From: Gimesia sp. | GTDB lineage: Bacteria > Planctomycetota > Planctomycetia > Planctomycetales > Planctomycetaceae | Reading direction: 5' to 3' | DNA: 64,000 nt | NCBI RefSeq assembly: GCF_040219335.1 | Contig: NZ_JAVJSQ010000005.1 | Span: 501,501 to 565,500, forward strand | Part shown: positions 1-64,000 of the stretch, piece by piece | Numbering within the stretch: position 1 is the stretch's first letter | How the letters are laid out: each line of letters begins with the position of its first letter | Made by a program: the position numbers and the translations under genes | The notes under the pieces: model-generated | What the model was told of the DNA's origin: nothing | Seen by the model: only the letters and a program-made list of their open reading frames with translations | Databases searched by the model: none

Positions 1-350
1 ATCTGGAGTTCCGTTTTCCCGGCAGCCCGTGGTGTGAGGACCCCGGCGGCATCGATGGACGCCAGCTGAGGATCTTTGAAATGGAAGTGGACCGCGCGGG
101 TCAGGTCGTGTGTGGTCTCTGCTGCGGTGATGCCTGTGATCAGCAGCTGCTGGCGACTGTCGCGTCCCCGCAGGTGGATGCGTTCCGGCCAGACTTTCAT
201 CCGGACGGTGGCTGCGGGAGTGATTTTGACCGGTTTGAATTCCGTTTCCGCAGACAGCAGCGTCGGTCTGCAGCAACAGATCGTGAGCAGGATCGCACTC
301 AGGCTACTGACGATTCTGGTTCCGGTTGTTTTTGCTTTGAATTTGTTCAT
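1..350 (-). CDS. Exported protein with Ig-like (BIG2-like) N-terminus, 3' part beyond window
   Basis: The first 116 codons of a minus-strand gene are present; it continues past the left edge. The ATG at 350-348 is followed by a basic stretch and a hydrophobic segment (about residues 13-34) ending near LLSAE, which reads as a signal peptide. The remainder (MKVWPERIHLRGRDSRQQLL, then DLTRAVHFHFKDPQLASID, then a glycine turn and TPRAAGKTEL) has the cadence of a bacterial Ig-like group 2 domain. In planctomycetes such a domain often precedes PSCyt2/PSD1 domains. It is the fourth gene of a same-strand run (75 bases after the PPC protein), so a second PSCyt/PSD1 cytochrome-type protein is my best guess; those domains are not visible here. 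Confidence 0.7.
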   Translation of the reverse strand, partial: MNKFKAKTTGTRIVSSLSAILLTICCCRPTLLSAETEFKPVKITPAATVRMKVWPERIHLRGRDSRQQLLITGITAAETTHDLTRAVHFHFKDPQLASIDAAGVLTPRAAGKTELQ

Positions 351-425
351 CGCATCTTAGATTCTAATTCATGGAGTATCACAGGAAAATGCCGATTGGC
401 AGGACTGTGTATACGAGTCGGATGA

Positions 426-2582
426 CTATTTCTGCTTTGGTTTTTTCGGGTTCTGTTCTGGTTCCACTTTGAGCGTGATGACGTTGGTCACAATCGAGAC
501 GGGAACCGGTTTTGCTTTTTTCTGTTTCTGATCAGCGGCAGGTGAGAACTCCACTTTGGTGGTGGCGGACAACCAGAGGAGATACTCTCCCGGCTGCAGT
601 TTATCTGACAGGGTGGCTGTCAGTTTACTCTTGGTTTGAGTGGGGGGGATCGATTTCGTGGGCTTGGATAAGGGGACGTTCTTATTCTTGGCATCGACCA
701 TTGCCGTGTGCCACTTCAATTCGATGGAGGATGAAATCGATGATTCGCCGCTTTCCAGCTTCGCTGCCAGTTCCAGTTCACCACCCACGGTCAGCGGTTG
801 TTGCGGTGGTGCGATCGTCAACACAACAGGGGCTGGCTCAGCGATACCTGCTGCGAGTGTATTGACCTGTGTGAAGGTGCTGGCATCAGTGACTGTCAGA
901 GGCTGGACTTCACGGATGAGCTGCTGATCCTCGGACGTTGCCTGCAGTTTCAGGTTGAGAATATCTGGTGTCAGACTGCGGTCCGTCCGAATCGAAAGCA
1001 CGGCTGCTGACTGGTGTTTGGGGATGATGATATCGTCAGCAGTCAGCCCCTCGGGGAGCTCGACGGCGTGAATGCGGACGGGTTTGTCAAATCCATGCTG
1101 TCGGTCGACGTAGAGTGCGACGTGCGTGTGTCCCCCTGGATGTATCGTGATTCCGTGCTTCCGTTCCAGCTCACCCGGGAAAGCGAAGACACCAAAGTCC
1201 GGCGTTCTGTTTGTGATACGCACCCGGTACTGTCGCTCAAAGCCGCCCAGGCTCACGCCATACAGATCGCGTACCAGCAGATAGAATGTACCCGTCTGGG
1301 GGGCTTTCCAGGTTCCTTCCGGATCCAGAGAGGCTGCCGAGACAGGAGTGGCGTCACCCTTGGCCTGTTTCTGGTCATTGAGTTTCAGTAACAGCTTGCC
1401 TTTGTCATCAAAGAGGGAGAGTTCGAGATCCATGCGTTGTCCCAGCCGTTCCCCGAAAGCGACGAGACTCAACTGTTGACCCTTCTCAGCGGTGAACCGG
1501 TACCAGTCCAGATCGCGCGGTTGGGGAAACTGGCCGGCGATGTCACAGGGAATCTGGATCTCTTGCGCCGTTGTCTGCGAGTGATTCTCCGGATCCTGAT
1601 CGACGACGATCGGCGTGTCGGTCGTCATCAGCCGCATGGATCCTGCTGTATGGGGGAGGTGCAGCCAGAAGCCTTGCGCGAGGGGACTTGTGGCGGTGTA
1701 TGAAACTGACAGTGCTACATCCGTGTCTGTAACAGGATCAACGGTGATGATTTTCTGCTGCAGGAGTTGTGTGGAATTCTTTGCCACGCCGGGCAGGTCG
1801 AGGCCCTGAATGCGGAGCTGGCTTGGTTTGTTGGCGGGGATCAATGCGGGAAATGCGGCCAACAGGCGTGGTCCGGTGTTGACCGAAAGATGGTAGGCAC
1901 TGTTCGCATCGCTGCGGTAAGCGCGTTCGAAGACCTTGATGCGGTAGGTGCCTGACTCGGGCAGTTTCAGATGCAGGGCTGGTTCCAGATCTGCTGCGGA
2001 TGCGAACGCGATCTCTTCTCCACTGGGGGCACTGAGTGTGAACAGCGGTTCGGCTGAGCCTCCCAGCGATCGGGAGCGACAGCGAATCGTCACGGTCTGA
2101 CCGGCTGTGCCGGCGAATGCGTACCAGTCGATGTCTCCGGTGTGATCGAAACGAGCGTCGACTCCCCCGGGTAATTTTAACGTCTCAGCGGAATCCGGGG
2201 GGTCGGCCTGTTCGTCTGCGGTGGTCGTGGGCCAGGCGGTAATCTGCATAACGTGAGGCTGGCTCAGACCCTGGCCGGTCAACACGCGCAGGTCGTAATC
2301 GCCGGGTGGTGTTTCTGCGGGAACGGTGATCTGCAGGCTCTGGTCGTTGATGACTTTGATCGAGACACCGGGGGCGGTCAGTTGTGCGAGGCGGATGTCT
2401 TTGAGCTGCTTACCCTTCAGTTTGACGTCCGTGGTAGCACCGACGGGGCAACTGAGCGGGAAAATGCTCACCAGGTCTGGGGGCGCGGCGTTGACGGTCA
2501 GCGGGACGCACGCCATCCAGAGCAGGACGGTTCCTCTCATCAAGATTCTGCAGGCAGATTGTCGCAGGTTGGTTTCTAACAT
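426..2582 (-). CDS. Exported protein with two pre-peptidase C-terminal (PPC) domains
   Basis: 718 residues. The reading frame stays open upstream to 2945 but that part overlaps the DUF1501 gene antisense-like in composition, so I place the start at the ATG at 2582 (MLETNLRQSACRILMRG), which gives a signal peptide ending near VNAAPP. The body starts with an IPT/TIG-like segment (IFPLSCPVGATTDVKLKG), followed by two PPC-type modules recognised by the motifs DIDWYAFAGTAGQTVTIR (about residue 150) and DLDWYRFTAEKGQQLSL (about 335). PPC domains are beta-sandwiches of secreted proteins that help anchoring or folding. The gene lies 58 bases downstream of the DUF1501 gene, in the same operon-like run. 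No catalytic motif is visible; a structural or accessory role for the neighbouring exported cytochrome is inferred. Confidence 0.8.
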   Translation of the reverse strand: MLETNLRQSACRILMRGTVLLWMACVPLTVNAAPPDLVSIFPLSCPVGATTDVKLKGKQLKDIRLAQLTAPGVSIKVINDQSLQITVPAETPPGDYDLRVLTGQGLSQPHVMQITAWPTTTADEQADPPDSAETLKLPGGVDARFDHTGDIDWYAFAGTAGQTVTIRCRSRSLGGSAEPLFTLSAPSGEEIAFASAADLEPALHLKLPESGTYRIKVFERAYRSDANSAYHLSVNTGPRLLAAFPALIPANKPSQLRIQGLDLPGVAKNSTQLLQQKIITVDPVTDTDVALSVSYTATSPLAQGFWLHLPHTAGSMRLMTTDTPIVVDQDPENHSQTTAQEIQIPCDIAGQFPQPRDLDWYRFTAEKGQQLSLVAFGERLGQRMDLELSLFDDKGKLLLKLNDQKQAKGDATPVSAASLDPEGTWKAPQTGTFYLLVRDLYGVSLGGFERQYRVRITNRTPDFGVFAFPGELERKHGITIHPGGHTHVALYVDRQHGFDKPVRIHAVELPEGLTADDIIIPKHQSAAVLSIRTDRSLTPDILNLKLQATSEDQQLIREVQPLTVTDASTFTQVNTLAAGIAEPAPVVLTIAPPQQPLTVGGELELAAKLESGESSISSSIELKWHTAMVDAKNKNVPLSKPTKSIPPTQTKSKLTATLSDKLQPGEYLLWLSATTKVEFSPAADQKQKKAKPVPVSIVTNVITLKVEPEQNPKKPKQK

Positions 2583-2640
2583 GGTAAACGCGGAGCTATC
2601 TATAAAAATCAGGCAGGAACATGATGTCTTCAGGTTGCAC

Positions 2641-4125
2641 TTAAGCGATGATCTCTTTGATCGGTTCGCCAAAGTCGATTTCGAGGCGTTTGTGGCCGGG
2701 GACTTCCAGGCTGTGGTGATTGAGTCCCAGCTGATGCAGGATGGTGGCGTGCAGGTCGGTGACGTAGTGGCGGTGTTCGACCGCGTGGAAGCCGATTTCG
2801 TCGGTGGCGCCGTGTGTGACACCTTGTTTGATGCCACCACCGGCCATCCAGATGGAGAAGCCGTAGGGATGATGATCGCGTCCGTCTGACCGTTCGGAGC
2901 CGGGGGTGCGACCGAACTCAGTGGCCCAGACGACCAGGGTTTCATCGAGCAGTCCCCGTTGTTTCAGGTCTTTGAGCAGGCCGGCGATTGGTTTGTCGAC
3001 CTGGCCGATCCGCTGGCTGTGGTTCTGCTTGAGTTTGGAATGTGCGTCCCAGCCGCCGTCGTAGATCTGCACAAAACGGACGCCCCGTTCTACCAGTCGG
3101 CGGGCAATCAGCGACTGCTGGCCGACGCGTTTGGTTTCTTGATTATCGAGGCCATACAGGTTCTGTGTGGCGGCGGTTTCCTCGCTGATGTTGACGACTT
3201 CGGGGACGGCCATCTGCATGCGAAAGGCGAGTTCGTAGGATTTGATGCGGGCCCGCATTTCGGCATCGTCAGGATAGGCGGCACCGGCGAGCGTGTTCAG
3301 TTCGCTTAAGAGTTCCAGCTGACCGCGGCGTTCTTCGCGGGAGACTTTGCTGCCCGGAGTGCCGAAGGGGAGTGGATTGCTCGGATTGACGGACATCTTC
3401 ACCCCGGAATGTTCCGGGCCCAGGTAGCTGCCATCATGGGCGCCGGTTCCGCCGCAACAGTCGCCGGGGGGCGTACCCATCACCACGAACTGGGGCAGAT
3501 TATCATTCAGTGATCCCAGCCCGTAGTGCACCCACGAACCGATGGAAGGGAAGAAGCCGTCAAAGATGTGGCGGCCCGTGTGAAACTGGAGCTGGGCCGC
3601 GTGATCGTTGTCGGTGGTCCACATCGAGCGGACGACGGCCAGGTCATCGGCACAACTTCCGACATGCTCCCACCAGTCGCTGATTTCGATGCCGCTCTCG
3701 CCCCGTTTGCGATAGCCGACCTGCAGGGGATAGAGCTGGGCCATCAGCTTGCGGGGCTTGCCGCCGAAGTCGCGCACGTTTTTGCGATAGTAGGGGGAGT
3801 TGGTGACCAGGTCGTTATATTCGGTATCGCCGATCGTCTTGCCCGCATGCTTGTTGAGGGCGGGCTTGGGGTCGAAGCTCTCCATGTGGCTTGTGCCCCC
3901 CAGCATGAAATACCAGATCACCGATTTGGCTTTAGGGGCGAAGTGCGGCTGTCCGTTGATGATGGCCGATTCCGCTGCCTGCAGTGCGTTACCAGACGAA
4001 CTTTCACGTTGCAGCAGGTCCGTCAGGGCGATGCCCGTCAGTCCCAGGCTGGCATTGTTCAGAAACGAACGGCGCGAGACGCGGCCGCAGGAGTTGAACC
4101 AGTTGGAGGGGGTTTGGTCAGACAT
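2641..4125 (-). CDS. DUF1501 family protein with Tat signal
   Basis: 494 residues. The N-terminus has a twin-arginine motif ([20 protein letters not shown], residues about 17-36), so export in folded form by the Tat system is expected. The body is a typical DUF1501 protein, a family distantly related to the sulfatase/alkaline phosphatase fold: the early segment with [14 protein letters not shown], the [17 protein letters not shown] segment, the [17 protein letters not shown] segment and the [17 protein letters not shown] segment are all present. The reaction is not established for the family. It sits 44 bases downstream of a PSCyt/PSD1 gene; this pair is a hallmark of planctomycete genomes and suggests an exported redox complex. 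Confidence 0.93.
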
Positions 4126-4169
4126 GGCTGAGTTCCTGAATGTGATTCGTTTCGCTGTGAGTTTCGGGA

Positions 4170-7100
4170 TTAACGGACGGTGACAAAATCGTTATGGCTA
4201 TAGAGGACGTGGACCAGGTTCTCGCGGGCCCGTTGTCGGGCATCGGCGGCGGGTGGACGTTTCGATGTCCCTCCGCCGGGAAACTGCTGCTGCCCCTGTT
4301 GCTGGAGCAGGCTGGTATGTCGTTCTAAAAACTTCGTGCAGGCAGTGATCTCCGCGGCCGTCGCGGGACGGGAGAGAATCTGTTTGAAGGCCGCCTGGAT
4401 AAACGCGGCATCGGTTTTCGTTGTTTTCTCGAGTTGTTCTGCCAGCAGGCGGGCCTGATCGAGTGACAGGGAGCTGTTGGTCAAAGCGAGTGCCTGCTGT
4501 GGCACGACGCTGACGAGCCGTTCGTAGCAGGCGTTCGGACTGGCCAGATCGAACAGCTCCAGGAATTCCATTTTTTCGTTGGGAGTGTTGCGGAAGTAGA
4601 GACTGCGGCGGTGAATGGTCTCTCCCTGCTTTTCATCGAGTTCTGGTCCGCCCCGGGTTTCATCGAGTGTCCCCGCGGTGGCGAGCAGGCAGTCGCGCAC
4701 CATTTCCGCTTCCATGCGGCGGGAGTTCATCCGCCAGAGATAACGGTTGTTGGGGTCAGTGGCCCGGTTTGATTCAGATTCACCGGGAGCCGAACTCATA
4801 CGGTAGGCACTGGAGAGTACTATCTGGCGATGCAGGGGTTTCATCTGCCAGCCCTGTTCCATAAATGTGACCGCGAGCCAGTCGAGCAGTTCCGGATGCG
4901 TAGGCAGCCGTCCGTTCAAGCCGAAGTTGGCGACGGAGGGAACCAGGGCCTGGTTGAAATGACGCAGCCAGATGTGATTCACGGCCACCCGTGCGGTGCG
5001 CGGGTTCTGTTCATCGGCAATCCAGCGGGCCAGGGCCAGGCGGCGGCCGGTACTGGTGCGGGGGAATATTTCTCCCAGGGGCGTGTATTTTGTGTCATCT
5101 TTTTTCACATCTGCCTGAGCAGCTTGCAGTTTCTTCTCTGCGGTGGCGACTTTCTGTTCGGCCGCGGTCCGTTTTTTGTCGGGCTGGTCTCCTCTGGATG
5201 CGGGCAGAGTTGCCAGATCCCGCTGCGCCTGTTTGACAGTGAGAGAGGCCTGAACGGCTGCGGCTTCCCGTTCAAGGCGGCTGGCCGTTTTGGCGAGCGA
5301 TTCATAATCAGCGGCCTCTTTGACCTTGGCCTGTTCGGCGGCGATCCGTGCTCGGAGCGATTTCAGCTCGGCCTGTTGCAGTTGCACGTTCAATTCGGCG
5401 CTCACGCGTGCTGCCTGAGCGAGGGAGAGATCCTGCTGCAGATTGGCTTTCGAGGGGGCCGCGAAGGGGGAACGCCGGTCTTCTTTCACGGACTGGGCGA
5501 GTTGAAAACCGGGGGCCAGCGGTTCGATGCGCAGTTCATAAAATTCTGAGTGGGCCGAGTGATTCCAGAGGGCGAACTTACCCGCCTGACGAGGGACGGG
5601 CATCGTGTAAGCCAGTTTCAGTTTGCCATCGAGCCAGACGTTGAGCTGCTGGCCTTCCACGACGAAATCGAGGACGACCTCTTTATTGAGTTCAATTTCA
5701 CAGGGGAAGATGCCGGCCCGGGGATACGACTCGCGGCCTGCTGTGCGGTGGAAGGCCTGCACGGTCGGTTTGTTGTTACTGATCGCGGTGTAGATGGCCT
5801 GGGCATCACGGAGGTCGACGGCATCAAAGAAGAGACCGACCGAATGGATCTGGCCTGGTTCCAGGGTTTTGTAACGCAGCCGCCCCTGGAAATTCAGCGG
5901 CAGATCGATCTGGGAAACCATGGTCCGAAAGGCGCCGGTATTGGTCTGTCGCAGACAGCCGTCGATGTACTCCCATTTTCCCGAAACGGTCTGCCAGAGT
6001 TCGGGGTTCGGCTGCTGGAAGCGTTCGTTGATGATCGCGGGACGCGCGTCGGTCTCTGGTGAAATTCCCTGTTGCAGGTCTGCCAGCTGTTGATTGATCT
6101 GCTGGATGGTGGTGTCAGACTTGTGCAGCGTCTCTTTTGCAGAATTGATTTCCTGCTCGGCCTGCTGCACTTTTTCTTCGAGGATTTCGGGACGCAACGC
6201 CGGGTAGTAGCTGGACAGGGGGAGTTCGACCGGCTTGATGGTTACCGGTTCCTTAGTGAGGTTCACCGGGACCGCGGGGGTGAGGGGATGCTCTTTGTCA
6301 GGCTGGCGATCGTCGCCGCGCTGGAAGAGATAGGTGGGCTGTTCCAGTTCCTTGTCGAACACGCGTGCAAGACCGTCTTTGAGGACCATGCCCAGTGTGG
6401 CATCTTTTTCTTTGTCGACCGTGCCTGAGAGGGCATCGGTACGGACATTGTGCGGCTCGAAGAATGCGCGGAAGCGGTAGTATTCGACCTGATCCAGAGG
6501 ATCGTATTTGTGATCGTGGCAGCGGGCGCATTTCATCGTCAGTCCCAGGAAGGCGACGGACGTGTGCTCGACGGTATCAAACATCCAGACATTGCGATCG
6601 AACTTGTACCAGTTGCGACCCAGGAAGCCGGTGGCCCGGACGACATCGGGATTGTCCGGTTCGAGTTCATCGCCGGCCAGCATCTCGACGATCATCCGGT
6701 CGTAGGGCTTGTCAGCGTTGACCGATTCGACGATCCAGTCCCGCCAGCGCCAGATGTGCCGCTGGCTGTAACGGATCTCGTTGATTCCGCGGGAGCCGTA
6801 CCAGTCGCTGTATCGCCAGACGTCCATCCAGTGCCGTCCCCAGCGTTCCCCGTAGCGGGGGCTGGCGAGCAGCTTGTCGACTGTTTTGACATAAGCTTCT
6901 TCAGAAGGATCAGCGAGGAAGGCTTCCAGTTCTGCCGTGGTGGGGGGGAGACCAGTGAGGTCGAGGTACAAGCGTCGAATCAGGACCGCCGGTTCTGCGG
7001 GAGGGCGGGGGACCAGATTGTGTTGTTCGTGCTCCGCGGCGAGGAAGGCGTCAATTTCGTTACGCACCCAGGCTTTGTTTTTGACTTCGGGGACCTTTGG

Positions 7101-7532
7101 TTTGACCGGCGTCTGGTAAGACCAGAACTGCCGCGGATCCTGTTCGGGAACTTCATTTTCCGGAGCGGGGGCACCAGCGTTGATCCACTGGCGAAACAGG
7201 GCCAGTTCATCCGGGGTGAGCGGTTTGCCCGCTCCTTCCGGGGGCATCTTGAAGCCGGCGTCACCGGTCAGTACGCCCAGCAGCAGACTGTCGTCCGCCT
7301 TGCCTGGTTCGAAGCCGGGACCGGAGTCGCCCCCTTTACGGATGAACTCAGCGGTGTCAACGCGAAAGCTGGAATTCTGTTTTAAGGCGCCATGGCAAGA
7401 CTGACATTTCGTGCGGAGCAGCGGCTTGATCTGCTTGAGATAATCGACCGAATCCGCTGCAGAGAGGGGAGCGGTTCCGCAGAGGCTCAGTGCCAGCAGT
7501 ACAATGCAATCCGTGAGTCGGTTGGCAGTCAT
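4170..7532 (-). CDS. PSCyt1-PSCyt2-PSD1 (DUF1549/DUF1553) planctomycetal cytochrome c
   Basis: 1120 residues, longer than the usual 800-900. Signal peptide at residues 1-25, then PSCyt1 with heme motif CQSCH (43-47), then PSCyt2/DUF1549 (from [20 protein letters not shown] through [10 protein letters not shown] and [18 protein letters not shown]) with a second heme motif CARCH, and PSD1/DUF1553 at the C-terminus ([37 protein letters not shown]). The middle holds an inserted LamG/DUF1080-like beta-sandwich (about 500-650, [35 protein letters not shown]) flanked by long coiled coils. Exported c-type cytochrome; the electron donor and acceptor are unknown. First gene of a likely operon with the DUF1501 and PPC genes downstream. 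Confidence 0.92.
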
Positions 7533-7599
7533 GTGGCGGGCTCCGTATGTGTCGGTGAAAATCGCAGGAGAAACTGATTTTCACGTAAGGCAGGCACAA

Positions 7600-7620
7600 T
7601 ATATTAAGATTCTTAATATA
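7600..7620. promoter_or_regulatory. Perfect AT-rich 21-base palindrome upstream of PSCyt/PSD1 operon
   Basis: TATATTAAGA, one base, TCTTAATATA: a 10-base perfect inverted repeat centred at 7610, 68 bases upstream of the start codon of the minus-strand cytochrome gene and downstream of the preceding gene's stop. It is followed at 7624-7641 by a second dyad (GAATCAT, GGTG, ATGATTC). The AT-rich perfect symmetry fits a protein-binding operator better than a terminator (no GC stem). Function is inferred. Confidence 0.5.
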
Positions 7621-7679
7621 ACAGAATCATGGTGATGATTCAATATATTTAAATCTGTCGATGCGTGTGCGCGGAGATT

Positions 7680-10600
7680 TCAGAGTTTTTTCGGAGGCGG
7701 TCCCTGCAGGTAGGCGAACAGATCCTGGAGTTCCTGCTCGCTGAGTTGTTTGAGGATTTTTTCCGGCATCAGTGAGACGGGGGAATCGTGGATCTCTTCG
7801 ATGTCATCCCGGCGGATGGTGGTCAGTTCGTTTTTGTTGTTGGCGATGCGGATCTGTGCGGGTTCATCTGATTTAATGATGCCGGTGATGACGCGTCCGT
7901 CGCGGGTGATGACGATTGAGGCCACATACTCTTTGCGGACAAATCGATTGGGGTCGATTATGCTCTCCAGCAGATAATTCAAATCACCCCGGTTGGCGGT
8001 CGTAAGGTCGGGCCCCAGCTTGTTGCCGGTGCCATGCAGTTGATGACAGGTGCCGCACTGTTTCTGGAACAGCTGGCTGCCGCGCTGGGCGTTACCCGGA
8101 TGCTTCAACAGAAAACGGACGCGGCGGATCTCGGTGATCTTGTGCTGCGAATCGCTTTGGTTGATCTGTCCCCAGTGCTTCGCGGTGAGTTCGCTGATGG
8201 TTTTGTTTCCCAGACTGTTGAGTGTTGTCAGTTCCTGCAGATCGAGATCGCCTGCCGGCAGCTTTCCCTCATCGACCTGTCTAAGAAACGCGAGTGCCCA
8301 GGGCTGACGGGTGAAGAGGACGCGACGGGCCTGGGTTCGTGAGGAGGCATCGTAGTCGGGATATGATTTGAGCAGCGCCTGGCTGATGCGGTCATCGGCA
8401 TAGCGGGACAGAACGAGCATGGCTTGTTGCCTGAGTGTTGCGGATTGAACGGGCTGAAGCAGTGGGAGCAGGGGGGCGATGACTGTTTCGTTCCCAAACT
8501 GTTGCAGGAATTTGAGCATTGTGGTGCGTTGGGCAAGTGGTTGTTTTTCATCAATGACAATTTCGAGTGCCTGCTGCAGGACGGCGGGATTGCCGAGCCG
8601 GGCGTTGAGTCGCATGAGCACGAGGTCTTCGGGATGGGCCTGCCATTGCGTGGCGAGTTGCTCCGCGAGTTCGCCTGGTACCTGGTCTGGTTTGAGTTGT
8701 CCCTGTCCTGAGAGTGCCAGTCCGGCGTCGAGGGCCTGCAGCAGTTCAGCCTGTTGTGACTCCGGAGCAGTCGCCAGCAACCGTTGACAGACCTGGAGAG
8801 TGCGCGGTGTGGCAGCGGCAGCGTAGCGTTTCATCATGCGTGGTTGAATGACCTGACTGACAAAGGGCTGCTGCCAGGCTGCGGATGTCACAAAACGTTG
8901 TTCGATTTCATCGATGGCGGTGAGGGCCTGTTTTTCAATGGCCCACCAGAGCAGTAACGGAATGTAGGGATCGGCCTGATCGAGGTTCCGGTTCAGAATG
9001 TGCGTTGCGATGGCCAGCGCGGGATCAGCGGGGAACCGGGCGGCGGTGGAAGCGAGCTGGCTGCGGACCTGGGGACTGGCGTCGGTTTGGGCGCGCTGAA
9101 TCAAGCGTTGGGCCATGTCGGGAGAGACAGTGCGTCGATCGCCCAGCAGCCGAATGGTCCAGCTGCGGACTGAGGGGTTCTTATGCTGAAGCATTTGGAC
9201 CGCGGTTGTTTCATCGAGTGCGTCGAGAGACGCGAGCGTCCAGAGCAGTTGCAGTGCCTGGTGGTCGCTGCGTTTTTCTGTCAGCAGTCTTTTGAGCGTG
9301 TCTGGAACCTGGGGATCTTTGCGGGTCATCAGTTCACGGCGGGCGGCGCGGACGTACCATTCATTGGGCTGTTGTAAAAGTTCGATCAGGCGCTCGTTGC
9401 TTAAATCATGGACCTGGAGTGTCGGTTCGAGTTTACTGCCATGGGGTTTGAGGCGGTAGATGCGTCCGTTACTGCGATCCCAGTCAGCGTCGGGATTGGG
9501 ATGGGCAGTGCGTTTGTCGTGCCAGTCTGTGAAGTAGACTGCTCCCGCGGGGCCGACGGTCATATCGGTGGGCGCGAACCAGCTGTCGTTGGCCTGGACC
9601 AGCGTGTCTCCGTGCTCAGTACGAAACGTGGTGCCGTCGGGGATCAGACTGTGATACTGGATTTCATGGCCCAGCAGATTGCCGCTGATGTACTTGCCGT
9701 GCAGTGCTTCGGGAAACAGGAGCCCCTGATAGATGGTGCCTCCCACGGTAACGTGTCCGCCCTTGAAATTCTTATGAGGGGCATGATCGAAATAACCGAA
9801 CGTATACGGATTCCGTAACGGGCCGTGCTTGGAGAACTGTTTCCAGTAGTAGCCTTCCTGGACGATGTGCAGCAGGACGAAGCCGCCCAGGTTGGTACTG
9901 GCCAGTAGATTGCCCTGACGATCGAAGTCGAGCCCCCACATGTTGCCGCCCCCTTCGGCGAAGAGCTCGAATACTTTCGTGCGGGGGTGATAGCGCCAGA
10001 TCGCCTGCACGAATTTGACGCCGCGAATCCGGGCGGTGACGGTGCTCCCCTGGCAGCCGTAGAGCCAGCCGTCCGGTCCCCAGGTCAGTGAATTCGCGAC
10101 GGCGCTCGCGTCATCCATACCGAAGCCTTTGAGCAGCACTTCGGGATTTCCATCAGGCTTGTCATCGCGGTTGCGGTCCGGGTAGAAGAGCAGGTAGGGC
10201 GCCTGCAATACGTAGACGCCGCCATTCCCGAGAGCAAACCCGGAGGCGAGATTCAGACCGTCTACAAAGTCGTGTGCCTGGTCGAAGCGTCCGTCGTGAT
10301 CGGTGTCTTCCAGGATCGTCAGTCGGTCGGCGCCCCGAGGGCCATGTGGCGGAGGCTCGGGAACCCGGTCGTATTGAGAGCGGGTGTGTTGATCGACCTT
10401 GACCCGTTTCAGACCTGCGGGGTTGGGGTACTGCAGATACTGAATGACCCAGAGACGGCCCCGGTCATCAAAGTCAATGGAGACCGGCTGTCTTACCAGT
10501 GGTTCAGAGGCGACCAGTTCCACTTCATATCCTGCGGCGACCGTCATCTGTTTTACTGCTTCTGAGGGTGCGAAGCCCTGGGCGAAGAGACCGACGGTGC

Positions 10601-10682
10601 TCAAACTGGCCAGTAATAGAGCGAAGATGTGGTAACAAAGCCGGGAAACGCAACGGGATCTCTCCGGAAGCAGCTGATGCAT
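7680..10682 (-). CDS. PVC-type heme-binding protein: beta-propeller, HEAT repeats, cytochrome c
   Basis: 1000 residues. Signal peptide at about residues 1-36 (FALLLASLSTVGLFAQG). Residues about 40-420 form a six-bladed propeller of the membrane-bound dehydrogenase/sorbosone dehydrogenase-like type (AAGYEVELVASEPLVRQP, DFDDRGRLWVIQYLQYP, LTWGPDGWLYGCQG, GPAGAVYFTDWHDKR). Residues about 450-800 are helical HEAT-like repeats. The C-terminus is a cytochrome c domain with CGTCH near residue 875 and a downstream LGPDLT segment. This architecture is known as the PVC-type heme-binding CxxCH protein, presumably a periplasmic sugar or polyol oxidoreductase; substrate unknown. It is upstream of, and on the same strand as, the PSCyt/PSD1 operon, but a 147-base gap with palindromes suggests a separate transcript. 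Confidence 0.93.
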   Translation of the reverse strand: MHQLLPERSRCVSRLCYHIFALLLASLSTVGLFAQGFAPSEAVKQMTVAAGYEVELVASEPLVRQPVSIDFDDRGRLWVIQYLQYPNPAGLKRVKVDQHTRSQYDRVPEPPPHGPRGADRLTILEDTDHDGRFDQAHDFVDGLNLASGFALGNGGVYVLQAPYLLFYPDRNRDDKPDGNPEVLLKGFGMDDASAVANSLTWGPDGWLYGCQGSTVTARIRGVKFVQAIWRYHPRTKVFELFAEGGGNMWGLDFDRQGNLLASTNLGGFVLLHIVQEGYYWKQFSKHGPLRNPYTFGYFDHAPHKNFKGGHVTVGGTIYQGLLFPEALHGKYISGNLLGHEIQYHSLIPDGTTFRTEHGDTLVQANDSWFAPTDMTVGPAGAVYFTDWHDKRTAHPNPDADWDRSNGRIYRLKPHGSKLEPTLQVHDLSNERLIELLQQPNEWYVRAARRELMTRKDPQVPDTLKRLLTEKRSDHQALQLLWTLASLDALDETTAVQMLQHKNPSVRSWTIRLLGDRRTVSPDMAQRLIQRAQTDASPQVRSQLASTAARFPADPALAIATHILNRNLDQADPYIPLLLWWAIEKQALTAIDEIEQRFVTSAAWQQPFVSQVIQPRMMKRYAAAATPRTLQVCQRLLATAPESQQAELLQALDAGLALSGQGQLKPDQVPGELAEQLATQWQAHPEDLVLMRLNARLGNPAVLQQALEIVIDEKQPLAQRTTMLKFLQQFGNETVIAPLLPLLQPVQSATLRQQAMLVLSRYADDRISQALLKSYPDYDASSRTQARRVLFTRQPWALAFLRQVDEGKLPAGDLDLQELTTLNSLGNKTISELTAKHWGQINQSDSQHKITEIRRVRFLLKHPGNAQRGSQLFQKQCGTCHQLHGTGNKLGPDLTTANRGDLNYLLESIIDPNRFVRKEYVASIVITRDGRVITGIIKSDEPAQIRIANNKNELTTIRRDDIEEIHDSPVSLMPEKILKQLSEQELQDLFAYLQGPPPKKL

Positions 10683-10914
10683 CTCTGAGTCTCCAGAAAT
10701 GTTAAGGACTGGTCACAAGATCGCTTTGTGGTGTTACTTATCCTGCACAATGCCGCAGGGCATTACAAGAGCGGAGCTCAAACGAAGAACAGAAGATCAT
10801 GGATGCGCCTGCAGAGGAGACTGTTTTTTGCATGGAAATTCTGATTTCGGGGGTCGGCAATTCGCGGGCTGGGACTAAAGTAGAATATCAACAACTGTTC
10901 CGGGGAGAAAAACC

Positions 10915-11367
10915 GTGTTGAAGATTCTATTTCTGCTGCAACTGGTATCGACGTTTTACATGGTGGGCCTGATCTGGTTCGTGCAGGTGGCCCATTACCC
11001 TGTGTTTGCGCTCGTGGGGCGGAATGAATTCATCACTTTCCAGACAGCGCATCAGCTGCGCACCACTCTGGTGGTGGGACCGATGATGCTGATTGAAGCC
11101 TTCAGTACGATTGCCCTGGTTTACTGGGCACCCATCGGCTTCACTCCGTTGGAAGCCTGGAGCGGAGTCGGGCTGCTGTTCGTGGTCTGGTTCTCGACCG
11201 CCCTGCTGCAGGTTCCCCGGCATCATAAGCTAATCCAGGGATATGACAGTCACCAGATCCGACTGCTGGTTGCGACGAACTGGGTCCGCACGCTGGCCTG
11301 GACGGGGCGCGGCGTCCTGCTGGCCGGCTATCTGCTGCGGGTGCTTCCGGGACAGATGGCCGGTTAA
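10915..11367 (+). CDS. Small integral membrane protein, four predicted helices
   Basis: 150 residues from a GTG start, preceded by GGGGAGAAA about 6 bases upstream. Hydrophobic segments at about residues 2-24, 57-78, 85-105 and 123-143 give four transmembrane helices. Between helices 1 and 2 lies a conserved-looking segment (VQVAHYPVFALVG, FITFQTAHQLRTT) with histidines that could line a pocket. I do not recognise a named family with certainty; it resembles the small DUF1772-like membrane proteins in layout. It is convergent with the amidotransferase gene (5 bases between stop codons) and divergent from the large PVC-type gene. Confidence 0.85.
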   Translation: MLKILFLLQLVSTFYMVGLIWFVQVAHYPVFALVGRNEFITFQTAHQLRTTLVVGPMMLIEAFSTIALVYWAPIGFTPLEAWSGVGLLFVVWFSTALLQVPRHHKLIQGYDSHQIRLLVATNWVRTLAWTGRGVLLAGYLLRVLPGQMAG

Positions 11368-11372
11368 GTTCA

Positions 11373-12197
11373 TCAATTCGGCAACATGGGTGAGAACGAA
11401 CTTACCGTCGCCGAGCCCCCTGAAACAGTGAGCAGCGCCGACTCGGGGACCTCTTCCCAGTGACTGGTCAATTCGTCCAAAGGTTCGGAAACGACGATCG
11501 TGGCGTCGTCGGGCAGGGGGGCGTAAGTTCCGTCGATCTCGTGCAGGGCATGTAGATGCGAACTGTGATAGAGCGTCCGCGACTGATGATTGCTGGAATA
11601 GCGGATCGCCCAGAGCTGTTCGCCATTCGTCGCGCAGGCACTGACGAAGAGTGGAACTTCGATCCCCGCAGCTTTGCGGACTTGTTCCACATGACCGATC
11701 GCCCGTGCCAGGGCTGCGGGAGGATCGTCACGCAGGCCGAATGTCAGCGCGAGGAAGAACAGCGTTTCGGAATCGGTGGAACCTTCAATGAACGGGAACA
11801 GTTCAGGGTCGACATCGAACAGCAGTTGTCGTTTGAGAGAGCGGAACGCGGGGATTGAACCGTTGTGCTGAAAGAGCCAGTTATCGAAACTGAAGGGATG
11901 CGAGTTCGTATTCTGGACTGCGGTGCCGGTCGAGGCGCGGACGTGTGCGAGAAAGAGCCGCGAGCGGATGTGATCGGCCAGGTGGCGGAAGTTGGCGTCG
12001 TTCCAGGCGGGATGCGTATCGCGGTAGAGACCCGGTGTGGGATCGTCACCATACCAGCCGACCCCGAAGCCGTCGCCGTTGAGGGCTTCGACGTTTTGTG
12101 TCGCGTGCCGACTCTGGTCGATGAGTGAATGATTGGGGCGGGTGAGCAGGGCACTTAGTTGCAGAGGCGATCCGGTGTAAGCCAGCCAGCGACACAT
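11373..12197 (-). CDS. Class II glutamine amidotransferase (YafJ/EgtC-like)
   Basis: 274 residues. The protein starts MCRWLAY, so Cys2 becomes the N-terminal nucleophile after methionine removal, as in Ntn-type glutamine amidotransferases. The rest of the pocket is visible: NGDGFGVGWY (about 40-50), AHVRASTG, NSHPF, the QHNGSIPAFR oxyanion loop, and GSTDSETLF. This set matches the YafJ/EgtC group. No EgtB or EgtD neighbour is seen, so a specific role in ergothioneine synthesis is not supported; the acceptor of the ammonia is unknown. Cytoplasmic: no signal peptide or membrane segment. Confidence 0.93.
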   Translation of the reverse strand: MCRWLAYTGSPLQLSALLTRPNHSLIDQSRHATQNVEALNGDGFGVGWYGDDPTPGLYRDTHPAWNDANFRHLADHIRSRLFLAHVRASTGTAVQNTNSHPFSFDNWLFQHNGSIPAFRSLKRQLLFDVDPELFPFIEGSTDSETLFFLALTFGLRDDPPAALARAIGHVEQVRKAAGIEVPLFVSACATNGEQLWAIRYSSNHQSRTLYHSSHLHALHEIDGTYAPLPDDATIVVSEPLDELTSHWEEVPESALLTVSGGSATVSSFSPMLPN

Positions 12198-12334
12198 GGG
12201 CGACGACTCCTATTCAGAGATCAGGAACGGTTTTTGTTCTGACAATTATTGTAACGGATGGTGACTGCCGCCAGTAGTAGCTTCGAATCACTTTGCAGCA
12301 GTGGAGTGATCTTAGTGATTTCGGAGGAACGCAT

Positions 12335-12362
12335 TTGATTTCATTTTGGGCCGCGGTATACT
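12335..12362 (+). promoter_or_regulatory. Candidate sigma70-type promoter for the exported propeller protein
   Basis: TTGATT (12335-12340), 16 bases, TATACT (12357-12362), about 110 bases upstream of the start codon at 12481. The leader carries a 7-base dyad GAAGACC-GAC-GGTCTTC (12422-12438) that could form a small hairpin or bind a regulator, and the start codon is preceded by GAGGAG. Confidence 0.5.
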
Positions 12363-12480
12363 GACCTGTGGCACGCGGGTTGAAAAGCCGGTCTCTTGGG
12401 ATCGGATGTTAACCTGATTGGGAAGACCGACGGTCTTCACTCAAATTTGTTAACCGCTGATCTGACTCGAGGAGCCTCTC

Positions 12481-13938
12481 ATGCGAGTGCGTGCGTCCCT
12501 GCTGTGCCTGTGTTTTCTTATGCTTCTGTCCGGTATTCTCTCTGCGGAGGAACCGGCTCACATTGGTTCGCGGCGCGAACTGTTCATTGACGACTGGATG
12601 ATCGGCAGTCTCGACGGTGCCCGCCAGGAACTGCATCACCCGGTGCCCCGGGAGATCGCGATCACCTACGATGCTCCGGCTGAAGGGAACATCAGTTATT
12701 ATGTCCGCATCCTGAAAGATGGCGACCTGTACCGCATGTATTATCGCGGCGCGCATCACGACTGGAGCAAAGGCAAGGTCACGCATGAGGTCGTCTGCTA
12801 TGCCGAGAGTGACGATGCAATCCACTGGCGGAAGCCTGACCTGGGGCTGTTTGAATTCAACGGTTCGAAGCAGAATAACATCGTCTGGATGGGGATCGGT
12901 GCGCACAATTTCTCCCCGTTCCTGGATACGAATCCCGCGTGCAAGGCCGATGAGAAGTATAAGTCCCTGGGACGGGGTAAGGGGGGCCTGTATGCGTTCG
13001 CCTCCGCTGACGGGATTCACTGGCGATTGCTGAAAGACAAGCCGGTGATTACGAAGGGGGCCTTTGATTCACAGAACCTGGCGTTCTGGGATGAGCACCG
13101 TCAGGAGTATGTCGATTTTCATCGCGGCTTTACCAATAAGGTGCGGGCGATTATGACCTGCACCTCAGATGATTTTGTGAACTGGACGCCGCCTAAGTTC
13201 ATCGACATCAAAAATTCGCCGCCGCAGCATCTCTATACGAATGCGACGATCGCCTATCCCCGGGCACCGCACCTGTTCCTGGCGTTTCCCAAACGGTTCG
13301 TACCCAGTCGCAAGGCGGCCTGGCACCCGGATCCGAAAAACAATCACCCCGGCGTGAGTGATGGCGTGTTAATGACGAGCCGGGACGGCATGCACTGGAA
13401 CCGCTGGGATGAAGCGTTCCTCCGTCCCGGGCAGAATCGGGAACGCTGGTGGCAGCGTAATAACCACATCGCCTGGGGCATTACCACGACGCCGAGCCCG
13501 CTGCCGGGTCACGTGCCGGAACTGTCGCTGTATGCGATTGAGAATTATTACGTCGGCCCCTGCCGACTGCGACGGTTCACTTTACGTCAGGACGGTTTCG
13601 TGTCGATCAACGCTCCGTTTACCGGCGGCGAAATGACCACGCGACTTATTACATTCGATGGCCCCCAGGGAAAAGAAAAAACGCCGGTCGAACTGGAGTT
13701 GAACCTGTCTACCTCAGCGGCCGGCAGTGTGAAATGTGAACTGCTGGATGCAGAAGGGCAGCCACTTCCCGGGTTCAGTATAAAGGAGAGCGAAGAATTC
13801 TACGGCGACGAACTGGACCACGTGATGACCTGGAAAGGGAAGAGCGATTTGAGCCAGTTTGCCGGAAAGCCGATCCGGGTGCGGTTTGTGTTGAAAGATG
13901 CGGATTTGTATTCGCTGCGGTTTCGGAATGGGGAGTGA
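12481..13938 (+). CDS. Exported five-bladed beta-propeller protein (GH32/GH43-like)
   Basis: 485 residues with a clear signal peptide (about 1-21, LCLCFLMLLSGILSAEE) and a strong ribosome-binding site (GAGGAG). The mature start RRELFIDDWMIG and repeated motifs of the type DGDLYRMYYRG, ESDDAIHWRKPDLG, SADGIHWRLL, SRDGMHWNRWDE are typical of five-bladed propellers related to glycoside hydrolase families 32/43, a common group of planctomycete secreted proteins. The C-terminal 120 residues form a beta-sandwich (LITFDGPQGKEKTPVELELN) as in GH32-type accessory modules. Catalytic residues cannot be assigned by eye, so hydrolase activity on a polysaccharide is an inference. It has its own promoter candidate and no obvious operon partner. 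Confidence 0.85.
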   Translation: MRVRASLLCLCFLMLLSGILSAEEPAHIGSRRELFIDDWMIGSLDGARQELHHPVPREIAITYDAPAEGNISYYVRILKDGDLYRMYYRGAHHDWSKGKVTHEVVCYAESDDAIHWRKPDLGLFEFNGSKQNNIVWMGIGAHNFSPFLDTNPACKADEKYKSLGRGKGGLYAFASADGIHWRLLKDKPVITKGAFDSQNLAFWDEHRQEYVDFHRGFTNKVRAIMTCTSDDFVNWTPPKFIDIKNSPPQHLYTNATIAYPRAPHLFLAFPKRFVPSRKAAWHPDPKNNHPGVSDGVLMTSRDGMHWNRWDEAFLRPGQNRERWWQRNNHIAWGITTTPSPLPGHVPELSLYAIENYYVGPCRLRRFTLRQDGFVSINAPFTGGEMTTRLITFDGPQGKEKTPVELELNLSTSAAGSVKCELLDAEGQPLPGFSIKESEEFYGDELDHVMTWKGKSDLSQFAGKPIRVRFVLKDADLYSLRFRNGE

Positions 13939-14017
13939 TAAGGATCAAAGTAAGTATACCTAGGCTGTTGAATCATTTTGATGATCTGGCATCCACGTTC
14001 AGGGGAGCTGTCCTCAG

Positions 14018-14353
14018 ATGTTTCAGACAAAACTTTCATGTGACAACTGCGATTATGCTACTGCTCCGTTTGTCAGTTCGTATATTCCAGCATCGGATAC
14101 TCTGGACGTTGTGTTTCAAGATCAGCACTCACAACAGATTCGTGTTCTGAAGTTAAGTGGTATTACTGAGAGGATTTCTTCTTCGCCAACTGAAGAACAA
14201 GTGAATGAAAGAATTAGTCAGTTGTGCGAGTTGAATCGACATCAACATGAAAGGCAAATTGATACCTGGTGTGTACCAGATGAATTCGAACCGATCGAGT
14301 GTCCCTGCTGCGGAAAACAGCTGGTTCGACTGCAGATTATTTCCATTGTTTAA
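14018..14353 (+). CDS. Hypothetical cytoplasmic protein with paired CxxC motifs
   Basis: 111 residues. Two cysteine pairs, CDNC near residue 8 and CPCC near residue 95, bracket the protein and could bind one zinc ion as a split zinc ribbon. There is no signal peptide or transmembrane helix. Base composition is more AT-rich than the flanking genes, which may mean a more recent arrival. The ATG is preceded by CCTCAG only, so the ribosome-binding site is weak. I do not recognise the family. Confidence 0.6.
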   Translation: MFQTKLSCDNCDYATAPFVSSYIPASDTLDVVFQDQHSQQIRVLKLSGITERISSSPTEEQVNERISQLCELNRHQHERQIDTWCVPDEFEPIECPCCGKQLVRLQIISIV

Positions 14354-14464
14354 GGCATTGTTACACTTAGCCGATTATCTGTTAAGAATGATATATTCAA
14401 TGAGTCATGTTTTATTTCTGATGAGATTTACTCTTTAGAATCTCTTCAGTCTGGAGTAATTCCT

Positions 14465-15497
14465 ATGCGATTTCTCCTCATCACCGCATTACTATTCGCC
14501 TTTCTCAACCTGTCGGCTGCCGGTGCGGAGCTTGAGCTCGTGTTCCGCCATGTTGTGGCGATCAAAGATCCTGAAGCGAAGTGGCCGGCGCGGATCGACT
14601 ATGCGTCATGGGTTGATGACGAGCGTATCGTCTGCTGGTCCCAGGACGACGTGCTATGTGTATCCACAAAGACGGGGAAGGTCGCATGGGCTGTGCGCGA
14701 TGTTGGCAGGCTGACCGACTGGAGCGTTTCGCGCGATACGAAACGGCTGGCCATTCTCGGGGATGACTTCACGACTTCGGTCATTGACTGCACCAGTGGC
14801 AAGATTATCTTCAAGGCAGATCCTGGGCTTAAGATTCACAGTTCTGACCCGCCTCGCCTTTGTTCCCAATGACGGACGGCTGCTGGTTGGCACTTATTCT
14901 GAATTCTACAGTCGCAATGCTTATCTTCTCGATTCTGAATACAACAAACCTCTCAAATCGTTCGAGATGGACGTTTCGCCCACTGAGATAACGGCATCAC
15001 CCGAGGGGAACCGTGTGGCGGTGATTGCCGATGAAGAGGTGTTGTGTGTGCGGGACCTGGGTTCGAATCGCGACGTTTTCTTTCGCGGCAAACGCATCAG
15101 GGAGAAACCAGATAAGACGGTCTCTGTGATCGACGCTCCTTTCTTCAGTCACATTCGCGACAGTGGAGCGGACATGTTGATCTATACCAGAGACAACAGT
15201 TGGGCTACGGGAAAGGTGTTCGTTCATAATCTGAAGACAAAACAGACCAACTCTTTTGATGCACGTAACGGACACATTGAACTGGATGTCTCCTTTCCCA
15301 AACGTCAAATGGTCGTAACCGGCACATCGACCGACCTGACCGTGTTTGATTTTGAGGGCCAGGTGATTGCCCACAAGAAAAAAGCGACCAGGGAACGCAA
15401 CATCGCTGTGGAGTATTCGCCTGCAGGTGATCGAATCCTGGTGGGATGCTGGGACAACAGCCTCTATGTATTCTCGCTCAAAGAAAATGGCGAATAA
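14465..15497 (+). pseudogene. Exported beta-propeller (WD40-like) protein split by a one-base frameshift
   Basis: Two overlapping reading frames (14465-14872 and about 14763-15497) together encode one coherent protein of about 343 residues. The first part has a signal peptide (MRFLLITALLFAFLNLSAAG) and propeller blades (VDDERIVCWSQDDVLCVST, SVSRDTKRLAILGDD). The second continues as RLAFVPNDGRLLVGTYS and further blades ending YSPAGDRILVGCWDNSLYVF. Removing one C from the CCC at 14848-14850 restores SSDRLAFVPND and joins the frames. The fault could be a real mutation, an assembly error, or, less likely, programmed frameshifting. If real, the product is a truncated 135-residue protein. Confidence 0.75.
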
Positions 15498-15618
15498 AAA
15501 ACTTGCAACCAGAATTGCGTCGAGAATGGTAGCAATATTACCTGAAGAAGAGGGGCTCAATTAAATATCGGACGGGCAGAAAAGTGAGCAGGAACAGTTG
15601 CTGTCACACATCTACCAG

Positions 15619-15918
15619 TTAATTTCTCACTGCACGCTTATAGACCGCCATTGTTCCCGAGTAGGAGACGAGTTCCCAGCCGTTGGCTCCCTGTTGGTTT
15701 AAGAACTGTTCGAGCGCGGCTTTGATGCGTGCATTCGTGATCTCGCCGGCTGTTTCCAACTCCCCTAATTTCACGCTGGCATCCGCGATTTTATATTCCC
15801 AGGCTGGTGCAGCGTGCATAGCTGCTGCCTGTGCGACGGGGGGAGGAGTTTGTGAAAAGAGAATCGCAGCGCAGATGATGAGTGCAAGTGCTGTGAAGAG
15901 TATGCGGTGAGTCGTCAT
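15619..15918 (-). CDS. Small exported protein with DUF4177-like domain
   Basis: 99 residues from the ATG at 15918, chosen over upstream starts because AGGAGAT lies about 6 bases before it and the protein then begins with a signal peptide (MTTHRILFTALALIICAAIL). The mature part ends with WEYKIADASVKL and then LNQQGANGWELVSYSGTMAV, the usual DUF4177 pattern (aromatic-Glu-Tyr start, Gly-Trp-Glu-Leu core, KR near the end). The function of the family is unknown. The gene is transcribed away from the next gene (209 bases between starts). Confidence 0.8.
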   Translation of the reverse strand: MTTHRILFTALALIICAAILFSQTPPPVAQAAAMHAAPAWEYKIADASVKLGELETAGEITNARIKAALEQFLNQQGANGWELVSYSGTMAVYKRAVRN

Positions 15919-16127
15919 TGGAATATCTCCTGAATACAAAGTGAACGCTGATCGTGACTGAAGGACAAAATACGGAATTTCTTTCTGTCTTACACTAGCA
16001 TTGTTTTGTATAGTGTCAACCAGGCGCTGAAACCGGTTGGCCTGGCAGGCCGACTCAGGGGAGAGATATCGAAGACATTCTGTGTCGGTAGCACACATAC
16101 TTAATGACCGGGTCAGGGGGAAACGCG

Positions 16128-16658
16128 ATGGGACTGTTTGATTTTCTGAAACGCGAACCGGAACCGACGCCCGACGATGAAGGTCCCTCGCCGCACTATG
16201 TGTTTGCGCATTATGCCTTGCGACAGATTGCGCTGGCGGAACCGCTGCAGTTGCTGGCGATCGCAGCTTCGCCCGATACCGGTTCCTTTATGGAGGCTTT
16301 ACTGAAGGATGTGGTCGAGCAGTGTGGACGTGAGGCGGGGTTTGAAGCTGCGGAAATCAAATTGCATCCGCTTCGGTTGAACGACTATCCCTGCGTGGTG
16401 ATTGAGATGCCGGAACCTCAGGAAGCCGCGGAAGCGTACATGATGGCCGTGCTGGTGACCATCGATCTGGCTGCAGACCCGCCCCCCGATCCGGATCAGG
16501 TGACGGCGCATTATTATACGCTGGAAAAAAGCGTCTCCCTGCCTGACGGTCCCCGGACCGTGCTGGCGGGATGGGACAAACAGCGTCATATGAACTTTGG
16601 TGAAGGCCCCGAACCCACGGTGGAAGCCTTTGTAGAAGCACTCAGCGAGCGGGACTGA
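16128..16658 (+). CDS. Hypothetical acidic cytoplasmic protein
   Basis: 176 residues from the ATG at 16128 (MGLFDFLKREPEP), picked because AGGGGG lies 7 bases upstream; a more upstream start at 16104 lacks such a site. The protein is acidic, with no signal peptide or transmembrane segment. A central alpha/beta pattern (LRLNDYPCVVIEMPEPQEAA, MMAVLVTIDLAADPP) and a late tryptophan-containing strand (RTVLAGWDKQRHMNFGEGP) are visible. I do not recognise the family, and its flanking genes give no functional hint. Confidence 0.8.
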   Translation: MGLFDFLKREPEPTPDDEGPSPHYVFAHYALRQIALAEPLQLLAIAASPDTGSFMEALLKDVVEQCGREAGFEAAEIKLHPLRLNDYPCVVIEMPEPQEAAEAYMMAVLVTIDLAADPPPDPDQVTAHYYTLEKSVSLPDGPRTVLAGWDKQRHMNFGEGPEPTVEAFVEALSERD

Positions 16659-16740
16659 GGTGAGCTGAATTCAGGCGGAGCGGGGATCTTTTCGTCTTCT
16701 GAAATTAATCGCAGGAGAGAGCCCCGGTCTATCCTTGTGC

Positions 16741-18132
16741 TTATTGAAGAGTCAGCAGTGCCTGTTGCAGTTCGCTGGTTTTCTGAAAGCGGTTTTGAGG
16801 CGTTGGGGAGAGACAGCGTTTGACGATATGGGCTACGGGGGCCTGTTGCTGCTTTACACCGGTCAGCTTGAATGGGGATGCGGGTAGCGTGCCGGTGATC
16901 AGAGTCCAGAGCAGCACACCCAGGCTGAAAATGTCGGTTGTGGGGGCGGGCAGACTCTGGCGATTGAGGATTTCCGGTGCGAGATATCCTGCGGTACCGC
17001 CGATGCTGTTGACTGGTGTGGTGCTGCCTGCAATCAGATAGGCGAAGCCGAAATCCGTTACTCGAATGTTGTCCCGTTGATCACGCAGGATGTTCGCCGG
17101 TTTGAGGTCACAATGAATGATGCCCTGGTCGTGTGCATAACCGATGGCGTCTGAGACGTGAAGAATGATGCTGACCGCTTCTGGGGTGGTAAAAGGTCCG
17201 GTTTGCAGTTGCGACTGCAAATCGACGCCGTCAATATAGTCCATCACCATGAAGTAGCCCCCGTGGGGGAATCGTCCCAGACCCTCGACGCGTACGAGAT
17301 GCGGGTGCTGTAACTTTGTGAGAACCTGTGCCTCATTGACGAACTGCGAGACGGCACGCCTGTCGGACTGGCGTTTTTTATGCAGTGCCTTGATGGCGAC
17401 TTTCTGTTGTGTCCCTTTCACTCTGGCACGAAATACCTTGCCCATGCCACCTGATCCGAGTAACTGTTCGAGCACGTAATCTTCATAGCGCAAGGGAGCA
17501 GCGTATTCCTCTGCGGGGAGCTGAAAGTCAGCCTCGGGCGTGTTGTGATGCAACAAGCGTTGTTCCAGCTTATTGCGGGCATTTGCCAGCAGACGCCGGA
17601 CGGTTCTCTCTGATTTCCCGATGGTGCTAGAGATCTCTGCATTCTCCTGCCCCTGGAGGCTGGCCGTGAGGACGAGTCGTTCCTCCGAAGGCAGGTCCTG
17701 GATGAGCAGGCTTAATTCTTCGATGATCGCGACGACCTCTGACGGCGCAGGTTCGGGAACGGTTGCAGTCGCGAGAATGGTGTCTGGAGGTGCTTCACGA
17801 TCAATGCTTCTCTTTCCCGCCGTGTGCTTTTCAATCTGACCGTAGAGCTTATGCAGCGTGATGCCTGCCAGTAGACGCCAGAGGTCCCCCGTCTTTTGCA
17901 ACTGGTACTCTCCGACCCGGGCATGCACGAAAAAACTGCGATAAGCAGACTGGATAACGTCCTCGGGATCGATTCGACGACGGAGCCTGGCCCCGATACG
18001 GCTCCGCGCCAGGGCGATGAGCCGTGCGACATAACGGTCAAACAGGACCGTCGCTGCTTCGTTCTCGCCTGCCTGGTACATCTCCAGCAGTTGTTGTGAA
18101 TTCAATTTCGGCACTCTGGAATACGCCTTCAC
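16741..18132 (-). CDS. ECF-type sigma factor fused to a Ser/Thr protein kinase
   Basis: 463 residues in one uninterrupted frame. Residues 11-100 match sigma region 2 of ECF factors (LLEMYQAGENEAATVLFDRY, RRRIDPEDVIQSAYRSFF); residues 140-195 match region 4 with its helix-turn-helix (LPSEERLVLTASLQGQ, ISSTIGKSERTVRRLLANAR). Residues 215-463 are a complete Hanks-type kinase: glycine loop GSGGMGKV (226-233), Lys248, Glu267, HCDLKPAN with Asp342, DFG (360-362), APE (385-387). The catalytic loop is HCD instead of HRD, so it is a non-RD kinase. There is no membrane segment. The kinase may control its own sigma domain or partner proteins; that is inference. ECF genes next to kinases are known in planctomycetes. 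Confidence 0.92.
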   Translation of the reverse strand: MKAYSRVPKLNSQQLLEMYQAGENEAATVLFDRYVARLIALARSRIGARLRRRIDPEDVIQSAYRSFFVHARVGEYQLQKTGDLWRLLAGITLHKLYGQIEKHTAGKRSIDREAPPDTILATATVPEPAPSEVVAIIEELSLLIQDLPSEERLVLTASLQGQENAEISSTIGKSERTVRRLLANARNKLEQRLLHHNTPEADFQLPAEEYAAPLRYEDYVLEQLLGSGGMGKVFRARVKGTQQKVAIKALHKKRQSDRRAVSQFVNEAQVLTKLQHPHLVRVEGLGRFPHGGYFMVMDYIDGVDLQSQLQTGPFTTPEAVSIILHVSDAIGYAHDQGIIHCDLKPANILRDQRDNIRVTDFGFAYLIAGSTTPVNSIGGTAGYLAPEILNRQSLPAPTTDIFSLGVLLWTLITGTLPASPFKLTGVKQQQAPVAHIVKRCLSPTPQNRFQKTSELQQALLTLQ

Positions 18133-18285
18133 TCTGTTCAGATACGTTGCAGGGGGACATGGGAAAAATTTTTTATATTCTGGCAGATTCTTTGACCAAT
18201 CTTACCGGTAAATCGGATGCACCCCCAGAGGAGAGATGCCTGACTGTATCTCTAAGTTCGGAATTTTATTTTGAAAGGACCTGAA

Positions 18286-18558
18286 ATGGCGTTCGTTGTG
18301 ACCGCTCCCTGTGTGGGATGCAAAGATACAAGCTGCGTTCTCGCTTGCCCTTGCGACTGCTTTCACGAGGGGGAGCAGATGCTCTACATCGATCCGGAGG
18401 AGTGCATTGACTGCGATGCGTGCCGGGCGGAATGCCCCGTGGAGGCGATTTTTTATGAAGATGATGTCCCGGAGGAGTGGCAGAGTTTTATTCAGCTCAA
18501 TGCCGAGATGGTAACTCAGACTCCTGCGATCACGGAGAAAAAAACGCCTTTAAAGTGA
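18286..18558 (+). CDS. fdxA: 7Fe ferredoxin, [3Fe-4S][4Fe-4S]
   Basis: 90 residues from the ATG at 18286; the GAAAGGA just upstream is the ribosome-binding site, so the longer TTG-started frame is not used. It begins MAFVVTAPCVGCKDTSC and has the cysteine spacing of Azotobacter FdI-type ferredoxins: Cys9, Cys17 and Cys50 for the 3Fe cluster, Cys21 (or Cys25), Cys40, Cys43, Cys46 for the 4Fe cluster, with the ECIDCDACRAECP segment and the C-terminal EDDVPEEWQSFIQLNAEM tail. Cys12 is also kept and an extra Cys23 replaces the usual Val in PVDCF. Cytoplasmic electron carrier; the partner enzyme is not in the window. Confidence 0.95.
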   Translation: MAFVVTAPCVGCKDTSCVLACPCDCFHEGEQMLYIDPEECIDCDACRAECPVEAIFYEDDVPEEWQSFIQLNAEMVTQTPAITEKKTPLK

Positions 18559-18667
18559 AGGGGGGAGAGTTGCTGTTTAACAGCGTCTTTAGATCAACAG
18601 TCGAGCTATTCTCAACTATGTGTTTTACCTGTTCAGAGAAGGATCCCGGGAATCAGAATGACAGAGA

Positions 18668-19195
18668 TTACTCCCGTTTCAGAGGCGCAACAAAAGCGTT
18701 ATCGGGGGTCTGGTTTTCCGGCGGTGCGCTGCCAATAAAGCCTGGTCGTGAGGGGGCAGGAGAGACATTGGGTGGTTTTGCGAATGAATCGACGTTGCCG
18801 ATTTCCAGCAGCCAACTGTCATTACCTCGGCTCACGTTTAATGAGTATTCATGCAGATGACCGTCAACTGCTGTGCCATACCAACTGATTGAGTCAAAGC
18901 CCGTCGGTACATTTTCGTAGAGCGTTCCCTTCCAGGTTTCCCCGACGTCGGTGACCAGGTTTTGATACATCGGATTGTGGCGGCGTTCTGGAATACAAAA
19001 TGTTTTGATGTCATCCAGCGACCAGCGGGCTTCCAGTGCAGAGGTGACTTCCGCGGGGGAGGTCAATTTCGGCTGCGTCCCCGTTGTCACAGCGGAGGTC
19101 TCATTGGTGGGTGGTTCAGGAGACGCCGGTCTGCAGCCCCAGACCAGTATTGCCAGGTTCAGCATAAGCTGGCACATGTTTCGATCACGGAACAT
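18668..19195 (-). CDS. Putative lipoprotein, unknown function
   Basis: 175 residues. A short hydrophobic segment ends in the lipobox LVWGC with Cys21, so a lipid-anchored protein is likely; the ATG at 19177 is an alternative start giving a shorter signal. A Pro/Thr-rich linker follows (about 23-45), then a compact domain (about 50-150) with SLDDIKTFCIPERRHNPM and a beta-rich region around ENVPTGFDSISWYGTAVDGH. The tail is proline-rich. I do not recognise the family. It lies convergent with the ferredoxin gene. Confidence 0.7.
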   Translation of the reverse strand: MFRDRNMCQLMLNLAILVWGCRPASPEPPTNETSAVTTGTQPKLTSPAEVTSALEARWSLDDIKTFCIPERRHNPMYQNLVTDVGETWKGTLYENVPTGFDSISWYGTAVDGHLHEYSLNVSRGNDSWLLEIGNVDSFAKPPNVSPAPSRPGFIGSAPPENQTPDNAFVAPLKRE

Positions 19196-19372
19196 CGGAT
19201 TGCTTTCTGAATTCGCTTCTTAAAAGCTGCTTCCAGCTCAAACTGGCTGATAAATCCCAGTTGAAAACTGATGGAAACCTTGGAAAGTCTGCCTGCTTCA
19301 TTTAGGATGGGGACTGTATTTCTGTTTATTTTTACACAGGCGTTCTATTATCACAATCGATCGGATTCAGAA

Positions 19373-20524
19373 ATGTTCTCTTCCATCAATCGTCATATTC
19401 TCATACCAGCTTGCGTGATTGCCTGGTTGACCCTGATATCTGCAGGTGGGATTCCGGTTCTGCAGGCATTTCCTCCTGCGGAGAACCTTGATTTTTCTGA
19501 GAAGTACAAGCAGCTGTTACTGCAGGCAAAAGCAGCGCCTTCTCCGGGAACTCTGAAAGAGGTGGCGTTCGAAGCGATCAACGCCAGTCAGGCTGCGATT
19601 CAGGCGGGCGATTATACTGCTGCAGTGAAGATTGCGACGCTCGCATTTAAAATCGGGAGATCGGCGGGGAACAATCATGCCTCCAGCCTGGCAACCAGTT
19701 TAAAACAACGGTCTGCGATCCTGGCGCGCGAATATCGCGATGTAGAAAAGTATCATCAGATTCTGCAACAGGACCCCGACGATGCGCATGCGGCATTCTT
19801 ATATGGCCAGTTTGTCGCCTTAAAGTTGAACAACAGGAAAGAGGGGCTGGCATGGCTTGCCCGGGGAGATGATGCCGGCTATCGCGCTCTGGCGAAACAG
19901 GAACTGGCGAACTCGAACAATGCTGGTGCGCTGCTGGCGGTCGCTGATGGCTGGTATCAGCTGGCAGACCAGGAAAAAGGGAATACCAGGCAGGAACTGG
20001 AACAGCACGCGTATGATTTACTTGGCCGCGTCTGGACTGACTCGCCCGCTACAGACCGCGATCTGCTGAATGACAAGTTAAGCGCGATGCCTCTCAGGTA
20101 CCTGAATCACATGCCGGAAGAAGATGTTGTGCCTGGTCCGAAGCCCTTTGGTAAAAACGGAGAGAGTGGATATCTGGATGGATTGTTTACTGTCAACCTG
20201 GTTGAGTATGCCAATGGTCTCAGTCTGCATCCGCCGGCTAATGGTTTTGCACGCGTTCGATATCAGCTGAATGGTCAATACAAGACCTTCGTGACCGGCG
20301 TCGGTTTGCTTGATCATCCGACTGAGGTTCGCTCGAAAGTCATCTTTTACGTGATCGGAGATGACAGAGTTCTCTGGAAATCGCCACCCATTCAAGGCCG
20401 AGGTGATGTGGTCTTTTGTAAGGTTTCTGTCAGGAACATCAACCGACTGGAAATTCGCACCGAATGTCCGGGCGGTGCCTACGGTGCGAATGCCGTCTGG
20501 CTCGATCCGCACGTGCTGAAATAA
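19373..20524 (+). CDS. Exported NPCBM-like domain protein, tandem copy 1
   Basis: 383 residues. The frame is open from 19271, but the ATG at 19373 aligns with the start of the second copy and gives a signal peptide (ILIPACVIAWLTLISAGGIP). Helical repeats fill about residues 35-230 (SEKYKQLLLQAKAAP, AINASQAAIQAGDYTAAVKI, DVEKYHQILQQDPDDAHAAF), resembling a TPR-like solenoid. The C-terminal 140 residues fit an NPCBM-type carbohydrate-binding beta-sandwich (VRYQLNGQYKTFVTGVGL, IFYVIGDDRVLWKS, LEIRTECPGG, AVWLDPHVLK). Its neighbour 69 bases downstream is a close paralogue, so this is a recent tandem duplication. A cell-surface sugar-binding role is plausible, not shown. Confidence 0.85.
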   Translation: MFSSINRHILIPACVIAWLTLISAGGIPVLQAFPPAENLDFSEKYKQLLLQAKAAPSPGTLKEVAFEAINASQAAIQAGDYTAAVKIATLAFKIGRSAGNNHASSLATSLKQRSAILAREYRDVEKYHQILQQDPDDAHAAFLYGQFVALKLNNRKEGLAWLARGDDAGYRALAKQELANSNNAGALLAVADGWYQLADQEKGNTRQELEQHAYDLLGRVWTDSPATDRDLLNDKLSAMPLRYLNHMPEEDVVPGPKPFGKNGESGYLDGLFTVNLVEYANGLSLHPPANGFARVRYQLNGQYKTFVTGVGLLDHPTEVRSKVIFYVIGDDRVLWKSPPIQGRGDVVFCKVSVRNINRLEIRTECPGGAYGANAVWLDPHVLK

Positions 20525-20593
20525 AACATATAGACGCGTCTTAAAATAATTACCCGATATCGACAGCAGGCGTAACCCAGATTGGATTGAATC

Positions 20594-21736
20594 ATGTTCG
20601 CTTTCAAAAGTCAGTTTCTCTTCCCGATGTGTGTCGCTGTGTTTTGTCTCCTGGCTGTTTCAGGCGGGAGTCAAGTTGCACTGGCATTTCCCCCTGCGTC
20701 GAACATTGATTTCTCTGAGAAATACAGGCAGCTGTTACTGCAGGCAAAAGCAGCGCCTTCCAAAATGGCTCTGAAAGATATGGCGTTTGAGGCGATCAAC
20801 GCCAGTCAGTCAGCGATTCAGGCGGGCGATTATACTGCTGCGGTGAAGATTGCGACGCTGGCTGTCAAAATTGGAAAATCAGCGGGCAGTAACCACGCTT
20901 TTACTCTGGCGAACAGTTTGAGACAACGCAGTGTGATGCTGTCACGTGAGTATATTGATGTGGAAAAATATCATCAAAAACTGAAAGAGGATCCGAACGA
21001 CGCGAGTGCGGCTTTTTTATATGGGAAGTTTGTCGCACTCAAGTTGAACAACTGGAAAGAGGGACTGTTCTGGCTGTCCCGGGGAGATGATGCCGCCTAT
21101 CGCACTCTGGCGAAGCAGGAAATTGCGGTTGCCGATAATGTGGAAAAGCTGCCGGCGGTCGCCGATGGCTGGTATCAGTTAGCACAGCAGGAGAAGGGAT
21201 TGACCGTACAGGAACTGGAACGACATGCCTATGACCTGTATAGCAGCGCCTGGACCAGGATGATCGGGGCAGATCAAATCGCAATCGGGAACAAGCTCAG
21301 CGAGATGCCCCTGCGATACCTGACTCACATGCAGGAAAAAGATGTCGTGCACGGCGGATGGCCTTTCGGAAAGAATGGAGACCCGGGAAATGGGGGGATG
21401 ATTACCGTCAATCAGATTGAGTTCCCTAGAGGCCTGGGGATGGTACCACCCAGTCGAGGTTCCGCGAGTGTGTCTTACCAGCTGGATGGACAATACAAGA
21501 CGTTTGTGTCCGGCATCGCCTTTTTCGATGATGACTACCCTTTCGGCGGAAACGTCACATTTACGGTGCTGGGAGATAATCGGGTTCTCTGGAAATCGCC
21601 CCTGAAAGATCAAAAGGACGTATTGTTCTGTAAGGTTTCAGTCAGGAACGTAAAACGACTGGAAATTCGAACTGAAACGAGCGGAATTAATCGGGGCGCA
21701 CACACAGGCTGGCTGGATCCCCATGTGCTGAAATAG
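20594..21736 (+). CDS. Exported NPCBM-like domain protein, tandem copy 2
   Basis: 380 residues, the same layout as the preceding gene: signal peptide (VAVFCLLAVSGGSQVALAF), helical region with near-identical segments (KYRQLLLQAKAAPS, IQAGDYTAAVKIATLAVK, FLYGKFVALKLNNWKEGL) and a C-terminal NPCBM-like domain ending in the same WLDPHVLK. The two copies are most alike in residues about 30-170 and diverge more in the middle of the C-terminal domain (loops around HGGWPFGKNGDPGN), suggesting that the presumed ligand surface has changed. A possible shared transcript with copy 1; no separate promoter is obvious in the 69-base gap. Confidence 0.87.
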   Translation: MFAFKSQFLFPMCVAVFCLLAVSGGSQVALAFPPASNIDFSEKYRQLLLQAKAAPSKMALKDMAFEAINASQSAIQAGDYTAAVKIATLAVKIGKSAGSNHAFTLANSLRQRSVMLSREYIDVEKYHQKLKEDPNDASAAFLYGKFVALKLNNWKEGLFWLSRGDDAAYRTLAKQEIAVADNVEKLPAVADGWYQLAQQEKGLTVQELERHAYDLYSSAWTRMIGADQIAIGNKLSEMPLRYLTHMQEKDVVHGGWPFGKNGDPGNGGMITVNQIEFPRGLGMVPPSRGSASVSYQLDGQYKTFVSGIAFFDDDYPFGGNVTFTVLGDNRVLWKSPLKDQKDVLFCKVSVRNVKRLEIRTETSGINRGAHTGWLDPHVLK

Positions 21737-21959
21737 GGAGAAGTAAAGGTGCCAGTAATCAAAACTGGATTGCTGGCATGGACGTTGAAATCTTTTACCG
21801 GTCTTCCAGACACAATTTGGTTCGCTGAATTGGTTTCTGCTGGACGATCGTGTTTCAAGGATGGTACAGTTTATTTACTGAAACTGACTGTAGCCGGAAA
21901 GCGTGTTGTTTTCAGTCCCTGCATAGACTTCTTCAATCACTTCAGACGAGGTCGCCGCT

Positions 21960-22979
21960 ATGAAGAGTTTGGAGACTTCATCGACCGATTACCTGCAGAG
22001 GCCTGTTTCCGACTGGCCAGTGATGAAATCGCGACTGGGGCTGCCTCATGCGTGGGCCCGGGGGATCATCGCGGTGATGGCCCTGGTGCTGGGGATCGGC
22101 TGGCTGGTGGCGGCGAACGCGCAGAATGTCAATCCGATATTCACCATCGGCTGCGGGCTGGGCTTTGTTTTCTTCGCGTTTCTCGTGCTGCTGTTGCTTC
22201 CTTATCAACTGGCGAACCGGCGATTCCTGCACGCGACTGAAGCGGTGCTGCCTGAGGTTCCCCTTACGCCGCTCTTGATTGCCAGTCCCTACGCCAACGG
22301 CGCGATCACCCATGAACTGGAGCAGACACCGTCGGGTATTGTGCTCAAGCCGCGCGACAATCCGTATGGCAGGATGCTCTGGTTTGGCTGTTTGTGGCCC
22401 CTGTTTACGGGAGTGGTGATGATTGCACTGGTCTGGACGCATGCCACGTTCGCGGATCTGGCGCTGTTCTGGAAGGCGTTCATTACCCTGGACCTGTGCC
22501 TGACTGTTGCGATCTATGTGTGGTTTGTCCGTCGCGCGTTTCGTGATCCGCCGCAAGGACTGGCCACGGTTGAAATCAATCAACTGGAAAAGACCTGTGT
22601 CATTACGAGTGCTGACGAATCGATTTCGCTTGATGTGGATCAGATGATTGCCGTGCAGCTCTGTGCCGCCTGGCTGAAGATCGAGGATCTCGATCATCAG
22701 GGCGAGGACTACGACAATAAACATGGGCGGGCGGAAATCGAACTCAACCTGGTCTGGCGGGAGCGGCCGGTTACCGCATCAGGTATTGAGCGCACCAACC
22801 TGCTGCACCTGGCAGGGGAATTTCAGAAACTGGTTCCAGTGGCGCGCCTGCTCGCGGATGTTTTGGGGGTGCCGTTACTCAATCATGCGACGTTCTCACA
22901 CTGGCGGGCCGAACGTCTGCGGTCAAAAGAACGGCCTTATATTGCCGTGGGGCGTGCACGGCGATACGTGGTGGGTTGA
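21960..22979 (+). CDS. Hypothetical membrane protein with four transmembrane helices
   Basis: 339 residues. Hydrophobic helices at about residues 34-52 (ARGIIAVMALVLGIGWLVAA), 60-80, 140-160 and 165-190 come in two pairs separated by a soluble segment of about 60 residues. The C-terminal 140 residues are soluble and mixed alpha/beta (GLATVEINQLEKTCVITSAD, IELNLVWRERPVTASGIERT, LAGEFQKLVPVARLLADVLG). I do not recognise a named family. The start at 21960 has weak ribosome-binding signal (GAGGTCGCCGCT) and other starts inside the first 25 codons (for example 22023) are possible. Confidence 0.75.
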   Translation: MKSLETSSTDYLQRPVSDWPVMKSRLGLPHAWARGIIAVMALVLGIGWLVAANAQNVNPIFTIGCGLGFVFFAFLVLLLLPYQLANRRFLHATEAVLPEVPLTPLLIASPYANGAITHELEQTPSGIVLKPRDNPYGRMLWFGCLWPLFTGVVMIALVWTHATFADLALFWKAFITLDLCLTVAIYVWFVRRAFRDPPQGLATVEINQLEKTCVITSADESISLDVDQMIAVQLCAAWLKIEDLDHQGEDYDNKHGRAEIELNLVWRERPVTASGIERTNLLHLAGEFQKLVPVARLLADVLGVPLLNHATFSHWRAERLRSKERPYIAVGRARRYVVG

Positions 22980-23101
22980 GGTATCAGGTTCCCTTCGAAA
23001 TCAAGGTCGTTAATCGAACAGGCATACTGCCTGCTATACCTAACCAGATTTGTTGCACTGTCAATATCCTGCTCGAGGTGCGCCCCGAATTGCACTCGGG
23101 G

Positions 23102-23614
23102 TTATCCGTTATTCTGCAGGTCGTCTTCTGAGTCATCGAAGAGATCTGCGTGCTCTCTTAAAAAGTCTGGATCGATCCAGACTTCTCCCACATCGCCTGG
23201 CTCAAGTTTAACATCATCCACGCTGAATGGTTGAAGGTCGGAAAGGAACTTTTCGAAGCTGTCTGACAAATGAATAAACTCAGCTGTTTCATGATCCCAG
23301 AATAGTACCGTCTCCCGACCACTCAAATCTAAAATGACGTAGTTTCCGCCTTCAGCAAATGCAAAGGGAAATGCCTGTGGTGAAAGATTCTCGATCAACG
23401 CTCTTTCTTTGAGAATCAATTGAGCCGGAATGAATTCATTCACTCCAGAATTGTTGGACTCATTAATCTCAAAAAGATTAGATTCCGGTTCAGCACCATC
23501 ATATTCTTTTAGAAAATCTCGGAAGCTGTCTGGTAATTTAACACCAAGCGTCTTTTCTAATACGAACAGGTCGTTTGCAGAAGCAGCACGAGTTTTTGCT
23601 ATTTTGATAACCAC
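23102..23614 (-). CDS. SMI1/KNR4 (SUKH) family protein
   Basis: 170 residues. The N-terminal half is a SUKH domain: ANDLFVLEKTLGVKLPDSFR, FLKEYDGAEPES, LFEINE, then FPFAFAEGGNYVILDLSG and ETVLFWDHETAEF, SFEKFLSDLQPF. SUKH proteins often act as immunity proteins for polymorphic toxins or as intracellular regulators. No toxin gene is adjacent here, so it may be an orphan immunity protein. The acidic C-terminal tail (SEDDLQNNG) is unusual but not diagnostic. Base composition is clearly more AT-rich than its neighbours, a sign of horizontal acquisition. Confidence 0.88.
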   Translation of the reverse strand: MVIKIAKTRAASANDLFVLEKTLGVKLPDSFRDFLKEYDGAEPESNLFEINESNNSGVNEFIPAQLILKERALIENLSPQAFPFAFAEGGNYVILDLSGRETVLFWDHETAEFIHLSDSFEKFLSDLQPFSVDDVKLEPGDVGEVWIDPDFLREHADLFDDSEDDLQNNG

Positions 23615-24223
23615 GAATTGGGTTCTCCATTTCGTAAGGAATTCATGCGGATAGAAACCTGGATTCTCACTTGTTAAACGATGACGAAATACGTGTCGAC
23701 TGATACAAGCTGGCAGATCGGGGACCAGAATCAGAGAACAGCCATGATTCTCAGACCCAGCCCCGCGATGATCAAAGGGATGAGTGCAACGACAGTCTGA
23801 TAGCGATCATTGAGCAGCGAAGGGATCATACATAGCCGACGTGGTTTCGATTCTGTGAATCACAAGTGATTTTCCTGACTGGTCTCAGGTGGTATCTGGA
23901 AGAGGATCTCCTTCAATTTAACAAGCTTTGTCTGACAGGGTGAGTTTCACTATCCTGTAATTCCTGTAATTGCGAGTTTGGTTTCTGGATCCGAGGCGCC
24001 GCGGAACGTTGTTACGAGGCTGGGTAAATATTTGTTTACAGGTTATTGCGGAGTCGGAGTCTGGGGGATATGATGGGAACAGGCAGGGTAAGACTGGGGG
24101 ATTGCACAAAGTGGCTGTGCTTTCCGGATGACTGGAGGCTGGTGAAGGCGGTCCCTTTTACTGATGGCAAAACTGTTACCGACTTTGAGTTCCCTTTATT
24201 ACGACCCATCAGGAGGTCCTCAC
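23615..24223. other. Gene-poor stretch between SUKH gene and exported protein
   Basis: About 600 bases with no convincing gene. One short minus-strand frame (23829 to 23731, 32 codons) would encode a single hydrophobic helix (VVALIPLIIAGLGLRIMAVL) but lacks a good ribosome-binding site, so it may be a remnant of a membrane gene. I see no strong hairpin or repeat here. Confidence 0.4.
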
Positions 24224-24985
24224 ATGTCTCGTTGTCTGATTATTGTATTTACATTCGCCGCTTTGACTGTCGCCTGTATCGCAGAGGCCCAACAGGGAAA
24301 TCGGCCTGTCGCGCGTGAGCAATGGCGGGCGATTTATCTCCGGGGCAAAAACGTGGGCTACGTTCACGATGCGGTTGAAACCGTGAACCGGGACGGGAAA
24401 CAGGTCGTCGTAAATTCGCATACTTCTGTGGTAAGCGCTTCCGGGAATCCTGCCGACGGTCGTGCCAGAGTGACGATACAGACGGATGAAACAGTCGATG
24501 GCAAAGTGCTGGGGTATCGTTACCAGGCACAGAATCCGCCGCTGGTCAATGTTCTCAAACAGGGACGTGTGACCGATGGTCAAGTGCGAATTCAGACTGG
24601 GACGAATGGCCAGACGGTCTCCAAAGTAAGACAGATTCCAGCTGATGTGAAAGGTCCGGCTTATGCAGACCGGCTGATGTTGGATCAGCCGTTGAAAGCG
24701 AATGAATCGAGGGTTATCACCACGTTCGATCCCAGGTCTGCCCAGGTCGACACAATCCGTTTTGAAGCACGTCAATTTGAAAACGTCTTGCTGCAGGATG
24801 GTAAAGAGCGACGCCTGTTGCACGTGGTCGTTTCACACAGCATCACTCCCAGCCTTGTCATTCATGAATTCCTCGATGAAGCGGGTGAGTCCTGGAAAAC
24901 GACGATTCCCGCGCAGGACATGGTCGTCTATACCACGGATCGAGACGCAGCCATCAAATTGTTCGGCGATGTGGAAAATCGCTGA
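24224..24985 (+). CDS. Exported protein of unknown function
   Basis: 253 residues from the ATG at 24224, which follows a perfect AGGAGGT (24211-24217). Signal peptide at about 1-22 (CLIIVFTFAALTVACIAEA). The mature protein is beta-rich and opens with REQWRAIYLRGKNVGYVHDA, a pattern seen at the N-terminus of some planctomycete transglutaminase-like secreted proteins, but no catalytic Cys/His/Asp set follows, so it would be the accessory half alone. Later segments include RVTIQTDETVDGKVLGYRYQ and SITPSLVIHEFLDEAGESW. Function not recognised. Confidence 0.75.
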   Translation: MSRCLIIVFTFAALTVACIAEAQQGNRPVAREQWRAIYLRGKNVGYVHDAVETVNRDGKQVVVNSHTSVVSASGNPADGRARVTIQTDETVDGKVLGYRYQAQNPPLVNVLKQGRVTDGQVRIQTGTNGQTVSKVRQIPADVKGPAYADRLMLDQPLKANESRVITTFDPRSAQVDTIRFEARQFENVLLQDGKERRLLHVVVSHSITPSLVIHEFLDEAGESWKTTIPAQDMVVYTTDRDAAIKLFGDVENR

Positions 24986-25233
24986 GCGGCCTGTGATCCA
25001 TTCTTCTCCGAGCCACGCTTTGAACAGCGTGGCTTTGTTTATGCCTGTGTTTTGGCGACAACCTGGCGTATTTCGTGCTCGTTTCCCTGCCTGATTCATC
25101 AGTGGAATCGCATTCTTCCATTTTCGCATTGCAATCCAATTCCGCTGCGATACAGTAAACTCGAGTGACGTATACGAATGTATTGACGGTGCGTCTGCAG
25201 GATTCGGTTCTGGAAATTAAAGGATGGATACTG

Positions 25234-26106
25234 ATGCAGAGAACATTCTTCTTTCACATGTTGTTTCTGGGTTGCTTAGTCCTGGTTGATCCGACGGCTG
25301 GGGTTGCTGCTTCCGCTCCCGGCTGGTCTCCTCTGCAGGCCACGGGGGAACCGAACGCACTTAAGGCCGGTGATCAGAAGACCGCCTGGGCTACACTGGC
25401 GCAGGATAAAGGAGCCGAGTGGCTTCAGCTGGAGTACAAGACGCCTGTTGAAGTAAAAGCGGTGCGGATCTATGAGAACTTTAATCCCGGTGCAGTCAGT
25501 AAATTGACGGCGATTGACGAGGGGGGAAAAGAAGTCGTGATCTGGGAAGGGCAGGAAACAATCAAGCCGGCGCCGACCGTTTTTGAAGTGAGCGCCGATG
25601 CGAAAGTGGTTTCCAGGTCGCTCAAGATCTATCTCGATACCCGACGCGTCAAAGGCTGGAATGAAATTGATGCAGTCCAACTGGTGGGCAGCGATGACAG
25701 CAAACAGTGGGCGACGCAGGCATCGGCCAGCAGTTCGTATGCAGAGCGAGGCGGCTCTCAGGAAATTACGTTGGCAGCGCTGCCTCCTTCCGTGGTCAAG
25801 ACGGTGCCCCAGGCGGGGAGTACCGATGTTGATCCGGGGTTGAAAGAAATAGCGGTTACCTTCAGCAAGGACATGATCACCGAACGGATGTGGGCCGTCG
25901 TGCAGATCTCGTCGGAACACTTTCCCAAGGTAGGCAAGGGAATACACTACCTGGATGACAAACGCACGTGCGTGATTCCCGTCGACCTGGAACCGGACAA
26001 GACGTACGTGCTATGGTTCAATCGGGGACGCTTTAACAGTTTTCGCGATACCGAAAATAACCCCGCGATTCCTTATCTGCTCGTGTTCAAAACACGATCT
26101 GAATGA
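25234..26106 (+). CDS. Exported protein with discoidin-like and Big_5-type Ig-like domains
   Basis: 290 residues from the ATG at 25234 (AGGA 9 bases upstream); the longer frame from 25165 has no signal peptide at its start. Signal peptide about 1-26. Residues about 30-160 resemble an F5/8 type C (discoidin) fold (GWSPLQATGEPNALKAGDQK, WLQLEYKTPVEVKAVRIYEN, RSLKIYLDTRR), a carbohydrate-binding type. Residues about 190-290 form an SbsA/Big_5 Ig-like domain (VVKTVPQAGSTDVDPGLKEI, VTFSKDM, LEPDKTYVLWFN). This is a surface-binding or adhesion type architecture; ligand unknown. It ends just before a strong hairpin at 26164-26200. Confidence 0.82.
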   Translation: MQRTFFFHMLFLGCLVLVDPTAGVAASAPGWSPLQATGEPNALKAGDQKTAWATLAQDKGAEWLQLEYKTPVEVKAVRIYENFNPGAVSKLTAIDEGGKEVVIWEGQETIKPAPTVFEVSADAKVVSRSLKIYLDTRRVKGWNEIDAVQLVGSDDSKQWATQASASSSYAERGGSQEITLAALPPSVVKTVPQAGSTDVDPGLKEIAVTFSKDMITERMWAVVQISSEHFPKVGKGIHYLDDKRTCVIPVDLEPDKTYVLWFNRGRFNSFRDTENNPAIPYLLVFKTRSE

Positions 26107-26163
26107 GCTGAGACTAAGATTCGTTTTATTGAATGGATCAGTCTGATATGTGTGAACTTGGAT

Positions 26164-26200
26164 GAGTCCATGACTCGCTGCTAAAGCGGAGAATGGACTC
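26164..26200. terminator. Long composite hairpin downstream of the discoidin-like gene
   Basis: Outer stem GAGTCCAT (26164-26171) with ATGGACTC (26193-26200); inside it CTCGCT pairs with AGCGGAG (one bulge) around a 5-base loop. Total of 14 pairs. It starts 58 bases after the stop codon at 26106. No T-tract follows, so a terminator role is uncertain; it could be an RNA structure. Confidence 0.4.
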
Positions 26201-26293
26201 TCTAATCCAGAACGGGGGAACGAGACAGAAGCAGAAAACAGTCCTCACATTTCATTTTCTGCGCAATTGAGTCTCAACATTGCAGAATATTTT

Positions 26294-26319
26294 TTTAATG
26301 GGGGAATTTCCCCATTAAA
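26294..26319. other. Inverted repeat in the 357-base gap between 26106 and 26464
   Basis: TTTAATGGGG (26294-26303), GAATTT, CCCCATTAAA (26310-26319): a perfect 10-base stem with 6-base loop, about 145 bases upstream of the next gene. With T-runs directly before it, it could terminate minus-strand transcripts, or act as an operator. Apart from this and the 26164 hairpin, nothing else is seen in the gap. Confidence 0.45.
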
Positions 26320-26463
26320 TCTTTGAAAGAGCAGACAAATACTATGCAGATCATTTCTTGCGAGTAGGGGGCGGAAATCTATCTGCCCCGTATTTCGTAG
26401 TCAACGTATCACCATTCATTTCGCTCACAAATTAAACAACTGTCTGTTCTATCCTGATTCATA

Positions 26464-26886
26464 ATGCACCAGATTCAGCTCATTCTACATGGAAATACTG
26501 CTCCGGGAAAGAAGCCTCATCTGTTCCCGATACCCGGCGACTATGTGCATTTATTGCGAATCTATCGAGCACATCTGGGAGAACATCTGCAGTCTCTGAT
26601 CCGGGTTGACCAGCAGGAAACTCCGACCATCGCGGTTTTAAATTCGAACAGCGCGCGGGACCGGGAATTTTTCCAGGCCCTCAGATCGGATTTGATTGAG
26701 CTGACGGGGCAGAGGGAGCCGGTACAGTCACCAGACTCTTCATCAGATTCTCAGGTGGCACTGGATCGGTCGAGTTTTAGTAGTGATGATCAAGAGACGC
26801 TTCAGCAGTTCATTGAGTGGTGTGAAGAAAATCATCGCACCCTGATCAGGATTCTATTCGATAACGATTTTTTTAATATTACCTGA
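26464..26886 (+). CDS. Hypothetical cytoplasmic protein
   Basis: 140 residues beginning MHQIQLILHGNTAPGKKPHL. Predicted to be mostly helical after residue 30, with a Ser/Gln/Asp-rich linker around residues 85-110 and a C-terminal helical piece (TLQQFIEWCEENHRTLIRIL). There is no signal peptide or membrane helix. The codon use is slightly AT-rich. The family is not recognised. It is followed 37 bases later by another small gene on the same strand, so the two may form an operon. Confidence 0.65.
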   Translation: MHQIQLILHGNTAPGKKPHLFPIPGDYVHLLRIYRAHLGEHLQSLIRVDQQETPTIAVLNSNSARDREFFQALRSDLIELTGQREPVQSPDSSSDSQVALDRSSFSSDDQETLQQFIEWCEENHRTLIRILFDNDFFNIT

Positions 26887-26923
26887 TTATTTTGTTTTAT
26901 TTTTTATTCAGCGGAGTTTGATT

Positions 26924-27199
26924 GTGGATCCCCACTTCCAGGTATTAAGACTGCGTACGCAAGTCTATTTTTCTACGTTAAGAGAGTTGCCCGAACAGCA
27001 GAAGCAGGAGCCGGTCGATATTGTGACGGCGTCCAATTTCAATCACCTGGTCGATGATCTCTCGTCATTTGCCCCCTCGATTGAGTCAGCCTTACCCGCC
27101 AAAATTGACATCAAATCTTTGAAACAGGAGCCGGTCAGTTACCGCGTGTTGGAAGAGCTGGAGAGCGAGATTCTCGAACTGATGCCTGAAATGAGATAA
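26924..27199 (+). CDS. Small hypothetical helical protein
   Basis: 91 residues from the GTG at 26924, favoured because GGAG lies 7 bases upstream; a TTG at 26918 in the same frame would overlap that site. The sequence (LRTQVYFSTLRELPEQQKQE, then VLEELESEILELMPEMR) is mainly helical and hydrophilic with no recognised domain. It is 37 bases after the previous gene on the same strand and is followed by a 12-base-pair hairpin at 27213-27247 that could end the transcript. Confidence 0.6.
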   Translation: MDPHFQVLRLRTQVYFSTLRELPEQQKQEPVDIVTASNFNHLVDDLSSFAPSIESALPAKIDIKSLKQEPVSYRVLEELESEILELMPEMR

Positions 27200-27212
27200 G
27201 CGCATGTGGACC

Positions 27213-27247
27213 TTTTCGGTTACGGAGGAAGTAACGTAAGCCGAAAA
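27213..27247. terminator. Hairpin after the small two-gene unit
   Basis: TTTTCGG-TTACG pairs with CGTAAGCCGAAAA (one bulged C) around GAGGAAGTAA: about 12 pairs, beginning 13 bases after the stop codon at 27199. The stem-loop carries no long T-tract on the plus strand, so its strength as terminator is unclear. Confidence 0.45.
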
Positions 27248-27324
27248 TCGGACCGTTGTCAGATGGGAGGGGACGGCTATAGTCCTCATACCTAGACACA
27301 AAAACCGATTTTCAGGAGCTGGAT

Positions 27325-27504
27325 ATGTTTGGCTGGTTGCGACGTGATCCCCGGAAAAAGCTGGAACAGGCTTACGCGAAAAAAATGGAGCAGGCCCGTG
27401 ATGCGCAGCGGAATGGTGACATTCAGGGGTATGCCAGCCTGGTTGCTGAGTCGGAAGAGATCCTGCAGGAAATTGATCGCCTGACAGCACAGCAGGTCGG
27501 TTGA
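27325..27504 (+). CDS. DUF6435-like small protein
   Basis: 59 residues: MFGWLRRDPRKKLEQAYAKK, then MEQARDAQRNGDIQGYASLV and AESEEILQEIDRL. This matches the layout of the DUF6435 family (short N-terminal MFxFx(K/R)xDPxKKLE motif followed by two helices with AQRNGDI), a small cytoplasmic protein of unknown function. The ATG follows AGGAG (27314-27318) at good spacing. Its TGA at 27502-27504 lies inside a hairpin shared with the convergent DUF1501 gene. Confidence 0.85.
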   Translation: MFGWLRRDPRKKLEQAYAKKMEQARDAQRNGDIQGYASLVAESEEILQEIDRLTAQQVG

Positions 27505-27530
27505 CCAGCCACGCGGGGTGACTGGTCAAC
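27500..27530. terminator. Bidirectional hairpin between convergent genes
   Basis: GTTGACCAG (27500-27508) pairs perfectly with CTGGTCAAC (27522-27530) around a 13-base loop; a second dyad AGCCAC/GTGGCT overlaps it. It covers the stop codon of the small plus-strand gene and ends 7 bases before the stop codon of the minus-strand DUF1501 gene. No T-run follows on either strand. Confidence 0.5.
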
Positions 27531-27537
27531 GTGTGGC

Positions 27538-28914
27538 TCAAGCGATAATTTCCTGGACCACGTTGCCGTAGATGTTGGTCAGGCGGAAATCGCGGCCGCC
27601 GAAGCGGTAGACGAGCTTCTTGTGATCCAGGCCGAGCAGGTGCAGCATGGTCGCGTGCAGATCGTGCAGGTGGACTTCTCCCTCGACCGTTTTATACCCC
27701 AGGGCATCGGTGGCACCGTGGGTCAGTCCTCCTTTCGTGCCGCCACCGGCGAGCCAGGCGGTGTAGCCCGTGGAGTTGTGATCGCGGCCCAGGGTCTCTT
27801 TGCCGGAAAGGATTTGAGTTTCGGGCTGGCGTCCGAATTCGCCACTCCAGAGGACCAGCGTTTCATCCAGCAGGCCGCGCTGTTTGAGATCGGCCAGCAG
27901 GGCGGCGATCGGTTTGTCGATCGTCTCGGCTTTCGATTTGAATTTGTCGAGACCGCTGTGGTGATCCCAGCCGGTGGTGCTGACTTCCACAAAGCGGACG
28001 CCGGCTTCACTCAGACGACGGGCCAGCAGGCACTGGCGAGCGAAGTCGTCGGTGGATTTCTCGTCGACGCCGTACATGTCGAGCGTGGCTTTCGACTCGC
28101 GGCTGAGGTCCATGACTTCGGGAACGGCATCGCGCATCTGTTCGCTGAGGTTGAGCGAGTCGATCACGCCGCGGACGTCGGCGGTCTGGCCCAGCAGGTC
28201 CTCATTCATTTTCTGCGCGAGGGCCAGGGCAGTGCGTTCCGGGTTGGCGGCCAGGCCGTGCTGTGACTGCAGGTTGCTGATGGACGCGGTCTGGATGGAT
28301 TGACCGGACCAGCCGAGCCGCGTGGCCTGGAAGGTACTGGGGAGAAAGGCGCTGCCGTAATTCGCGGGACCGCCGAAGGTGCGGGTCGGCTTGATGGTGA
28401 AGAAGCCGGGCAGGTTCTGGTTTTCGGTGCCCAGTCCGTAGAGCACCCAGGCGCCCATGGAGGGCCGCTGGAATTTGAACTCGCCGGTATGCAGCATGGG
28501 GATCGCGATGGGATGGGCGCGACTGGGGCCGGTCATCCCGTTGAGCATGCAGAGTTCGTCGGCCTGTTTTGCCAGATGCGGGAAGGCTTCCGAGATCCAC
28601 ATGCCGCTTTCGCCGTGCTGTGCGAAGTCGTACAGCGGGGCCAGTAGTTTCCCCTTGTTCTGGCCCTTCTTACCGCCGTTGGCTTTGAGCTCGGGCTTGT
28701 AATCGAATGATTCAAACTGCGAGGGGCCGCCGTTGATGAACAGGAAGATGACTCGCTTCGCTTTGGGGGGGAAGTGGGCGATGCGGGGAGAGAGCAGACC
28801 GGCCTGGCTGGCTTGTGGAGCGAGCCCGGTCAAAGCGAGTCCGCCGACACTGCAGCTGGCCGCTTTGAGCCATTGACGTCGTGACAGTTGTGTATTATCT
28901 GTTTCGTGTTTCAT
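27538..28914 (-). CDS. DUF1501 family protein with Tat signal (second copy)
   Basis: 458 residues from the ATG at 28914; the purine-rich AGGAG at the upstream end of the frame is the ribosome-binding site, so the longer TTG-started frame is not used. Tat motif LSRRQWLKAASCSVGGLALT at about residues 10-29. The DUF1501 signature is intact: FLFINGGPSQFESFDYKPEL, the EVSTTGWDHHSGLDKFKS segment, LLDETLVLWSGEFGRQPE, and GRDHNSTGYTAWLAGGGTKG. It is 51 bases downstream of the PSCyt/PSD1 gene, forming a two-gene unit on the minus strand, with a convergent hairpin at its 3' end. Confidence 0.93.
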   Translation of the reverse strand: MKHETDNTQLSRRQWLKAASCSVGGLALTGLAPQASQAGLLSPRIAHFPPKAKRVIFLFINGGPSQFESFDYKPELKANGGKKGQNKGKLLAPLYDFAQHGESGMWISEAFPHLAKQADELCMLNGMTGPSRAHPIAIPMLHTGEFKFQRPSMGAWVLYGLGTENQNLPGFFTIKPTRTFGGPANYGSAFLPSTFQATRLGWSGQSIQTASISNLQSQHGLAANPERTALALAQKMNEDLLGQTADVRGVIDSLNLSEQMRDAVPEVMDLSRESKATLDMYGVDEKSTDDFARQCLLARRLSEAGVRFVEVSTTGWDHHSGLDKFKSKAETIDKPIAALLADLKQRGLLDETLVLWSGEFGRQPETQILSGKETLGRDHNSTGYTAWLAGGGTKGGLTHGATDALGYKTVEGEVHLHDLHATMLHLLGLDHKKLVYRFGGRDFRLTNIYGNVVQEIIA

Positions 28915-28965
28915 CGGAGGTGATCTCCTCAATGTGTTTTCCAGGAAGGAGTGGGGAGGGAGGAT

Positions 28966-31548
28966 TTAACGGGCATCGACCAGGAACCGGAATTCCGCGG
29001 TCATGAACAGGGTCTGGAACCAGGCGGCCCAGGCGTCGACTTCAACGGTTTTACTTTGGGGATCGCTGGACTCACGAACCTGCTGTACCAGTTGCAGGGC
29101 CCCCGCGCGTTCCTCTGGTGTGGGTGTGCGACCCAGGGCGCGCCGCATGGCCAGGTCGACCCGGGCGGCATCGTCTTTCAGCTGTTTGTCAGCCAGCAGT
29201 CTGCGGGCGGCGTGTTGGGCCTGATCGGTGATGAACTGTGAATTCCGCAGGTAGAGGGCCTGTGCGGGGACGTTCGTGACGGCCCGGGTTCCGCTCACCA
29301 GACTGGGGGAGGGGAAGTCGAACAGGTCAAACAGTTCGGGGACGTAATCGCGGACGACCGGCAGGTAGACGCTGCGCTGATTGCTGGGTGGTTGCAGTTT
29401 TTCCAGGGGAATGCTGCGGGCCAGCTTGTCGCCCAGTGGCGTCACAGTCGAGCCGTGGGGACGGTCAAGGATGAGTTGTCCGCTGACAGTGAGAATCGCA
29501 TCGCGGATCGCTTCAGCTTCGAGACGACGGGGTGTGGCCCGCCAGAGCAGATGGTTCTCCGGATCGATTTCCAGGTTGGCCGTGTCGGGTGTGCTGCTCA
29601 ACTGGTAGGTGCGGCTGAGCACGATCTGGCGGATCATGCATTTGGTGGACCAGCCTTCCTGCATGAACTTAAGGGCCAGGTCGTCGAGCAGTTCCGGATG
29701 ACTGGGTTGTTTGCCAATCAGGCCGAAGTTGTCGACAGTGGGCACCAGACCGCGTCCGAAGAGATGGTACCAGATGCGATTGACCATCACGCGGGCGGTG
29801 AGCGGGTTCTGCTCACTGGTGATCCATTGGGCCAGTTCCAGACGTCCGCTATGGCCGGCGGGGATCTGCGGCGTGTTGTCGATCTGGATGGCACTCAGGA
29901 AGCCGCGGGGAACGACGTCCCCTTTTTCGCGGAAGTCGCCCCGCACGGCGATGTAAGTGTCGGCGGGTTTCTTGCGGTCCCGGGCGGTCATCGCGTACTG
30001 CGGCCGTGGGGCGGGATTCTTTTTGAGTTCGGCGATTTTGGTTTTCAGCTTGGTGACTTCGGTGGTCAGCTGAGTCACCTGCGCGTTGGCTTTCTCGAGT
30101 TCCGCTTTTTTCCGATCGACGTCGGCCTGGGATGGTCCCTGGAGGGCATTGGGATTCTTGGGATCGACGACGGTGGTGGCGACCAGTTGTTCGTACTTCT
30201 GATGTGCAGACGCGGCCAGTTTCTGGGAGTCCTGTGCTTTTTTCAGGGCTGCCGTCTGTGTGGTCAGTTTCTTTTCCGTTTCCTGCAGCTGTTTCTCATA
30301 GGCTTCGGCAGCAGCGTGCAGGGCTGGTCCGTTCTCGCCAAGGGGGAGCAGATCGGTGGGGGTGTTGCTGTATTTCTGCTTGATCGTGCCGTACATCGGT
30401 TCGGTGCTGAGGAAGATCCCTGCCAGGGAATAATAGTCGGCGGTGGGAATCGGATCGAACTTGTGATCGTGACAGCGGGCACAGGAGACAGTCAGCGCCA
30501 GCGTGGCCCGGCAGACGGTGTTGATCTGATCGTCGACGATATCCATACGGAATTCCGTTCCGCCGGAGTTATGCCGTTTGGGACCGAAAGAGAGGATACT
30601 GGGGGCGATGTTGCGGGCTTCGATCGCTTCGGGAGATTCATGGGGTTGGGCCGGCAGCAGGTCTCCGGCGATCTGTTCCCGCAGGAAGACATCGTAGGGT
30701 TTATCCTGGTTAAAGGAGTCGATGACGTAGTTGCGGTAGGGCCAGGCATGGGGGTAGGTGAAGTTGAACTCCATGCCGCTCGATTCTGCGAAACGGACGA
30801 CGTCCAGCCAGTGACGTCCCCAGCGTTCGCCGAACTGGGGGGATGCGAGCAAGTCGTCAACGAGCTTCGCGAGGGCGTTGGGTGATTTGTCCTGCAGGAA
30901 GGCGTCGATCTGCTCGGGAGTGGGGGGGAGGCCGATCAGATCAAAGTAGACGCGGCGGACCAGCGTCAGGCGGCTGGCATCTTCGACCGGCTTGACGCCT
31001 TTCTGTTCCATGACGGAGAGGGTGAAGCCATCGATGACCGCGTCGCGGGGCCATTCGGTCTGATTGACGGCAGGGGGCGCGACTTTGCGGGGCGGTACGA
31101 AGGCCCAGTGATTTTGAGCTTCCTGGTAGCGCTGCTCTTTGAGTGTGGGGCCGGTCTCTTGGCGGGTATCGGGGCAGCCGAGTTTGATCCAGGCTTCGAA
31201 CGCGTTGATGACCTCGTCCGAGAGTTTTTCTTCGGGGGGCATGCCTGAGACGCCGTCCTCATGACGCAGCATGCGTAACAGAGAACTGTGTTCCCTATCG
31301 TGGGGTTTGATCATCGGTCCGGTATCGCCGCCGCGCAGCATGCCGGAAGGGGAATCGAGTTCCAGGCCGCCTTCGATACTCTCGCCTGTTTTGGAATGGC
31401 ATTCGTAGCAGTACTTGACGAGCACCGGTTCGATTTTGGATTCGAACAGCTGCTGGCCCTTACTAGAGGGCGTGGCTGCCGAGGCCGGAAAAGCAGACAC
31501 GGCCAGTGTGAGTGTCGAAACGAGACAAATCAACCAACGGTTCATCAT
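28966..31548 (-). CDS. PSCyt1-PSCyt2-PSD1 (DUF1549/DUF1553) planctomycetal cytochrome c (second copy)
   Basis: 860 residues. Signal peptide about 1-25, PSCyt1 with heme motif CYECH (47-51), PSCyt2/DUF1549 ([40 protein letters not shown]) with CARCH, and PSD1/DUF1553 (SGRLELAQWITSEQNPLTAR, VMVNRIWYHLFGRGLVPTVD, RRLEAEAIRDAILTVSG). The middle is a long coiled coil (EKQLQETEKKLTTQTAALKK and KKAELEKANAQVTQLTTEVT) without the beta-sandwich insertion seen in the 4170-7532 homologue. Exported electron carrier with unknown partner; operon with the DUF1501 gene 51 bases downstream. Confidence 0.93.
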   Translation of the reverse strand: MMNRWLICLVSTLTLAVSAFPASAATPSSKGQQLFESKIEPVLVKYCYECHSKTGESIEGGLELDSPSGMLRGGDTGPMIKPHDREHSSLLRMLRHEDGVSGMPPEEKLSDEVINAFEAWIKLGCPDTRQETGPTLKEQRYQEAQNHWAFVPPRKVAPPAVNQTEWPRDAVIDGFTLSVMEQKGVKPVEDASRLTLVRRVYFDLIGLPPTPEQIDAFLQDKSPNALAKLVDDLLASPQFGERWGRHWLDVVRFAESSGMEFNFTYPHAWPYRNYVIDSFNQDKPYDVFLREQIAGDLLPAQPHESPEAIEARNIAPSILSFGPKRHNSGGTEFRMDIVDDQINTVCRATLALTVSCARCHDHKFDPIPTADYYSLAGIFLSTEPMYGTIKQKYSNTPTDLLPLGENGPALHAAAEAYEKQLQETEKKLTTQTAALKKAQDSQKLAASAHQKYEQLVATTVVDPKNPNALQGPSQADVDRKKAELEKANAQVTQLTTEVTKLKTKIAELKKNPAPRPQYAMTARDRKKPADTYIAVRGDFREKGDVVPRGFLSAIQIDNTPQIPAGHSGRLELAQWITSEQNPLTARVMVNRIWYHLFGRGLVPTVDNFGLIGKQPSHPELLDDLALKFMQEGWSTKCMIRQIVLSRTYQLSSTPDTANLEIDPENHLLWRATPRRLEAEAIRDAILTVSGQLILDRPHGSTVTPLGDKLARSIPLEKLQPPSNQRSVYLPVVRDYVPELFDLFDFPSPSLVSGTRAVTNVPAQALYLRNSQFITDQAQHAARRLLADKQLKDDAARVDLAMRRALGRTPTPEERAGALQLVQQVRESSDPQSKTVEVDAWAAWFQTLFMTAEFRFLVDAR

Positions 31549-31641
31549 CGCCGCCTTTCGTCATGTCTGTGGTGGGCTTGAAGTGGGCTGCCGACATGGA
31601 AGCAGACCACTTTTCAGGTGGGATTTCGCATTGTGATGAGG

Positions 31642-31690
31642 CTGCCGGTCAGCACTTCCGGCAGTCTCACCAATATTTATTATAAATATT
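31642..31690. promoter_or_regulatory. Dyads upstream of the second PSCyt/PSD1-DUF1501 operon
   Basis: Two adjacent inverted repeats: CTGCCGG (31642-31648) with CCGGCAG (31658-31664), 9-base loop; and an AT-rich one, AATATTTA (31672-31679), TTA, TAAATATT (31683-31690). They lie 94-142 bases upstream of the start codon at 31548. The position recalls the 7600-7620 palindrome upstream of the first PSCyt/PSD1 operon, but the sequences differ. Confidence 0.4.
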
Positions 31691-31833
31691 TGGATCCAGT
31701 TGTCCATAATGTCGTCACGATTTCGAGGGAAAATCGAAAAAATGACCGCGAAAAGGAGTGTTTTCCGCAAAATGGAGGCAAATTAGACTGTTTTTTCTAC
31801 CACGAAATGCTCGAATGACACGAAAATCATGCT

Positions 31834-32334
31834 TCAGGAGTCGTTCTTTTGCGAGTCGAATTCCGGGCAGTCTCTGTTTTCCTGGTGGTCCAGTTGGAAT
31901 GGCTCGTTGCGTGCATTGTCGGGGTTGGAGTCTTCAATGTATTTTCTGTGTTTGACATCAATGATGGTGAAAGGGGCATTGGGACCTGTGCCCCATGTAA
32001 TGCGGTAGACGCCTTTGTCCTCTATTTCCACGGAGGGTACGGTTTCGACGTTGATGTTGAGCGGACCGAGTGTGCGCGTTTGATAGCTTTGAAAGGGGGC
32101 GTCAGCAAAGAGTCCATAGAAATAGGTCTCTTCTGGGGCAGGGCCACCATAGAGACGGAGATAGTAGCGTGAATCCGGAATCTCGATTTCGGGCCCCATG
32201 GGTATCGCGGCGTCTCCAAGGATGGGGGGACGAAAGATGAGCAGCGGGAAAAACAGCGCCAGGGCAGTGCCTGCCATCAGCACGGGTAGTGTAAGAACAA
32301 CAAAGACGATATGAGCAAAGCGGATACGAGCCAT
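31834..32334 (-). CDS. Hypothetical protein with one N-terminal membrane helix
   Basis: 166 residues. A single hydrophobic segment at about residues 8-35 (IVFVVLTLPVLMAGTALALF) is either an uncleaved anchor or a signal peptide. The rest is soluble and beta-rich (EIEIPDSRYYLRLYGGPAPE, TYFYGLFADAPFQSYQTRTL, VYRITWGTGPNAPFTIIDVK). A C-terminal Asp/Asn-rich tail is disordered-looking. Not recognised as a family. Confidence 0.7.
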   Translation of the reverse strand: MARIRFAHIVFVVLTLPVLMAGTALALFFPLLIFRPPILGDAAIPMGPEIEIPDSRYYLRLYGGPAPEETYFYGLFADAPFQSYQTRTLGPLNINVETVPSVEIEDKGVYRITWGTGPNAPFTIIDVKHRKYIEDSNPDNARNEPFQLDHQENRDCPEFDSQKNDS

Positions 32335-32480
32335 GGGCGAATTCCTGACAGCGTCGCTGTGGGAGAACCACGAATTGTATGCAGGTCATGAACAAGTCTG
32401 TTTACAGGCACTACTCTTTAGAGAGAGTTGCTGCCCGGTTTATTCCGGGGAAATCAGAATTTCCGCGGTTACTTGTATGA

Positions 32481-34067
32481 CTATGGTGCAAACCAGATGA
32501 GGAGATTGACGAATTCGAAATCGTCGAGGTCTTTCAGGCATTTGACGGAGGTGATGGTGATTTCATTCTCGCCAAGACGCAGCCAGTTCGGATTGCAGGG
32601 GAGAACCAGTCGGTCGAAGGAGCCGTCGTCGGGAGAGGGTTTCAGTCCTTCGGTCAGCAGGTGACCGTTGATGTGGATCTGAGGTCGGCACTGAATGCCT
32701 TTGGCCATGAGGGTGATGGCAGCCCGGGGAATTCCATTCGGATACTGTCGGGCTGAAATTTCGAACCGGACCCGGTAGGTTGCGCCTGCGGTGGGACGCT
32801 GGAACTGGCTGTTGACTTTTCCTTCGAATTGATCATCGCCGAGATGATGGACGACGGGGTTCTCTTCGATGGCAATCACGCGCTCCGTTTTGGCACGCAG
32901 TGTAAAATCGAGGCGGCGGGGTTTCCCACTCGATCCGGTCACTCTCAGGTTCTGCGACTGGGGCAGGTAACCCGGTCGGGCGGCGCTGACTGCGACATTA
33001 TCGGGCGTCTCTGAAAGTTTCAGTTCATAGGTGCCTTGCTGGGACGTTCGCGCTACGAGGGATCGGCCATCGGGCAGGTCGACGCGAATCGTCGTGGCTG
33101 CCAGCGGTCGTCCTGTCTGGGAATCGCGGACAACCCCGCGGAGGAGGTCATCCGGCTGCATCGCAGCGGGGCGTTCAACCTGGGGCGCGGACATGGGGGC
33201 TGGCGTTGATTTGCGCAGGTTCGTCAACGGAGTCCGCGCCGCCAGATGCTTGCCTGCGGGAAGAGTCAGTTTTTCAGAAGCAGAACTGAGATCGGTAATG
33301 GAAGGTGAGACCGGTCCGGGCTGACCCTGGTCCGTTTTCATCGAGGGACGCTGCAGTGGTTGTCGTTCCACAGTTCCTGTTGCGGAGAGGGGACGTGGAG
33401 ACCGAGCGGTCTCTGCCCGAGAAAATGTTTTCGGCCGCGATTCGGGACGGGCCTCTGCGCTGGGAAGATCTTGCGGGGAAGATGAAACGTCGGGTGCGGG
33501 AGTCGAGTGCTGCTTGGAAGATTCGGTTTGTGCCCGCTCGGCCTGGGGCAACTTGCTTACTGCCGAGGTGTGCGGAGAGATCGCCATATTATCTGCGAGC
33601 AGACTAGTCTCCTGGTCTGGTTCGATCTGTCGGGGGAGCGAGACGGTGTCCGCGGAGAGGCGGTCCCGCTCGGTTCGATTCCGTTCCGGTTTGAGTGGCG
33701 TGATGCTTTCCTGCCAGAGTCGGGCATCGTTCAACGTTGATGAATCGGAGGGCGTTGGTTCCGTGTTGTCGTTGCTGATCTGTCGAATCGCGATGGGATC
33801 TGATTTAACGATCGGTTCCGGCTGGGCCGGCGAGTTTTCGACCACGGTGACCCAGCCGAGACCCAGGCAGAAGTGGATCAGCAGGGAAAGGTAAAACGAC
33901 TTGGACATGGAGTGTCGATTACCCCAGCGGGTGCCCCAGAGAGTCAGCCAGTCGATGGTCACGAAGAGAATGCAGAAAATCAGCGCCCCGCGGAGCACTG
34001 TCTCGATAATCGAAGCCTGTGGTCCGCCGCTGATCAGATCCAGGATGTACTGCCACCATTGTGCCAT
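32481..34067 (-). CDS. Membrane-anchored protein with carboxypeptidase regulatory-like domain
   Basis: 528 residues from the ATG at 34067 (an in-frame ATG at 34079 is possible). Two N-terminal hydrophobic helices (VLRGALIFCILFVTIDWLTL and SFYLSLLIHFCLGLGWVTVV) are followed by a long Pro/Ser/Thr-rich linker (about residues 90-310). Then comes a carboxypeptidase regulatory-like domain (LLRGVVRDSQTGRPLAATTI, TSQQGTYELKLSETPDNVAV, about 310-390). The C-terminal 130 residues are a beta-rich module with RYRVRFEI-type and ENEITITSVKCLKDLDDFEF segments. The long linker suggests a stalk across the periplasm. No enzymatic motif; a structural or adaptor role is inferred. Confidence 0.8.
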   Translation of the reverse strand: MAQWWQYILDLISGGPQASIIETVLRGALIFCILFVTIDWLTLWGTRWGNRHSMSKSFYLSLLIHFCLGLGWVTVVENSPAQPEPIVKSDPIAIRQISNDNTEPTPSDSSTLNDARLWQESITPLKPERNRTERDRLSADTVSLPRQIEPDQETSLLADNMAISPHTSAVSKLPQAERAQTESSKQHSTPAPDVSSSPQDLPSAEARPESRPKTFSRAETARSPRPLSATGTVERQPLQRPSMKTDQGQPGPVSPSITDLSSASEKLTLPAGKHLAARTPLTNLRKSTPAPMSAPQVERPAAMQPDDLLRGVVRDSQTGRPLAATTIRVDLPDGRSLVARTSQQGTYELKLSETPDNVAVSAARPGYLPQSQNLRVTGSSGKPRRLDFTLRAKTERVIAIEENPVVHHLGDDQFEGKVNSQFQRPTAGATYRVRFEISARQYPNGIPRAAITLMAKGIQCRPQIHINGHLLTEGLKPSPDDGSFDRLVLPCNPNWLRLGENEITITSVKCLKDLDDFEFVNLLIWFAP

Positions 34068-34466
34068 GGAGTATCTCATCCGCGTGAATATTTGATGCCA
34101 GGCGAGCCGCTTACGGGGATAGCGAAAGCCGCCGACCTGAATTCGACCCACAATCAGAGGCGGCTGCAATTCCGACAGGGGGAAGGGGGGAGTCAGGGAT
34201 TTCAGTTGGAAACAGAGTTCGTTGTGCAGATCTCCCCGGTGTGGGGGAATTATATCCCTCGAAGCCCTGTTTTTCTATGTTATTCTTGCCTGTACTGTCT
34301 GACGTCGGTCTATCCCCTTTTAAATTCCCGGGTTCGTGATGATTGGATGCGAGACAAGTCTGAGGTTGTCAGGTATAATCGAGGTCTCATGGTTATCCGC
34401 CTGACCAGCGGTCGTTCTGGTAGAGATCGTCCGTTTTTCCATGCTTACATTGAAAGGGATCCGTCT
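34068..34466. promoter_or_regulatory. Divergent intergenic region with plus-strand promoter
   Basis: 399 bases between divergent genes. A candidate plus-strand promoter lies at GAGACA (34351-34356), 17 bases, TATAAT (34374-34379), about 85 bases before the GTG at 34467. Nothing else convincing is seen. Confidence 0.5.
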
Positions 34467-35192
34467 GTGAAATCATTCCAATTTGCTGCAGCTGTATTTG
34501 TCCTGTTCTGTTCTTCGCTGGTCTGGGCCGATGAACGGGGGACGTTGATTTTCGAAGATGATTTCGAACGGAGTGAATCACAGGAGCAGAAAGATGAGAT
34601 CGGTAAAGGCTGGGGGACGAACAGTCGCAGCCGGGCAAAGGGGAATAAACAGGTCGACCTGCGTGACGGGGCGATGTATATCTACATTCATGAAACAGCC
34701 GACCACGCCGTTTCGGTGACGCATCCTGCCGAATTCAAGAATGGTGCGGTTGCCCTGCGGTTCATGCTGGAAGATCCCAAAGACAGCCTGGGACTCAATT
34801 TCGCGGATCTCAAATACAAACCGGTACACGCCGGCCATCTGTTTGTGGCTAAGATCAGCCCTAAAAATCTGATGATCACCGACCTCAAGACCGGCAACAT
34901 GGATCTGAAAATTCGCGATCAGCGGAAAGCGGGCACTCTGTCTGCGGAACATAAGGAACTGCTCAAGACCAAAACCAAACGGTCCCCGCTCAAACTGGAG
35001 ACCGGCAAGTGGTATGACCTGCTGGTGAATGTGGAAGGGGACAAGCTGACTGTTTCCATCGACGGGAAACAGGTCGGCTCTTTTGCCTCTGAGGGGATGG
35101 CCCATCCGACCAAGCGGCTGCTGCGACTGGCAGTGCCTCGCAAGGCAGTGGTGGATGACGTCAAGATTTACTCCCGTGGTGAGAAGTCGTAA
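34467..35192 (+). CDS. Exported LamG/DUF1080-like domain protein
   Basis: 241 residues from the GTG at 34467, selected over the long upstream open frame because GAAAGGGA lies 7 bases upstream and a signal peptide follows directly (VKSFQFAAAVFVLFCSSLVW). The mature protein is a concanavalin A-like beta-sandwich (DDFERSESQEQKDEIGKGWG, VALRFMLEDPKDSLGLNFAD, LETGKWYDLLVNVEGDKLTV, SIDGKQVGSF, VDDVKIYSR), as found in DUF1080/3-keto-disaccharide hydrolase-like secreted proteins. Activity cannot be decided. It precedes a DUF1501 gene by 194 bases. Confidence 0.85.
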   Translation: MKSFQFAAAVFVLFCSSLVWADERGTLIFEDDFERSESQEQKDEIGKGWGTNSRSRAKGNKQVDLRDGAMYIYIHETADHAVSVTHPAEFKNGAVALRFMLEDPKDSLGLNFADLKYKPVHAGHLFVAKISPKNLMITDLKTGNMDLKIRDQRKAGTLSAEHKELLKTKTKRSPLKLETGKWYDLLVNVEGDKLTVSIDGKQVGSFASEGMAHPTKRLLRLAVPRKAVVDDVKIYSRGEKS

Positions 35193-35386
35193 GTCAGGCT
35201 GGATGAACCGGTTCCGGTGAGAGGGATTCTCGGGGAAAGTCGCCCCTTGTTTTGGGGGCATCCCCGGATTCCGGGCGAGTCCGTTCTTGACCCGCAGTGA
35301 ATTTCTGACGATAATTAACAAATCAAGCCGCGCTTATGTACGGTTGAAGTTGTGAGTCTCATTCCTGTTATCCCGCGAGTCCCTCC

Positions 35387-36748
35387 ATGAACCAACGATC
35401 GTCCCGCAGCATGACCGACTGTTCCGGAATCACACGTCGCAATTTCGTGCAGGCGGGCGCATTGGGAGCAGGCGGTTTGTGCCTGGCGGATCTGCTGAAG
35501 CTCAAAGCGGAAGGGGCCGTTTCGTCGAAGCAACAGGACACCAGCGTGATCCTGTTCTGGTTGAGCGGCGGTCCGGGGCATATGGAGACCTGGGATCCCA
35601 AGCCCGAAGCACCTGCAGAATACCGGGGACCCTTTCAGCCAATCGCGACCAGTCTGTCGGGAGTGCAGTTCAGCGAACTGATGCCGGGACAGGCGAAACT
35701 GGCCGAGCACCTGGCTGTGCTGCGAACCGTGAATCACGGGACCGGCGATCATACCAAGGGAAATCACTGGATGCTGACCGGCTTTGAAGGTCCTGCCTTC
35801 AATGCGCCCGACAATCGGGTGCAGCGACGTCCTTCGATTGGCTCCGCGGCTTCGTTCCTGCGTGGTGCCCGGCTGGAAGGCATGCCCCCTTATGTGGGAG
35901 TACCTCATCTCCGTGGGGGGACGGATAATCTGTTTCATTATTCCTCGTACATTGGCGGCGGCTTTGATCCGTTTATTGTCAATTCCGATCCGAATACTTC
36001 CAGCTTCAGCGTGCAGAACCTGACCCTGGCCCGCGGCCTGACGGTCGATCGATTGAAGAACCGGCAGGAACTGTTGAGTTCGCTCGACCAGCTGCCGCGT
36101 CGACACGAGAAGCTGATTCGCGACCTCGACGAACACCAGCAGAAAGCCTTTGATCTGCTGTATTCGAAAGGCGTTCGCTCTGCGTTTGATATTGAAGACG
36201 AACCGGCGGCGGTTCGCGACAGCTACGGCCGACATACGTTTGGACAAAGTGCGCTCCTGGCGCGGCGTCTGGTAGAACATGGTTCGACATTTGTGACCGT
36301 CAACTGTGTCCCCTGGGATCATCACGGTTCCGCGGGACGTCTTCGCACTGAAGAAGGAGCCCGCAAGCTGATACCGCCTCTGGACGCCGCGATCTCGGGA
36401 TTGATTCGCGATCTGATCGACCGCGGTCTGTATGAGAAGACACTGGTGGTGGCGATGGGTGAATTTGGACGCACGCCGCGAATTAACCAGCATGCAGGAC
36501 GCGACCACTGGGGGCGAACCTTCAGTGTAATGATGGGCTGTGGCGGAATGCGGATGGGGCAGATCATCGGCCGTTCCAGCAGCCGCGGTGAAGATGTCGT
36601 CGAACGGCCGGTGGGCCCGCAGGATGTTGCGGCGACCATTTATCGGCATCTGGGCATCGATCCCCAGCGTGTTATTCTCCGCGATCGCCTGGATCGCCCG
36701 ATGCCTCTGCTCGACACCGGGGAACCGGTTTCCGAGCTGTTTGGCTAA
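35387..36748 (+). CDS. DUF1501 family protein with Tat signal (third copy)
   Basis: 453 residues. Tat motif ITRRNFVQAGALGAGGLCLA at about residues 15-34. The DUF1501 core is intact: ILFWLSGGPGHMETWDPKPE, TVNCVPWDHHGSAGRLRTEE, LYEKTLVVAMGEFGRTPRIN and HAGRDHWGRTFSVMMGCGGM. Unlike the other two copies, it has no PSCyt/PSD1 gene directly beside it; upstream is the LamG-like protein and downstream are RND efflux genes. It may use a cytochrome encoded elsewhere or have a distinct job. The ribosome-binding site is weak. Confidence 0.92.
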   Translation: MNQRSSRSMTDCSGITRRNFVQAGALGAGGLCLADLLKLKAEGAVSSKQQDTSVILFWLSGGPGHMETWDPKPEAPAEYRGPFQPIATSLSGVQFSELMPGQAKLAEHLAVLRTVNHGTGDHTKGNHWMLTGFEGPAFNAPDNRVQRRPSIGSAASFLRGARLEGMPPYVGVPHLRGGTDNLFHYSSYIGGGFDPFIVNSDPNTSSFSVQNLTLARGLTVDRLKNRQELLSSLDQLPRRHEKLIRDLDEHQQKAFDLLYSKGVRSAFDIEDEPAAVRDSYGRHTFGQSALLARRLVEHGSTFVTVNCVPWDHHGSAGRLRTEEGARKLIPPLDAAISGLIRDLIDRGLYEKTLVVAMGEFGRTPRINQHAGRDHWGRTFSVMMGCGGMRMGQIIGRSSSRGEDVVERPVGPQDVAATIYRHLGIDPQRVILRDRLDRPMPLLDTGEPVSELFG

Positions 36749-36835
36749 CCGACGTCCTTCTGAGAGAGCGCTCATGCAAGAATCATCGGGCGGTATAACC
36801 CGCATAACTGGACCCCGATTCCCGGCTGAAAATAC

Positions 36836-36863
36836 TCGACATAGCGATAATCGATTATATAAT
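36836..36863 (+). promoter_or_regulatory. Promoter with palindrome in its spacer, leading to a possible leaderless RND mRNA
   Basis: TCGACA (36836-36841), 16 bases, TATAAT (36858-36863). The palindrome ATAATCGATTAT (36847-36858) fills the spacer and could be an operator. Transcription would start around 36870, the start codon of the adaptor gene, where no Shine-Dalgarno sequence is visible, so a leaderless messenger is possible. Confidence 0.5.
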
Positions 36864-36869
36864 GAACTT

Positions 36870-38117
36870 ATGAATGTCATCCGATGCCGTCCACCAGGTT
36901 CCTGCCTGCTCAGCCTTCTGTGCATCCTGTTTTTGATGGGATGCGAATCAAATCAACCAGCCCCCACTAAAAAAGCCGGGGAGACACTACCGGTCTTGAA
37001 TGTGGAAACACTGACCGTCGCCGAACAGACCTGGCCACGTATTATCCGCAGCCAGGGGAGTCTGTTTCCTGACGAAGAGGCGACGCTGGGGATCAAGGTG
37101 GAAGGCCGTGTTTCCGAAGTACACGTTGATCTTGGAGATGTTGTTGAGGTCGGTGATCCATTGATTACGATCGACCAGGAAGATTTCAAACTCCGCGTCA
37201 AGCAGGCAGAGGCACAACTGGCGGCGGTTCGTTCGGCAGTCGGGTTAAAACCGGGAGATCCGCTTGAAAAACTGGTGCCTGAAAATTCGCCCCCGGCCCG
37301 TGAGAAGAAAGCCGAGTGGGATGAGGCGACCGCGAACCTGGAACGAGCCAAGACGCTGTATAAACAGAATGTGATGGGCCAGGCCGAATTCGATCAGGTC
37401 GTGTCGTTCGAACAGGTGGCCCAGGCCCGCTATGCCTCCGCTTTGAACGGGGTCCGCGAGAAAATGGCTAATATCACCGTGCAACAGACGCAACTGGATC
37501 TGGCACGGGAAGACTTGAAGAACACCGAACTGAAAGCCACGTACCCGGCTGTCGTGCAGAAACGCCTGGTTGCCCCCGGGAGTTACATTCGCATGGGTGA
37601 TCCACTGCTGGTGCTGGTACGGATTGATCAGCTCCGCTACCGGGGAACGGTGCCCGAGCGTCTCTCGACCCAGCTTGAAATCGGTCAGCCGATCGAATTG
37701 AAAATTGAATCGGTACCACAGCGGACTTCTAAAGTGACCCGCATCAGTCCGTTCCTGGATCAGTTGAGCCGTTCATTACTGTTTGAGTCGCTGGTCGAGA
37801 ACCCGGATCGGGAATTGCGGGCCGGCCTGTTTGCCGAAGGACGGATCATCGTCGACCCCGATCAGAAAGCGATTGTCGTGCCGGTCTCGTCGGTCGTGCA
37901 ATTTGCGGGAACGGAAAAAGTCTGGAAGGCCGTGGATGGCACCGTGAAGATGCAGGAAGTCCTGCTGGGAGAACGACGCGGTGATCAGATCCGAATTTTA
38001 GAAGGACTGCAGCCGGGTGACGTCATTCTGCGTACCGCGAAGGAAGGGCGTCCCGGAACACTGTCTGCCGTGGAGCCACAACCCTCGGCTGCCGAGCAGA
38101 CCAAAGCCAAAACATAA
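36870..38117 (+). CDS. RND efflux periplasmic adaptor subunit (membrane fusion protein), lipoprotein
   Basis: 415 residues from the ATG at 36870, preferred over upstream in-frame starts because it gives a lipoprotein signal ending LFLMGC with Cys25. Typical HlyD/AcrA layout: barrel-sandwich half (EEATLGIKVEGRVSEVHVDL, GDVVEVGDPLITIDQEDFKL), helical hairpin (about 130-230), second lipoyl half (KNTELKATYPAVVQKRLVAP) and beta-barrel (LLVLVRIDQLRYRGTVPERL), ending with a membrane-proximal domain (GLQPGDVILRTAKEG). It bridges the inner membrane pump encoded 69 bases downstream and an outer membrane channel. No TolC-like gene is seen nearby. Confidence 0.95.
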   Translation: MNVIRCRPPGSCLLSLLCILFLMGCESNQPAPTKKAGETLPVLNVETLTVAEQTWPRIIRSQGSLFPDEEATLGIKVEGRVSEVHVDLGDVVEVGDPLITIDQEDFKLRVKQAEAQLAAVRSAVGLKPGDPLEKLVPENSPPAREKKAEWDEATANLERAKTLYKQNVMGQAEFDQVVSFEQVAQARYASALNGVREKMANITVQQTQLDLAREDLKNTELKATYPAVVQKRLVAPGSYIRMGDPLLVLVRIDQLRYRGTVPERLSTQLEIGQPIELKIESVPQRTSKVTRISPFLDQLSRSLLFESLVENPDRELRAGLFAEGRIIVDPDQKAIVVPVSSVVQFAGTEKVWKAVDGTVKMQEVLLGERRGDQIRILEGLQPGDVILRTAKEGRPGTLSAVEPQPSAAEQTKAKT

Positions 38118-38186
38118 TTGCCGACGGGTCTGCCTGATCCGTCTTGTGAAGAAAGTCGCCGCAGCCTGATGTAAAGGGAATCGATT

Positions 38187-41100
38187 TTGTACTGGTTAGC
38201 CGAAGTCTGTGTCAAAAGGCCCGTGTTTGCGCTGATGCTGATTACCGCATTAGTGGTCGCCGGTCTTGTGGCCTTTCCGGAGCTGGGCGTCGATCGTTTT
38301 CCCAACATGGACATGCCGTCGATTTATATCCGGACGAACTATCCCGGGGCGGCGTCTCAGGAAGTCGAATCGGAAGTCAGCGCGGTGCTGGAAGATGCGG
38401 TCGCAACCGTGGCGGGCATCGAGGAACTGCGTTCGATCTCGCGCGACGGTCGCTCGTTTGTGATCATCACCTTCAATCTGAACCGGAACGTCGACGCTGC
38501 GACGCAGGACGTGCGGGACGCGGTTTCGGGGGCGATGAATCTGTTGCCTCCCAATATCGATCCGCCAATCGTACAGAAACGGGATCTGGAATCGTCGCCG
38601 ATCATGACGCTGGCCGTTTCAGGGCCACGCACTTCGCGGGAGCTGTATCTGTTTGCAGATCGCTACGTGAAGAACGTGATTGAATCGTCTCCCGGAGTGG
38701 GTGAGGTTCAGATCGCGGGGGCCGCGGATCGGGCGGTGAAGGTGGATATTGACGCAGACCGGCTGGCGGCTTACCAGATGTCGATCCTGCAGATCCGGGA
38801 TGCACTGGTGCGACAGAATACCGAAGTTCCCGGGGGACGCCTGGACCAGGGCTTCCGCGAGCGGTCCCTGCGGACAATGGGCCGCATTGCCGATGCGAGC
38901 AATTTTCCGAATCTGGTGGTCGATACGATCAATGGCACTCCAGTCCGACTGGCCGATTTGGGAACAGTGAGCGACGATACCAAGGAAGTCCGCACGATTG
39001 CGCGACTCAATCAGGCGCCGGCAGTCGTGTTGACGATTCAGAAACAGTCGGGAGAAAATACGGTTGCGGTAGTGGAAGGCATTAAAAAGATGCTGCCTCG
39101 CAGCCAGGAACTGCTGCCCGATGACGTGACGGTCAGCGTGGTGCAGGATCAGTCCCGCTATATCGTGACGGCACTACACGAGCTGGAAAAGCACCTGGTC
39201 TCCGGAAGTATTCTGGCCTGTATTACCGTGCTGTTGTTTATGCGATCCTGGCGTTCTACGGTGATTGCTTCGGTGGCGATTCCCGCTTCGATCATTTCCA
39301 CGTTTGCCTTCATGAAACTGTTTGGCTTCACCTTAAACAATGTGACCATGCTGGCGCTGGTGCTGATGGTGGGGGTGGTGATTGATGATGCGATTGTGGT
39401 GCTGGAGAACGTGTTCCACTGCATCGAAGAGCGGGGGATGACTCCCCATGACGCCGCGATTTACGGAACCAAGGAAATCGGCCTGGCGGTGCTGGCGACT
39501 ACCATTTCACTAGTGATCGTCTTTCTGCCGGTGTCGTTTCTGTCGAGCGTCACCGGGCGACTGCTGTTCCAGTTCGGATTGACGGCGACGGTGGCGATTC
39601 TGGTTTCGATGCTTGTCAGTTTCTCCCTGACACCGATGATGTGCAGCAAGCTGCTCAAGGCAGAGACGCCCAGTCCGAACGGACCGAGTTCCCGTTCGGG
39701 ATTCTATCACCTGGTGGAAACCTCTTATCTCTGGACGCTGAAACAGTCGTTGCGGTTTCGCTGGCTGGTACTGGCGGTTTCCATCGCGGTGATCTGCAGT
39801 AACTATCCGCTGTATCAGCTGGTGAAGCAGGATTATATTCCGCTCAACGTGGATGAGTCCGAGTTTGAAATTCGTCTCGAGGCCCGGCAGGGGGCGACGC
39901 TGCAGTCGATGAATGATCTGATTGAGCGGGCCGAGACGATCCTGACCGATACGGAGGGAGTGAAAACGATTCTGCTGACGGTGGGGTCCGGAGGCTTCGG
40001 CGATGTGAACCGGGCGAGTTTCTTCGTGCGGCTGACCGACAGCGAGACGCGTACGTTTTCGTTTGATCGTTTCTTCGCCGGACTCATGCACGCCGACCTG
40101 ACCGCGGCGTTTCGGGGCAATTTCACCCAGCGCGAGAAGATGTCGGAGATCCGCAAGAAACTGAAACAGATTCCCGATACCCGCATCTCGGTGCGAAACC
40201 TGACTTCACTCCGACAGGGGGCGCCGGTGGATATCGACTTTTCGATTACCGGACCGGATATCGACGGTCTGCTGGAGTTCAGTAACAAGCTGCGGGAGAA
40301 GGTGAAAACGATTCCGGGTATCGTGGACGTCTATTCCACGCTGCAGATCGATAATCCAGAACTGCTGGCCCGCATCGATCGCGAACGGGCGGCTGCTCTG
40401 GGCATTGATGTGCGGGAGATTGCCGATACGCTGCGAGTTGCAGTCGGCGGAGATGATCGTGTTTCCCGATACCGCGACCGGAGTGTGGACGACGCTTATG
40501 ATGTCGAGCTGCGACTGGTCGGACTGGACCGGGGGGATATCCAGTCGGTTTCCCAGTTATATGTGCGGACCAGTCCGCAGGCGACGGGGGACGTTACTTC
40601 CTCCTCGGCACAAACCGGATCGCGGCTGGCGCGGATCGATAACGTGGTCAACTTTGAATACAACACGGCTGCTTCGCGTATTGACCGGTTGAACCGTCAG
40701 AAGATGGTCGCCGTGCGGGCGAACCTGGCGCCGGGCTATGCCTTGGGCGACGGAATCGAGGCGATGAAAGCGGCTGCGGAAGAGATCGGAATTCCGGATG
40801 GCTACAATACGATGGTGCTGGGGGGCGGCCGCGAACTGGAACGCACGCTCTCGGACTTTGGCTGGACGATGGTGCTGTCGTTCGTCTTCATGTATATCGT
40901 GCTGGCGGCCCAATTCGAGAACCTGGTGCATCCGATGGTGATTCTGCTTTCGCTGCCATTGGCGGTTCCCTTTGGTCTGTTGAGTCTGCACTGGGGAGGC
41001 GAGACGCTGAACCTGTACTCGGCCCTGGGGATTCTGGTGCTGTTCGGCGTGGTGAAAAAGGCGGCGATTCTGCAGATCGATCATACGAATGCACTGCAGG

Positions 41101-41483
41101 AGCAGGGCTTCCCCCGTTACCAGGCGATCCTGCAGGCGAACCGCGATCGTCTGCGACCGATTCTGATGACGACCCTCTCGTTCGTAGCGGGTCTGATTCC
41201 GCTGTTGATTGCCACCGGTCCCGGTGCAGAAGAACGGCGGTCTATCGCAGTGCTGGCGGTAGGGGGGCAGACACTATCACTGCTGCTGACCCTGCTGGCG
41301 ATTCCCGTGCTGTATACGTTCTTCGATGATCTCTCGGCCCTGTTTATGAAGTGGACCGGCAACGAGAAGAAGAAGCCAGCTGCGCCCGCGCACAGTGTGC
41401 CACATGAAGTTCCGCCCGTGCATGTGCTGGCAGCGCATATTCCACCTCCCGAACCCGCACCGACGAGCACAGAGCAGACTTGA
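38187..41483 (+). CDS. RND efflux transporter permease (HAE1/AcrB-type)
   Basis: 1098 residues from a TTG start with AAAGGGA 7 bases upstream. It begins YWLAEVCVKRPVFALMLITA and has the RND signatures: GVDRFPNMDMPSIYIRTNYP, two periplasmic porter regions, and two sets of transmembrane helices around 340-560 and 880-1060, including VLMVGVVIDDAIVVLENVFH in TM4 (with paired Asp residues for proton relay), SVTGRLLFQFGLTATVAILV and LGILVLFGVVKKAAILQIDH. Substrates (metals, drugs, lipids) cannot be told. It forms an operon with the adaptor. The C-terminus has a Pro/His-rich cytoplasmic tail. Confidence 0.96.
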   Translation: MYWLAEVCVKRPVFALMLITALVVAGLVAFPELGVDRFPNMDMPSIYIRTNYPGAASQEVESEVSAVLEDAVATVAGIEELRSISRDGRSFVIITFNLNRNVDAATQDVRDAVSGAMNLLPPNIDPPIVQKRDLESSPIMTLAVSGPRTSRELYLFADRYVKNVIESSPGVGEVQIAGAADRAVKVDIDADRLAAYQMSILQIRDALVRQNTEVPGGRLDQGFRERSLRTMGRIADASNFPNLVVDTINGTPVRLADLGTVSDDTKEVRTIARLNQAPAVVLTIQKQSGENTVAVVEGIKKMLPRSQELLPDDVTVSVVQDQSRYIVTALHELEKHLVSGSILACITVLLFMRSWRSTVIASVAIPASIISTFAFMKLFGFTLNNVTMLALVLMVGVVIDDAIVVLENVFHCIEERGMTPHDAAIYGTKEIGLAVLATTISLVIVFLPVSFLSSVTGRLLFQFGLTATVAILVSMLVSFSLTPMMCSKLLKAETPSPNGPSSRSGFYHLVETSYLWTLKQSLRFRWLVLAVSIAVICSNYPLYQLVKQDYIPLNVDESEFEIRLEARQGATLQSMNDLIERAETILTDTEGVKTILLTVGSGGFGDVNRASFFVRLTDSETRTFSFDRFFAGLMHADLTAAFRGNFTQREKMSEIRKKLKQIPDTRISVRNLTSLRQGAPVDIDFSITGPDIDGLLEFSNKLREKVKTIPGIVDVYSTLQIDNPELLARIDRERAAALGIDVREIADTLRVAVGGDDRVSRYRDRSVDDAYDVELRLVGLDRGDIQSVSQLYVRTSPQATGDVTSSSAQTGSRLARIDNVVNFEYNTAASRIDRLNRQKMVAVRANLAPGYALGDGIEAMKAAAEEIGIPDGYNTMVLGGGRELERTLSDFGWTMVLSFVFMYIVLAAQFENLVHPMVILLSLPLAVPFGLLSLHWGGETLNLYSALGILVLFGVVKKAAILQIDHTNALQEQGFPRYQAILQANRDRLRPILMTTLSFVAGLIPLLIATGPGAEERRSIAVLAVGGQTLSLLLTLLAIPVLYTFFDDLSALFMKWTGNEKKKPAAPAHSVPHEVPPVHVLAAHIPPPEPAPTSTEQT

Positions 41484-41717
41484 AGCGTGGGTGACAGGTC
41501 AGCCGTCGCGAGAATCGGACTTACTTATTGACTTCCCGCAGAGATGGCAGTAGCCTAAAAATGCTTAAGTGATGTCTCCCGCCAAAGGAATGGTTTGTGA
41601 AGAGGAAACATCGATGTCTCTATCCCGTCCTGTCTGGCAAAGCACGTCTTCCCCGATTTCCCTTAAAGAGCAGGCTCAGGCTGGTTACGACCACTGCAGT
41701 CACTCTGGAACAGGAAT

Positions 41718-44363
41718 ATGACAACCATGCGCTCTACCATGAATACCGTCGTTGTGTTGTTGTGTCTGGCACTGTTATCTGTTGAAAGCCGTTTGCAGGC
41801 TGCTGAGGGTTTGCGGGTGACCCGTGATCTGCAGGTCCTGTACACGTTTGAAGCGGGCCAGGGAGATCTGATTCAGGATCGTTCGGAGGTCGGGGAACCG
41901 CTGAATCTGAACATTAAGAATCCGTCAGAGATCAAGTGGCAGGAGGGAGTATTGACCGTCAAGGGGTCGGCCCGGATTCAGTCAGCAGAGCCAGCCGGCA
42001 AACTCATCAAAGCACTTCGCCGGGCGAATGCATGCACCGTCGAGGCCTGGTTGAAACCGGCCCACGATCGGCAGAAGGGACCCGCGCGGATTGTTTCACT
42101 GTCGCGAGATCCGAATCAGCGTAATCTGACACTGGGTCAGGAGGGCAGACGCTATGATGTGCGTTTACGGACGACGTCCACCAGCGGGAACGGTATGCCT
42201 TCCATGACGTCTCCGGATCGACTGGCCCAGCCACGGCTGACGCATGTGGTCTATACCCGCGACCCAGCGGGAAGGGCACTGCTATATGTAAATGGAAAGT
42301 TGCAGGCCGAGAAACGAATTCGGGGGAACCTGTCCAACTGGGATCAGTCCTTCTCACTGACACTGGCCAATGAAGCGACCGGCGATCGTCCCTGGCAGGG
42401 GGATCTGTTTCTGGTCGCCGTTTACAGTCGGGCGCTGACCAAAGCGGAAGTCGAGCAGAATTATCGCGCGGGAGAAAAGGGGAAACCTTCCGAGCAGGAT
42501 CTGTTGGCGCTGGCCCAGGCGAAGCAGAGAAAGCTGTTTGAAACGAAAGTCGCACCGCTGCTGGCACAGAACTGCCTCGAATGTCATGACGCCGCCAGCC
42601 GGAAAGGGGGACTGGACCTCTCGCACAAAGCGACGGCCTTCGCGGGTGGGGAGAGCGGAAAAATCATCGTGCCGGGGTCAGCGGAGAAAAGTCTGCTGTG
42701 GGAACAGATCGTCTCGGGTGATATGCCGCCCGGAAATACGCCCCTCAAGCCGGCTGAGAAAGCGTTGCTCAAAGAATGGTTGAATGGCGGCGCCCACTGG
42801 TCAGTGAACATGATCGATCCCGCCATCTATAACGGGAACAGCAGTGCGCAGGAGATCTGGGTGCAGCGGCTGACGATTCCGGAATACATCGAAACAGTCA
42901 AAAGCACGGTGGGCGTGGATATCAGCCAGGAGGCCTACGAACTGCTGCCACCTGATTTGCGGGCCGATGGTTTCAGCAATACCGCGTACAATCTGAATGT
43001 GGACCTCAAGCATGTGCAGGCGTATGCCCGGCTGGCGGAACTGATTGTGCAGCGGATGGACGTCCTGAAGTTCGCGCGGCAGTTTTCCAGTTCGCGGAGT
43101 CTGAATACGGATGCCACGATGCGAAAGTTCGTGGGGGCGATGGGACAGCGGCTGTTCCGCGGTCCGCTGGACGAGCGTGAGATTACGAACTTCAGCGGGA
43201 TCGCGACGACCGTGGCCAGCGCTGGAGGCACCTATGAAGAGGGAGTCTCTCTGATCCTGGAAGCGATGCTGCAGTCACCTCGGTTTATCTATCGGATTGA
43301 ATCGCAACGAGGGGACGGGGCGGCGTTTACCGCAGGTAACTTTGAACTGGCATCGCGATTGAGTTATATCATCTGGGGGGGACCTCCCGATGAGGAACTG
43401 CTCAAGGCGGCGCAGGCAGGGAAGCTGACCGATGAGGATGTCTGTCGGAAACAGGTGGCGCGGATGCTGAAAGATCCGCGTGCGGTGGATCGCTCGGCTC
43501 AGTTTGTTTCGGACTGGCTGAACCTGGATCGGCTGGCCAACATGCGACCCAACGAGTTGCGGTTCCCGGAATGGGATCCGCAACTGGGGCTGGATATGCG
43601 TGAGGAGACACTGGCGTTCTTCAAGGAGATTGCCTGGAGGGAGAACCGACCGTTGTCTGATCTGTTCAATGCCCAGGTGACCTTCGCGACGCCTCAACTG
43701 GCCCGACATTACGGTTTGACACCGCAGGGCCAGGGGCTGCAGCGGTACGATCTGTCGAAGGTTCCCGCGCGGGGCGGCTTGCTGACGCAGGGGAGTATTC
43801 TCACGATGGGTGGGGATGACGCTTCGATGGTGACCCGCGGGCTGTTTGTTTTGAAAGATCTGCTGCGTGGCGTGATCGGTGCACCGCCGCCGGGCGTGGA
43901 TACCACACCGGTGCCTTCGCGACCGGGACAGTCACAAAGGATGATCGCCGAAAAGCGGATGGCCAACGAGGCGTGTGCGGGCTGTCATACCCGGTTCGAG
44001 CCGCTGGCGTTCGGGCTGGAGAAGTATGATGGCATCGGTGCGTTTCACGAGATCGATGAATATAAGAACCGACTGCGGAGCGATGGAGAAATCCTGGTTC
44101 CGGGGACGGCGAAACCGGTGGCATTCAGCACGCCCGCGGAGTTGATGGATCTGCTGGCCGAAAGCGAGCGAGTGCGTGAAACGATCACCTGGAAGCTGAC
44201 GCAGTTTTCGCTGGGGCGCCCGCTGGGTCCTGCGGATGCGTCGACGGTACAAAAAATTCATGAAACGTCCCAGCAGGGGGGCGGTACTTATCCGAGTCTG
44301 CTCACCGCGATTGTGATGAGTGATCTGGTGCAGAAAGTGCGTACCGAGGGGCAGAGTGACTAA
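41718..44363 (+). CDS. DUF1592-family planctomycetal cytochrome c with LamG domain
   Basis: 881 residues. Signal peptide about 1-29. A LamG/concanavalin-like domain fills about 40-250 (LYTFEAGQGDLIQDRS, CTVEAWLKPAHDRQKG, LLYVNGKLQAEKRIRGN). Then a PSCyt1 heme motif CLECH (about residue 286), and the PSD3/DUF1587, PSD5/DUF1595, PSD4/DUF1592 (FELASRLSYIIWGGPPDEEL), PSCyt3/DUF1588 (CAGCH near 753, EACAGCHTRFEPLAFGLEKY) and PSD2/DUF1585 regions. This set normally pairs with a DUF1552 protein, which follows 92 bases downstream. Exported redox protein, substrate unknown. Confidence 0.92.
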   Translation: MTTMRSTMNTVVVLLCLALLSVESRLQAAEGLRVTRDLQVLYTFEAGQGDLIQDRSEVGEPLNLNIKNPSEIKWQEGVLTVKGSARIQSAEPAGKLIKALRRANACTVEAWLKPAHDRQKGPARIVSLSRDPNQRNLTLGQEGRRYDVRLRTTSTSGNGMPSMTSPDRLAQPRLTHVVYTRDPAGRALLYVNGKLQAEKRIRGNLSNWDQSFSLTLANEATGDRPWQGDLFLVAVYSRALTKAEVEQNYRAGEKGKPSEQDLLALAQAKQRKLFETKVAPLLAQNCLECHDAASRKGGLDLSHKATAFAGGESGKIIVPGSAEKSLLWEQIVSGDMPPGNTPLKPAEKALLKEWLNGGAHWSVNMIDPAIYNGNSSAQEIWVQRLTIPEYIETVKSTVGVDISQEAYELLPPDLRADGFSNTAYNLNVDLKHVQAYARLAELIVQRMDVLKFARQFSSSRSLNTDATMRKFVGAMGQRLFRGPLDEREITNFSGIATTVASAGGTYEEGVSLILEAMLQSPRFIYRIESQRGDGAAFTAGNFELASRLSYIIWGGPPDEELLKAAQAGKLTDEDVCRKQVARMLKDPRAVDRSAQFVSDWLNLDRLANMRPNELRFPEWDPQLGLDMREETLAFFKEIAWRENRPLSDLFNAQVTFATPQLARHYGLTPQGQGLQRYDLSKVPARGGLLTQGSILTMGGDDASMVTRGLFVLKDLLRGVIGAPPPGVDTTPVPSRPGQSQRMIAEKRMANEACAGCHTRFEPLAFGLEKYDGIGAFHEIDEYKNRLRSDGEILVPGTAKPVAFSTPAELMDLLAESERVRETITWKLTQFSLGRPLGPADASTVQKIHETSQQGGGTYPSLLTAIVMSDLVQKVRTEGQSD

Positions 44364-44455
44364 GCTGGTGGAACTTCTTGTTTGGAAATTACTGGTGTCC
44401 TGATCTCAGCCGTTTATCATATTTGCATTATCAACCACAGGCGGGAGACGTTTCT

Positions 44456-45883
44456 ATGAGTCATGTGCTGCTCAATCGTCGGATGTTACTGAAGGGACTG
44501 GGGTCGGCTGCGATCGGCTTGCCGCTGCTGGAGGAGATGATTCCGTCCAGCCTGGCCGCTGCGGCGCAGCCACAGGTTCCGGTGCGGGCGTTTAACGTCT
44601 TCTTTGGTCTGGGAATTCCCGCCCCGCTGCAGACCGAAGGCTTCGACGATGTACTGGAGCCACTCAAACCGCTGCAGGACAAGCTGTTGATCATGCGGAA
44701 TGTGGACCAGGTGCGTTGCGATGAAAAGGGGATCAACGCGCATTACGACGGTGCTTCCGGCGCCTTCACGGCTGAGCCGCCCGATGGAGAGGCCAAAGCG
44801 GGCGGGCCGTCGATTGACCAGGTGATTCGTCAGACGCACTACCCGAAAGGGCTACCGAGCGGGATGGTGCCCACATTAATGGGGGGGACGTTCTTCCGCC
44901 GCAGTCGCGTGGGCCGTTATGTGCATAGCTACAACATGGACGGCACGGTGGCCGCGACGATTCAGGAGAAGCCCCGCGACCTGTTTGAGCGGGTGTTCGG
45001 GACGGTCTCTGCCGGAGGTTCGGGGAACGATGCAGCGCAGCGACGGCTGCGCCGGAGCGTGCTGGATACGGTCGTGGAGGATTACCGGTTCTATACGGGC
45101 CAGAATTCGCCCCTCGGTTCGGCATCGAAAGCGCGGGTGGCCGACCACCTGGACCGGATTCGCGAATACGAGCGGCGGGCGTTTGCGATGCAGCATAAGA
45201 ACCGGAATGCACCGGAGCCGCCGCCCCGTTCGAAGATTCCGCATGGCGGTCCGGCTGATCCGGGCGGGCAGGGGATTGACATCACGGTGGATGAACTCAC
45301 CAGCGAATGGCGACTGCTGGCGGACATTTATGCCCTGGCAATTCAGATGGATCGGGTCCGCTTCGGTTCGCTGACGTTCCTGGCGGCGGGCGAGCGGATT
45401 CGTCTGACCGGCGATTACGAGTATAACGGCGAGAAACGCTGGACGTTCGATGATCCGAGCCAGTTGAGGGCGAGTGGCGACAAAGGTTGCAGCCACGAGT
45501 GGTGGCATAAGTTCAACGAAAAGAAAAAGAACGAGGCACTGCGGGCACACGCGCATCTGAAGATGCGTGAGGTTTCCTATTTCCTGCAGGCGCTGAACAG
45601 TGCCGACGCCCGGGAGGCGAACGGGCGGACGATTCTGGAGAACTCGCTGATCACGATCTCGACCGAATCCGGAGACGGGCGGCACAACGATGTGAAACGC
45701 GAGCTTTCAGGTGTCTTCCATTGCATTACCGGTGCCAATGGCCGGTTCAAGACCGGGCAGATCATGGACGTGGGCCAGGAGGGGCTGGACGTGTATAATA
45801 CTCTGCTGGACGCCTTCGGTGCGAAGTTGAAACTGGGACCGGCGAAACGTGACGCGACAGCTGTGGATGCGATCCGTGCTTGA
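44456..45883 (+). CDS. DUF1552 family protein with Tat signal
   Basis: 475 residues from the ATG at 44456, which is 8 bases after GCGGGAG; an upstream frame start is less good. Tat motif LNRRMLLKGLGSAAIGLPLL at about residues 6-25. The DUF1552 core is visible: RAFNVFFGLGIPAPLQTEGF, LKPLQDKLLIMRNVDQVRCD, GINAHYDGASGAFTAEPPDG and SIDQVIRQTHYP. DUF1552 proteins are the standard partner of DUF1592 cytochromes, as seen here with the gene immediately upstream. Reaction unknown. Confidence 0.93.
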   Translation: MSHVLLNRRMLLKGLGSAAIGLPLLEEMIPSSLAAAAQPQVPVRAFNVFFGLGIPAPLQTEGFDDVLEPLKPLQDKLLIMRNVDQVRCDEKGINAHYDGASGAFTAEPPDGEAKAGGPSIDQVIRQTHYPKGLPSGMVPTLMGGTFFRRSRVGRYVHSYNMDGTVAATIQEKPRDLFERVFGTVSAGGSGNDAAQRRLRRSVLDTVVEDYRFYTGQNSPLGSASKARVADHLDRIREYERRAFAMQHKNRNAPEPPPRSKIPHGGPADPGGQGIDITVDELTSEWRLLADIYALAIQMDRVRFGSLTFLAAGERIRLTGDYEYNGEKRWTFDDPSQLRASGDKGCSHEWWHKFNEKKKNEALRAHAHLKMREVSYFLQALNSADAREANGRTILENSLITISTESGDGRHNDVKRELSGVFHCITGANGRFKTGQIMDVGQEGLDVYNTLLDAFGAKLKLGPAKRDATAVDAIRA

Positions 45884-45927
45884 GGGGCGTGCCAGGCAAT
45901 TGAATTCCGGTGGGACCTGGAGGAAGT

Positions 45928-46419
45928 ATGGAAGAAGAAATTGCTGAAATTGTCCATAAGTATGGTTGGTACGCCGCAAACGTGAGTGATGCGGAACAGC
46001 CATTCCTCTACACGATCGGGCTACTGGAGTCCTGGCAGCATCCCGAGCTGATTATCTTTGGACTGGATGCCGAGAATGCATATGCCCTGTTGTCTGGTCT
46101 GATTTCTGACATACAGAATGGGAACTCGTATACGGAGAATGCCGTTCAGATGATTGAACTGGGTGAGGACAGGCACCAGGTGGGCTTTCGTTGTGTCCAT
46201 TCAACTCAGCATCCAATCTACCTCGGGTTTGCGATGGGCTATCAGCGGCATCTCGGACGGCCCGGCGAGCTGAGTGCAATGCAGGTCTTCTGGCCGGATG
46301 AGAAAGGGCGCTTTCCCTTTGATCCCGGTTGTGAACTTGACGTTTACCAGTTGCAGCCTCGGCTCGATATCGGCCTGACTCCCCGCGAGGTTCAAGATTT
46401 TGAACGTCGGTGGGAATGA
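45928..46419 (+). CDS. DUF4262 domain protein
   Basis: 163 residues from the ATG at 45928, preceded by GGAGGA (45919-45924). The DUF4262 pattern is present: [40 protein letters not shown], and the [20 protein letters not shown] segment. The family is found in scattered bacteria, often with small unlinked genes; a role in toxin/immunity networks has been proposed but is not shown here. It starts a run of small same-strand genes. Confidence 0.9.
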
Positions 46420-46673
46420 AATGAGAGGGCGAATGGAGTGAACGGTTTTAGTCGAACCTCCCGCGGGCCTCTTTCGCGAAGCGTTTACATCGCCTTATGC
46501 TTGAGCTGTGCGAAATGGACTCTGATTGCCGTTCCTGCTTTGCCTGACAGGATACATTTGTTTATTGTAGGGCGATGTCTGGTCAGCAGGCTGGAAACTC
46601 GGTTCGAAGACATCTTTCCTGAAAAGGTGATGTCGGTCAATCAGCAGTTGTCTGAAACAGGAGGCAGGGAGTG

Positions 46674-47123
46674 ATGGAAAACGAGCGGCCTGAGAAAATT
46701 GCTATTGAACATGATGATTATCATGCCAGGCACATTGGTCGGACCGGCGATGGTCGTCAATTCTTTCTGACGACGCCGTTTGAACCTGCTTACCCGAATA
46801 CGGAGGGATGCGAGTATATCGCCCTGTTTCTGTTTGACCTGGACGGGAATTTAATCGAATCCCGGGTCGATACCCTGGGCCCGCGGGCGACCCTGGATGC
46901 CGATGCCTGTCGCGAGAAGTATGAGTCGCGTCTGAACGAACTGGGAGAAGTAGATTTTCAACGAATCGAAGTCAAGCCGTTCGCGATCAATCACAATGGT
47001 GTCGAGATGGGGTTGATTGTCCGCGAGCCCGAAGAGGAAGAGGATGTATGGGCGGTCGAACTTCAGCCGGGAAACTATATGGCTTTTATCGAGCCCTGGG
47101 ACAGTGGTGTTTATGATACCTGA
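46674..47123 (+). CDS. Hypothetical acidic cytoplasmic protein
   Basis: 149 residues from the ATG at 46674 with AGGAGG about 9 bases upstream (an overlapping GTG at 46671 is possible). Acidic, with an alpha/beta pattern (DGRQFFLTTPFEPAYPNTEG, CEYIALFLFDLDGNLIESRV, VDFQRIEVKPFAINHNGVEM, EEDVWAVELQPGNYMAFIEP). No signal peptide or membrane segment. The family is not recognised. Genes of this size and composition often cluster with DUF4262/SUKH genes. Confidence 0.7.
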   Translation: MENERPEKIAIEHDDYHARHIGRTGDGRQFFLTTPFEPAYPNTEGCEYIALFLFDLDGNLIESRVDTLGPRATLDADACREKYESRLNELGEVDFQRIEVKPFAINHNGVEMGLIVREPEEEEDVWAVELQPGNYMAFIEPWDSGVYDT

Positions 47124-47206
47124 TTTTTTTATTCAGGGTTAACAGAACTGCAGCCTAGCTTGATTCCAGCAAAGGGATTTGTGGAATCTGACTGAGGGGA
47201 TTTGGA

Positions 47207-47800
47207 ATGCTATACCAGGTCATTCGCCCGACAAACGGTCATGTGATCGCGAAGTTTGAGAAATCCCACGACTATTACTATCGGTTTCCTGATGGTTGCG
47301 AAGTCCCTCTGCAGGTCCAGTATGCCTGGTGTCATGGTTGCGAGTTGTTTGTCGAAGCGGAGAAGCTTTTCACAACGCAAGAGATACAGCAGAAAATTGA
47401 GAATCTGAGTATCAAGCCGGAAGAATGGCTGCAAGACATTCAGAATAAAATGCCGGAGTTCGCGGAATGGATGCAGACTCAGGAAATCGATGGAAGACCA
47501 ATGTTGGAAGTTCGAGTTGAAGAACGCAGACGGCGGTGCGAATCGTGGATCTCTGCCCTGAACTGGTTCGAGGGACGGAAGTCGACAGCACGTTGTCTCG
47601 AATGTGGCTCGATGACGGCGATCAAGGTACTCCCCTGGCATGAAGTGATCCCCCACCCCTATGGTGAGGGGGTGGTCGAACTCACATTCGATGCTACGAT
47701 TGTAGACGGACCTTTACCGACATGGACTCCGCCTCCAATTTATTTTGATTTAGAGGGAAACAGGCTGACTGCTGCAGAGGACGATTCTGACAAGGGTTAA
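47207..47800 (+). CDS. Hypothetical zinc-ribbon-like protein
   Basis: 197 residues. Two cysteine pairs, CHGC (about residue 42) and CLEC (about 137), plus HEVIPHPYGEG, suggest a metal-binding fold. The N-terminal part (YYYRFPDGCEVPLQVQYAWC) is beta-rich, the middle helical (TTQEIQQKIENLSIKPEEWL). Cytoplasmic by prediction. Not recognised as a named family. Its stop lies 35 bases before the next gene. Confidence 0.7.
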   Translation: MLYQVIRPTNGHVIAKFEKSHDYYYRFPDGCEVPLQVQYAWCHGCELFVEAEKLFTTQEIQQKIENLSIKPEEWLQDIQNKMPEFAEWMQTQEIDGRPMLEVRVEERRRRCESWISALNWFEGRKSTARCLECGSMTAIKVLPWHEVIPHPYGEGVVELTFDATIVDGPLPTWTPPPIYFDLEGNRLTAAEDDSDKG

Positions 47801-47834
47801 TCAATCCTTCCCCACGTTATTGCAGACCGGTAAA

Positions 47835-48302
47835 ATGGTTCCTGTCGGCAACTCTTTCCTGATTCTATTAAAGGCGTGGATGCCGCTGATGGAGTGTTTT
47901 CTTTTTCTGCTGCGGGTGCTGTGGGCACTGCCGAATACTTTGCTGGGGCTGGCGATCGGCGGGGTGGGGCTCTGCTTTGGTGGACGGGCGCGTGTGCGGG
48001 GGCCGGCGATCGAGTTCTATGATGGCGGCGTTAAATGGCTGATTCAGCGGCTGCCGCATGGTCAGTTTACGCTGGCGTTGACGCTGGGGCATACGATCCT
48101 GGGACAGACGGATGCGTCACTGGATATTTCGCGGAAGCATGAAGCCGTGCATGTCCGGCAGTACGAGCGCTGGGGGCCGTTCATGCTGCCCGCTTACTTT
48201 CTGTCGTCGGTATATATGTGGCTGACTGGCCGTCGGTTTTATCGCGATAATCCGTTTGAGCGCGAAGCTTATGATGCTGACGGTGGGGAGCAGGATGTCT
48301 GA
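47835..48302 (+). CDS. Small membrane protein with HEXXH motif
   Basis: 155 residues from the ATG at 47835 (TTG at 47820 is an alternative). Two N-terminal hydrophobic helices (about 5-30, 31-49) and a possible third at about 116-131. The sequence HEAVH (102-106) is a HEXXH zinc-binding motif in KHEAVHVRQYERWG, and the later NPFEREAYD (E143) could give the third ligand, as in gluzincin-type membrane peptidases. Whether it is catalytically active cannot be judged. No known family is certain. Confidence 0.7.
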   Translation: MVPVGNSFLILLKAWMPLMECFLFLLRVLWALPNTLLGLAIGGVGLCFGGRARVRGPAIEFYDGGVKWLIQRLPHGQFTLALTLGHTILGQTDASLDISRKHEAVHVRQYERWGPFMLPAYFLSSVYMWLTGRRFYRDNPFEREAYDADGGEQDV

Positions 48303-48430
48303 TTTTCCTCCGTTAAGATTACACAGAAGCGGCATAAGGCGATTGTGGCCTGTCGCTTTGAGTGTTAATCTCATGGCAGGCGCTCACATCTTTATGCCAG
48401 GTAGTGGTTCTTATTTCGAACGGTCCATAG

Positions 48431-48518
48431 CAAAGTCGTTTCAACCGGGGCTAAGGCCCTGCGGCTAATTTGGATATTTCTGTAGATGCAGTCCGACAAT
48501 CGAGCGTAACAGCATCCC
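48431..48518. repeat. Dispersed intergenic repeat, copy A
   Basis: Shares a run beginning CAAAG(T/A)CGTTTCAACC and the segment CCGGGGCTAAxGCxCTGCGG with copy B at 50540-50626, in the same orientation; similarity fades after about 88 bases, near GTAACAGCA. The core folds back on itself (CCG-GGGC with GCCC-TG-CGG), like a REP-type palindrome. Located in the gap between the HEXXH gene and the transglutaminase gene. Confidence 0.75.
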
Positions 48519-48590
48519 CCTGGACTCGTTGTCGACTGCTTGATAATCACTACCCGGGCGATTCCTGGTCTCTAACGGAAAACGAACGAC

Positions 48591-49388
48591 ATGTGGCTGC
48601 ACGCTTCCTGTAAACTGGACTTTGAAATTCCCGTCGCGACCCCCTTTATTCTGATGCTGCGTCCACGGAGTGGCAGTCAGCAGTGGGTGGCCCGCGAACA
48701 ATACATGTTAAACCCCGGTACCGAGGCGGTTGAGTTTACCGATCTGTTCGGAAATCTGTGTCAGCGGCTGGTGGCGCCGGCGGGTTCCTTTTCGATTCAG
48801 ACCGCCTTTGATATCGAAGTGGCCGACAGCTCCGATGTCGCGCCCGGGGCGCCGTTTGTACCAGTGGAACAGCTGCCGGACCCGACGCTGCCGTTCCTGC
48901 TGCCCAGCCGGTATTGTGAATCGGATCGTTTCTCACAGATGGCAGCATCGCTGGTGGAAGGGATCAATCCGGGTTACGACCAGTGCGCAAAAATCGTGGA
49001 GTACATTCAGAACTCCCTGGCCTATACGCCGGGTGAGGGGCAGGAAATCATCAGTGCGACTGAGGTAAATCAGAAGACACAGGCCGTCTGTCGCGATATG
49101 GCACACCTGGGAATCGCCTGCTGCCGGGCGCTTTCGATTCCCGCGCGGATGGTGGTGGGTTACCTGGAACCACTCCGGCCGATGGATCTGCATGCCTGGT
49201 TTGAGGCGTATGTCGGCGGTCGCTGGTACACCTTCGACCCGACACAGCAGACGCTGGACGGCGGTCGGGTGGCGATTGCCTATGGTAGAGATGCCGCGGA
49301 TGTCGCTGTCTACACGCAGTTTGGTGATCCCGTTGATCTGCAGAATATGGAAGTGCATGTAGAGCAGATTTCGGAACCGACTGACTGA
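48591..49388 (+). CDS. Transglutaminase-like protein
   Basis: 265 residues. Catalytic triad of the transglutaminase-like superfamily: Cys167 in [20 protein letters not shown], His201 in DLHAWFEAY, Asp216 in TFDPTQQT. The N-terminal 100 residues are the beta-rich domain typical of this group ([40 protein letters not shown]). No signal peptide: predicted cytoplasmic. Such proteins can be peptidases or cross-linkers; substrate unknown. It precedes the sirtuin gene by 73 bases, without clear functional link. Confidence 0.92.
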
Positions 49389-49461
49389 GGTGGGGTCGCT
49401 TGACTCACTGAACTTTTTCTGATGCAGGCGTGTCAGAGACACATTGTGCAGGTGAAACGAA

Positions 49462-50193
49462 ATGAACCCCGTGAAAGTCAGAGCGAGAACAGAGATGTCT
49501 GATCCCATCGATCCGAATAAAGTTGTGGTGTTGACGGGAGCCGGAATCAGTGCCGAGAGCGGCTTGCCGACGTTCCGGGATATGGGCGGACTGTGGGAAC
49601 AGTACGAGATCACCGAGGTGGCTTCACCCGAGGCGTGGGAACGGGATCCGCAACTGGTGCTGGATTTTTATAATGCGCGTCGCACGCAGGCGGTGGCGGC
49701 TGAACCGAATGCGGCACATCGCGCGCTGGCGGAACTGGAACGCCGGTATAAAGTGGTGGTGATTACTCAGAATGTGGATGACCTGCATGAGCGCGGGGGG
49801 GCCTCGAATGTGATTCACGTGCATGGCGAACTGGTGAAAGCCCGCAGTACGGCTGATCCGGAGCTGATTTATGAAATCGGCGGGAAGGAAATTCAGCTGG
49901 GCGATCTCTGCGAAGCGGGTTCCCAGTTGCGGCCGCACATTGTCTGGTTCGGGGAAATGATTCACAACACGGACGTGGCGGTCGCAGAGATCCGCAGCGC
50001 GGGGAAAGTGCTGGTGGTCGGGACTTCACTATCGGTGTATCCGGCGGCTGGGCTGGTCGAACTGGCCAGCGCAGGGGCGGAAAAACTGATCGTGAGTCCG
50101 GATCTGGAGCAGGAGCCTGTCGGCTTTGAGTGGATCAGGGGGACGGCGGTGGAGCATGTGCCACAGATTGTGCAGCGGTGGCTGGAGGGGTAG
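49462..50193 (+). CDS. cobB: NAD-dependent protein deacylase (sirtuin, CobB-like)
   Basis: 243 residues; the ATG at 49462 has AGGTGA at good spacing, though the ATG at 49495 (12th codon) would give the usual N-terminus. NAD-binding and catalytic motifs are intact: VVLTGAGISAESGLPTFRDM, ITQNVDDLHERGGASNVIHV with the catalytic His in HGEL, LRPHIVWFGEMIHN and GTSLSVYPAAGL. The first Cys pair of the usual structural zinc site is replaced by KARSTADPELIYEIGG and only one Cys remains (GDLCEAGS), so it is a zinc-less type known in some bacterial sirtuins. Removes acyl groups from lysines using NAD. Confidence 0.93.
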   Translation: MNPVKVRARTEMSDPIDPNKVVVLTGAGISAESGLPTFRDMGGLWEQYEITEVASPEAWERDPQLVLDFYNARRTQAVAAEPNAAHRALAELERRYKVVVITQNVDDLHERGGASNVIHVHGELVKARSTADPELIYEIGGKEIQLGDLCEAGSQLRPHIVWFGEMIHNTDVAVAEIRSAGKVLVVGTSLSVYPAAGLVELASAGAEKLIVSPDLEQEPVGFEWIRGTAVEHVPQIVQRWLEG

Positions 50194-50282
50194 GGAGGAG
50201 TTCTGCGGGTGTTGCCTGTGATCTGCGACTGCCCCTGAATCTACTTCCATTAATCTACATCCAAAGAGGGATTGATCAGGTT

Positions 50283-50407
50283 GCCTGTCGCCAGGCGGGC
50301 GGCCACACAGGGCCGCACCCTACGAATGGGGTTGGTGATCTGATACTGAATTGTGCGGATTAGCTGAGACCTCCTGTTGCCTGTGGCAATCCCGGATTGC
50401 ATCCGGG
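50283..50407. repeat. Cluster of palindromic elements
   Basis: Three small perfect stems in about 125 bases: GCCTG/CAGGC (50283-50296), GCGGCC/GGCCGC (50299-50316, extended by GGG/CCC with one bulge) and CCCGGAT/ATCCGGG (50391-50407). Such compact GC-rich dyads are typical of dispersed intergenic repeats; whether more copies exist in the genome cannot be told from this window. Confidence 0.55.
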
Positions 50408-50539
50408 ACCACCCCCTGGTTTGACAGGAGTTCCTGTGTTTTCTCTCTGATGGTGATCTTCCAGAATATGATTTTCAATCTCAGCGAGATTGAAAGTAAC
50501 CGGGGCCAGGTAGCGTTTCTTAATTCGGATGATATATAC

Positions 50540-50626
50540 CAAAGACGTTTCAACCGGGGCTAATGCTCTGCGGCTGATTTGGCTTTTCAGCAGTTGAAGT
50601 CCTGAAAACAAGAGTAACAGCAGACC
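50540..50626. repeat. Dispersed intergenic repeat, copy B
   Basis: Second copy of the element at 48431-48518, about 2.1 kb away and in the same orientation: CAAAGACGTTTCAACCGGGG, then CTAATGCTCTGCGG. Later bases (AGTCC, GAGTAACAGCA) also match with substitutions. Confidence 0.75.
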
Positions 50627-51297
50627 CTCGGCCACGGTGGATTCTTACATAGCTAACGCTGTCGACCTCATGATCATTCAGAGAACTATCAAATAAAGGC
50701 AACCTGGCACCCTGCGGCTCATGGGGAGGATGTCAGGGAGTGATGGTGCTGATTGATATACTTGCTGATTTTCAGCTCGCCTGGCTGGTGCCGATCTGTA
50801 GGATGCGCTGGTTGTCTTTTTTTAATGGAGTCTGACCGGCTATGGAAGCGTTTGTTGTCAATCTGTTCTGGATTCTCTGTTCTCGGGCGGACTGTCTGTT
50901 GGGGGCGAGTGTGTTAACCGAGGACTCTGATTTTGCGGAAAGGCGCGGGGGTGTCAAGCGAAAATTGTGCTATGGGCTGCGGGTGAGTTTGCCTGAGTTT
51001 CCGGTGAGTTGCATTTCAAATGCTCTGAAAGTGCTCCGAAATGATTTGAAAATGTACGAGACAGCTCGAACCGGTTCTGAATGTTCCGGTGAAAAGCTGG
51101 AAAAATCGACGGCGATTCAGGTGCATCTGAATGACTTGTGGGCGGTGTTCCAGTGCACGCATCGTCCGCCTCGCGCGCGAAGCACAATTGCAACACTTTA
51201 TGATTCGGGAAGTGGAGATCAAGTCCAGTTTGTGCACCGGAAGAGCGAGAACCGGGGTGCAAAAGTGTGGGCACCTGATGCAGATATCAAGCAGGGC

Positions 51298-51467
51298 GCA
51301 AAAAAAATGCGTCCGTCGAAGGAAGACACGGACGCATTTCAACACTACGGGAAATATGTTAGCCCTGGTCGTCGAAGCCGTAGTGTTAGCGCTCAATGGT
51401 ACTCCGGAAATCCTGAAGAGCAGAGTACCACATAGACCAGTATCGTCATCAGGCATCCCGGGGGATG
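51298..51467 (-). ncRNA. Candidate structured RNA in the 3' region of the flavohemoglobin gene
   Basis: Read on the minus strand, four successive hairpins: CATCCC/GGGATG (51454-51467); TGGTACTC/GAGTACCA (51397-51404 with 51423-51430); AACACTACGG/CCGTAGTGTT (51341-51350 with 51378-51387); and the terminator AAATGCGTCCGT/ACGGACGCATTT (51305-51316 with 51328-51339) followed by a T-run. It begins 46 bases after the hmp stop codon. It could be a 3'-UTR-derived small RNA, an independent RNA gene or just a complex terminator; no RNA family was recognised. Confidence 0.45.
51300..51339 (-). terminator. Strong intrinsic terminator, minus strand
   Basis: A perfect 12-base-pair stem (51305-51316 with 51328-51339) around an 11-base loop, followed on the minus strand by a run of T (A-run at 51300-51307 on the plus strand). 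It lies 170 bases downstream of the hmp stop codon and should end that transcript. Confidence 0.85.
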
Positions 51468-51512
51468 AGTGAGATAGTTAATTTCATTACCAATCAGAGC
51501 GGGGAATGTGAA

Positions 51513-52778
51513 TCAGTGCGAGGCTGTAACCTCCGGTTCGTCTGCGAGTGGGGCCGATTCGATGTCCTGCCGGGGACCGAAAAATTCGAAATGAATTCGA
51601 TCTGCGGGGACATTCAAGGCTTTCAGGCTCGCGTAGACGTTCTGCATAAATGGTTTCGGTCCACAGAAGTAGAAGTTGGCTTCGTTAAAGGGTGTCCATT
51701 CACGCAGGATGTTTTCACTCAGGATTCCTGTTTCGTCGCAGTTCTGATTTTCCAGATCGTCTGCCAGCGGCTGATCGTAGAGTGTGAGCGTGCGGACGTT
51801 GGCACCCTGATTACGGAGTTCCTGAATTTCTGCAGCAAATGCGTGGGTCTGGCTGTTCCGGGCTGCCTGCAGGAAATAGAGCGGGGCTTCGGGCTGAGCC
51901 GCGATCAGCGACTGCGCCATCGAGAGCAGGGGAGTCACGCCGACGCCGCCGGCCAGCATGACAGTTGGTGTCTGGCGGGGTTCTGCGGGATCGAGGGTGA
52001 ACTCACCACAGGGGGGACCGATCTGCAGAGTATCACCCACCTGGACCTGATCGTGCAGGTAAGTGGAGATCAGACCATCGGGAGCGTCCGCGATGAGACC
52101 GGGTTCGCGTTTGACGCTGATGCGAAACGAGTTCTGTCCCGGCTGGTTGGAGAGACTGTAATTGCGGGGCGAAGTGGGGGTCGTCGGGTGATCGATTTTG
52201 ACCGTGATATATTGACCCGGGAGCCAGGCTGGCAGCGGTTCGTGATCAGCGGGTTTCAGATAGAAGGAGGTAATGACATCGCTTTCGGGCTCTTTGCGAT
52301 CGACGACAAAGGTACGATAACCGTTCCAGCCGCCGGCAGCGGTGCGCTGTTCTTCGTAGATTTGACGTTCGCGTTCGATACAGACGTCTGCGAGCAACTG
52401 GTAAGCTTCGCCGACCGCTGCGAGGATTTCGTCGGTGGCTGCGTCTCCCATGACTTCCTTGATGGCAGCCAGCAGGTGTTTGCCGACGATGGGATACTGT
52501 TCGGCCTGGATACCCAGCGAGCAGTGTTTCTGAGCGATCAGTTCGACGGCAGGGGTGAGGGCGGCGAGGTTGTCAATATGGGTGAAATAGGCACAGATGG
52601 CACCGGCGAGGGCTTTCTGTTGACCGCCGGAATGCTGGTGGGCCTGGTTGAAAAAGGCTTTGACTTCGGGGTTTCCAGCAAACATCTTCTGATAGAAGAC
52701 CCGTGTGACCGTTTCCGCATTGGCGGCGACAACTGGTGTGATTTCCTTGACGATGGCGATGGTTTTGTCACTTAACAT
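51513..52778 (-). CDS. hmp: Flavohemoglobin (nitric oxide dioxygenase)
   Basis: 421 residues. N-terminal globin domain (1-140) with Tyr29, Gln53, proximal His85, Tyr95 and Glu135 at the same positions as in E. coli Hmp. FAD domain (about 150-260) with GQYITVKI and [10 protein letters not shown], and NAD-binding domain with [15 protein letters not shown] and [14 protein letters not shown]. Converts NO and O2 to nitrate using NADH, detoxifying nitrosative stress. Divergent to an Rrf2-type regulator, with a promoter whose spacer is occupied by a perfect dyad, so derepression by NO is likely. The 3' end is followed by a hairpin-rich region and strong terminator. Confidence 0.97.
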
Positions 52779-52838
52779 TTATGGTTCTCCTGGAGAGCGG
52801 CTTGATACCCAAGCGGAAACAGATATACTATACCTATA

Positions 52839-52867
52839 TGTATAGAATAAGGAATTCTATACGTCAA
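52839..52867 (-). promoter_or_regulatory. hmp promoter with embedded dyad operator
   Basis: On the minus strand, -35 TTGACG (52867-52862), 17 bases, -10 TATACA (52844-52839). The perfect dyad GTATAGAAT-N5-ATTCTATAC (52840-52862) fills the spacer, and a further half-site CTATAC lies at 52828-52833. The 9-base arms with 5-base gap fit the layout of Rrf2-family operators; the adjacent Rrf2 gene is the likely binder. On the plus strand TATAAT (52872-52877) is a candidate -10 for the regulator, so it may be autoregulated. Confidence 0.75.
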
Positions 52868-52907
52868 GGTGTATAATTTAAGCTTTTCGTATTTTTTAGG
52901 AAAACAG

Positions 52908-53327
52908 ATGCTTTCAAAGACTCATGAATACGCTTTGCGGGCGGCGGCCTGTCTGGCGGGGCAGCCTGGCAAGCCTGCTTCGGCCGATTATCTGGCGGAA
53001 AAGACGAAGGTCCCCCGGCGTTATCTGACGCGGGTTCTGCAGGATCTGGCGGCAGCGGGGATTGTGAAATCGCGGAGTGGTCCCAAGGGGGGCTATGAGC
53101 TGATTCACGATCCTGCAGAGTTGTCGATTCTGGATATTGTCAATGCGATCGCCCCGATGGAGCGGATCAACAGTTGTCCGTTAGGTTTGAAGTCGCATAC
53201 CAGTCTGTGTCCACTGCATGCGGAGCTGGATCGCGTGTATGCAGAAGCGGAAGCGGCGTTTGGCAGGGTGACCATTGGGCAGCTGCTGGAATCGACGACA
53301 ACGATTGTGCCTTTGTGTGAGAGCTGA
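52908..53327 (+). CDS. Rrf2 family transcriptional regulator (NsrR-like)
   Basis: 139 residues from the ATG at 52908 (AGGA upstream); the longer frame from 52869 lacks a site. Winged helix-turn-helix typical of Rrf2 proteins ([51 protein letters not shown]). Candidate cluster ligands Cys90 and Cys101 ([12 protein letters not shown]), with Cys137 near the end. The spacing (10 residues) is not the C-X5-C-X5-C of classical NsrR, so cluster type is uncertain. Its place next to hmp, and the dyad between them, argue for NO or redox sensing through an Fe-S cluster. Confidence 0.9.
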
Positions 53328-53362
53328 TCAATCTGGGGAGAAGGACGAAGCGTGAGGTGGTG

Positions 53363-53575
53363 ATGCAGCAACCGATTACGGGGTATCAGCAGGACGAGTC
53401 AGGACACTGGGTGGCGCAGCTGGTTTGTGGTCACAATCAGCATGTTCGTCATGCGCCGCCTTTGGAATCGCGTCCGTGGGTTCTGAGCGCAGCAGGTCGG
53501 GCCGGGATGCTGGGTTATCTGCTGGAGTGCAGGAAGTGTGACGAAGGGGCACCCGCCGATGCGCGGCCGGGCTGA
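53363..53575 (+). CDS. DUF3565 family protein
   Basis: 70 residues from the ATG at 53363. Matches DUF3565: MQQPITGYQQDESGHWVAQL, then CGHNQHVRHAPPLESRPWVL, and a CRKC pair near the end. Conserved His and Cys residues suggest metal binding. Family members are often found near NO or respiratory genes. Here it lies 36 bases downstream of the Rrf2 gene on the same strand, probably in its operon. Confidence 0.88.
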   Translation: MQQPITGYQQDESGHWVAQLVCGHNQHVRHAPPLESRPWVLSAAGRAGMLGYLLECRKCDEGAPADARPG

Positions 53576-53607
53576 CGTCCCGCGGTTCTGTTCCCAATGA
53601 AATATTG

Positions 53608-53667
53608 TTGACAAAATGGACGGGCAGGTCTATATTCGGTAAAAGGTGTATCACTTATACATCTTTT
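53608..53667 (+). promoter_or_regulatory. Sigma70-type promoter with dyad over the start site, upstream of the DUF3365 gene
   Basis: TTGACA (53608-53613), exactly 17 bases, TATATT (53631-53636): near-consensus. Directly after the -10 box lies AAAAGGTGTAT-N5-ATACATCTTTT (53641-53667), 11-base arms with one mismatch, covering the expected start of transcription. The halves resemble the AAGATGYATTT half-site described for NsrR. A repressor bound here would block initiation. Leader of about 195 bases to the gene at 53839; a 31-codon frame from 53672 is possible but not convincing. Confidence 0.75.
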
Positions 53668-53838
53668 AGAGATGAGCATAAGGATGCGACTAGTGGCTCA
53701 ACTATGCGAACTTGTGTTTGTGGCTGATGTTACTCTTTCAATGCGCCAGTTGAAGCGGGTGATCTGATCAGGCACTGGTTTTATGAGATCGACGATTCCG
53801 TTGATCTTATCCGTTTTTATTTTCTGAAAGGAAACTTC

Positions 53839-54408
53839 ATGCTCAAGACAGGATTGGTTACCAGCCTCGCAGTGACTGCTCTGTTTCTGTTCAATCTGAA
53901 TCTATCTGGCGCCGACCCGCAGGGGGAGAAACCGTCTGATAAAAAGGCCGCGAAGAGGGGAGCGGAACAACCTTCCCCGGCAGCGGTCGAACGGACACGC
54001 GACACCGTCAAGATGCTGGATGACATCTATAAGAATGCGGTGGTGCTGATTACGGACAAGTATGTGAATGACGAGGAAGACTTCCCGGCAGGGAGTGCCG
54101 CGGTCGAGTTGTTCAGGCGGGTGGGGAAAACCGGTTTTCATCAGGTGCGTCTGATTGATGCAACGGGAGAGCCGTACGAACCCAAAAACGTTGCGAAGAG
54201 CAAATTTGAAAAGCAGGGGATCAAGCAGTTGAAAGCGGGCAAGTCTTATTATGAGGCGGTGGTGATCAAGGATGGGAAACCTTACCTGCAGGCGATGACG
54301 CCGATTCCGGTGGTGATGAAAAAATGCGTGATGTGCCATCCGCATTATAAAGACGCCAAAGAGGGAGAAGCGATCGGCGCGATCAGCTACGAACTGCCGA
54401 TCCGGTAA
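53839..54408 (+). CDS. DUF3365 c-type heme protein, exported
   Basis: 189 residues with signal peptide (about 1-24) and a Lys/Glu/Pro-rich spacer. The folded part from about 50 fits DUF3365/Tll0287-like PAS-type heme proteins: MLDDIYKNAVVLITDKYVND, GFHQVRLIDATGEPYEPKNV and the heme site CVMCHPHYK (C163, C166, H167). Such proteins bind heme c in the periplasm and may sense redox state or gases. It is behind a strong promoter with an NsrR-like dyad, and 264 bases from the DUF3565 gene, so it probably belongs to the NO module. Confidence 0.9.
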   Translation: MLKTGLVTSLAVTALFLFNLNLSGADPQGEKPSDKKAAKRGAEQPSPAAVERTRDTVKMLDDIYKNAVVLITDKYVNDEEDFPAGSAAVELFRRVGKTGFHQVRLIDATGEPYEPKNVAKSKFEKQGIKQLKAGKSYYEAVVIKDGKPYLQAMTPIPVVMKKCVMCHPHYKDAKEGEAIGAISYELPIR

Positions 54409-54534
54409 TTGAATCGAGTGACACAACGGTTGTCATTCTGAGTGAATGAACGCTGATCCCTGCAGGAAGTTAATAAGTGGGGATCAGCTTTATTCAGTGA
54501 AGCATGTGAGGCACATGAAAAAATAAGGAGCCGT

Positions 54535-55395
54535 TCATGTTTTTCTGTCAGCGGCCGCTTTGCGGATGGCGAGGGCGGCGGGAACTTCTTTTTTGGCCGG
54601 CAGGCGGACGGCGTGTCGTAGAACCCAGCGACGATTTTTAACCTGTTCCGGTTTCTGCAGGGCCTCAATTTCTGACAGCCATTTGTGACAGACTTCGTAG
54701 GCGACTTCGGGATGATCTTTGGCGATATCAGCCAGATGATTGGCCACCGAACGCCGCACATAAAGTTCGGAATCGTCCTTGAGACATTCCAGCAGAGGCA
54801 GCGTATAACCGGGGTCGTCCTGAAAGTCCCGTAACCGCATCGCCCAGGGAAGCCGAGGGCGTGTTCCTTCACTGACGAGACGTCGCACATGGGGGTTGGC
54901 ATCTTTCGTCCAGCGTTTGAGCTGTTTCAAACTTTTATCGCGGTGCGCGATCAGAAACGGGCGAATACAGAATTCGGCGGTGAATCGCTGCGTCAATTCG
55001 TAACAGACTTTCAAGCCGCTCTCCAGATGGTCGGCACCATACTCGGCGATCAACTGTGAATGAGGGAAATAAAAGAACGGCGCCAGCCCGTTTTGTTCGG
55101 TCGCCTGCAGTCGGGGACCGAGTGACTTGATGAGTAACGGTGCCAACTCGTCAAAATCTTCCGGCAGCTGTTCGGCCATCGCGTGTGCGATGTTGAGGGC
55201 CCGCTCTTTCAGTTCCAGCTTGTTCAAATTGCATTTGGCACGTTTCTGGAAAGTGGATGTGTCGAAGCCGGGGGTCACGTCGGACAGTGAGACGCCGATC
55301 AGCTTCACCAACTGGCCGTTCATAATTTCTTTAAGAGGCGTACCCTTCATGATCGAGGGGCCGACAGTAAACTGTTGTGCGGGGTGCGGTTTCAT
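54535..55395 (-). CDS. AlkC/AlkD-like DNA alkylation repair protein
   Basis: 286 residues from the ATG at 55395; an in-frame TTG at 55431 is possible, neither has a strong ribosome-binding site. The protein is built of HEAT-like helices as in AlkC/AlkD DNA glycosylases: FSTFQKRAKCNL-like start, ERALNIAHAMAEQLPEDFDE, ANPHVRRLVSEGTRPRLPWA, MRLRDFQDDPGYTLPLLECL and ELYVRRSVANHLADIAKDHP. These enzymes remove alkylated bases (3-methyladenine). Catalytic residues are not identified here. It sits in minus orientation between the heme protein and the giant kinase. Confidence 0.85.
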   Translation of the reverse strand: MKPHPAQQFTVGPSIMKGTPLKEIMNGQLVKLIGVSLSDVTPGFDTSTFQKRAKCNLNKLELKERALNIAHAMAEQLPEDFDELAPLLIKSLGPRLQATEQNGLAPFFYFPHSQLIAEYGADHLESGLKVCYELTQRFTAEFCIRPFLIAHRDKSLKQLKRWTKDANPHVRRLVSEGTRPRLPWAMRLRDFQDDPGYTLPLLECLKDDSELYVRRSVANHLADIAKDHPEVAYEVCHKWLSEIEALQKPEQVKNRRWVLRHAVRLPAKKEVPAALAIRKAAADRKT

Positions 55396-55488
55396 GCTGG
55401 ATATTCTATTTCGGGTTGCCTGATCGCTCAATCGAGGTCTTCGGTCTGTCTGTTCTGCTGAGGGAGGCTGCTATTCGTCCGGAGCCGA

Positions 55489-58400
55489 TTACTGTTTATC
55501 GTTTTTCTGCTTTTCATTCAGCCAGCGTTTCCCTTCCATGAACTCCGTGTGAAAGGCGGCATAAGGAAACTCACGATCGATCTGCTTTCCTTTTTCGAGA
55601 GTTACTTTTGTTCCTGGAGCATTTACGTATCCGTCCGGATGATTGCGGAATAATGCTGTTAATCCCTGATCTGAAAGGTCCGAGTCGGGCAGTTTAATTC
55701 CACTGCAGAGTCGTAATACGGGAACATTCGCCAACAGGTCCGCGCTTCTGAGATTCGGTGCTTCTAATCCAGAAAAATCGGGCAGTTGCGACAGTGCCTC
55801 TGCACTTTCTGGTGTGATTTCGAAGTCACGCGGTAAGATGACACGAATGGGACGAAACAGTTCGGTTTCTGAGGGCAGAAGAGACTTGTCATACGTTTGG
55901 GCACTGATCTCGGAATTGTTAATGCTGGTGACAATCTTGCATCCCTGCTCAAGCAGTTTGATGGCAGCCTCTCGCGCCACGGGGATTCCCAGGTAGCGAT
56001 TCATTGAGCCGCTATCAGTATCGATTACCGTCATACCCGGCTGGAAATTTTGCAGTTTGGCAATCAGTTCCGGTTCAAATCTGAGGCCGAAAGAAGCTAT
56101 GTATAGAAACCGCAGGTTCAATTTGGCAAAACCGGGCGCACGCGCCAGTCCTTCCAATTCCTGAGGAACGGGACTGTAAAGATGCAGTTCTCGCAATCGC
56201 GGCATTAATTCCAGAAAACGAAATTCATCATCAACCTGAGCGGCACCGAGTATGAAAGTATCAAGGTGTTCGAGTCCCATGTCGGGGTTCAGGTCTGACG
56301 TTTTCAGCGGAGTGCTGTAGATATTAAATTCAGTCGTGTTTTCATTGAAACGCAACCCTTCCAGTGCCCTGGGTTCCAGGCTACAGTTCATCAGACTGAG
56401 TGAGTGCAGGGTCACCAGGCGGCTTAATCGCGACAGACTGGAGAGTGTGATCTTCTGATTTGACCTGCCGAAATCAATGTCGAGGATTCGAAATGGTTCT
56501 TCAGGAAGCTGATCCAATCGATTTTTATGAGATTCAGTTCCATGGGCTTTCTTGAAACTGACATTACCACCCAGATTGATTACCCATTCGGCCGTCTCGC
56601 GTTCGAACGCCAGTTGCTCATCATCAGCTAAAGGCGTGTTCGGCTCTTCATGCTGGCTGGTTTTGTTCTGCTCCGCTTTTTCCCGTTTGTCGTACAGGAT
56701 CTCCAGCCAGCGCAGCCCTTTTTCATAATTTGAAACGAATGCAGCGTGCGGAGCCTCATTATCGAGTTGCTGAACCAGCGCTTTTGAGACGCGCGTTCCC
56801 TCGACATTGAAGTAGCCGTCTGGGTCCTGCAGAACCAGTTTTTTAAACGCCGGGTCTGTCAGGTCGGATTCGATTAAATGAACTCCACTGCAGAGCCGGA
56901 TCACAGGAAGCTCCGCGAGCAGATCGGCGTTTTTGATCTTATTCGCATGAATTGAGTAAGCTCTGGGGAGAGAAGCCAGATGGTCGATAATTTCGGGGGT
57001 GAGTTCCAGTTCAGGTGGCAAAATAACTCTGGACAGACTGAAGGGCACCCGATCGGAGGGCAGATTCTTTTTCGAATAGTTCTGCTTTCCTTGTCCCGGT
57101 TCTTTCAAGGTACAACCCCGTTCTATCAGGGCATCTGCAGCCTGTTTTGCTACGGGAATTCCGAGATATGCCTCCTTCCTCCCAGAACCTTCTGCGGTAA
57201 TTGTCATCCCGGGTCGGGCTGTTTGCAGTTGTTTAATTACTATGGCATCGAAAGAGCCGATGGAACGCAGTCTGAGAAAACGTAATTTAGATTCACTCAG
57301 CAGGGGAGATTGGCTGAGTTCCTGAAGCGCAGCGGGAGAGATCGCTGTGATTTCCAGCGCTCTCAGGTTTGGCATTTGTTTGAGAAACTCAAAGTGGTCA
57401 TCGATTTGTGAACCGCCTAATTCCAGTGTATCGATGAATTCCAGGCCTTGAGTCGATTTCAGGTTTGAGACCTTCAGGGGAGTACGCACGATTCGCAAGG
57501 TTTCAAAAGACTGTTTAAAACGGACGTTCTCAAGTGCATTGGGAGTCACTCCCGAATTTTCCAGGATCAGTTCTTCCAGGGTCATTAACTGACTGAGTCG
57601 ACTTAAATCTGTCAGCGGTCCAGTGCGGGGATTTTGAAAAGCGACGGATTTCAGCCGGAATGGTTCATCTGGGAGTTCCTTGATGACCTTGACGTTAAAT
57701 TTGAAGTCATGTGCCATATTAAAGCGGACGATGCCCCCCCGTTCGATCAGCCACTCCGTGACTTCCCGTTCCGGGGCAAAGGGTTCGACAGGATCAGCGT
57801 CCTGTGGTGCAGTTGACCCAATCTGGTCGGCAGCAGGACTGGTGACCTTTGCTGATTTATCCGGTGTCTGGGACGGCAGCCAGTTCAAGTTGATTTCCGC
57901 TGATTGGATATCTGCGGGACTGATTTTAAAGCGACCGTTTTTGATGTGAAGTCCATTGACCGACGCCAGCACTCTCTGTTCGCTGTCATCGACTTTGATG
58001 GTTGTCAGTTCTCCCCAGGGAAGCCGCTGCTCTCCAATGCGGAGACTGAGTTCATGTGAACCCGGTTCCTGGGCCCCGTTCCAGCTTCCTGACTTCAGTT
58101 CCAGTGGTTGCCCGTCAAGCAGCACCTGGGCTCGTTCATCATTCAGGGTGACATGCAGATTACCCTTTGATGCCGTGGGCTTCAGAAAGGTGATTCCCAA
58201 TAGCAGTACGGCGAGCAGTGCCATGCCTGCGAGTATCTTTCCGGGACTCAAACCTTTTCGAGACGAAATGGCCTGATCGGTCTCAAGCCAGTTTGTGAGG
58301 ACTTGAGCAACTTCCTGCATTGTGGCGTAGCGTTGCTCAGCGGAGCGGGCCATCATTTTGCGACAGATCTGATCCAGCCGGGAGTTGATGTCGGGCTGAA

Positions 58401-59484
58401 TGTTGCGGACCGGCCGCGGATCTTTAGTCATGATCTGCGACAGGATCGATGCCGTCGTTCCCTGGAACGGACGTTGTCCGGCGAGCAGTTCGTACATGAT
58501 CACACCCAGCGCGTAGATATCGCTGGGAGGGCCAATCTTTTCCAGATCGCCCTCCACCTGTTCGGGTGACATGTAAGACGGGCTCCCCATGATCTGGCCA
58601 TGCTGCGTGATCTGAGTTGCCTCTTCGTTCTGGCTCATCAATGCCAGTCCGAAATCGGTAATGATGGGCGTGCCATCCTCGCGGATCATGACGTTGGCGG
58701 GCTTGAGGTCCCGATGCACGATTCCCTGCTGATGCGCGAGGCCCAGCGCCTGGGACAGCTGTTGAATCAGCTCGACGACTTCGACCTGATTGAATTTCTT
58801 CCCCTCCTGGAGCAGCGCTGCCAGAGATTCTCCTTCGATGAATTCCATCGTGATATAATGCACGCCATCAATTTCGTCGACGTCGTAGACCGAACAGAGA
58901 TTGGGATGATTCAGATTGGCAGCCGCCCGTGCTTCGCGGTAAAAGCGGGCAATAAACTGGGTATCGGCGTGTTTGTCGATCTGGGGTAGTTTCAGTGCGA
59001 CTTTGCGTTCAAGCTGTGTGTCACGGGCCAGGTAGACGCAGCCCATGCCTCCCTCACCCAGGCGGGAGAGGATCTGGTAGCGTCCGAAGGTTGCGGGGAA
59101 CTGTTCGAAGTGCAGGCGTGATTCTTCCACCGTGCGCAGTCCGGAACTGTCTGCCTGGCCGGAATCGGATTCACCGGCGATCCGGGTTTTCGTTGCGTGC
59201 GTTCTGGCAAACAGCCGGGACAACTCGTCCGCGATTTCAGGATGATCCTGAATCAGCTCCTGCTCACTGATGATTTTACCGGAATCCCGCAGGCGATAAT
59301 AACGTTCGATCAGAATCAGTTCCTGCAGCAGGATTTCCCGCGTGGGCTGTGCGAAGTCGGCGATCGTGTCTTCCAGAGATGGAGTCTGTCCGCTCTGCCA
59401 GGAAAGTTCATATTCCTCGCAGGATTCTTCGATGCGGATCTGGATCTCCGCGGTCAGGTTTTCCAGCTCTGATGGTTGATTCAT
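55489..59484 (-). CDS. Membrane Ser/Thr kinase with duplicated leucine-rich-like sensor region
   Basis: 1331 residues from the ATG at 59484 (AAGGA upstream). Cytoplasmic Hanks-type kinase at about 134-400: glycine loop GEGGMGCV, Lys165 (VALK), HRDLKPANV with Asp259, DFG (277-279), SPEQ. One transmembrane helix at about 415-435 (GMALLAVLLLGITFL). The outer part holds a PEGA-like segment and then two long tandem repeats, about 572-940 and 960-1331, each with leucine-rich-like strands (LSRLSQLMTLEELILENSGV / LSRLSRLVTLHSLSLMNCSL) and similar ends (APHAAFVSNYEKGLRWLE / FPYAAFHTEFMEGKRWLN). Likely a sensor kinase. Its ECF sigma factor partner is 117 bases upstream. Confidence 0.95.
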   Translation of the reverse strand: MNQPSELENLTAEIQIRIEESCEEYELSWQSGQTPSLEDTIADFAQPTREILLQELILIERYYRLRDSGKIISEQELIQDHPEIADELSRLFARTHATKTRIAGESDSGQADSSGLRTVEESRLHFEQFPATFGRYQILSRLGEGGMGCVYLARDTQLERKVALKLPQIDKHADTQFIARFYREARAAANLNHPNLCSVYDVDEIDGVHYITMEFIEGESLAALLQEGKKFNQVEVVELIQQLSQALGLAHQQGIVHRDLKPANVMIREDGTPIITDFGLALMSQNEEATQITQHGQIMGSPSYMSPEQVEGDLEKIGPPSDIYALGVIMYELLAGQRPFQGTTASILSQIMTKDPRPVRNIQPDINSRLDQICRKMMARSAEQRYATMQEVAQVLTNWLETDQAISSRKGLSPGKILAGMALLAVLLLGITFLKPTASKGNLHVTLNDERAQVLLDGQPLELKSGSWNGAQEPGSHELSLRIGEQRLPWGELTTIKVDDSEQRVLASVNGLHIKNGRFKISPADIQSAEINLNWLPSQTPDKSAKVTSPAADQIGSTAPQDADPVEPFAPEREVTEWLIERGGIVRFNMAHDFKFNVKVIKELPDEPFRLKSVAFQNPRTGPLTDLSRLSQLMTLEELILENSGVTPNALENVRFKQSFETLRIVRTPLKVSNLKSTQGLEFIDTLELGGSQIDDHFEFLKQMPNLRALEITAISPAALQELSQSPLLSESKLRFLRLRSIGSFDAIVIKQLQTARPGMTITAEGSGRKEAYLGIPVAKQAADALIERGCTLKEPGQGKQNYSKKNLPSDRVPFSLSRVILPPELELTPEIIDHLASLPRAYSIHANKIKNADLLAELPVIRLCSGVHLIESDLTDPAFKKLVLQDPDGYFNVEGTRVSKALVQQLDNEAPHAAFVSNYEKGLRWLEILYDKREKAEQNKTSQHEEPNTPLADDEQLAFERETAEWVINLGGNVSFKKAHGTESHKNRLDQLPEEPFRILDIDFGRSNQKITLSSLSRLSRLVTLHSLSLMNCSLEPRALEGLRFNENTTEFNIYSTPLKTSDLNPDMGLEHLDTFILGAAQVDDEFRFLELMPRLRELHLYSPVPQELEGLARAPGFAKLNLRFLYIASFGLRFEPELIAKLQNFQPGMTVIDTDSGSMNRYLGIPVAREAAIKLLEQGCKIVTSINNSEISAQTYDKSLLPSETELFRPIRVILPRDFEITPESAEALSQLPDFSGLEAPNLRSADLLANVPVLRLCSGIKLPDSDLSDQGLTALFRNHPDGYVNAPGTKVTLEKGKQIDREFPYAAFHTEFMEGKRWLNEKQKNDKQ

Positions 59485-59601
59485 TTGTCCAATCCTTAAC
59501 TCGTGCACTGCGAGTTATCAGCTGGATCGCCTTTGGTTGCCTGTTCCCGACATGTTCTTCCCACAAAAATGAGAAACGAAACAAAAAAGTCTGGACTGGA
59601 T

Positions 59602-60225
59602 TTAGACCAGCTCTGATTCCACTTCTTCAGTCCAGATCTGACGTATCAGGACCAGACGCCGTTCCACGCTCCGCTCCATGACACCCACTTTGGCTGCAAT
59701 CTCTGCATTGGTATAACCTTCCAGCTTCAGCCGGGCGACATCCCGCAGTGAATCTTTACCGAGTACCGCCAGCATCCGATTGGCTTCCTCGGCGGCTTCA
59801 ACTGCAAGTTCCGGACTGGGGCTTTCCTGAGCCAGTTGATCCAGCCAGTTGTCGGACTCCTCGTTTGATGTACCGGAAACGGTGCGTCTGACGTCCCGTT
59901 TCTGTGCGCTCTGACGTCGGTACAGGTTTCGCGTTTTACAGAGAGTGATATTTACTAGTAGCGGCCAGAGGCTGGTGCGGTCATTCAGATTTGGGAACTG
60001 ACCCGCTTTGAGTCGCACGAAAAAGCTGTTGAATGCGCTGAGGACGGCGTCTTCCTCGTCTTCCACCCGACAGAGATCCTTCTGCAGGTGGGAACGCGCC
60101 AGTTGGACCAGCTGCTCAAAATAGCGGTTCCAGAGCTGCTGCTGCAGGCTGTCTGCTTCTCCCCGTTTGAGTTGATCCAGCCAGTTAGTGACTGATCCCT
60201 GATTCTCCATGCCCGCTGCCATCAT
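59602..60225 (-). CDS. ECF-type sigma factor
   Basis: 207 residues (start 60225, 60222 or 60210). Region 2: WNRYFEQLVQLARSHLQKDL, EEDAVLSAFNSFFVRLKAGQ. Region 4: SLRDVARLKLEGYTNAEIAA, VGVMERSVERRLVLIRQIWT. This matches the planctomycetal group of ECF factors encoded next to Ser/Thr kinases; the giant kinase follows 117 bases downstream on the same strand. The kinase probably activates the sigma factor or its partner. No anti-sigma gene is seen. Confidence 0.93.
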   Translation of the reverse strand: MMAAGMENQGSVTNWLDQLKRGEADSLQQQLWNRYFEQLVQLARSHLQKDLCRVEDEEDAVLSAFNSFFVRLKAGQFPNLNDRTSLWPLLVNITLCKTRNLYRRQSAQKRDVRRTVSGTSNEESDNWLDQLAQESPSPELAVEAAEEANRMLAVLGKDSLRDVARLKLEGYTNAEIAAKVGVMERSVERRLVLIRQIWTEEVESELV

Positions 60226-60574
60226 CTATTCTGAGTAAGGTCGTATTGTGTTGGTCAATTTCAATGCCATCGTCCGCAGACAGGCTTCGCTTTTCCCGAA
60301 AAACTCAAATCTCGCAGCTGTCATTCACTGCATACCGGGTAAAGCCGTTTTATACCAACTCTTTGACCTGGCGGGATTTGCGACAGCTGGTTTCGAGAAT
60401 TATCTGATTTCATCAGAAAAAAGAAATCTTCAGCGTCGGGATCGCTGTCGGTACTGCGATTGTACAGCAGGAGCAGAGCAGGCACAACATTTTGATCAGT
60501 AATTTACTCGTCAGATGTAGTGCGGAATTTGACTCAAAATTAAAGAAAGCCACTTGAAAACGGGAGCTGATACG
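60226..60574. other. Divergent intergenic region
   Basis: 349 bases between the ECF sigma gene and the SHD1 protein gene. A short plus-strand frame (60248-60502) has no ribosome-binding site and unlikely composition. I see no strong promoter or hairpin. Confidence 0.4.
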
Positions 60575-63500
60575 ATGCAGACGGGACGAAGCGCACATTC
60601 GATCAAGAGACCGACAGGTTGTCGGGGTCTTCGCTGCTTACTTTTGCTGGTGGTCATCAGTCTGGTTCCCTCACTGGCGTGGGCTGAACATCGTCTCTGG
60701 ACCAGTGCCGATGGAAAAAATCAGGTGCGGGGAGAACTCAAGGGAACCAATGGAAAGCTGGTCATCCTCGAAAAAGAGTCTGATGGCAAACTGCATCTGC
60801 TGCCACTCACTGAGCTCAGTCAGGCTGATCAGGATTTCGTAAGACAAAAATATCCAGATATCTTTGCCAAAGAGAATAATGGCTTACCGCAGGCGACACC
60901 TGAGGGCAAAGCAACTCCTATGGCTCCCGCGATGAATGGAGAGAAACCGGTCCCGACAGGTAACGCACCCGCAGACGGTCGATTCAACTGGGCTCATGTT
61001 CTGGAAGTATTGCCTCAGTTTAAGCTCAAACAGCTGGATGGAGCAGCCATTCTCAGTGATAACGCAGGCCTTTATACACACAAAGAGCAACGTACGCTTC
61101 ATACCTCAGCCGATCACATTGGTGCCTTAATGAGTTATCTGGTTGATCGAGAAGGATATGAGCTGCTGGCGAAAAAAATGGAAGAGAAAGGTTTTGAGGG
61201 GGCGTTCAATACCACAAATGGTAGAGAGCACCAGCGGATCGAGGATTGTTTTCACCTGTTCGAAGACGGCTATAAACTCTTTTATTCGAAAGATGATAAA
61301 AATCAGTACTACGATCTGCGTAGTTCACGCGTCAATGATTTTGACAAAGGCGTCCAGGTTGCCAGCGTAATTCGCAAGTATGCTCAGGATTTTCAGAAAA
61401 TCAAATATGCGGGCGAAGCCATTCCCCTGGCAGTCTTTTCACCCGCGACTCTGGATGACTACCTGGAAGACCGGGGAGAATTCCCGTTGCGAGTCAGAGG
61501 GAGTTTGAATCATCTCAAGTTGCGATCGATTATGAGGGAAGTCTACCTGAACTCCCCTGAAATGCCCTCCGGAATTAAAAAGACTCCTGCAGAAGCACGG
61601 GAATTCGCCCGCCAGATCGAAGGCAAGAAGCTGGCATTCCGCAAAGATGTCCTGTTGTCGAATCTCCGCTTCGAGCAGCATCGTCGATTTCTTGGGATGC
61701 TCAGAGAAGACTACCTGGTGAATGTGCAGATTGTCCGCCTCTCACTCGTAGACGCTGCAGATCCAACCCAGGTAATTCAATCATGGGATGTCAATCCAGC
61801 GATCGAACAGCCGACTGCACCACCGGCTGAAGAAAATCAGGATCTCGCACAGAAAATGCAACAGCTGGCCAAACAGCATGGCCTGGTAATGTGGAAAGGT
61901 TATCCCGCCGTTCGAGCTGATCTGACTTTTTCAGATGAAGTTTATCTGGGCAGCGATCACCGGCGGTTTACCGGGTTATTAGACCGGGTTGCACTGGGCT
62001 TGAATCCCAGGCACATGAGTCCGGTTCTCCTGGCGACTCATTTTCCGGAAACCATTGGAACACTCGTCAGTATTCAAAAAAATCGGGCTGGCGGAATACA
62101 TTCTGCAGACTGGCTGGGAACCAACGAATTCGACAGACGGGATATTCTTAAGCGTTTCGAGCAGAACTATACGGATAAGCTGAGCAAGTACGCGGTCGAG
62201 CTGCCGATCCGTTTTGTCGAGATTCGTAAAGTCCTGTTAGGGTTTAATCGCCGGTACGATTTCGAGCGGGAAGGGGTCTTGATAGATCTCCGCAGCGGAA
62301 ATGAGAATTTTCCGGGTCTGACATCCGGCTCTTTTGACCAGCGGGATAATAAGATTAAGGGTTATTATAGACCCTGCTATGAACAGCAATTCCTGCCTCT
62401 GACTCCCGAGCAGGCACGTCCCATGTTCAGCCAGGCAGGGCCGGGAGGTTGTGAGGCTTATCTGTGCCGCGTCGTTACCTGGGATCGTATGCAACTGAAA
62501 AATGATGATGAAAATACGCTTCCGCCCGTATCAATTACCACCGAATCCCTTGAACTTTACCAGGACCCCTTTCTGAAAAATCAGCTGGCGACTCTGGAAT
62601 TTAAGCAGCTGCCTCCTTCAATTTTGAGTGAAGCGAAAGGACAGGCTCTCCCCGGTCCCGATCAGCCGGGCAACCTGGATCAATATTCGCTCTTTCTACT
62701 CAAGCATGAATTAGACGGCAAAAACGTAGATCAGGCAGAGCTGGAAAAGCTGTTTGATGATTACCGTTACAATTTTAAATCTAAAGCTCACTCCTTTGGC
62801 AGTGATCTGTATCAGCTCAAACAGGCAGAAGAGGCTTATTCAGCTCACGGAACCGCCGACTTGAATGCGACTCCGCGAGATCCGGAAGAAAAAGCAAAAG
62901 ACATCAAGCAGTGGCAAGACGCGAAAAAGAAAGTGGAACAACATTTTGTGAATCCCAGTTCGCCCTTCTTTCCTTTGAGTACTTCTCAGCGGAACCTCGA
63001 TCAGAAACAGCTTCCCGCACTGAGCAAACAATGGCACGACTGGATGCGTCAGTGTCTCAAATCCACCGGGCGACGCTTTGTCGTCCATGCCGGCATCAAA
63101 GTCGATCCTCAGCTTCGCGATGTCCAACTCATGGTCTCCCACGGTGGCATGACGAACCCTTATACCTGGGGGCCGACCAGGCCACTCATCGAACAGGGCG
63201 TTCCCGCCGATCGGCTTGTGATCCTGCCTTCCCAGGACCAGCTGAACCTGGTCAACCTGACTCCCTGTCTGCAACTTGAACAACCTCTGGAAACGACCTT
63301 CAAACAGATCCCCGACGACATTCGCGACCATATCCTCGAACGTCTCAATCAGACAGCTCGACTCGAAATGATTGTCTCCATCGGCGAACCCAGACTGCTG
63401 CCAGATTCCTCAGGCAAAGGCCAGGACGGGCTCCTGCTCCCAGCTCAGCTGCACGGGATTCAGCTCTTCAACGATCAGAAACTGATTTATGAATATCGCC

Positions 63501-64000
63501 TGCCAGAAAACGGTAAGCAGAACAACACAGATCAAACCACCTCCGTCTCCAAGACTCCTGCTTCAATGTCTGCTGAGAAGAACGCGGTCCCTGCCGACTC
63601 CGGTCAAATTGAAACATTCACCCCCGCGACCAGCCTGCGTTTGATCGCCCGCTACCTGCCCGAATTCGCATCAGCGAACGGCGGCTCGCTGATGTTCAAC
63701 CGCTGGCGACACGAATCCGATTTCCGTGCCGTCGGGCAACGCTCGAAGTTCGGTCTCAATCCGGAGCGTGGCGTTTATTTCCGCCCGCAAGCACCGCGAC
63801 CCAAAGTCGAGCAACTCCAGGCCGAATCCACCGCGTTCGTTAAATGGCTCAGTCGCCCTGAATCCTTACCGGGGAACCGTTATACGCTGCAATTCCCCGC
63901 CCGCTTTCTCCCTCTCACCGAAGACGTCAAAGGCCACCGTCGTGCGATGCCCAACGCGAGAGGCTTCACAGCCCTTTCCAATTATGGCAAAGTCCTCTCC
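60575..64000 (+). CDS. Very large exported protein with N-terminal SHD1-like domain, 3' end beyond window
   Basis: 1142 codons are present without a stop. The ATG at 60575 follows GGGAGCTGA. Signal peptide about 1-37 (RCLLLLVVISLVPSLAWAEH). Then a planctomycetal SHD1-like domain at about 38-90 (RLWTSADGKNQVRGELKGTN, LLPLTELSQADQDFVRQKYP). The rest is long and mixed, with many acidic and aromatic strands (for example REDYLVNVQIVRLSLVDAAD, KYAVELPIRFVEIRKVLLGF, VVHAGIKVDPQLRDVQLMVS). No other domain is recognised. It is transcribed away from the ECF-kinase pair. Confidence 0.85.
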   Translation, partial: MQTGRSAHSIKRPTGCRGLRCLLLLVVISLVPSLAWAEHRLWTSADGKNQVRGELKGTNGKLVILEKESDGKLHLLPLTELSQADQDFVRQKYPDIFAKENNGLPQATPEGKATPMAPAMNGEKPVPTGNAPADGRFNWAHVLEVLPQFKLKQLDGAAILSDNAGLYTHKEQRTLHTSADHIGALMSYLVDREGYELLAKKMEEKGFEGAFNTTNGREHQRIEDCFHLFEDGYKLFYSKDDKNQYYDLRSSRVNDFDKGVQVASVIRKYAQDFQKIKYAGEAIPLAVFSPATLDDYLEDRGEFPLRVRGSLNHLKLRSIMREVYLNSPEMPSGIKKTPAEAREFARQIEGKKLAFRKDVLLSNLRFEQHRRFLGMLREDYLVNVQIVRLSLVDAADPTQVIQSWDVNPAIEQPTAPPAEENQDLAQKMQQLAKQHGLVMWKGYPAVRADLTFSDEVYLGSDHRRFTGLLDRVALGLNPRHMSPVLLATHFPETIGTLVSIQKNRAGGIHSADWLGTNEFDRRDILKRFEQNYTDKLSKYAVELPIRFVEIRKVLLGFNRRYDFEREGVLIDLRSGNENFPGLTSGSFDQRDNKIKGYYRPCYEQQFLPLTPEQARPMFSQAGPGGCEAYLCRVVTWDRMQLKNDDENTLPPVSITTESLELYQDPFLKNQLATLEFKQLPPSILSEAKGQALPGPDQPGNLDQYSLFLLKHELDGKNVDQAELEKLFDDYRYNFKSKAHSFGSDLYQLKQAEEAYSAHGTADLNATPRDPEEKAKDIKQWQDAKKKVEQHFVNPSSPFFPLSTSQRNLDQKQLPALSKQWHDWMRQCLKSTGRRFVVHAGIKVDPQLRDVQLMVSHGGMTNPYTWGPTRPLIEQGVPADRLVILPSQDQLNLVNLTPCLQLEQPLETTFKQIPDDIRDHILERLNQTARLEMIVSIGEPRLLPDSSGKGQDGLLLPAQLHGIQLFNDQKLIYEYRLPENGKQNNTDQTTSVSKTPASMSAEKNAVPADSGQIETFTPATSLRLIARYLPEFASANGGSLMFNRWRHESDFRAVGQRSKFGLNPERGVYFRPQAPRPKVEQLQAESTAFVKWLSRPESLPGNRYTLQFPARFLPLTEDVKGHRRAMPNARGFTALSNYGKVLS

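Follow-up and report, generated by a model that had tools for sequence, protein, structure and literature searches.

The window, i.e., the whole stretch of 64,000 nucleotides analysed, comes from a Gimesia genome of 7.9 Mb and contains on its minus strand an open reading frame (18132..16741) that starts with GTG, encodes 463 amino acids and has no internal stop. The preliminary description, which gave no strand for this frame, had read it as an ECF sigma factor and a Ser/Thr kinase joined in a single-frame polypeptide of 463 residues, and this reading is confirmed by the unbroken frame, by the order of the Pfam domains and by the same order in relatives. On the plus strand, sequence matches assign the 90-residue product of 18286..18558 to the FdxA-type (7Fe) ferredoxins; its gene is transcribed divergently from the fusion gene. 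A conserved two-block element, TGACCAA-N13-TCGGAT (18193..18218, plus strand), is located 93 nt before the ferredoxin ATG as a putative promoter. A minus-strand frame of 115 amino acids (18549..18202, stop to stop), seemingly a conserved neighbour, was rejected because it is the ferredoxin gene read in antisense, and RNA family models gave near the fusion gene one chance match far under its cut-off. Elsewhere on the plus strand, the overlapping frames 14465-14872 and 14763-15497 (14465-15497 overall) resemble one repeat-type protein broken by a frame change. The genes at 19271-20524 and 20594-21736 (plus strand) are tandem paralogues, both of which end in an NPCBM/NEW2 domain, and the genomes G006 and G008 have one homologue each near the fusion gene.

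The sigma domain covers residues 14-193 (17554..18093, minus strand), where Pfam Sigma70_ECF matches at E 1e-15, and Sigma70_r4_2 matches residues 138-189 at E 2e-8. Sigma70_r2 gave no separate match in the fusion protein at E 0.1. The general ECF model of NCBIfam, TIGR02937, scored above its cut-off. With sigma70 regions 2 and 4 and no region 3, this half is an ECF sigma factor, a class whose primary classification is reportedly that of Casas-Pastor 2021. The acidic DPED motif of region 2.2 is present at residues 55-58 (17959..17970, minus strand); D55 is kept in 57 of 58 module members, by which we mean the fused genes and the non-fused members of their lineages, and D58 in all 58. An AlphaFold model computed from a nine-row alignment has a mean pLDDT of 75 and a pTM of 0.54. 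Its kinase part is mostly well modelled and residues 194-210 of the linker (residues 194-218, 17479..17553, minus strand), which is under weaker constraint, have low confidence. Due to the disordered linker and this pTM, the interface between sigma and kinase is not readable from the model. The 50 Foldseek matches listed for it are kinases only, with none to the sigma part.

The Hanks-type kinase domain extends from residue 219 to the C-terminus at residue 463 (16744..17478, minus strand), with no sensor domain behind it. Pfam Pkinase matches residues 219-424 at E 7e-51, PknB is the best PDB sequence match by phmmer, and the top Foldseek match shows 31% identity. The Gly-rich loop, Lys, Glu, HxD, Asn, DFG and APE characteristic of Hanks-type kinases are all found in the sequence. 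The wording "full" kinase was still slightly generous, since the C-lobe is shortened near helix G: the match covers positions 1-203 of the 263 in the Pkinase profile, and about 20 residues are missing there in comparison with the majority of the remoter fused homologues. The helix G region is a common docking site. When the 52 distinct fused kinases were compared, K248, D342, N347 and D360 were present in 52/52 and E267 in 51/52; together with the DFG glycine, these residues are retained in 51-52 of 52, and by this measure the kinase is catalytically intact.

The catalytic loop reads HCDLKPAN (residues 340-347, 17092..17115, minus strand), with Cys341 in the place of the Arg that precedes the catalytic Asp in RD kinases. 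The non-RD state had been noted from this single gene, and it proved to be a fixed trait of all 52 fused kinases, in which residue 341 is Cys in 33, Gly in 14, Ala in four, Ser in one and Arg in none. The six non-fused module members carry Cys (four) or Gly (two). Other kinases encoded nearby have Arg in 14 of 15 cases on the same strand, the remaining one being Gln, and in six of seven on the opposite strand, with one unreadable. From the own genome, the best 30 of 45 Pkinase matches were read; apart from the fusion, Arg is found in 26 of 29, Lys and Cys in one each, and one did not match the pattern. The Gln belongs to L094, where a kinase with HQD instead of HRD lies beside a related sigma gene without the ferredoxin, which makes it a second kind of non-RD kinase outside the module. 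The previously suggested unusual activation gains support from this fixed trait. No activation-loop column before the P+1 Thr has Ser or Thr at 60% or more among the 52 fused kinases, as would be expected if the kinase does not depend on phosphorylation of the loop. The protein ends at most 19 residues past the kinase match in 51 of the 52, so a sensor domain is lacking. The peak 19-residue Kyte-Doolittle mean from the sigma domain to the C-terminus is 1.77 over the 52 fused proteins, in which no transmembrane segment is evident, and the earlier statement to this effect holds for the family.

Seven further genomes of the genus contain continuous ORFs of the same order, with sigma parts of 94-95% or 67-71% identity, and the fusion is accordingly present in 8 of 17 genus genomes, the window's own included. 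In the eight pairs computed, the sigma part has dN/dS values of 0.10-0.32 and the kinase part values of 0.09-0.23, dS being near saturation in the two most distant pairs, and purifying selection acts on both halves in the genus. Over the first ~10 codons dN/dS rises up to 1.7 and constraint is not clear there. Considering also that the GTG at 18132 is present in three of nine aligned homologues, translation probably starts at the GTG of codon 7 (18114) or the TTG of codon 10 (18105). The gene has no ATG start between 18105 and 18132 on the minus strand, and its conserved candidates are GTG or TTG.

To place the gene in its phylum, we searched planctomycete genomes for the order of sigma and kinase, as the preliminary description had proposed, and obtained 52 distinct fused proteins, 51 of them from the window's class. 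Forty-seven belong to the window's family and, by hand tally, to 47 different genomes; four belong to three other families (two, one and one), and the last is L031, a named record placed to phylum only. The family search covered 170 genomes and included all rows with an open frame of at least 450 aa and part of the shorter ones, so that these counts are lower bounds. From the class search (397 genomes) only 12 new loci were counted, and long frames in, e.g., G618, G584, G605, G596 and G701 were left out, as were G051 and G053 from another search. Across the phylum, 392 evenly sampled genomes yielded 28 with a sigma match at E 1e-22, of which 12 contained a fused gene. Outside the phylum, a pattern-limited scan gave three non-planctomycete matches, all to the kinase part only. 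The fusion is a recurrent family and not an oddity.

Fused and split forms are intermingled in the sigma phylogeny. In a tree of 111 sigma domains from a quick search, the fused label changes 11 times against a mean of 37 after shuffling, and at least three of the 11 changes are forced by strongly supported branches. Close fused and split relatives are L079/L091, L024/L022 and L027+L038/L036, and six members of the fused lineages are non-fused. In L081, L017, L091, L022 and L036, a complete sigma frame is followed by a kinase frame that overlaps it or lies one stop away. In L154, the in-frame stop falls within sigma region 4, and for this reason it is more plausibly an interrupted fusion or an assembly error than a natural split. 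In-frame stops among module members were thus seen in L036, between sigma and kinase, and in the sigma part of L154 and L082. The interchange of fused and split forms suggests joint action of sigma and kinase, and such alternation would be expected of obligate partners.

The arrangement of ECF genes beside kinases, which the preliminary description named as known from planctomycetes, is also found in the own genome (G000), where 9 of 17 Sigma70_ECF matches are followed on the same strand by a kinase domain within ~1.4 kb. Of the others, one lies beside a divergent kinase and one belongs to the fusion. The window itself contains an unfused pair at 58312-60195 (minus strand), consisting of an ECF sigma gene (59623-60195) and then a kinase domain (58312-59079) of the HRD type in a 1341-aa frame.

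The best PDB matches of the ferredoxin have E values of about 1e-31 to 1e-29, and several of the chains are named 7Fe ferredoxin I; FdxA, or Azotobacter ferredoxin I, is its nearest likeness. Cysteines C9, C17, C21, C40, C43, C46 and C50 are kept in 57 of 57 copies, and we take these seven to be the cluster ligands by assignment after Azotobacter FdI. With both the cysteines and the similarity to ferredoxin I, the neighbour qualifies as a 7Fe ferredoxin of the FdxA type. It is the sole neighbour common to all eight genus loci and L031, the contigs of G006 and G007 being short. Over 42 loci, the recurring frames listed on top were the fusion, the ferredoxin or frames overlapping it, two other kinase genes and a few further frames. 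The divergent ferredoxin lies beside 49 of the 52 fused genes, L150 having been added by tblastn to the initial 48, and beside all six non-fused members of the same lineages. None of the 43 other sigma relatives, each with at least 700 nt of upstream sequence in view, has it, and neither do the nine other sigma genes of the own genome that were tabulated. Three fused genes (L079, L093 and L151) have none nearby in the 1.5-3.7 kb of upstream sequence in view. The ferredoxin was also found at L080, where a contig end cuts the gene and no kinase was seen, and at L082, where a stop interrupts the sigma part and which stands outside the tree. In the 12 fresh loci, the ferredoxin accompanied six of six module members (four fused and two split, all HCD) but none of the six others, three of which had a readable HRD kinase and one of which (L217) offered only ~500 nt upstream. 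Within the genus, an FdxA match exists in 16 of 17 genomes, the exception being 74% complete, and two copies occur in exactly the eight genomes with the fusion. The module ferredoxin is a second, accessory FdxA beside the core copy in the genus.

We analysed the sequences upstream of the ferredoxin genes, where the general form of the element is TGtCCG-N17-GCATt and that of Gimesia is TGACCAA..CGGAT. An exact 5-mer/4-mer pair occurs in 19 of 57 upstream sequences versus at most four in 10 shuffles. Expectation maximization on 53 sequences, after four near-identical ones were dropped, found TGTCCG and GCATT with a spacer of 16-17 bases at a log-likelihood of 256, compared with 48-71 in 12 dinucleotide shuffles; the site counts are uninformative, as the shuffles saturate likewise. 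Models trained on random halves of the 49 non-Gimesia sequences recovered the element above the 99% threshold of simple shuffles in 14-21 of 25 held-out sequences; on the reversed strand, the count was 0 of 25. This test is not fully independent because the held-out rows are relatives. Upstream of the module ferredoxins of the genus, the Gimesia form is present with 0-1 mismatches in 8 of 8, as it also is at L031, and upstream of the core FdxA it shows 8-9 mismatches in 16 of 16, the pattern having been drawn from module copies. Scored with the model from other lineages, the Gimesia module copies reach 7.3-8.9 bits, and no core copy exceeds 4.8. Since the Gimesia sites fall under the thresholds of 11-13 bits of that model, the two forms are joined by position and shape and not by one strict motif, and the count of 0 of 16 core FdxA over threshold was set aside because the same threshold would also miss the Gimesia module copies.

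In 33 loci with strong sites, the median distance from the element to the ferredoxin ATG is 76 nt, with quartiles of 73 and 87, and the distance to the sigma domain is looser, with quartiles of 76 and 124. In direction, spacing and position, the element agrees with an ECF promoter that drives the ferredoxin gene. Where the -35 block has the variant CCAA, residue 181 of the recognition helix is Leu or Trp in 7 of 7 cases (score at least 6.5), and with the other -35 forms this residue is mostly small or polar and is Leu once. Such covariation appears compatible with direct reading by the sigma domain of the fusion, the AA forms being one clade and thus confounded by descent. The element is quite probably a promoter read by the sigma domain of the fusion, and it could instead be an operator. 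The Gimesia form has a single occurrence in the own genome, before the module ferredoxin. Two more sites need three mismatches, a level at which the backwards control gave one; being at chance level, they were not accepted as a wider regulon.

Control of an ECF sigma factor by a cognate Hanks-type kinase in place of an anti-sigma factor is known from the ECF43 pairs EcfP/PknT of Vibrio parahaemolyticus and EcfK/PknS of Xanthomonas citri, according to the portions of PMC8999054 and PMC13147305 covered here. There, the kinases are separate proteins and PknS is transmembrane, whereas the Gimesia protein is one soluble polypeptide with a non-RD kinase and an adjoining ferredoxin gene. EcfP lacks the acidic residues of region 2.2, and a phosphothreonine stands in for them (PMC8999054, portions covered); in EcfK, a second site is described in the loop between sigma2 and sigma4 (PMC13147305, portions covered). 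The Gimesia fusion, in contrast, keeps DPED and does not show the ECF43 hallmark of missing acids with Ser or Thr instead. Because phosphorylation is not needed to supply this charge, the EcfP mechanism is not transferable as such, and the near-invariance of D55 and D58 in the module led us to reject it in that form. We also compared the 58 module members with 44 relatives, and no conserved Ser or Thr that is specific to the module and suited as a switch emerged in the sigma part. Ser62 is also Ser in 42 of the 44 relatives, and position 66, with Ser in all 58 module members, has Ser or Thr in 40 of 44. The interdomain regions contain Ser and Thr residues, none of them conspicuous, and a conserved phosphosite was dropped as a candidate since the sequence columns show nothing peculiar to the module.

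Taken all together, we consider it fairly probable that the locus is a two-gene module in which a soluble sigma-kinase switch is paired with a divergently transcribed, accessory FdxA-type ferredoxin, with the ferredoxin gene as the main target. The kinase, which is joined permanently to the C-terminal end of sigma region 4 or, in the split forms, encoded just behind it, would control how active its own sigma domain is, most likely through phosphorylation of the sigma domain or the linker in cis. For such control in cis, the chances seem evenly balanced, and it is proposed without naming a site as no Ser or Thr stands out. As the kinase is non-RD, it would be controlled not through phosphorylation of its activation loop but through occupancy of or contacts with its domain, by a ligand, by the ATP or redox state, or by the ferredoxin itself. 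The active sigma domain would then bring RNA polymerase to TG(T/A)CC-N16/17-(G)CAT, the putative promoter in front of the ferredoxin gene. The ferredoxin would be one more electron carrier for the cell and may in turn act on the switch. A redox or Fe-S input, suggested solely by the company of the ferredoxin, is a tentative part of this proposal.

The kinase domain might alternatively act as a tethered anti-sigma factor that masks sigma2 and sigma4 until a ligand or the ferredoxin releases them, with catalysis being secondary. Regulation by C-terminal extensions is described for other ECF sigma factors in the portions of PMC8999054 covered, where ECF41 with SnoaL and CorE likewise carry a regulatory extension behind sigma that is not a kinase, and no conserved anti-sigma gene was found among the neighbours identified (the Gimesia loci, two of them on short contigs, and the top frames over 42 loci). 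A pure scaffold would, however, be expected to lose some of the catalytic residues that 51-52 of 52 proteins keep, and we give this explanation a minor chance. Somewhat less probable still is that the ferredoxin is the input and not the target, the kinase reading its cluster state and the sigma domain having its targets elsewhere. The tight linkage to the fused genes (49/52) and the seven expected ligand cysteines in 57/57 would suit such a sensor, but in the genus the promoter-spaced element lies ahead of the module ferredoxin and is missing ahead of the core FdxA, and in the own genome the Gimesia form was found before the module ferredoxin only. The two roles of the ferredoxin are compatible and not exclusive. 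Improbable in our view is a kinase that acts in trans on other targets, with fusion merely ensuring equal amounts: its catalytic residues are intact by sequence and such kinases are numerous in planctomycetes (the own genome alone has 45 Pkinase matches), yet the split forms retain the same non-RD kinase beside the same sigma, and the helix G region is short in the Gimesia forms and L031. A frame or assembly artefact joining two adjacent genes, the concern raised in the preliminary description with a stop or frameshift at residues 195-215 in mind and suggested also by the single in-frame stops of the relatives L036 and L154, is rejected as next to impossible, given the unbroken frame here, the 52 distinct unbroken fused sequences, several on single-contig genomes (e.g., G001, G008 and G014), and the dN/dS of both halves.

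The planctomycete groups ECF59, 61, 62 and 217 are listed as phosphorylation-controlled because of adjoining kinases, and the STPK-linked groups other than ECF43 have a DAED-like motif (PMC8999054, portions covered). These groups are known by their neighbourhood and, in those portions, neither a fusion nor a ferredoxin link is mentioned. The fusion and its ferredoxin link are likewise unnamed in the portions covered of PMC8999054, PMC8103513, PMC11032199, PMC8567305, PMC9239204, PMC8195603 and PMC13147305, which deal with STPK-linked ECF groups and unusual planctomycete architectures. Titles and abstract openings from a literature search do not name them either, and an earlier mention may exist in ECF reclassification or planctomycete papers. 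The preliminary description had caught the fusion and had overlooked its recurrence, its alternation with split forms and the divergent FdxA-type ferredoxin with the promoter-like element.

In the literature covered, as far as its available portions go, we found no test of the control of neighbouring ECF sigma factors by planctomycete kinases, because the signals of the kinases and the targets of the sigma factors are mostly unknown. Here, kinase and sigma factor are contained in one soluble protein of 463 residues, and one nearby gene with a promoter-like element is the predicted target, so that one protein, one promoter and RNA polymerase should be enough to reconstitute the whole path in vitro. 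The non-RD kinase and the divergent FdxA also provide a marker by which the family is recognizable from sequence alone. It is conceivable, if rather unlikely, that the non-RD kinase is gated by the accessory 7Fe ferredoxin or by the state of its cluster, that the kinase gates sigma in cis and that sigma drives the ferredoxin gene; if true, this would be a novel type of self-contained redox switch, a feedback loop of two genes that works without a membrane sensor or an anti-sigma factor.
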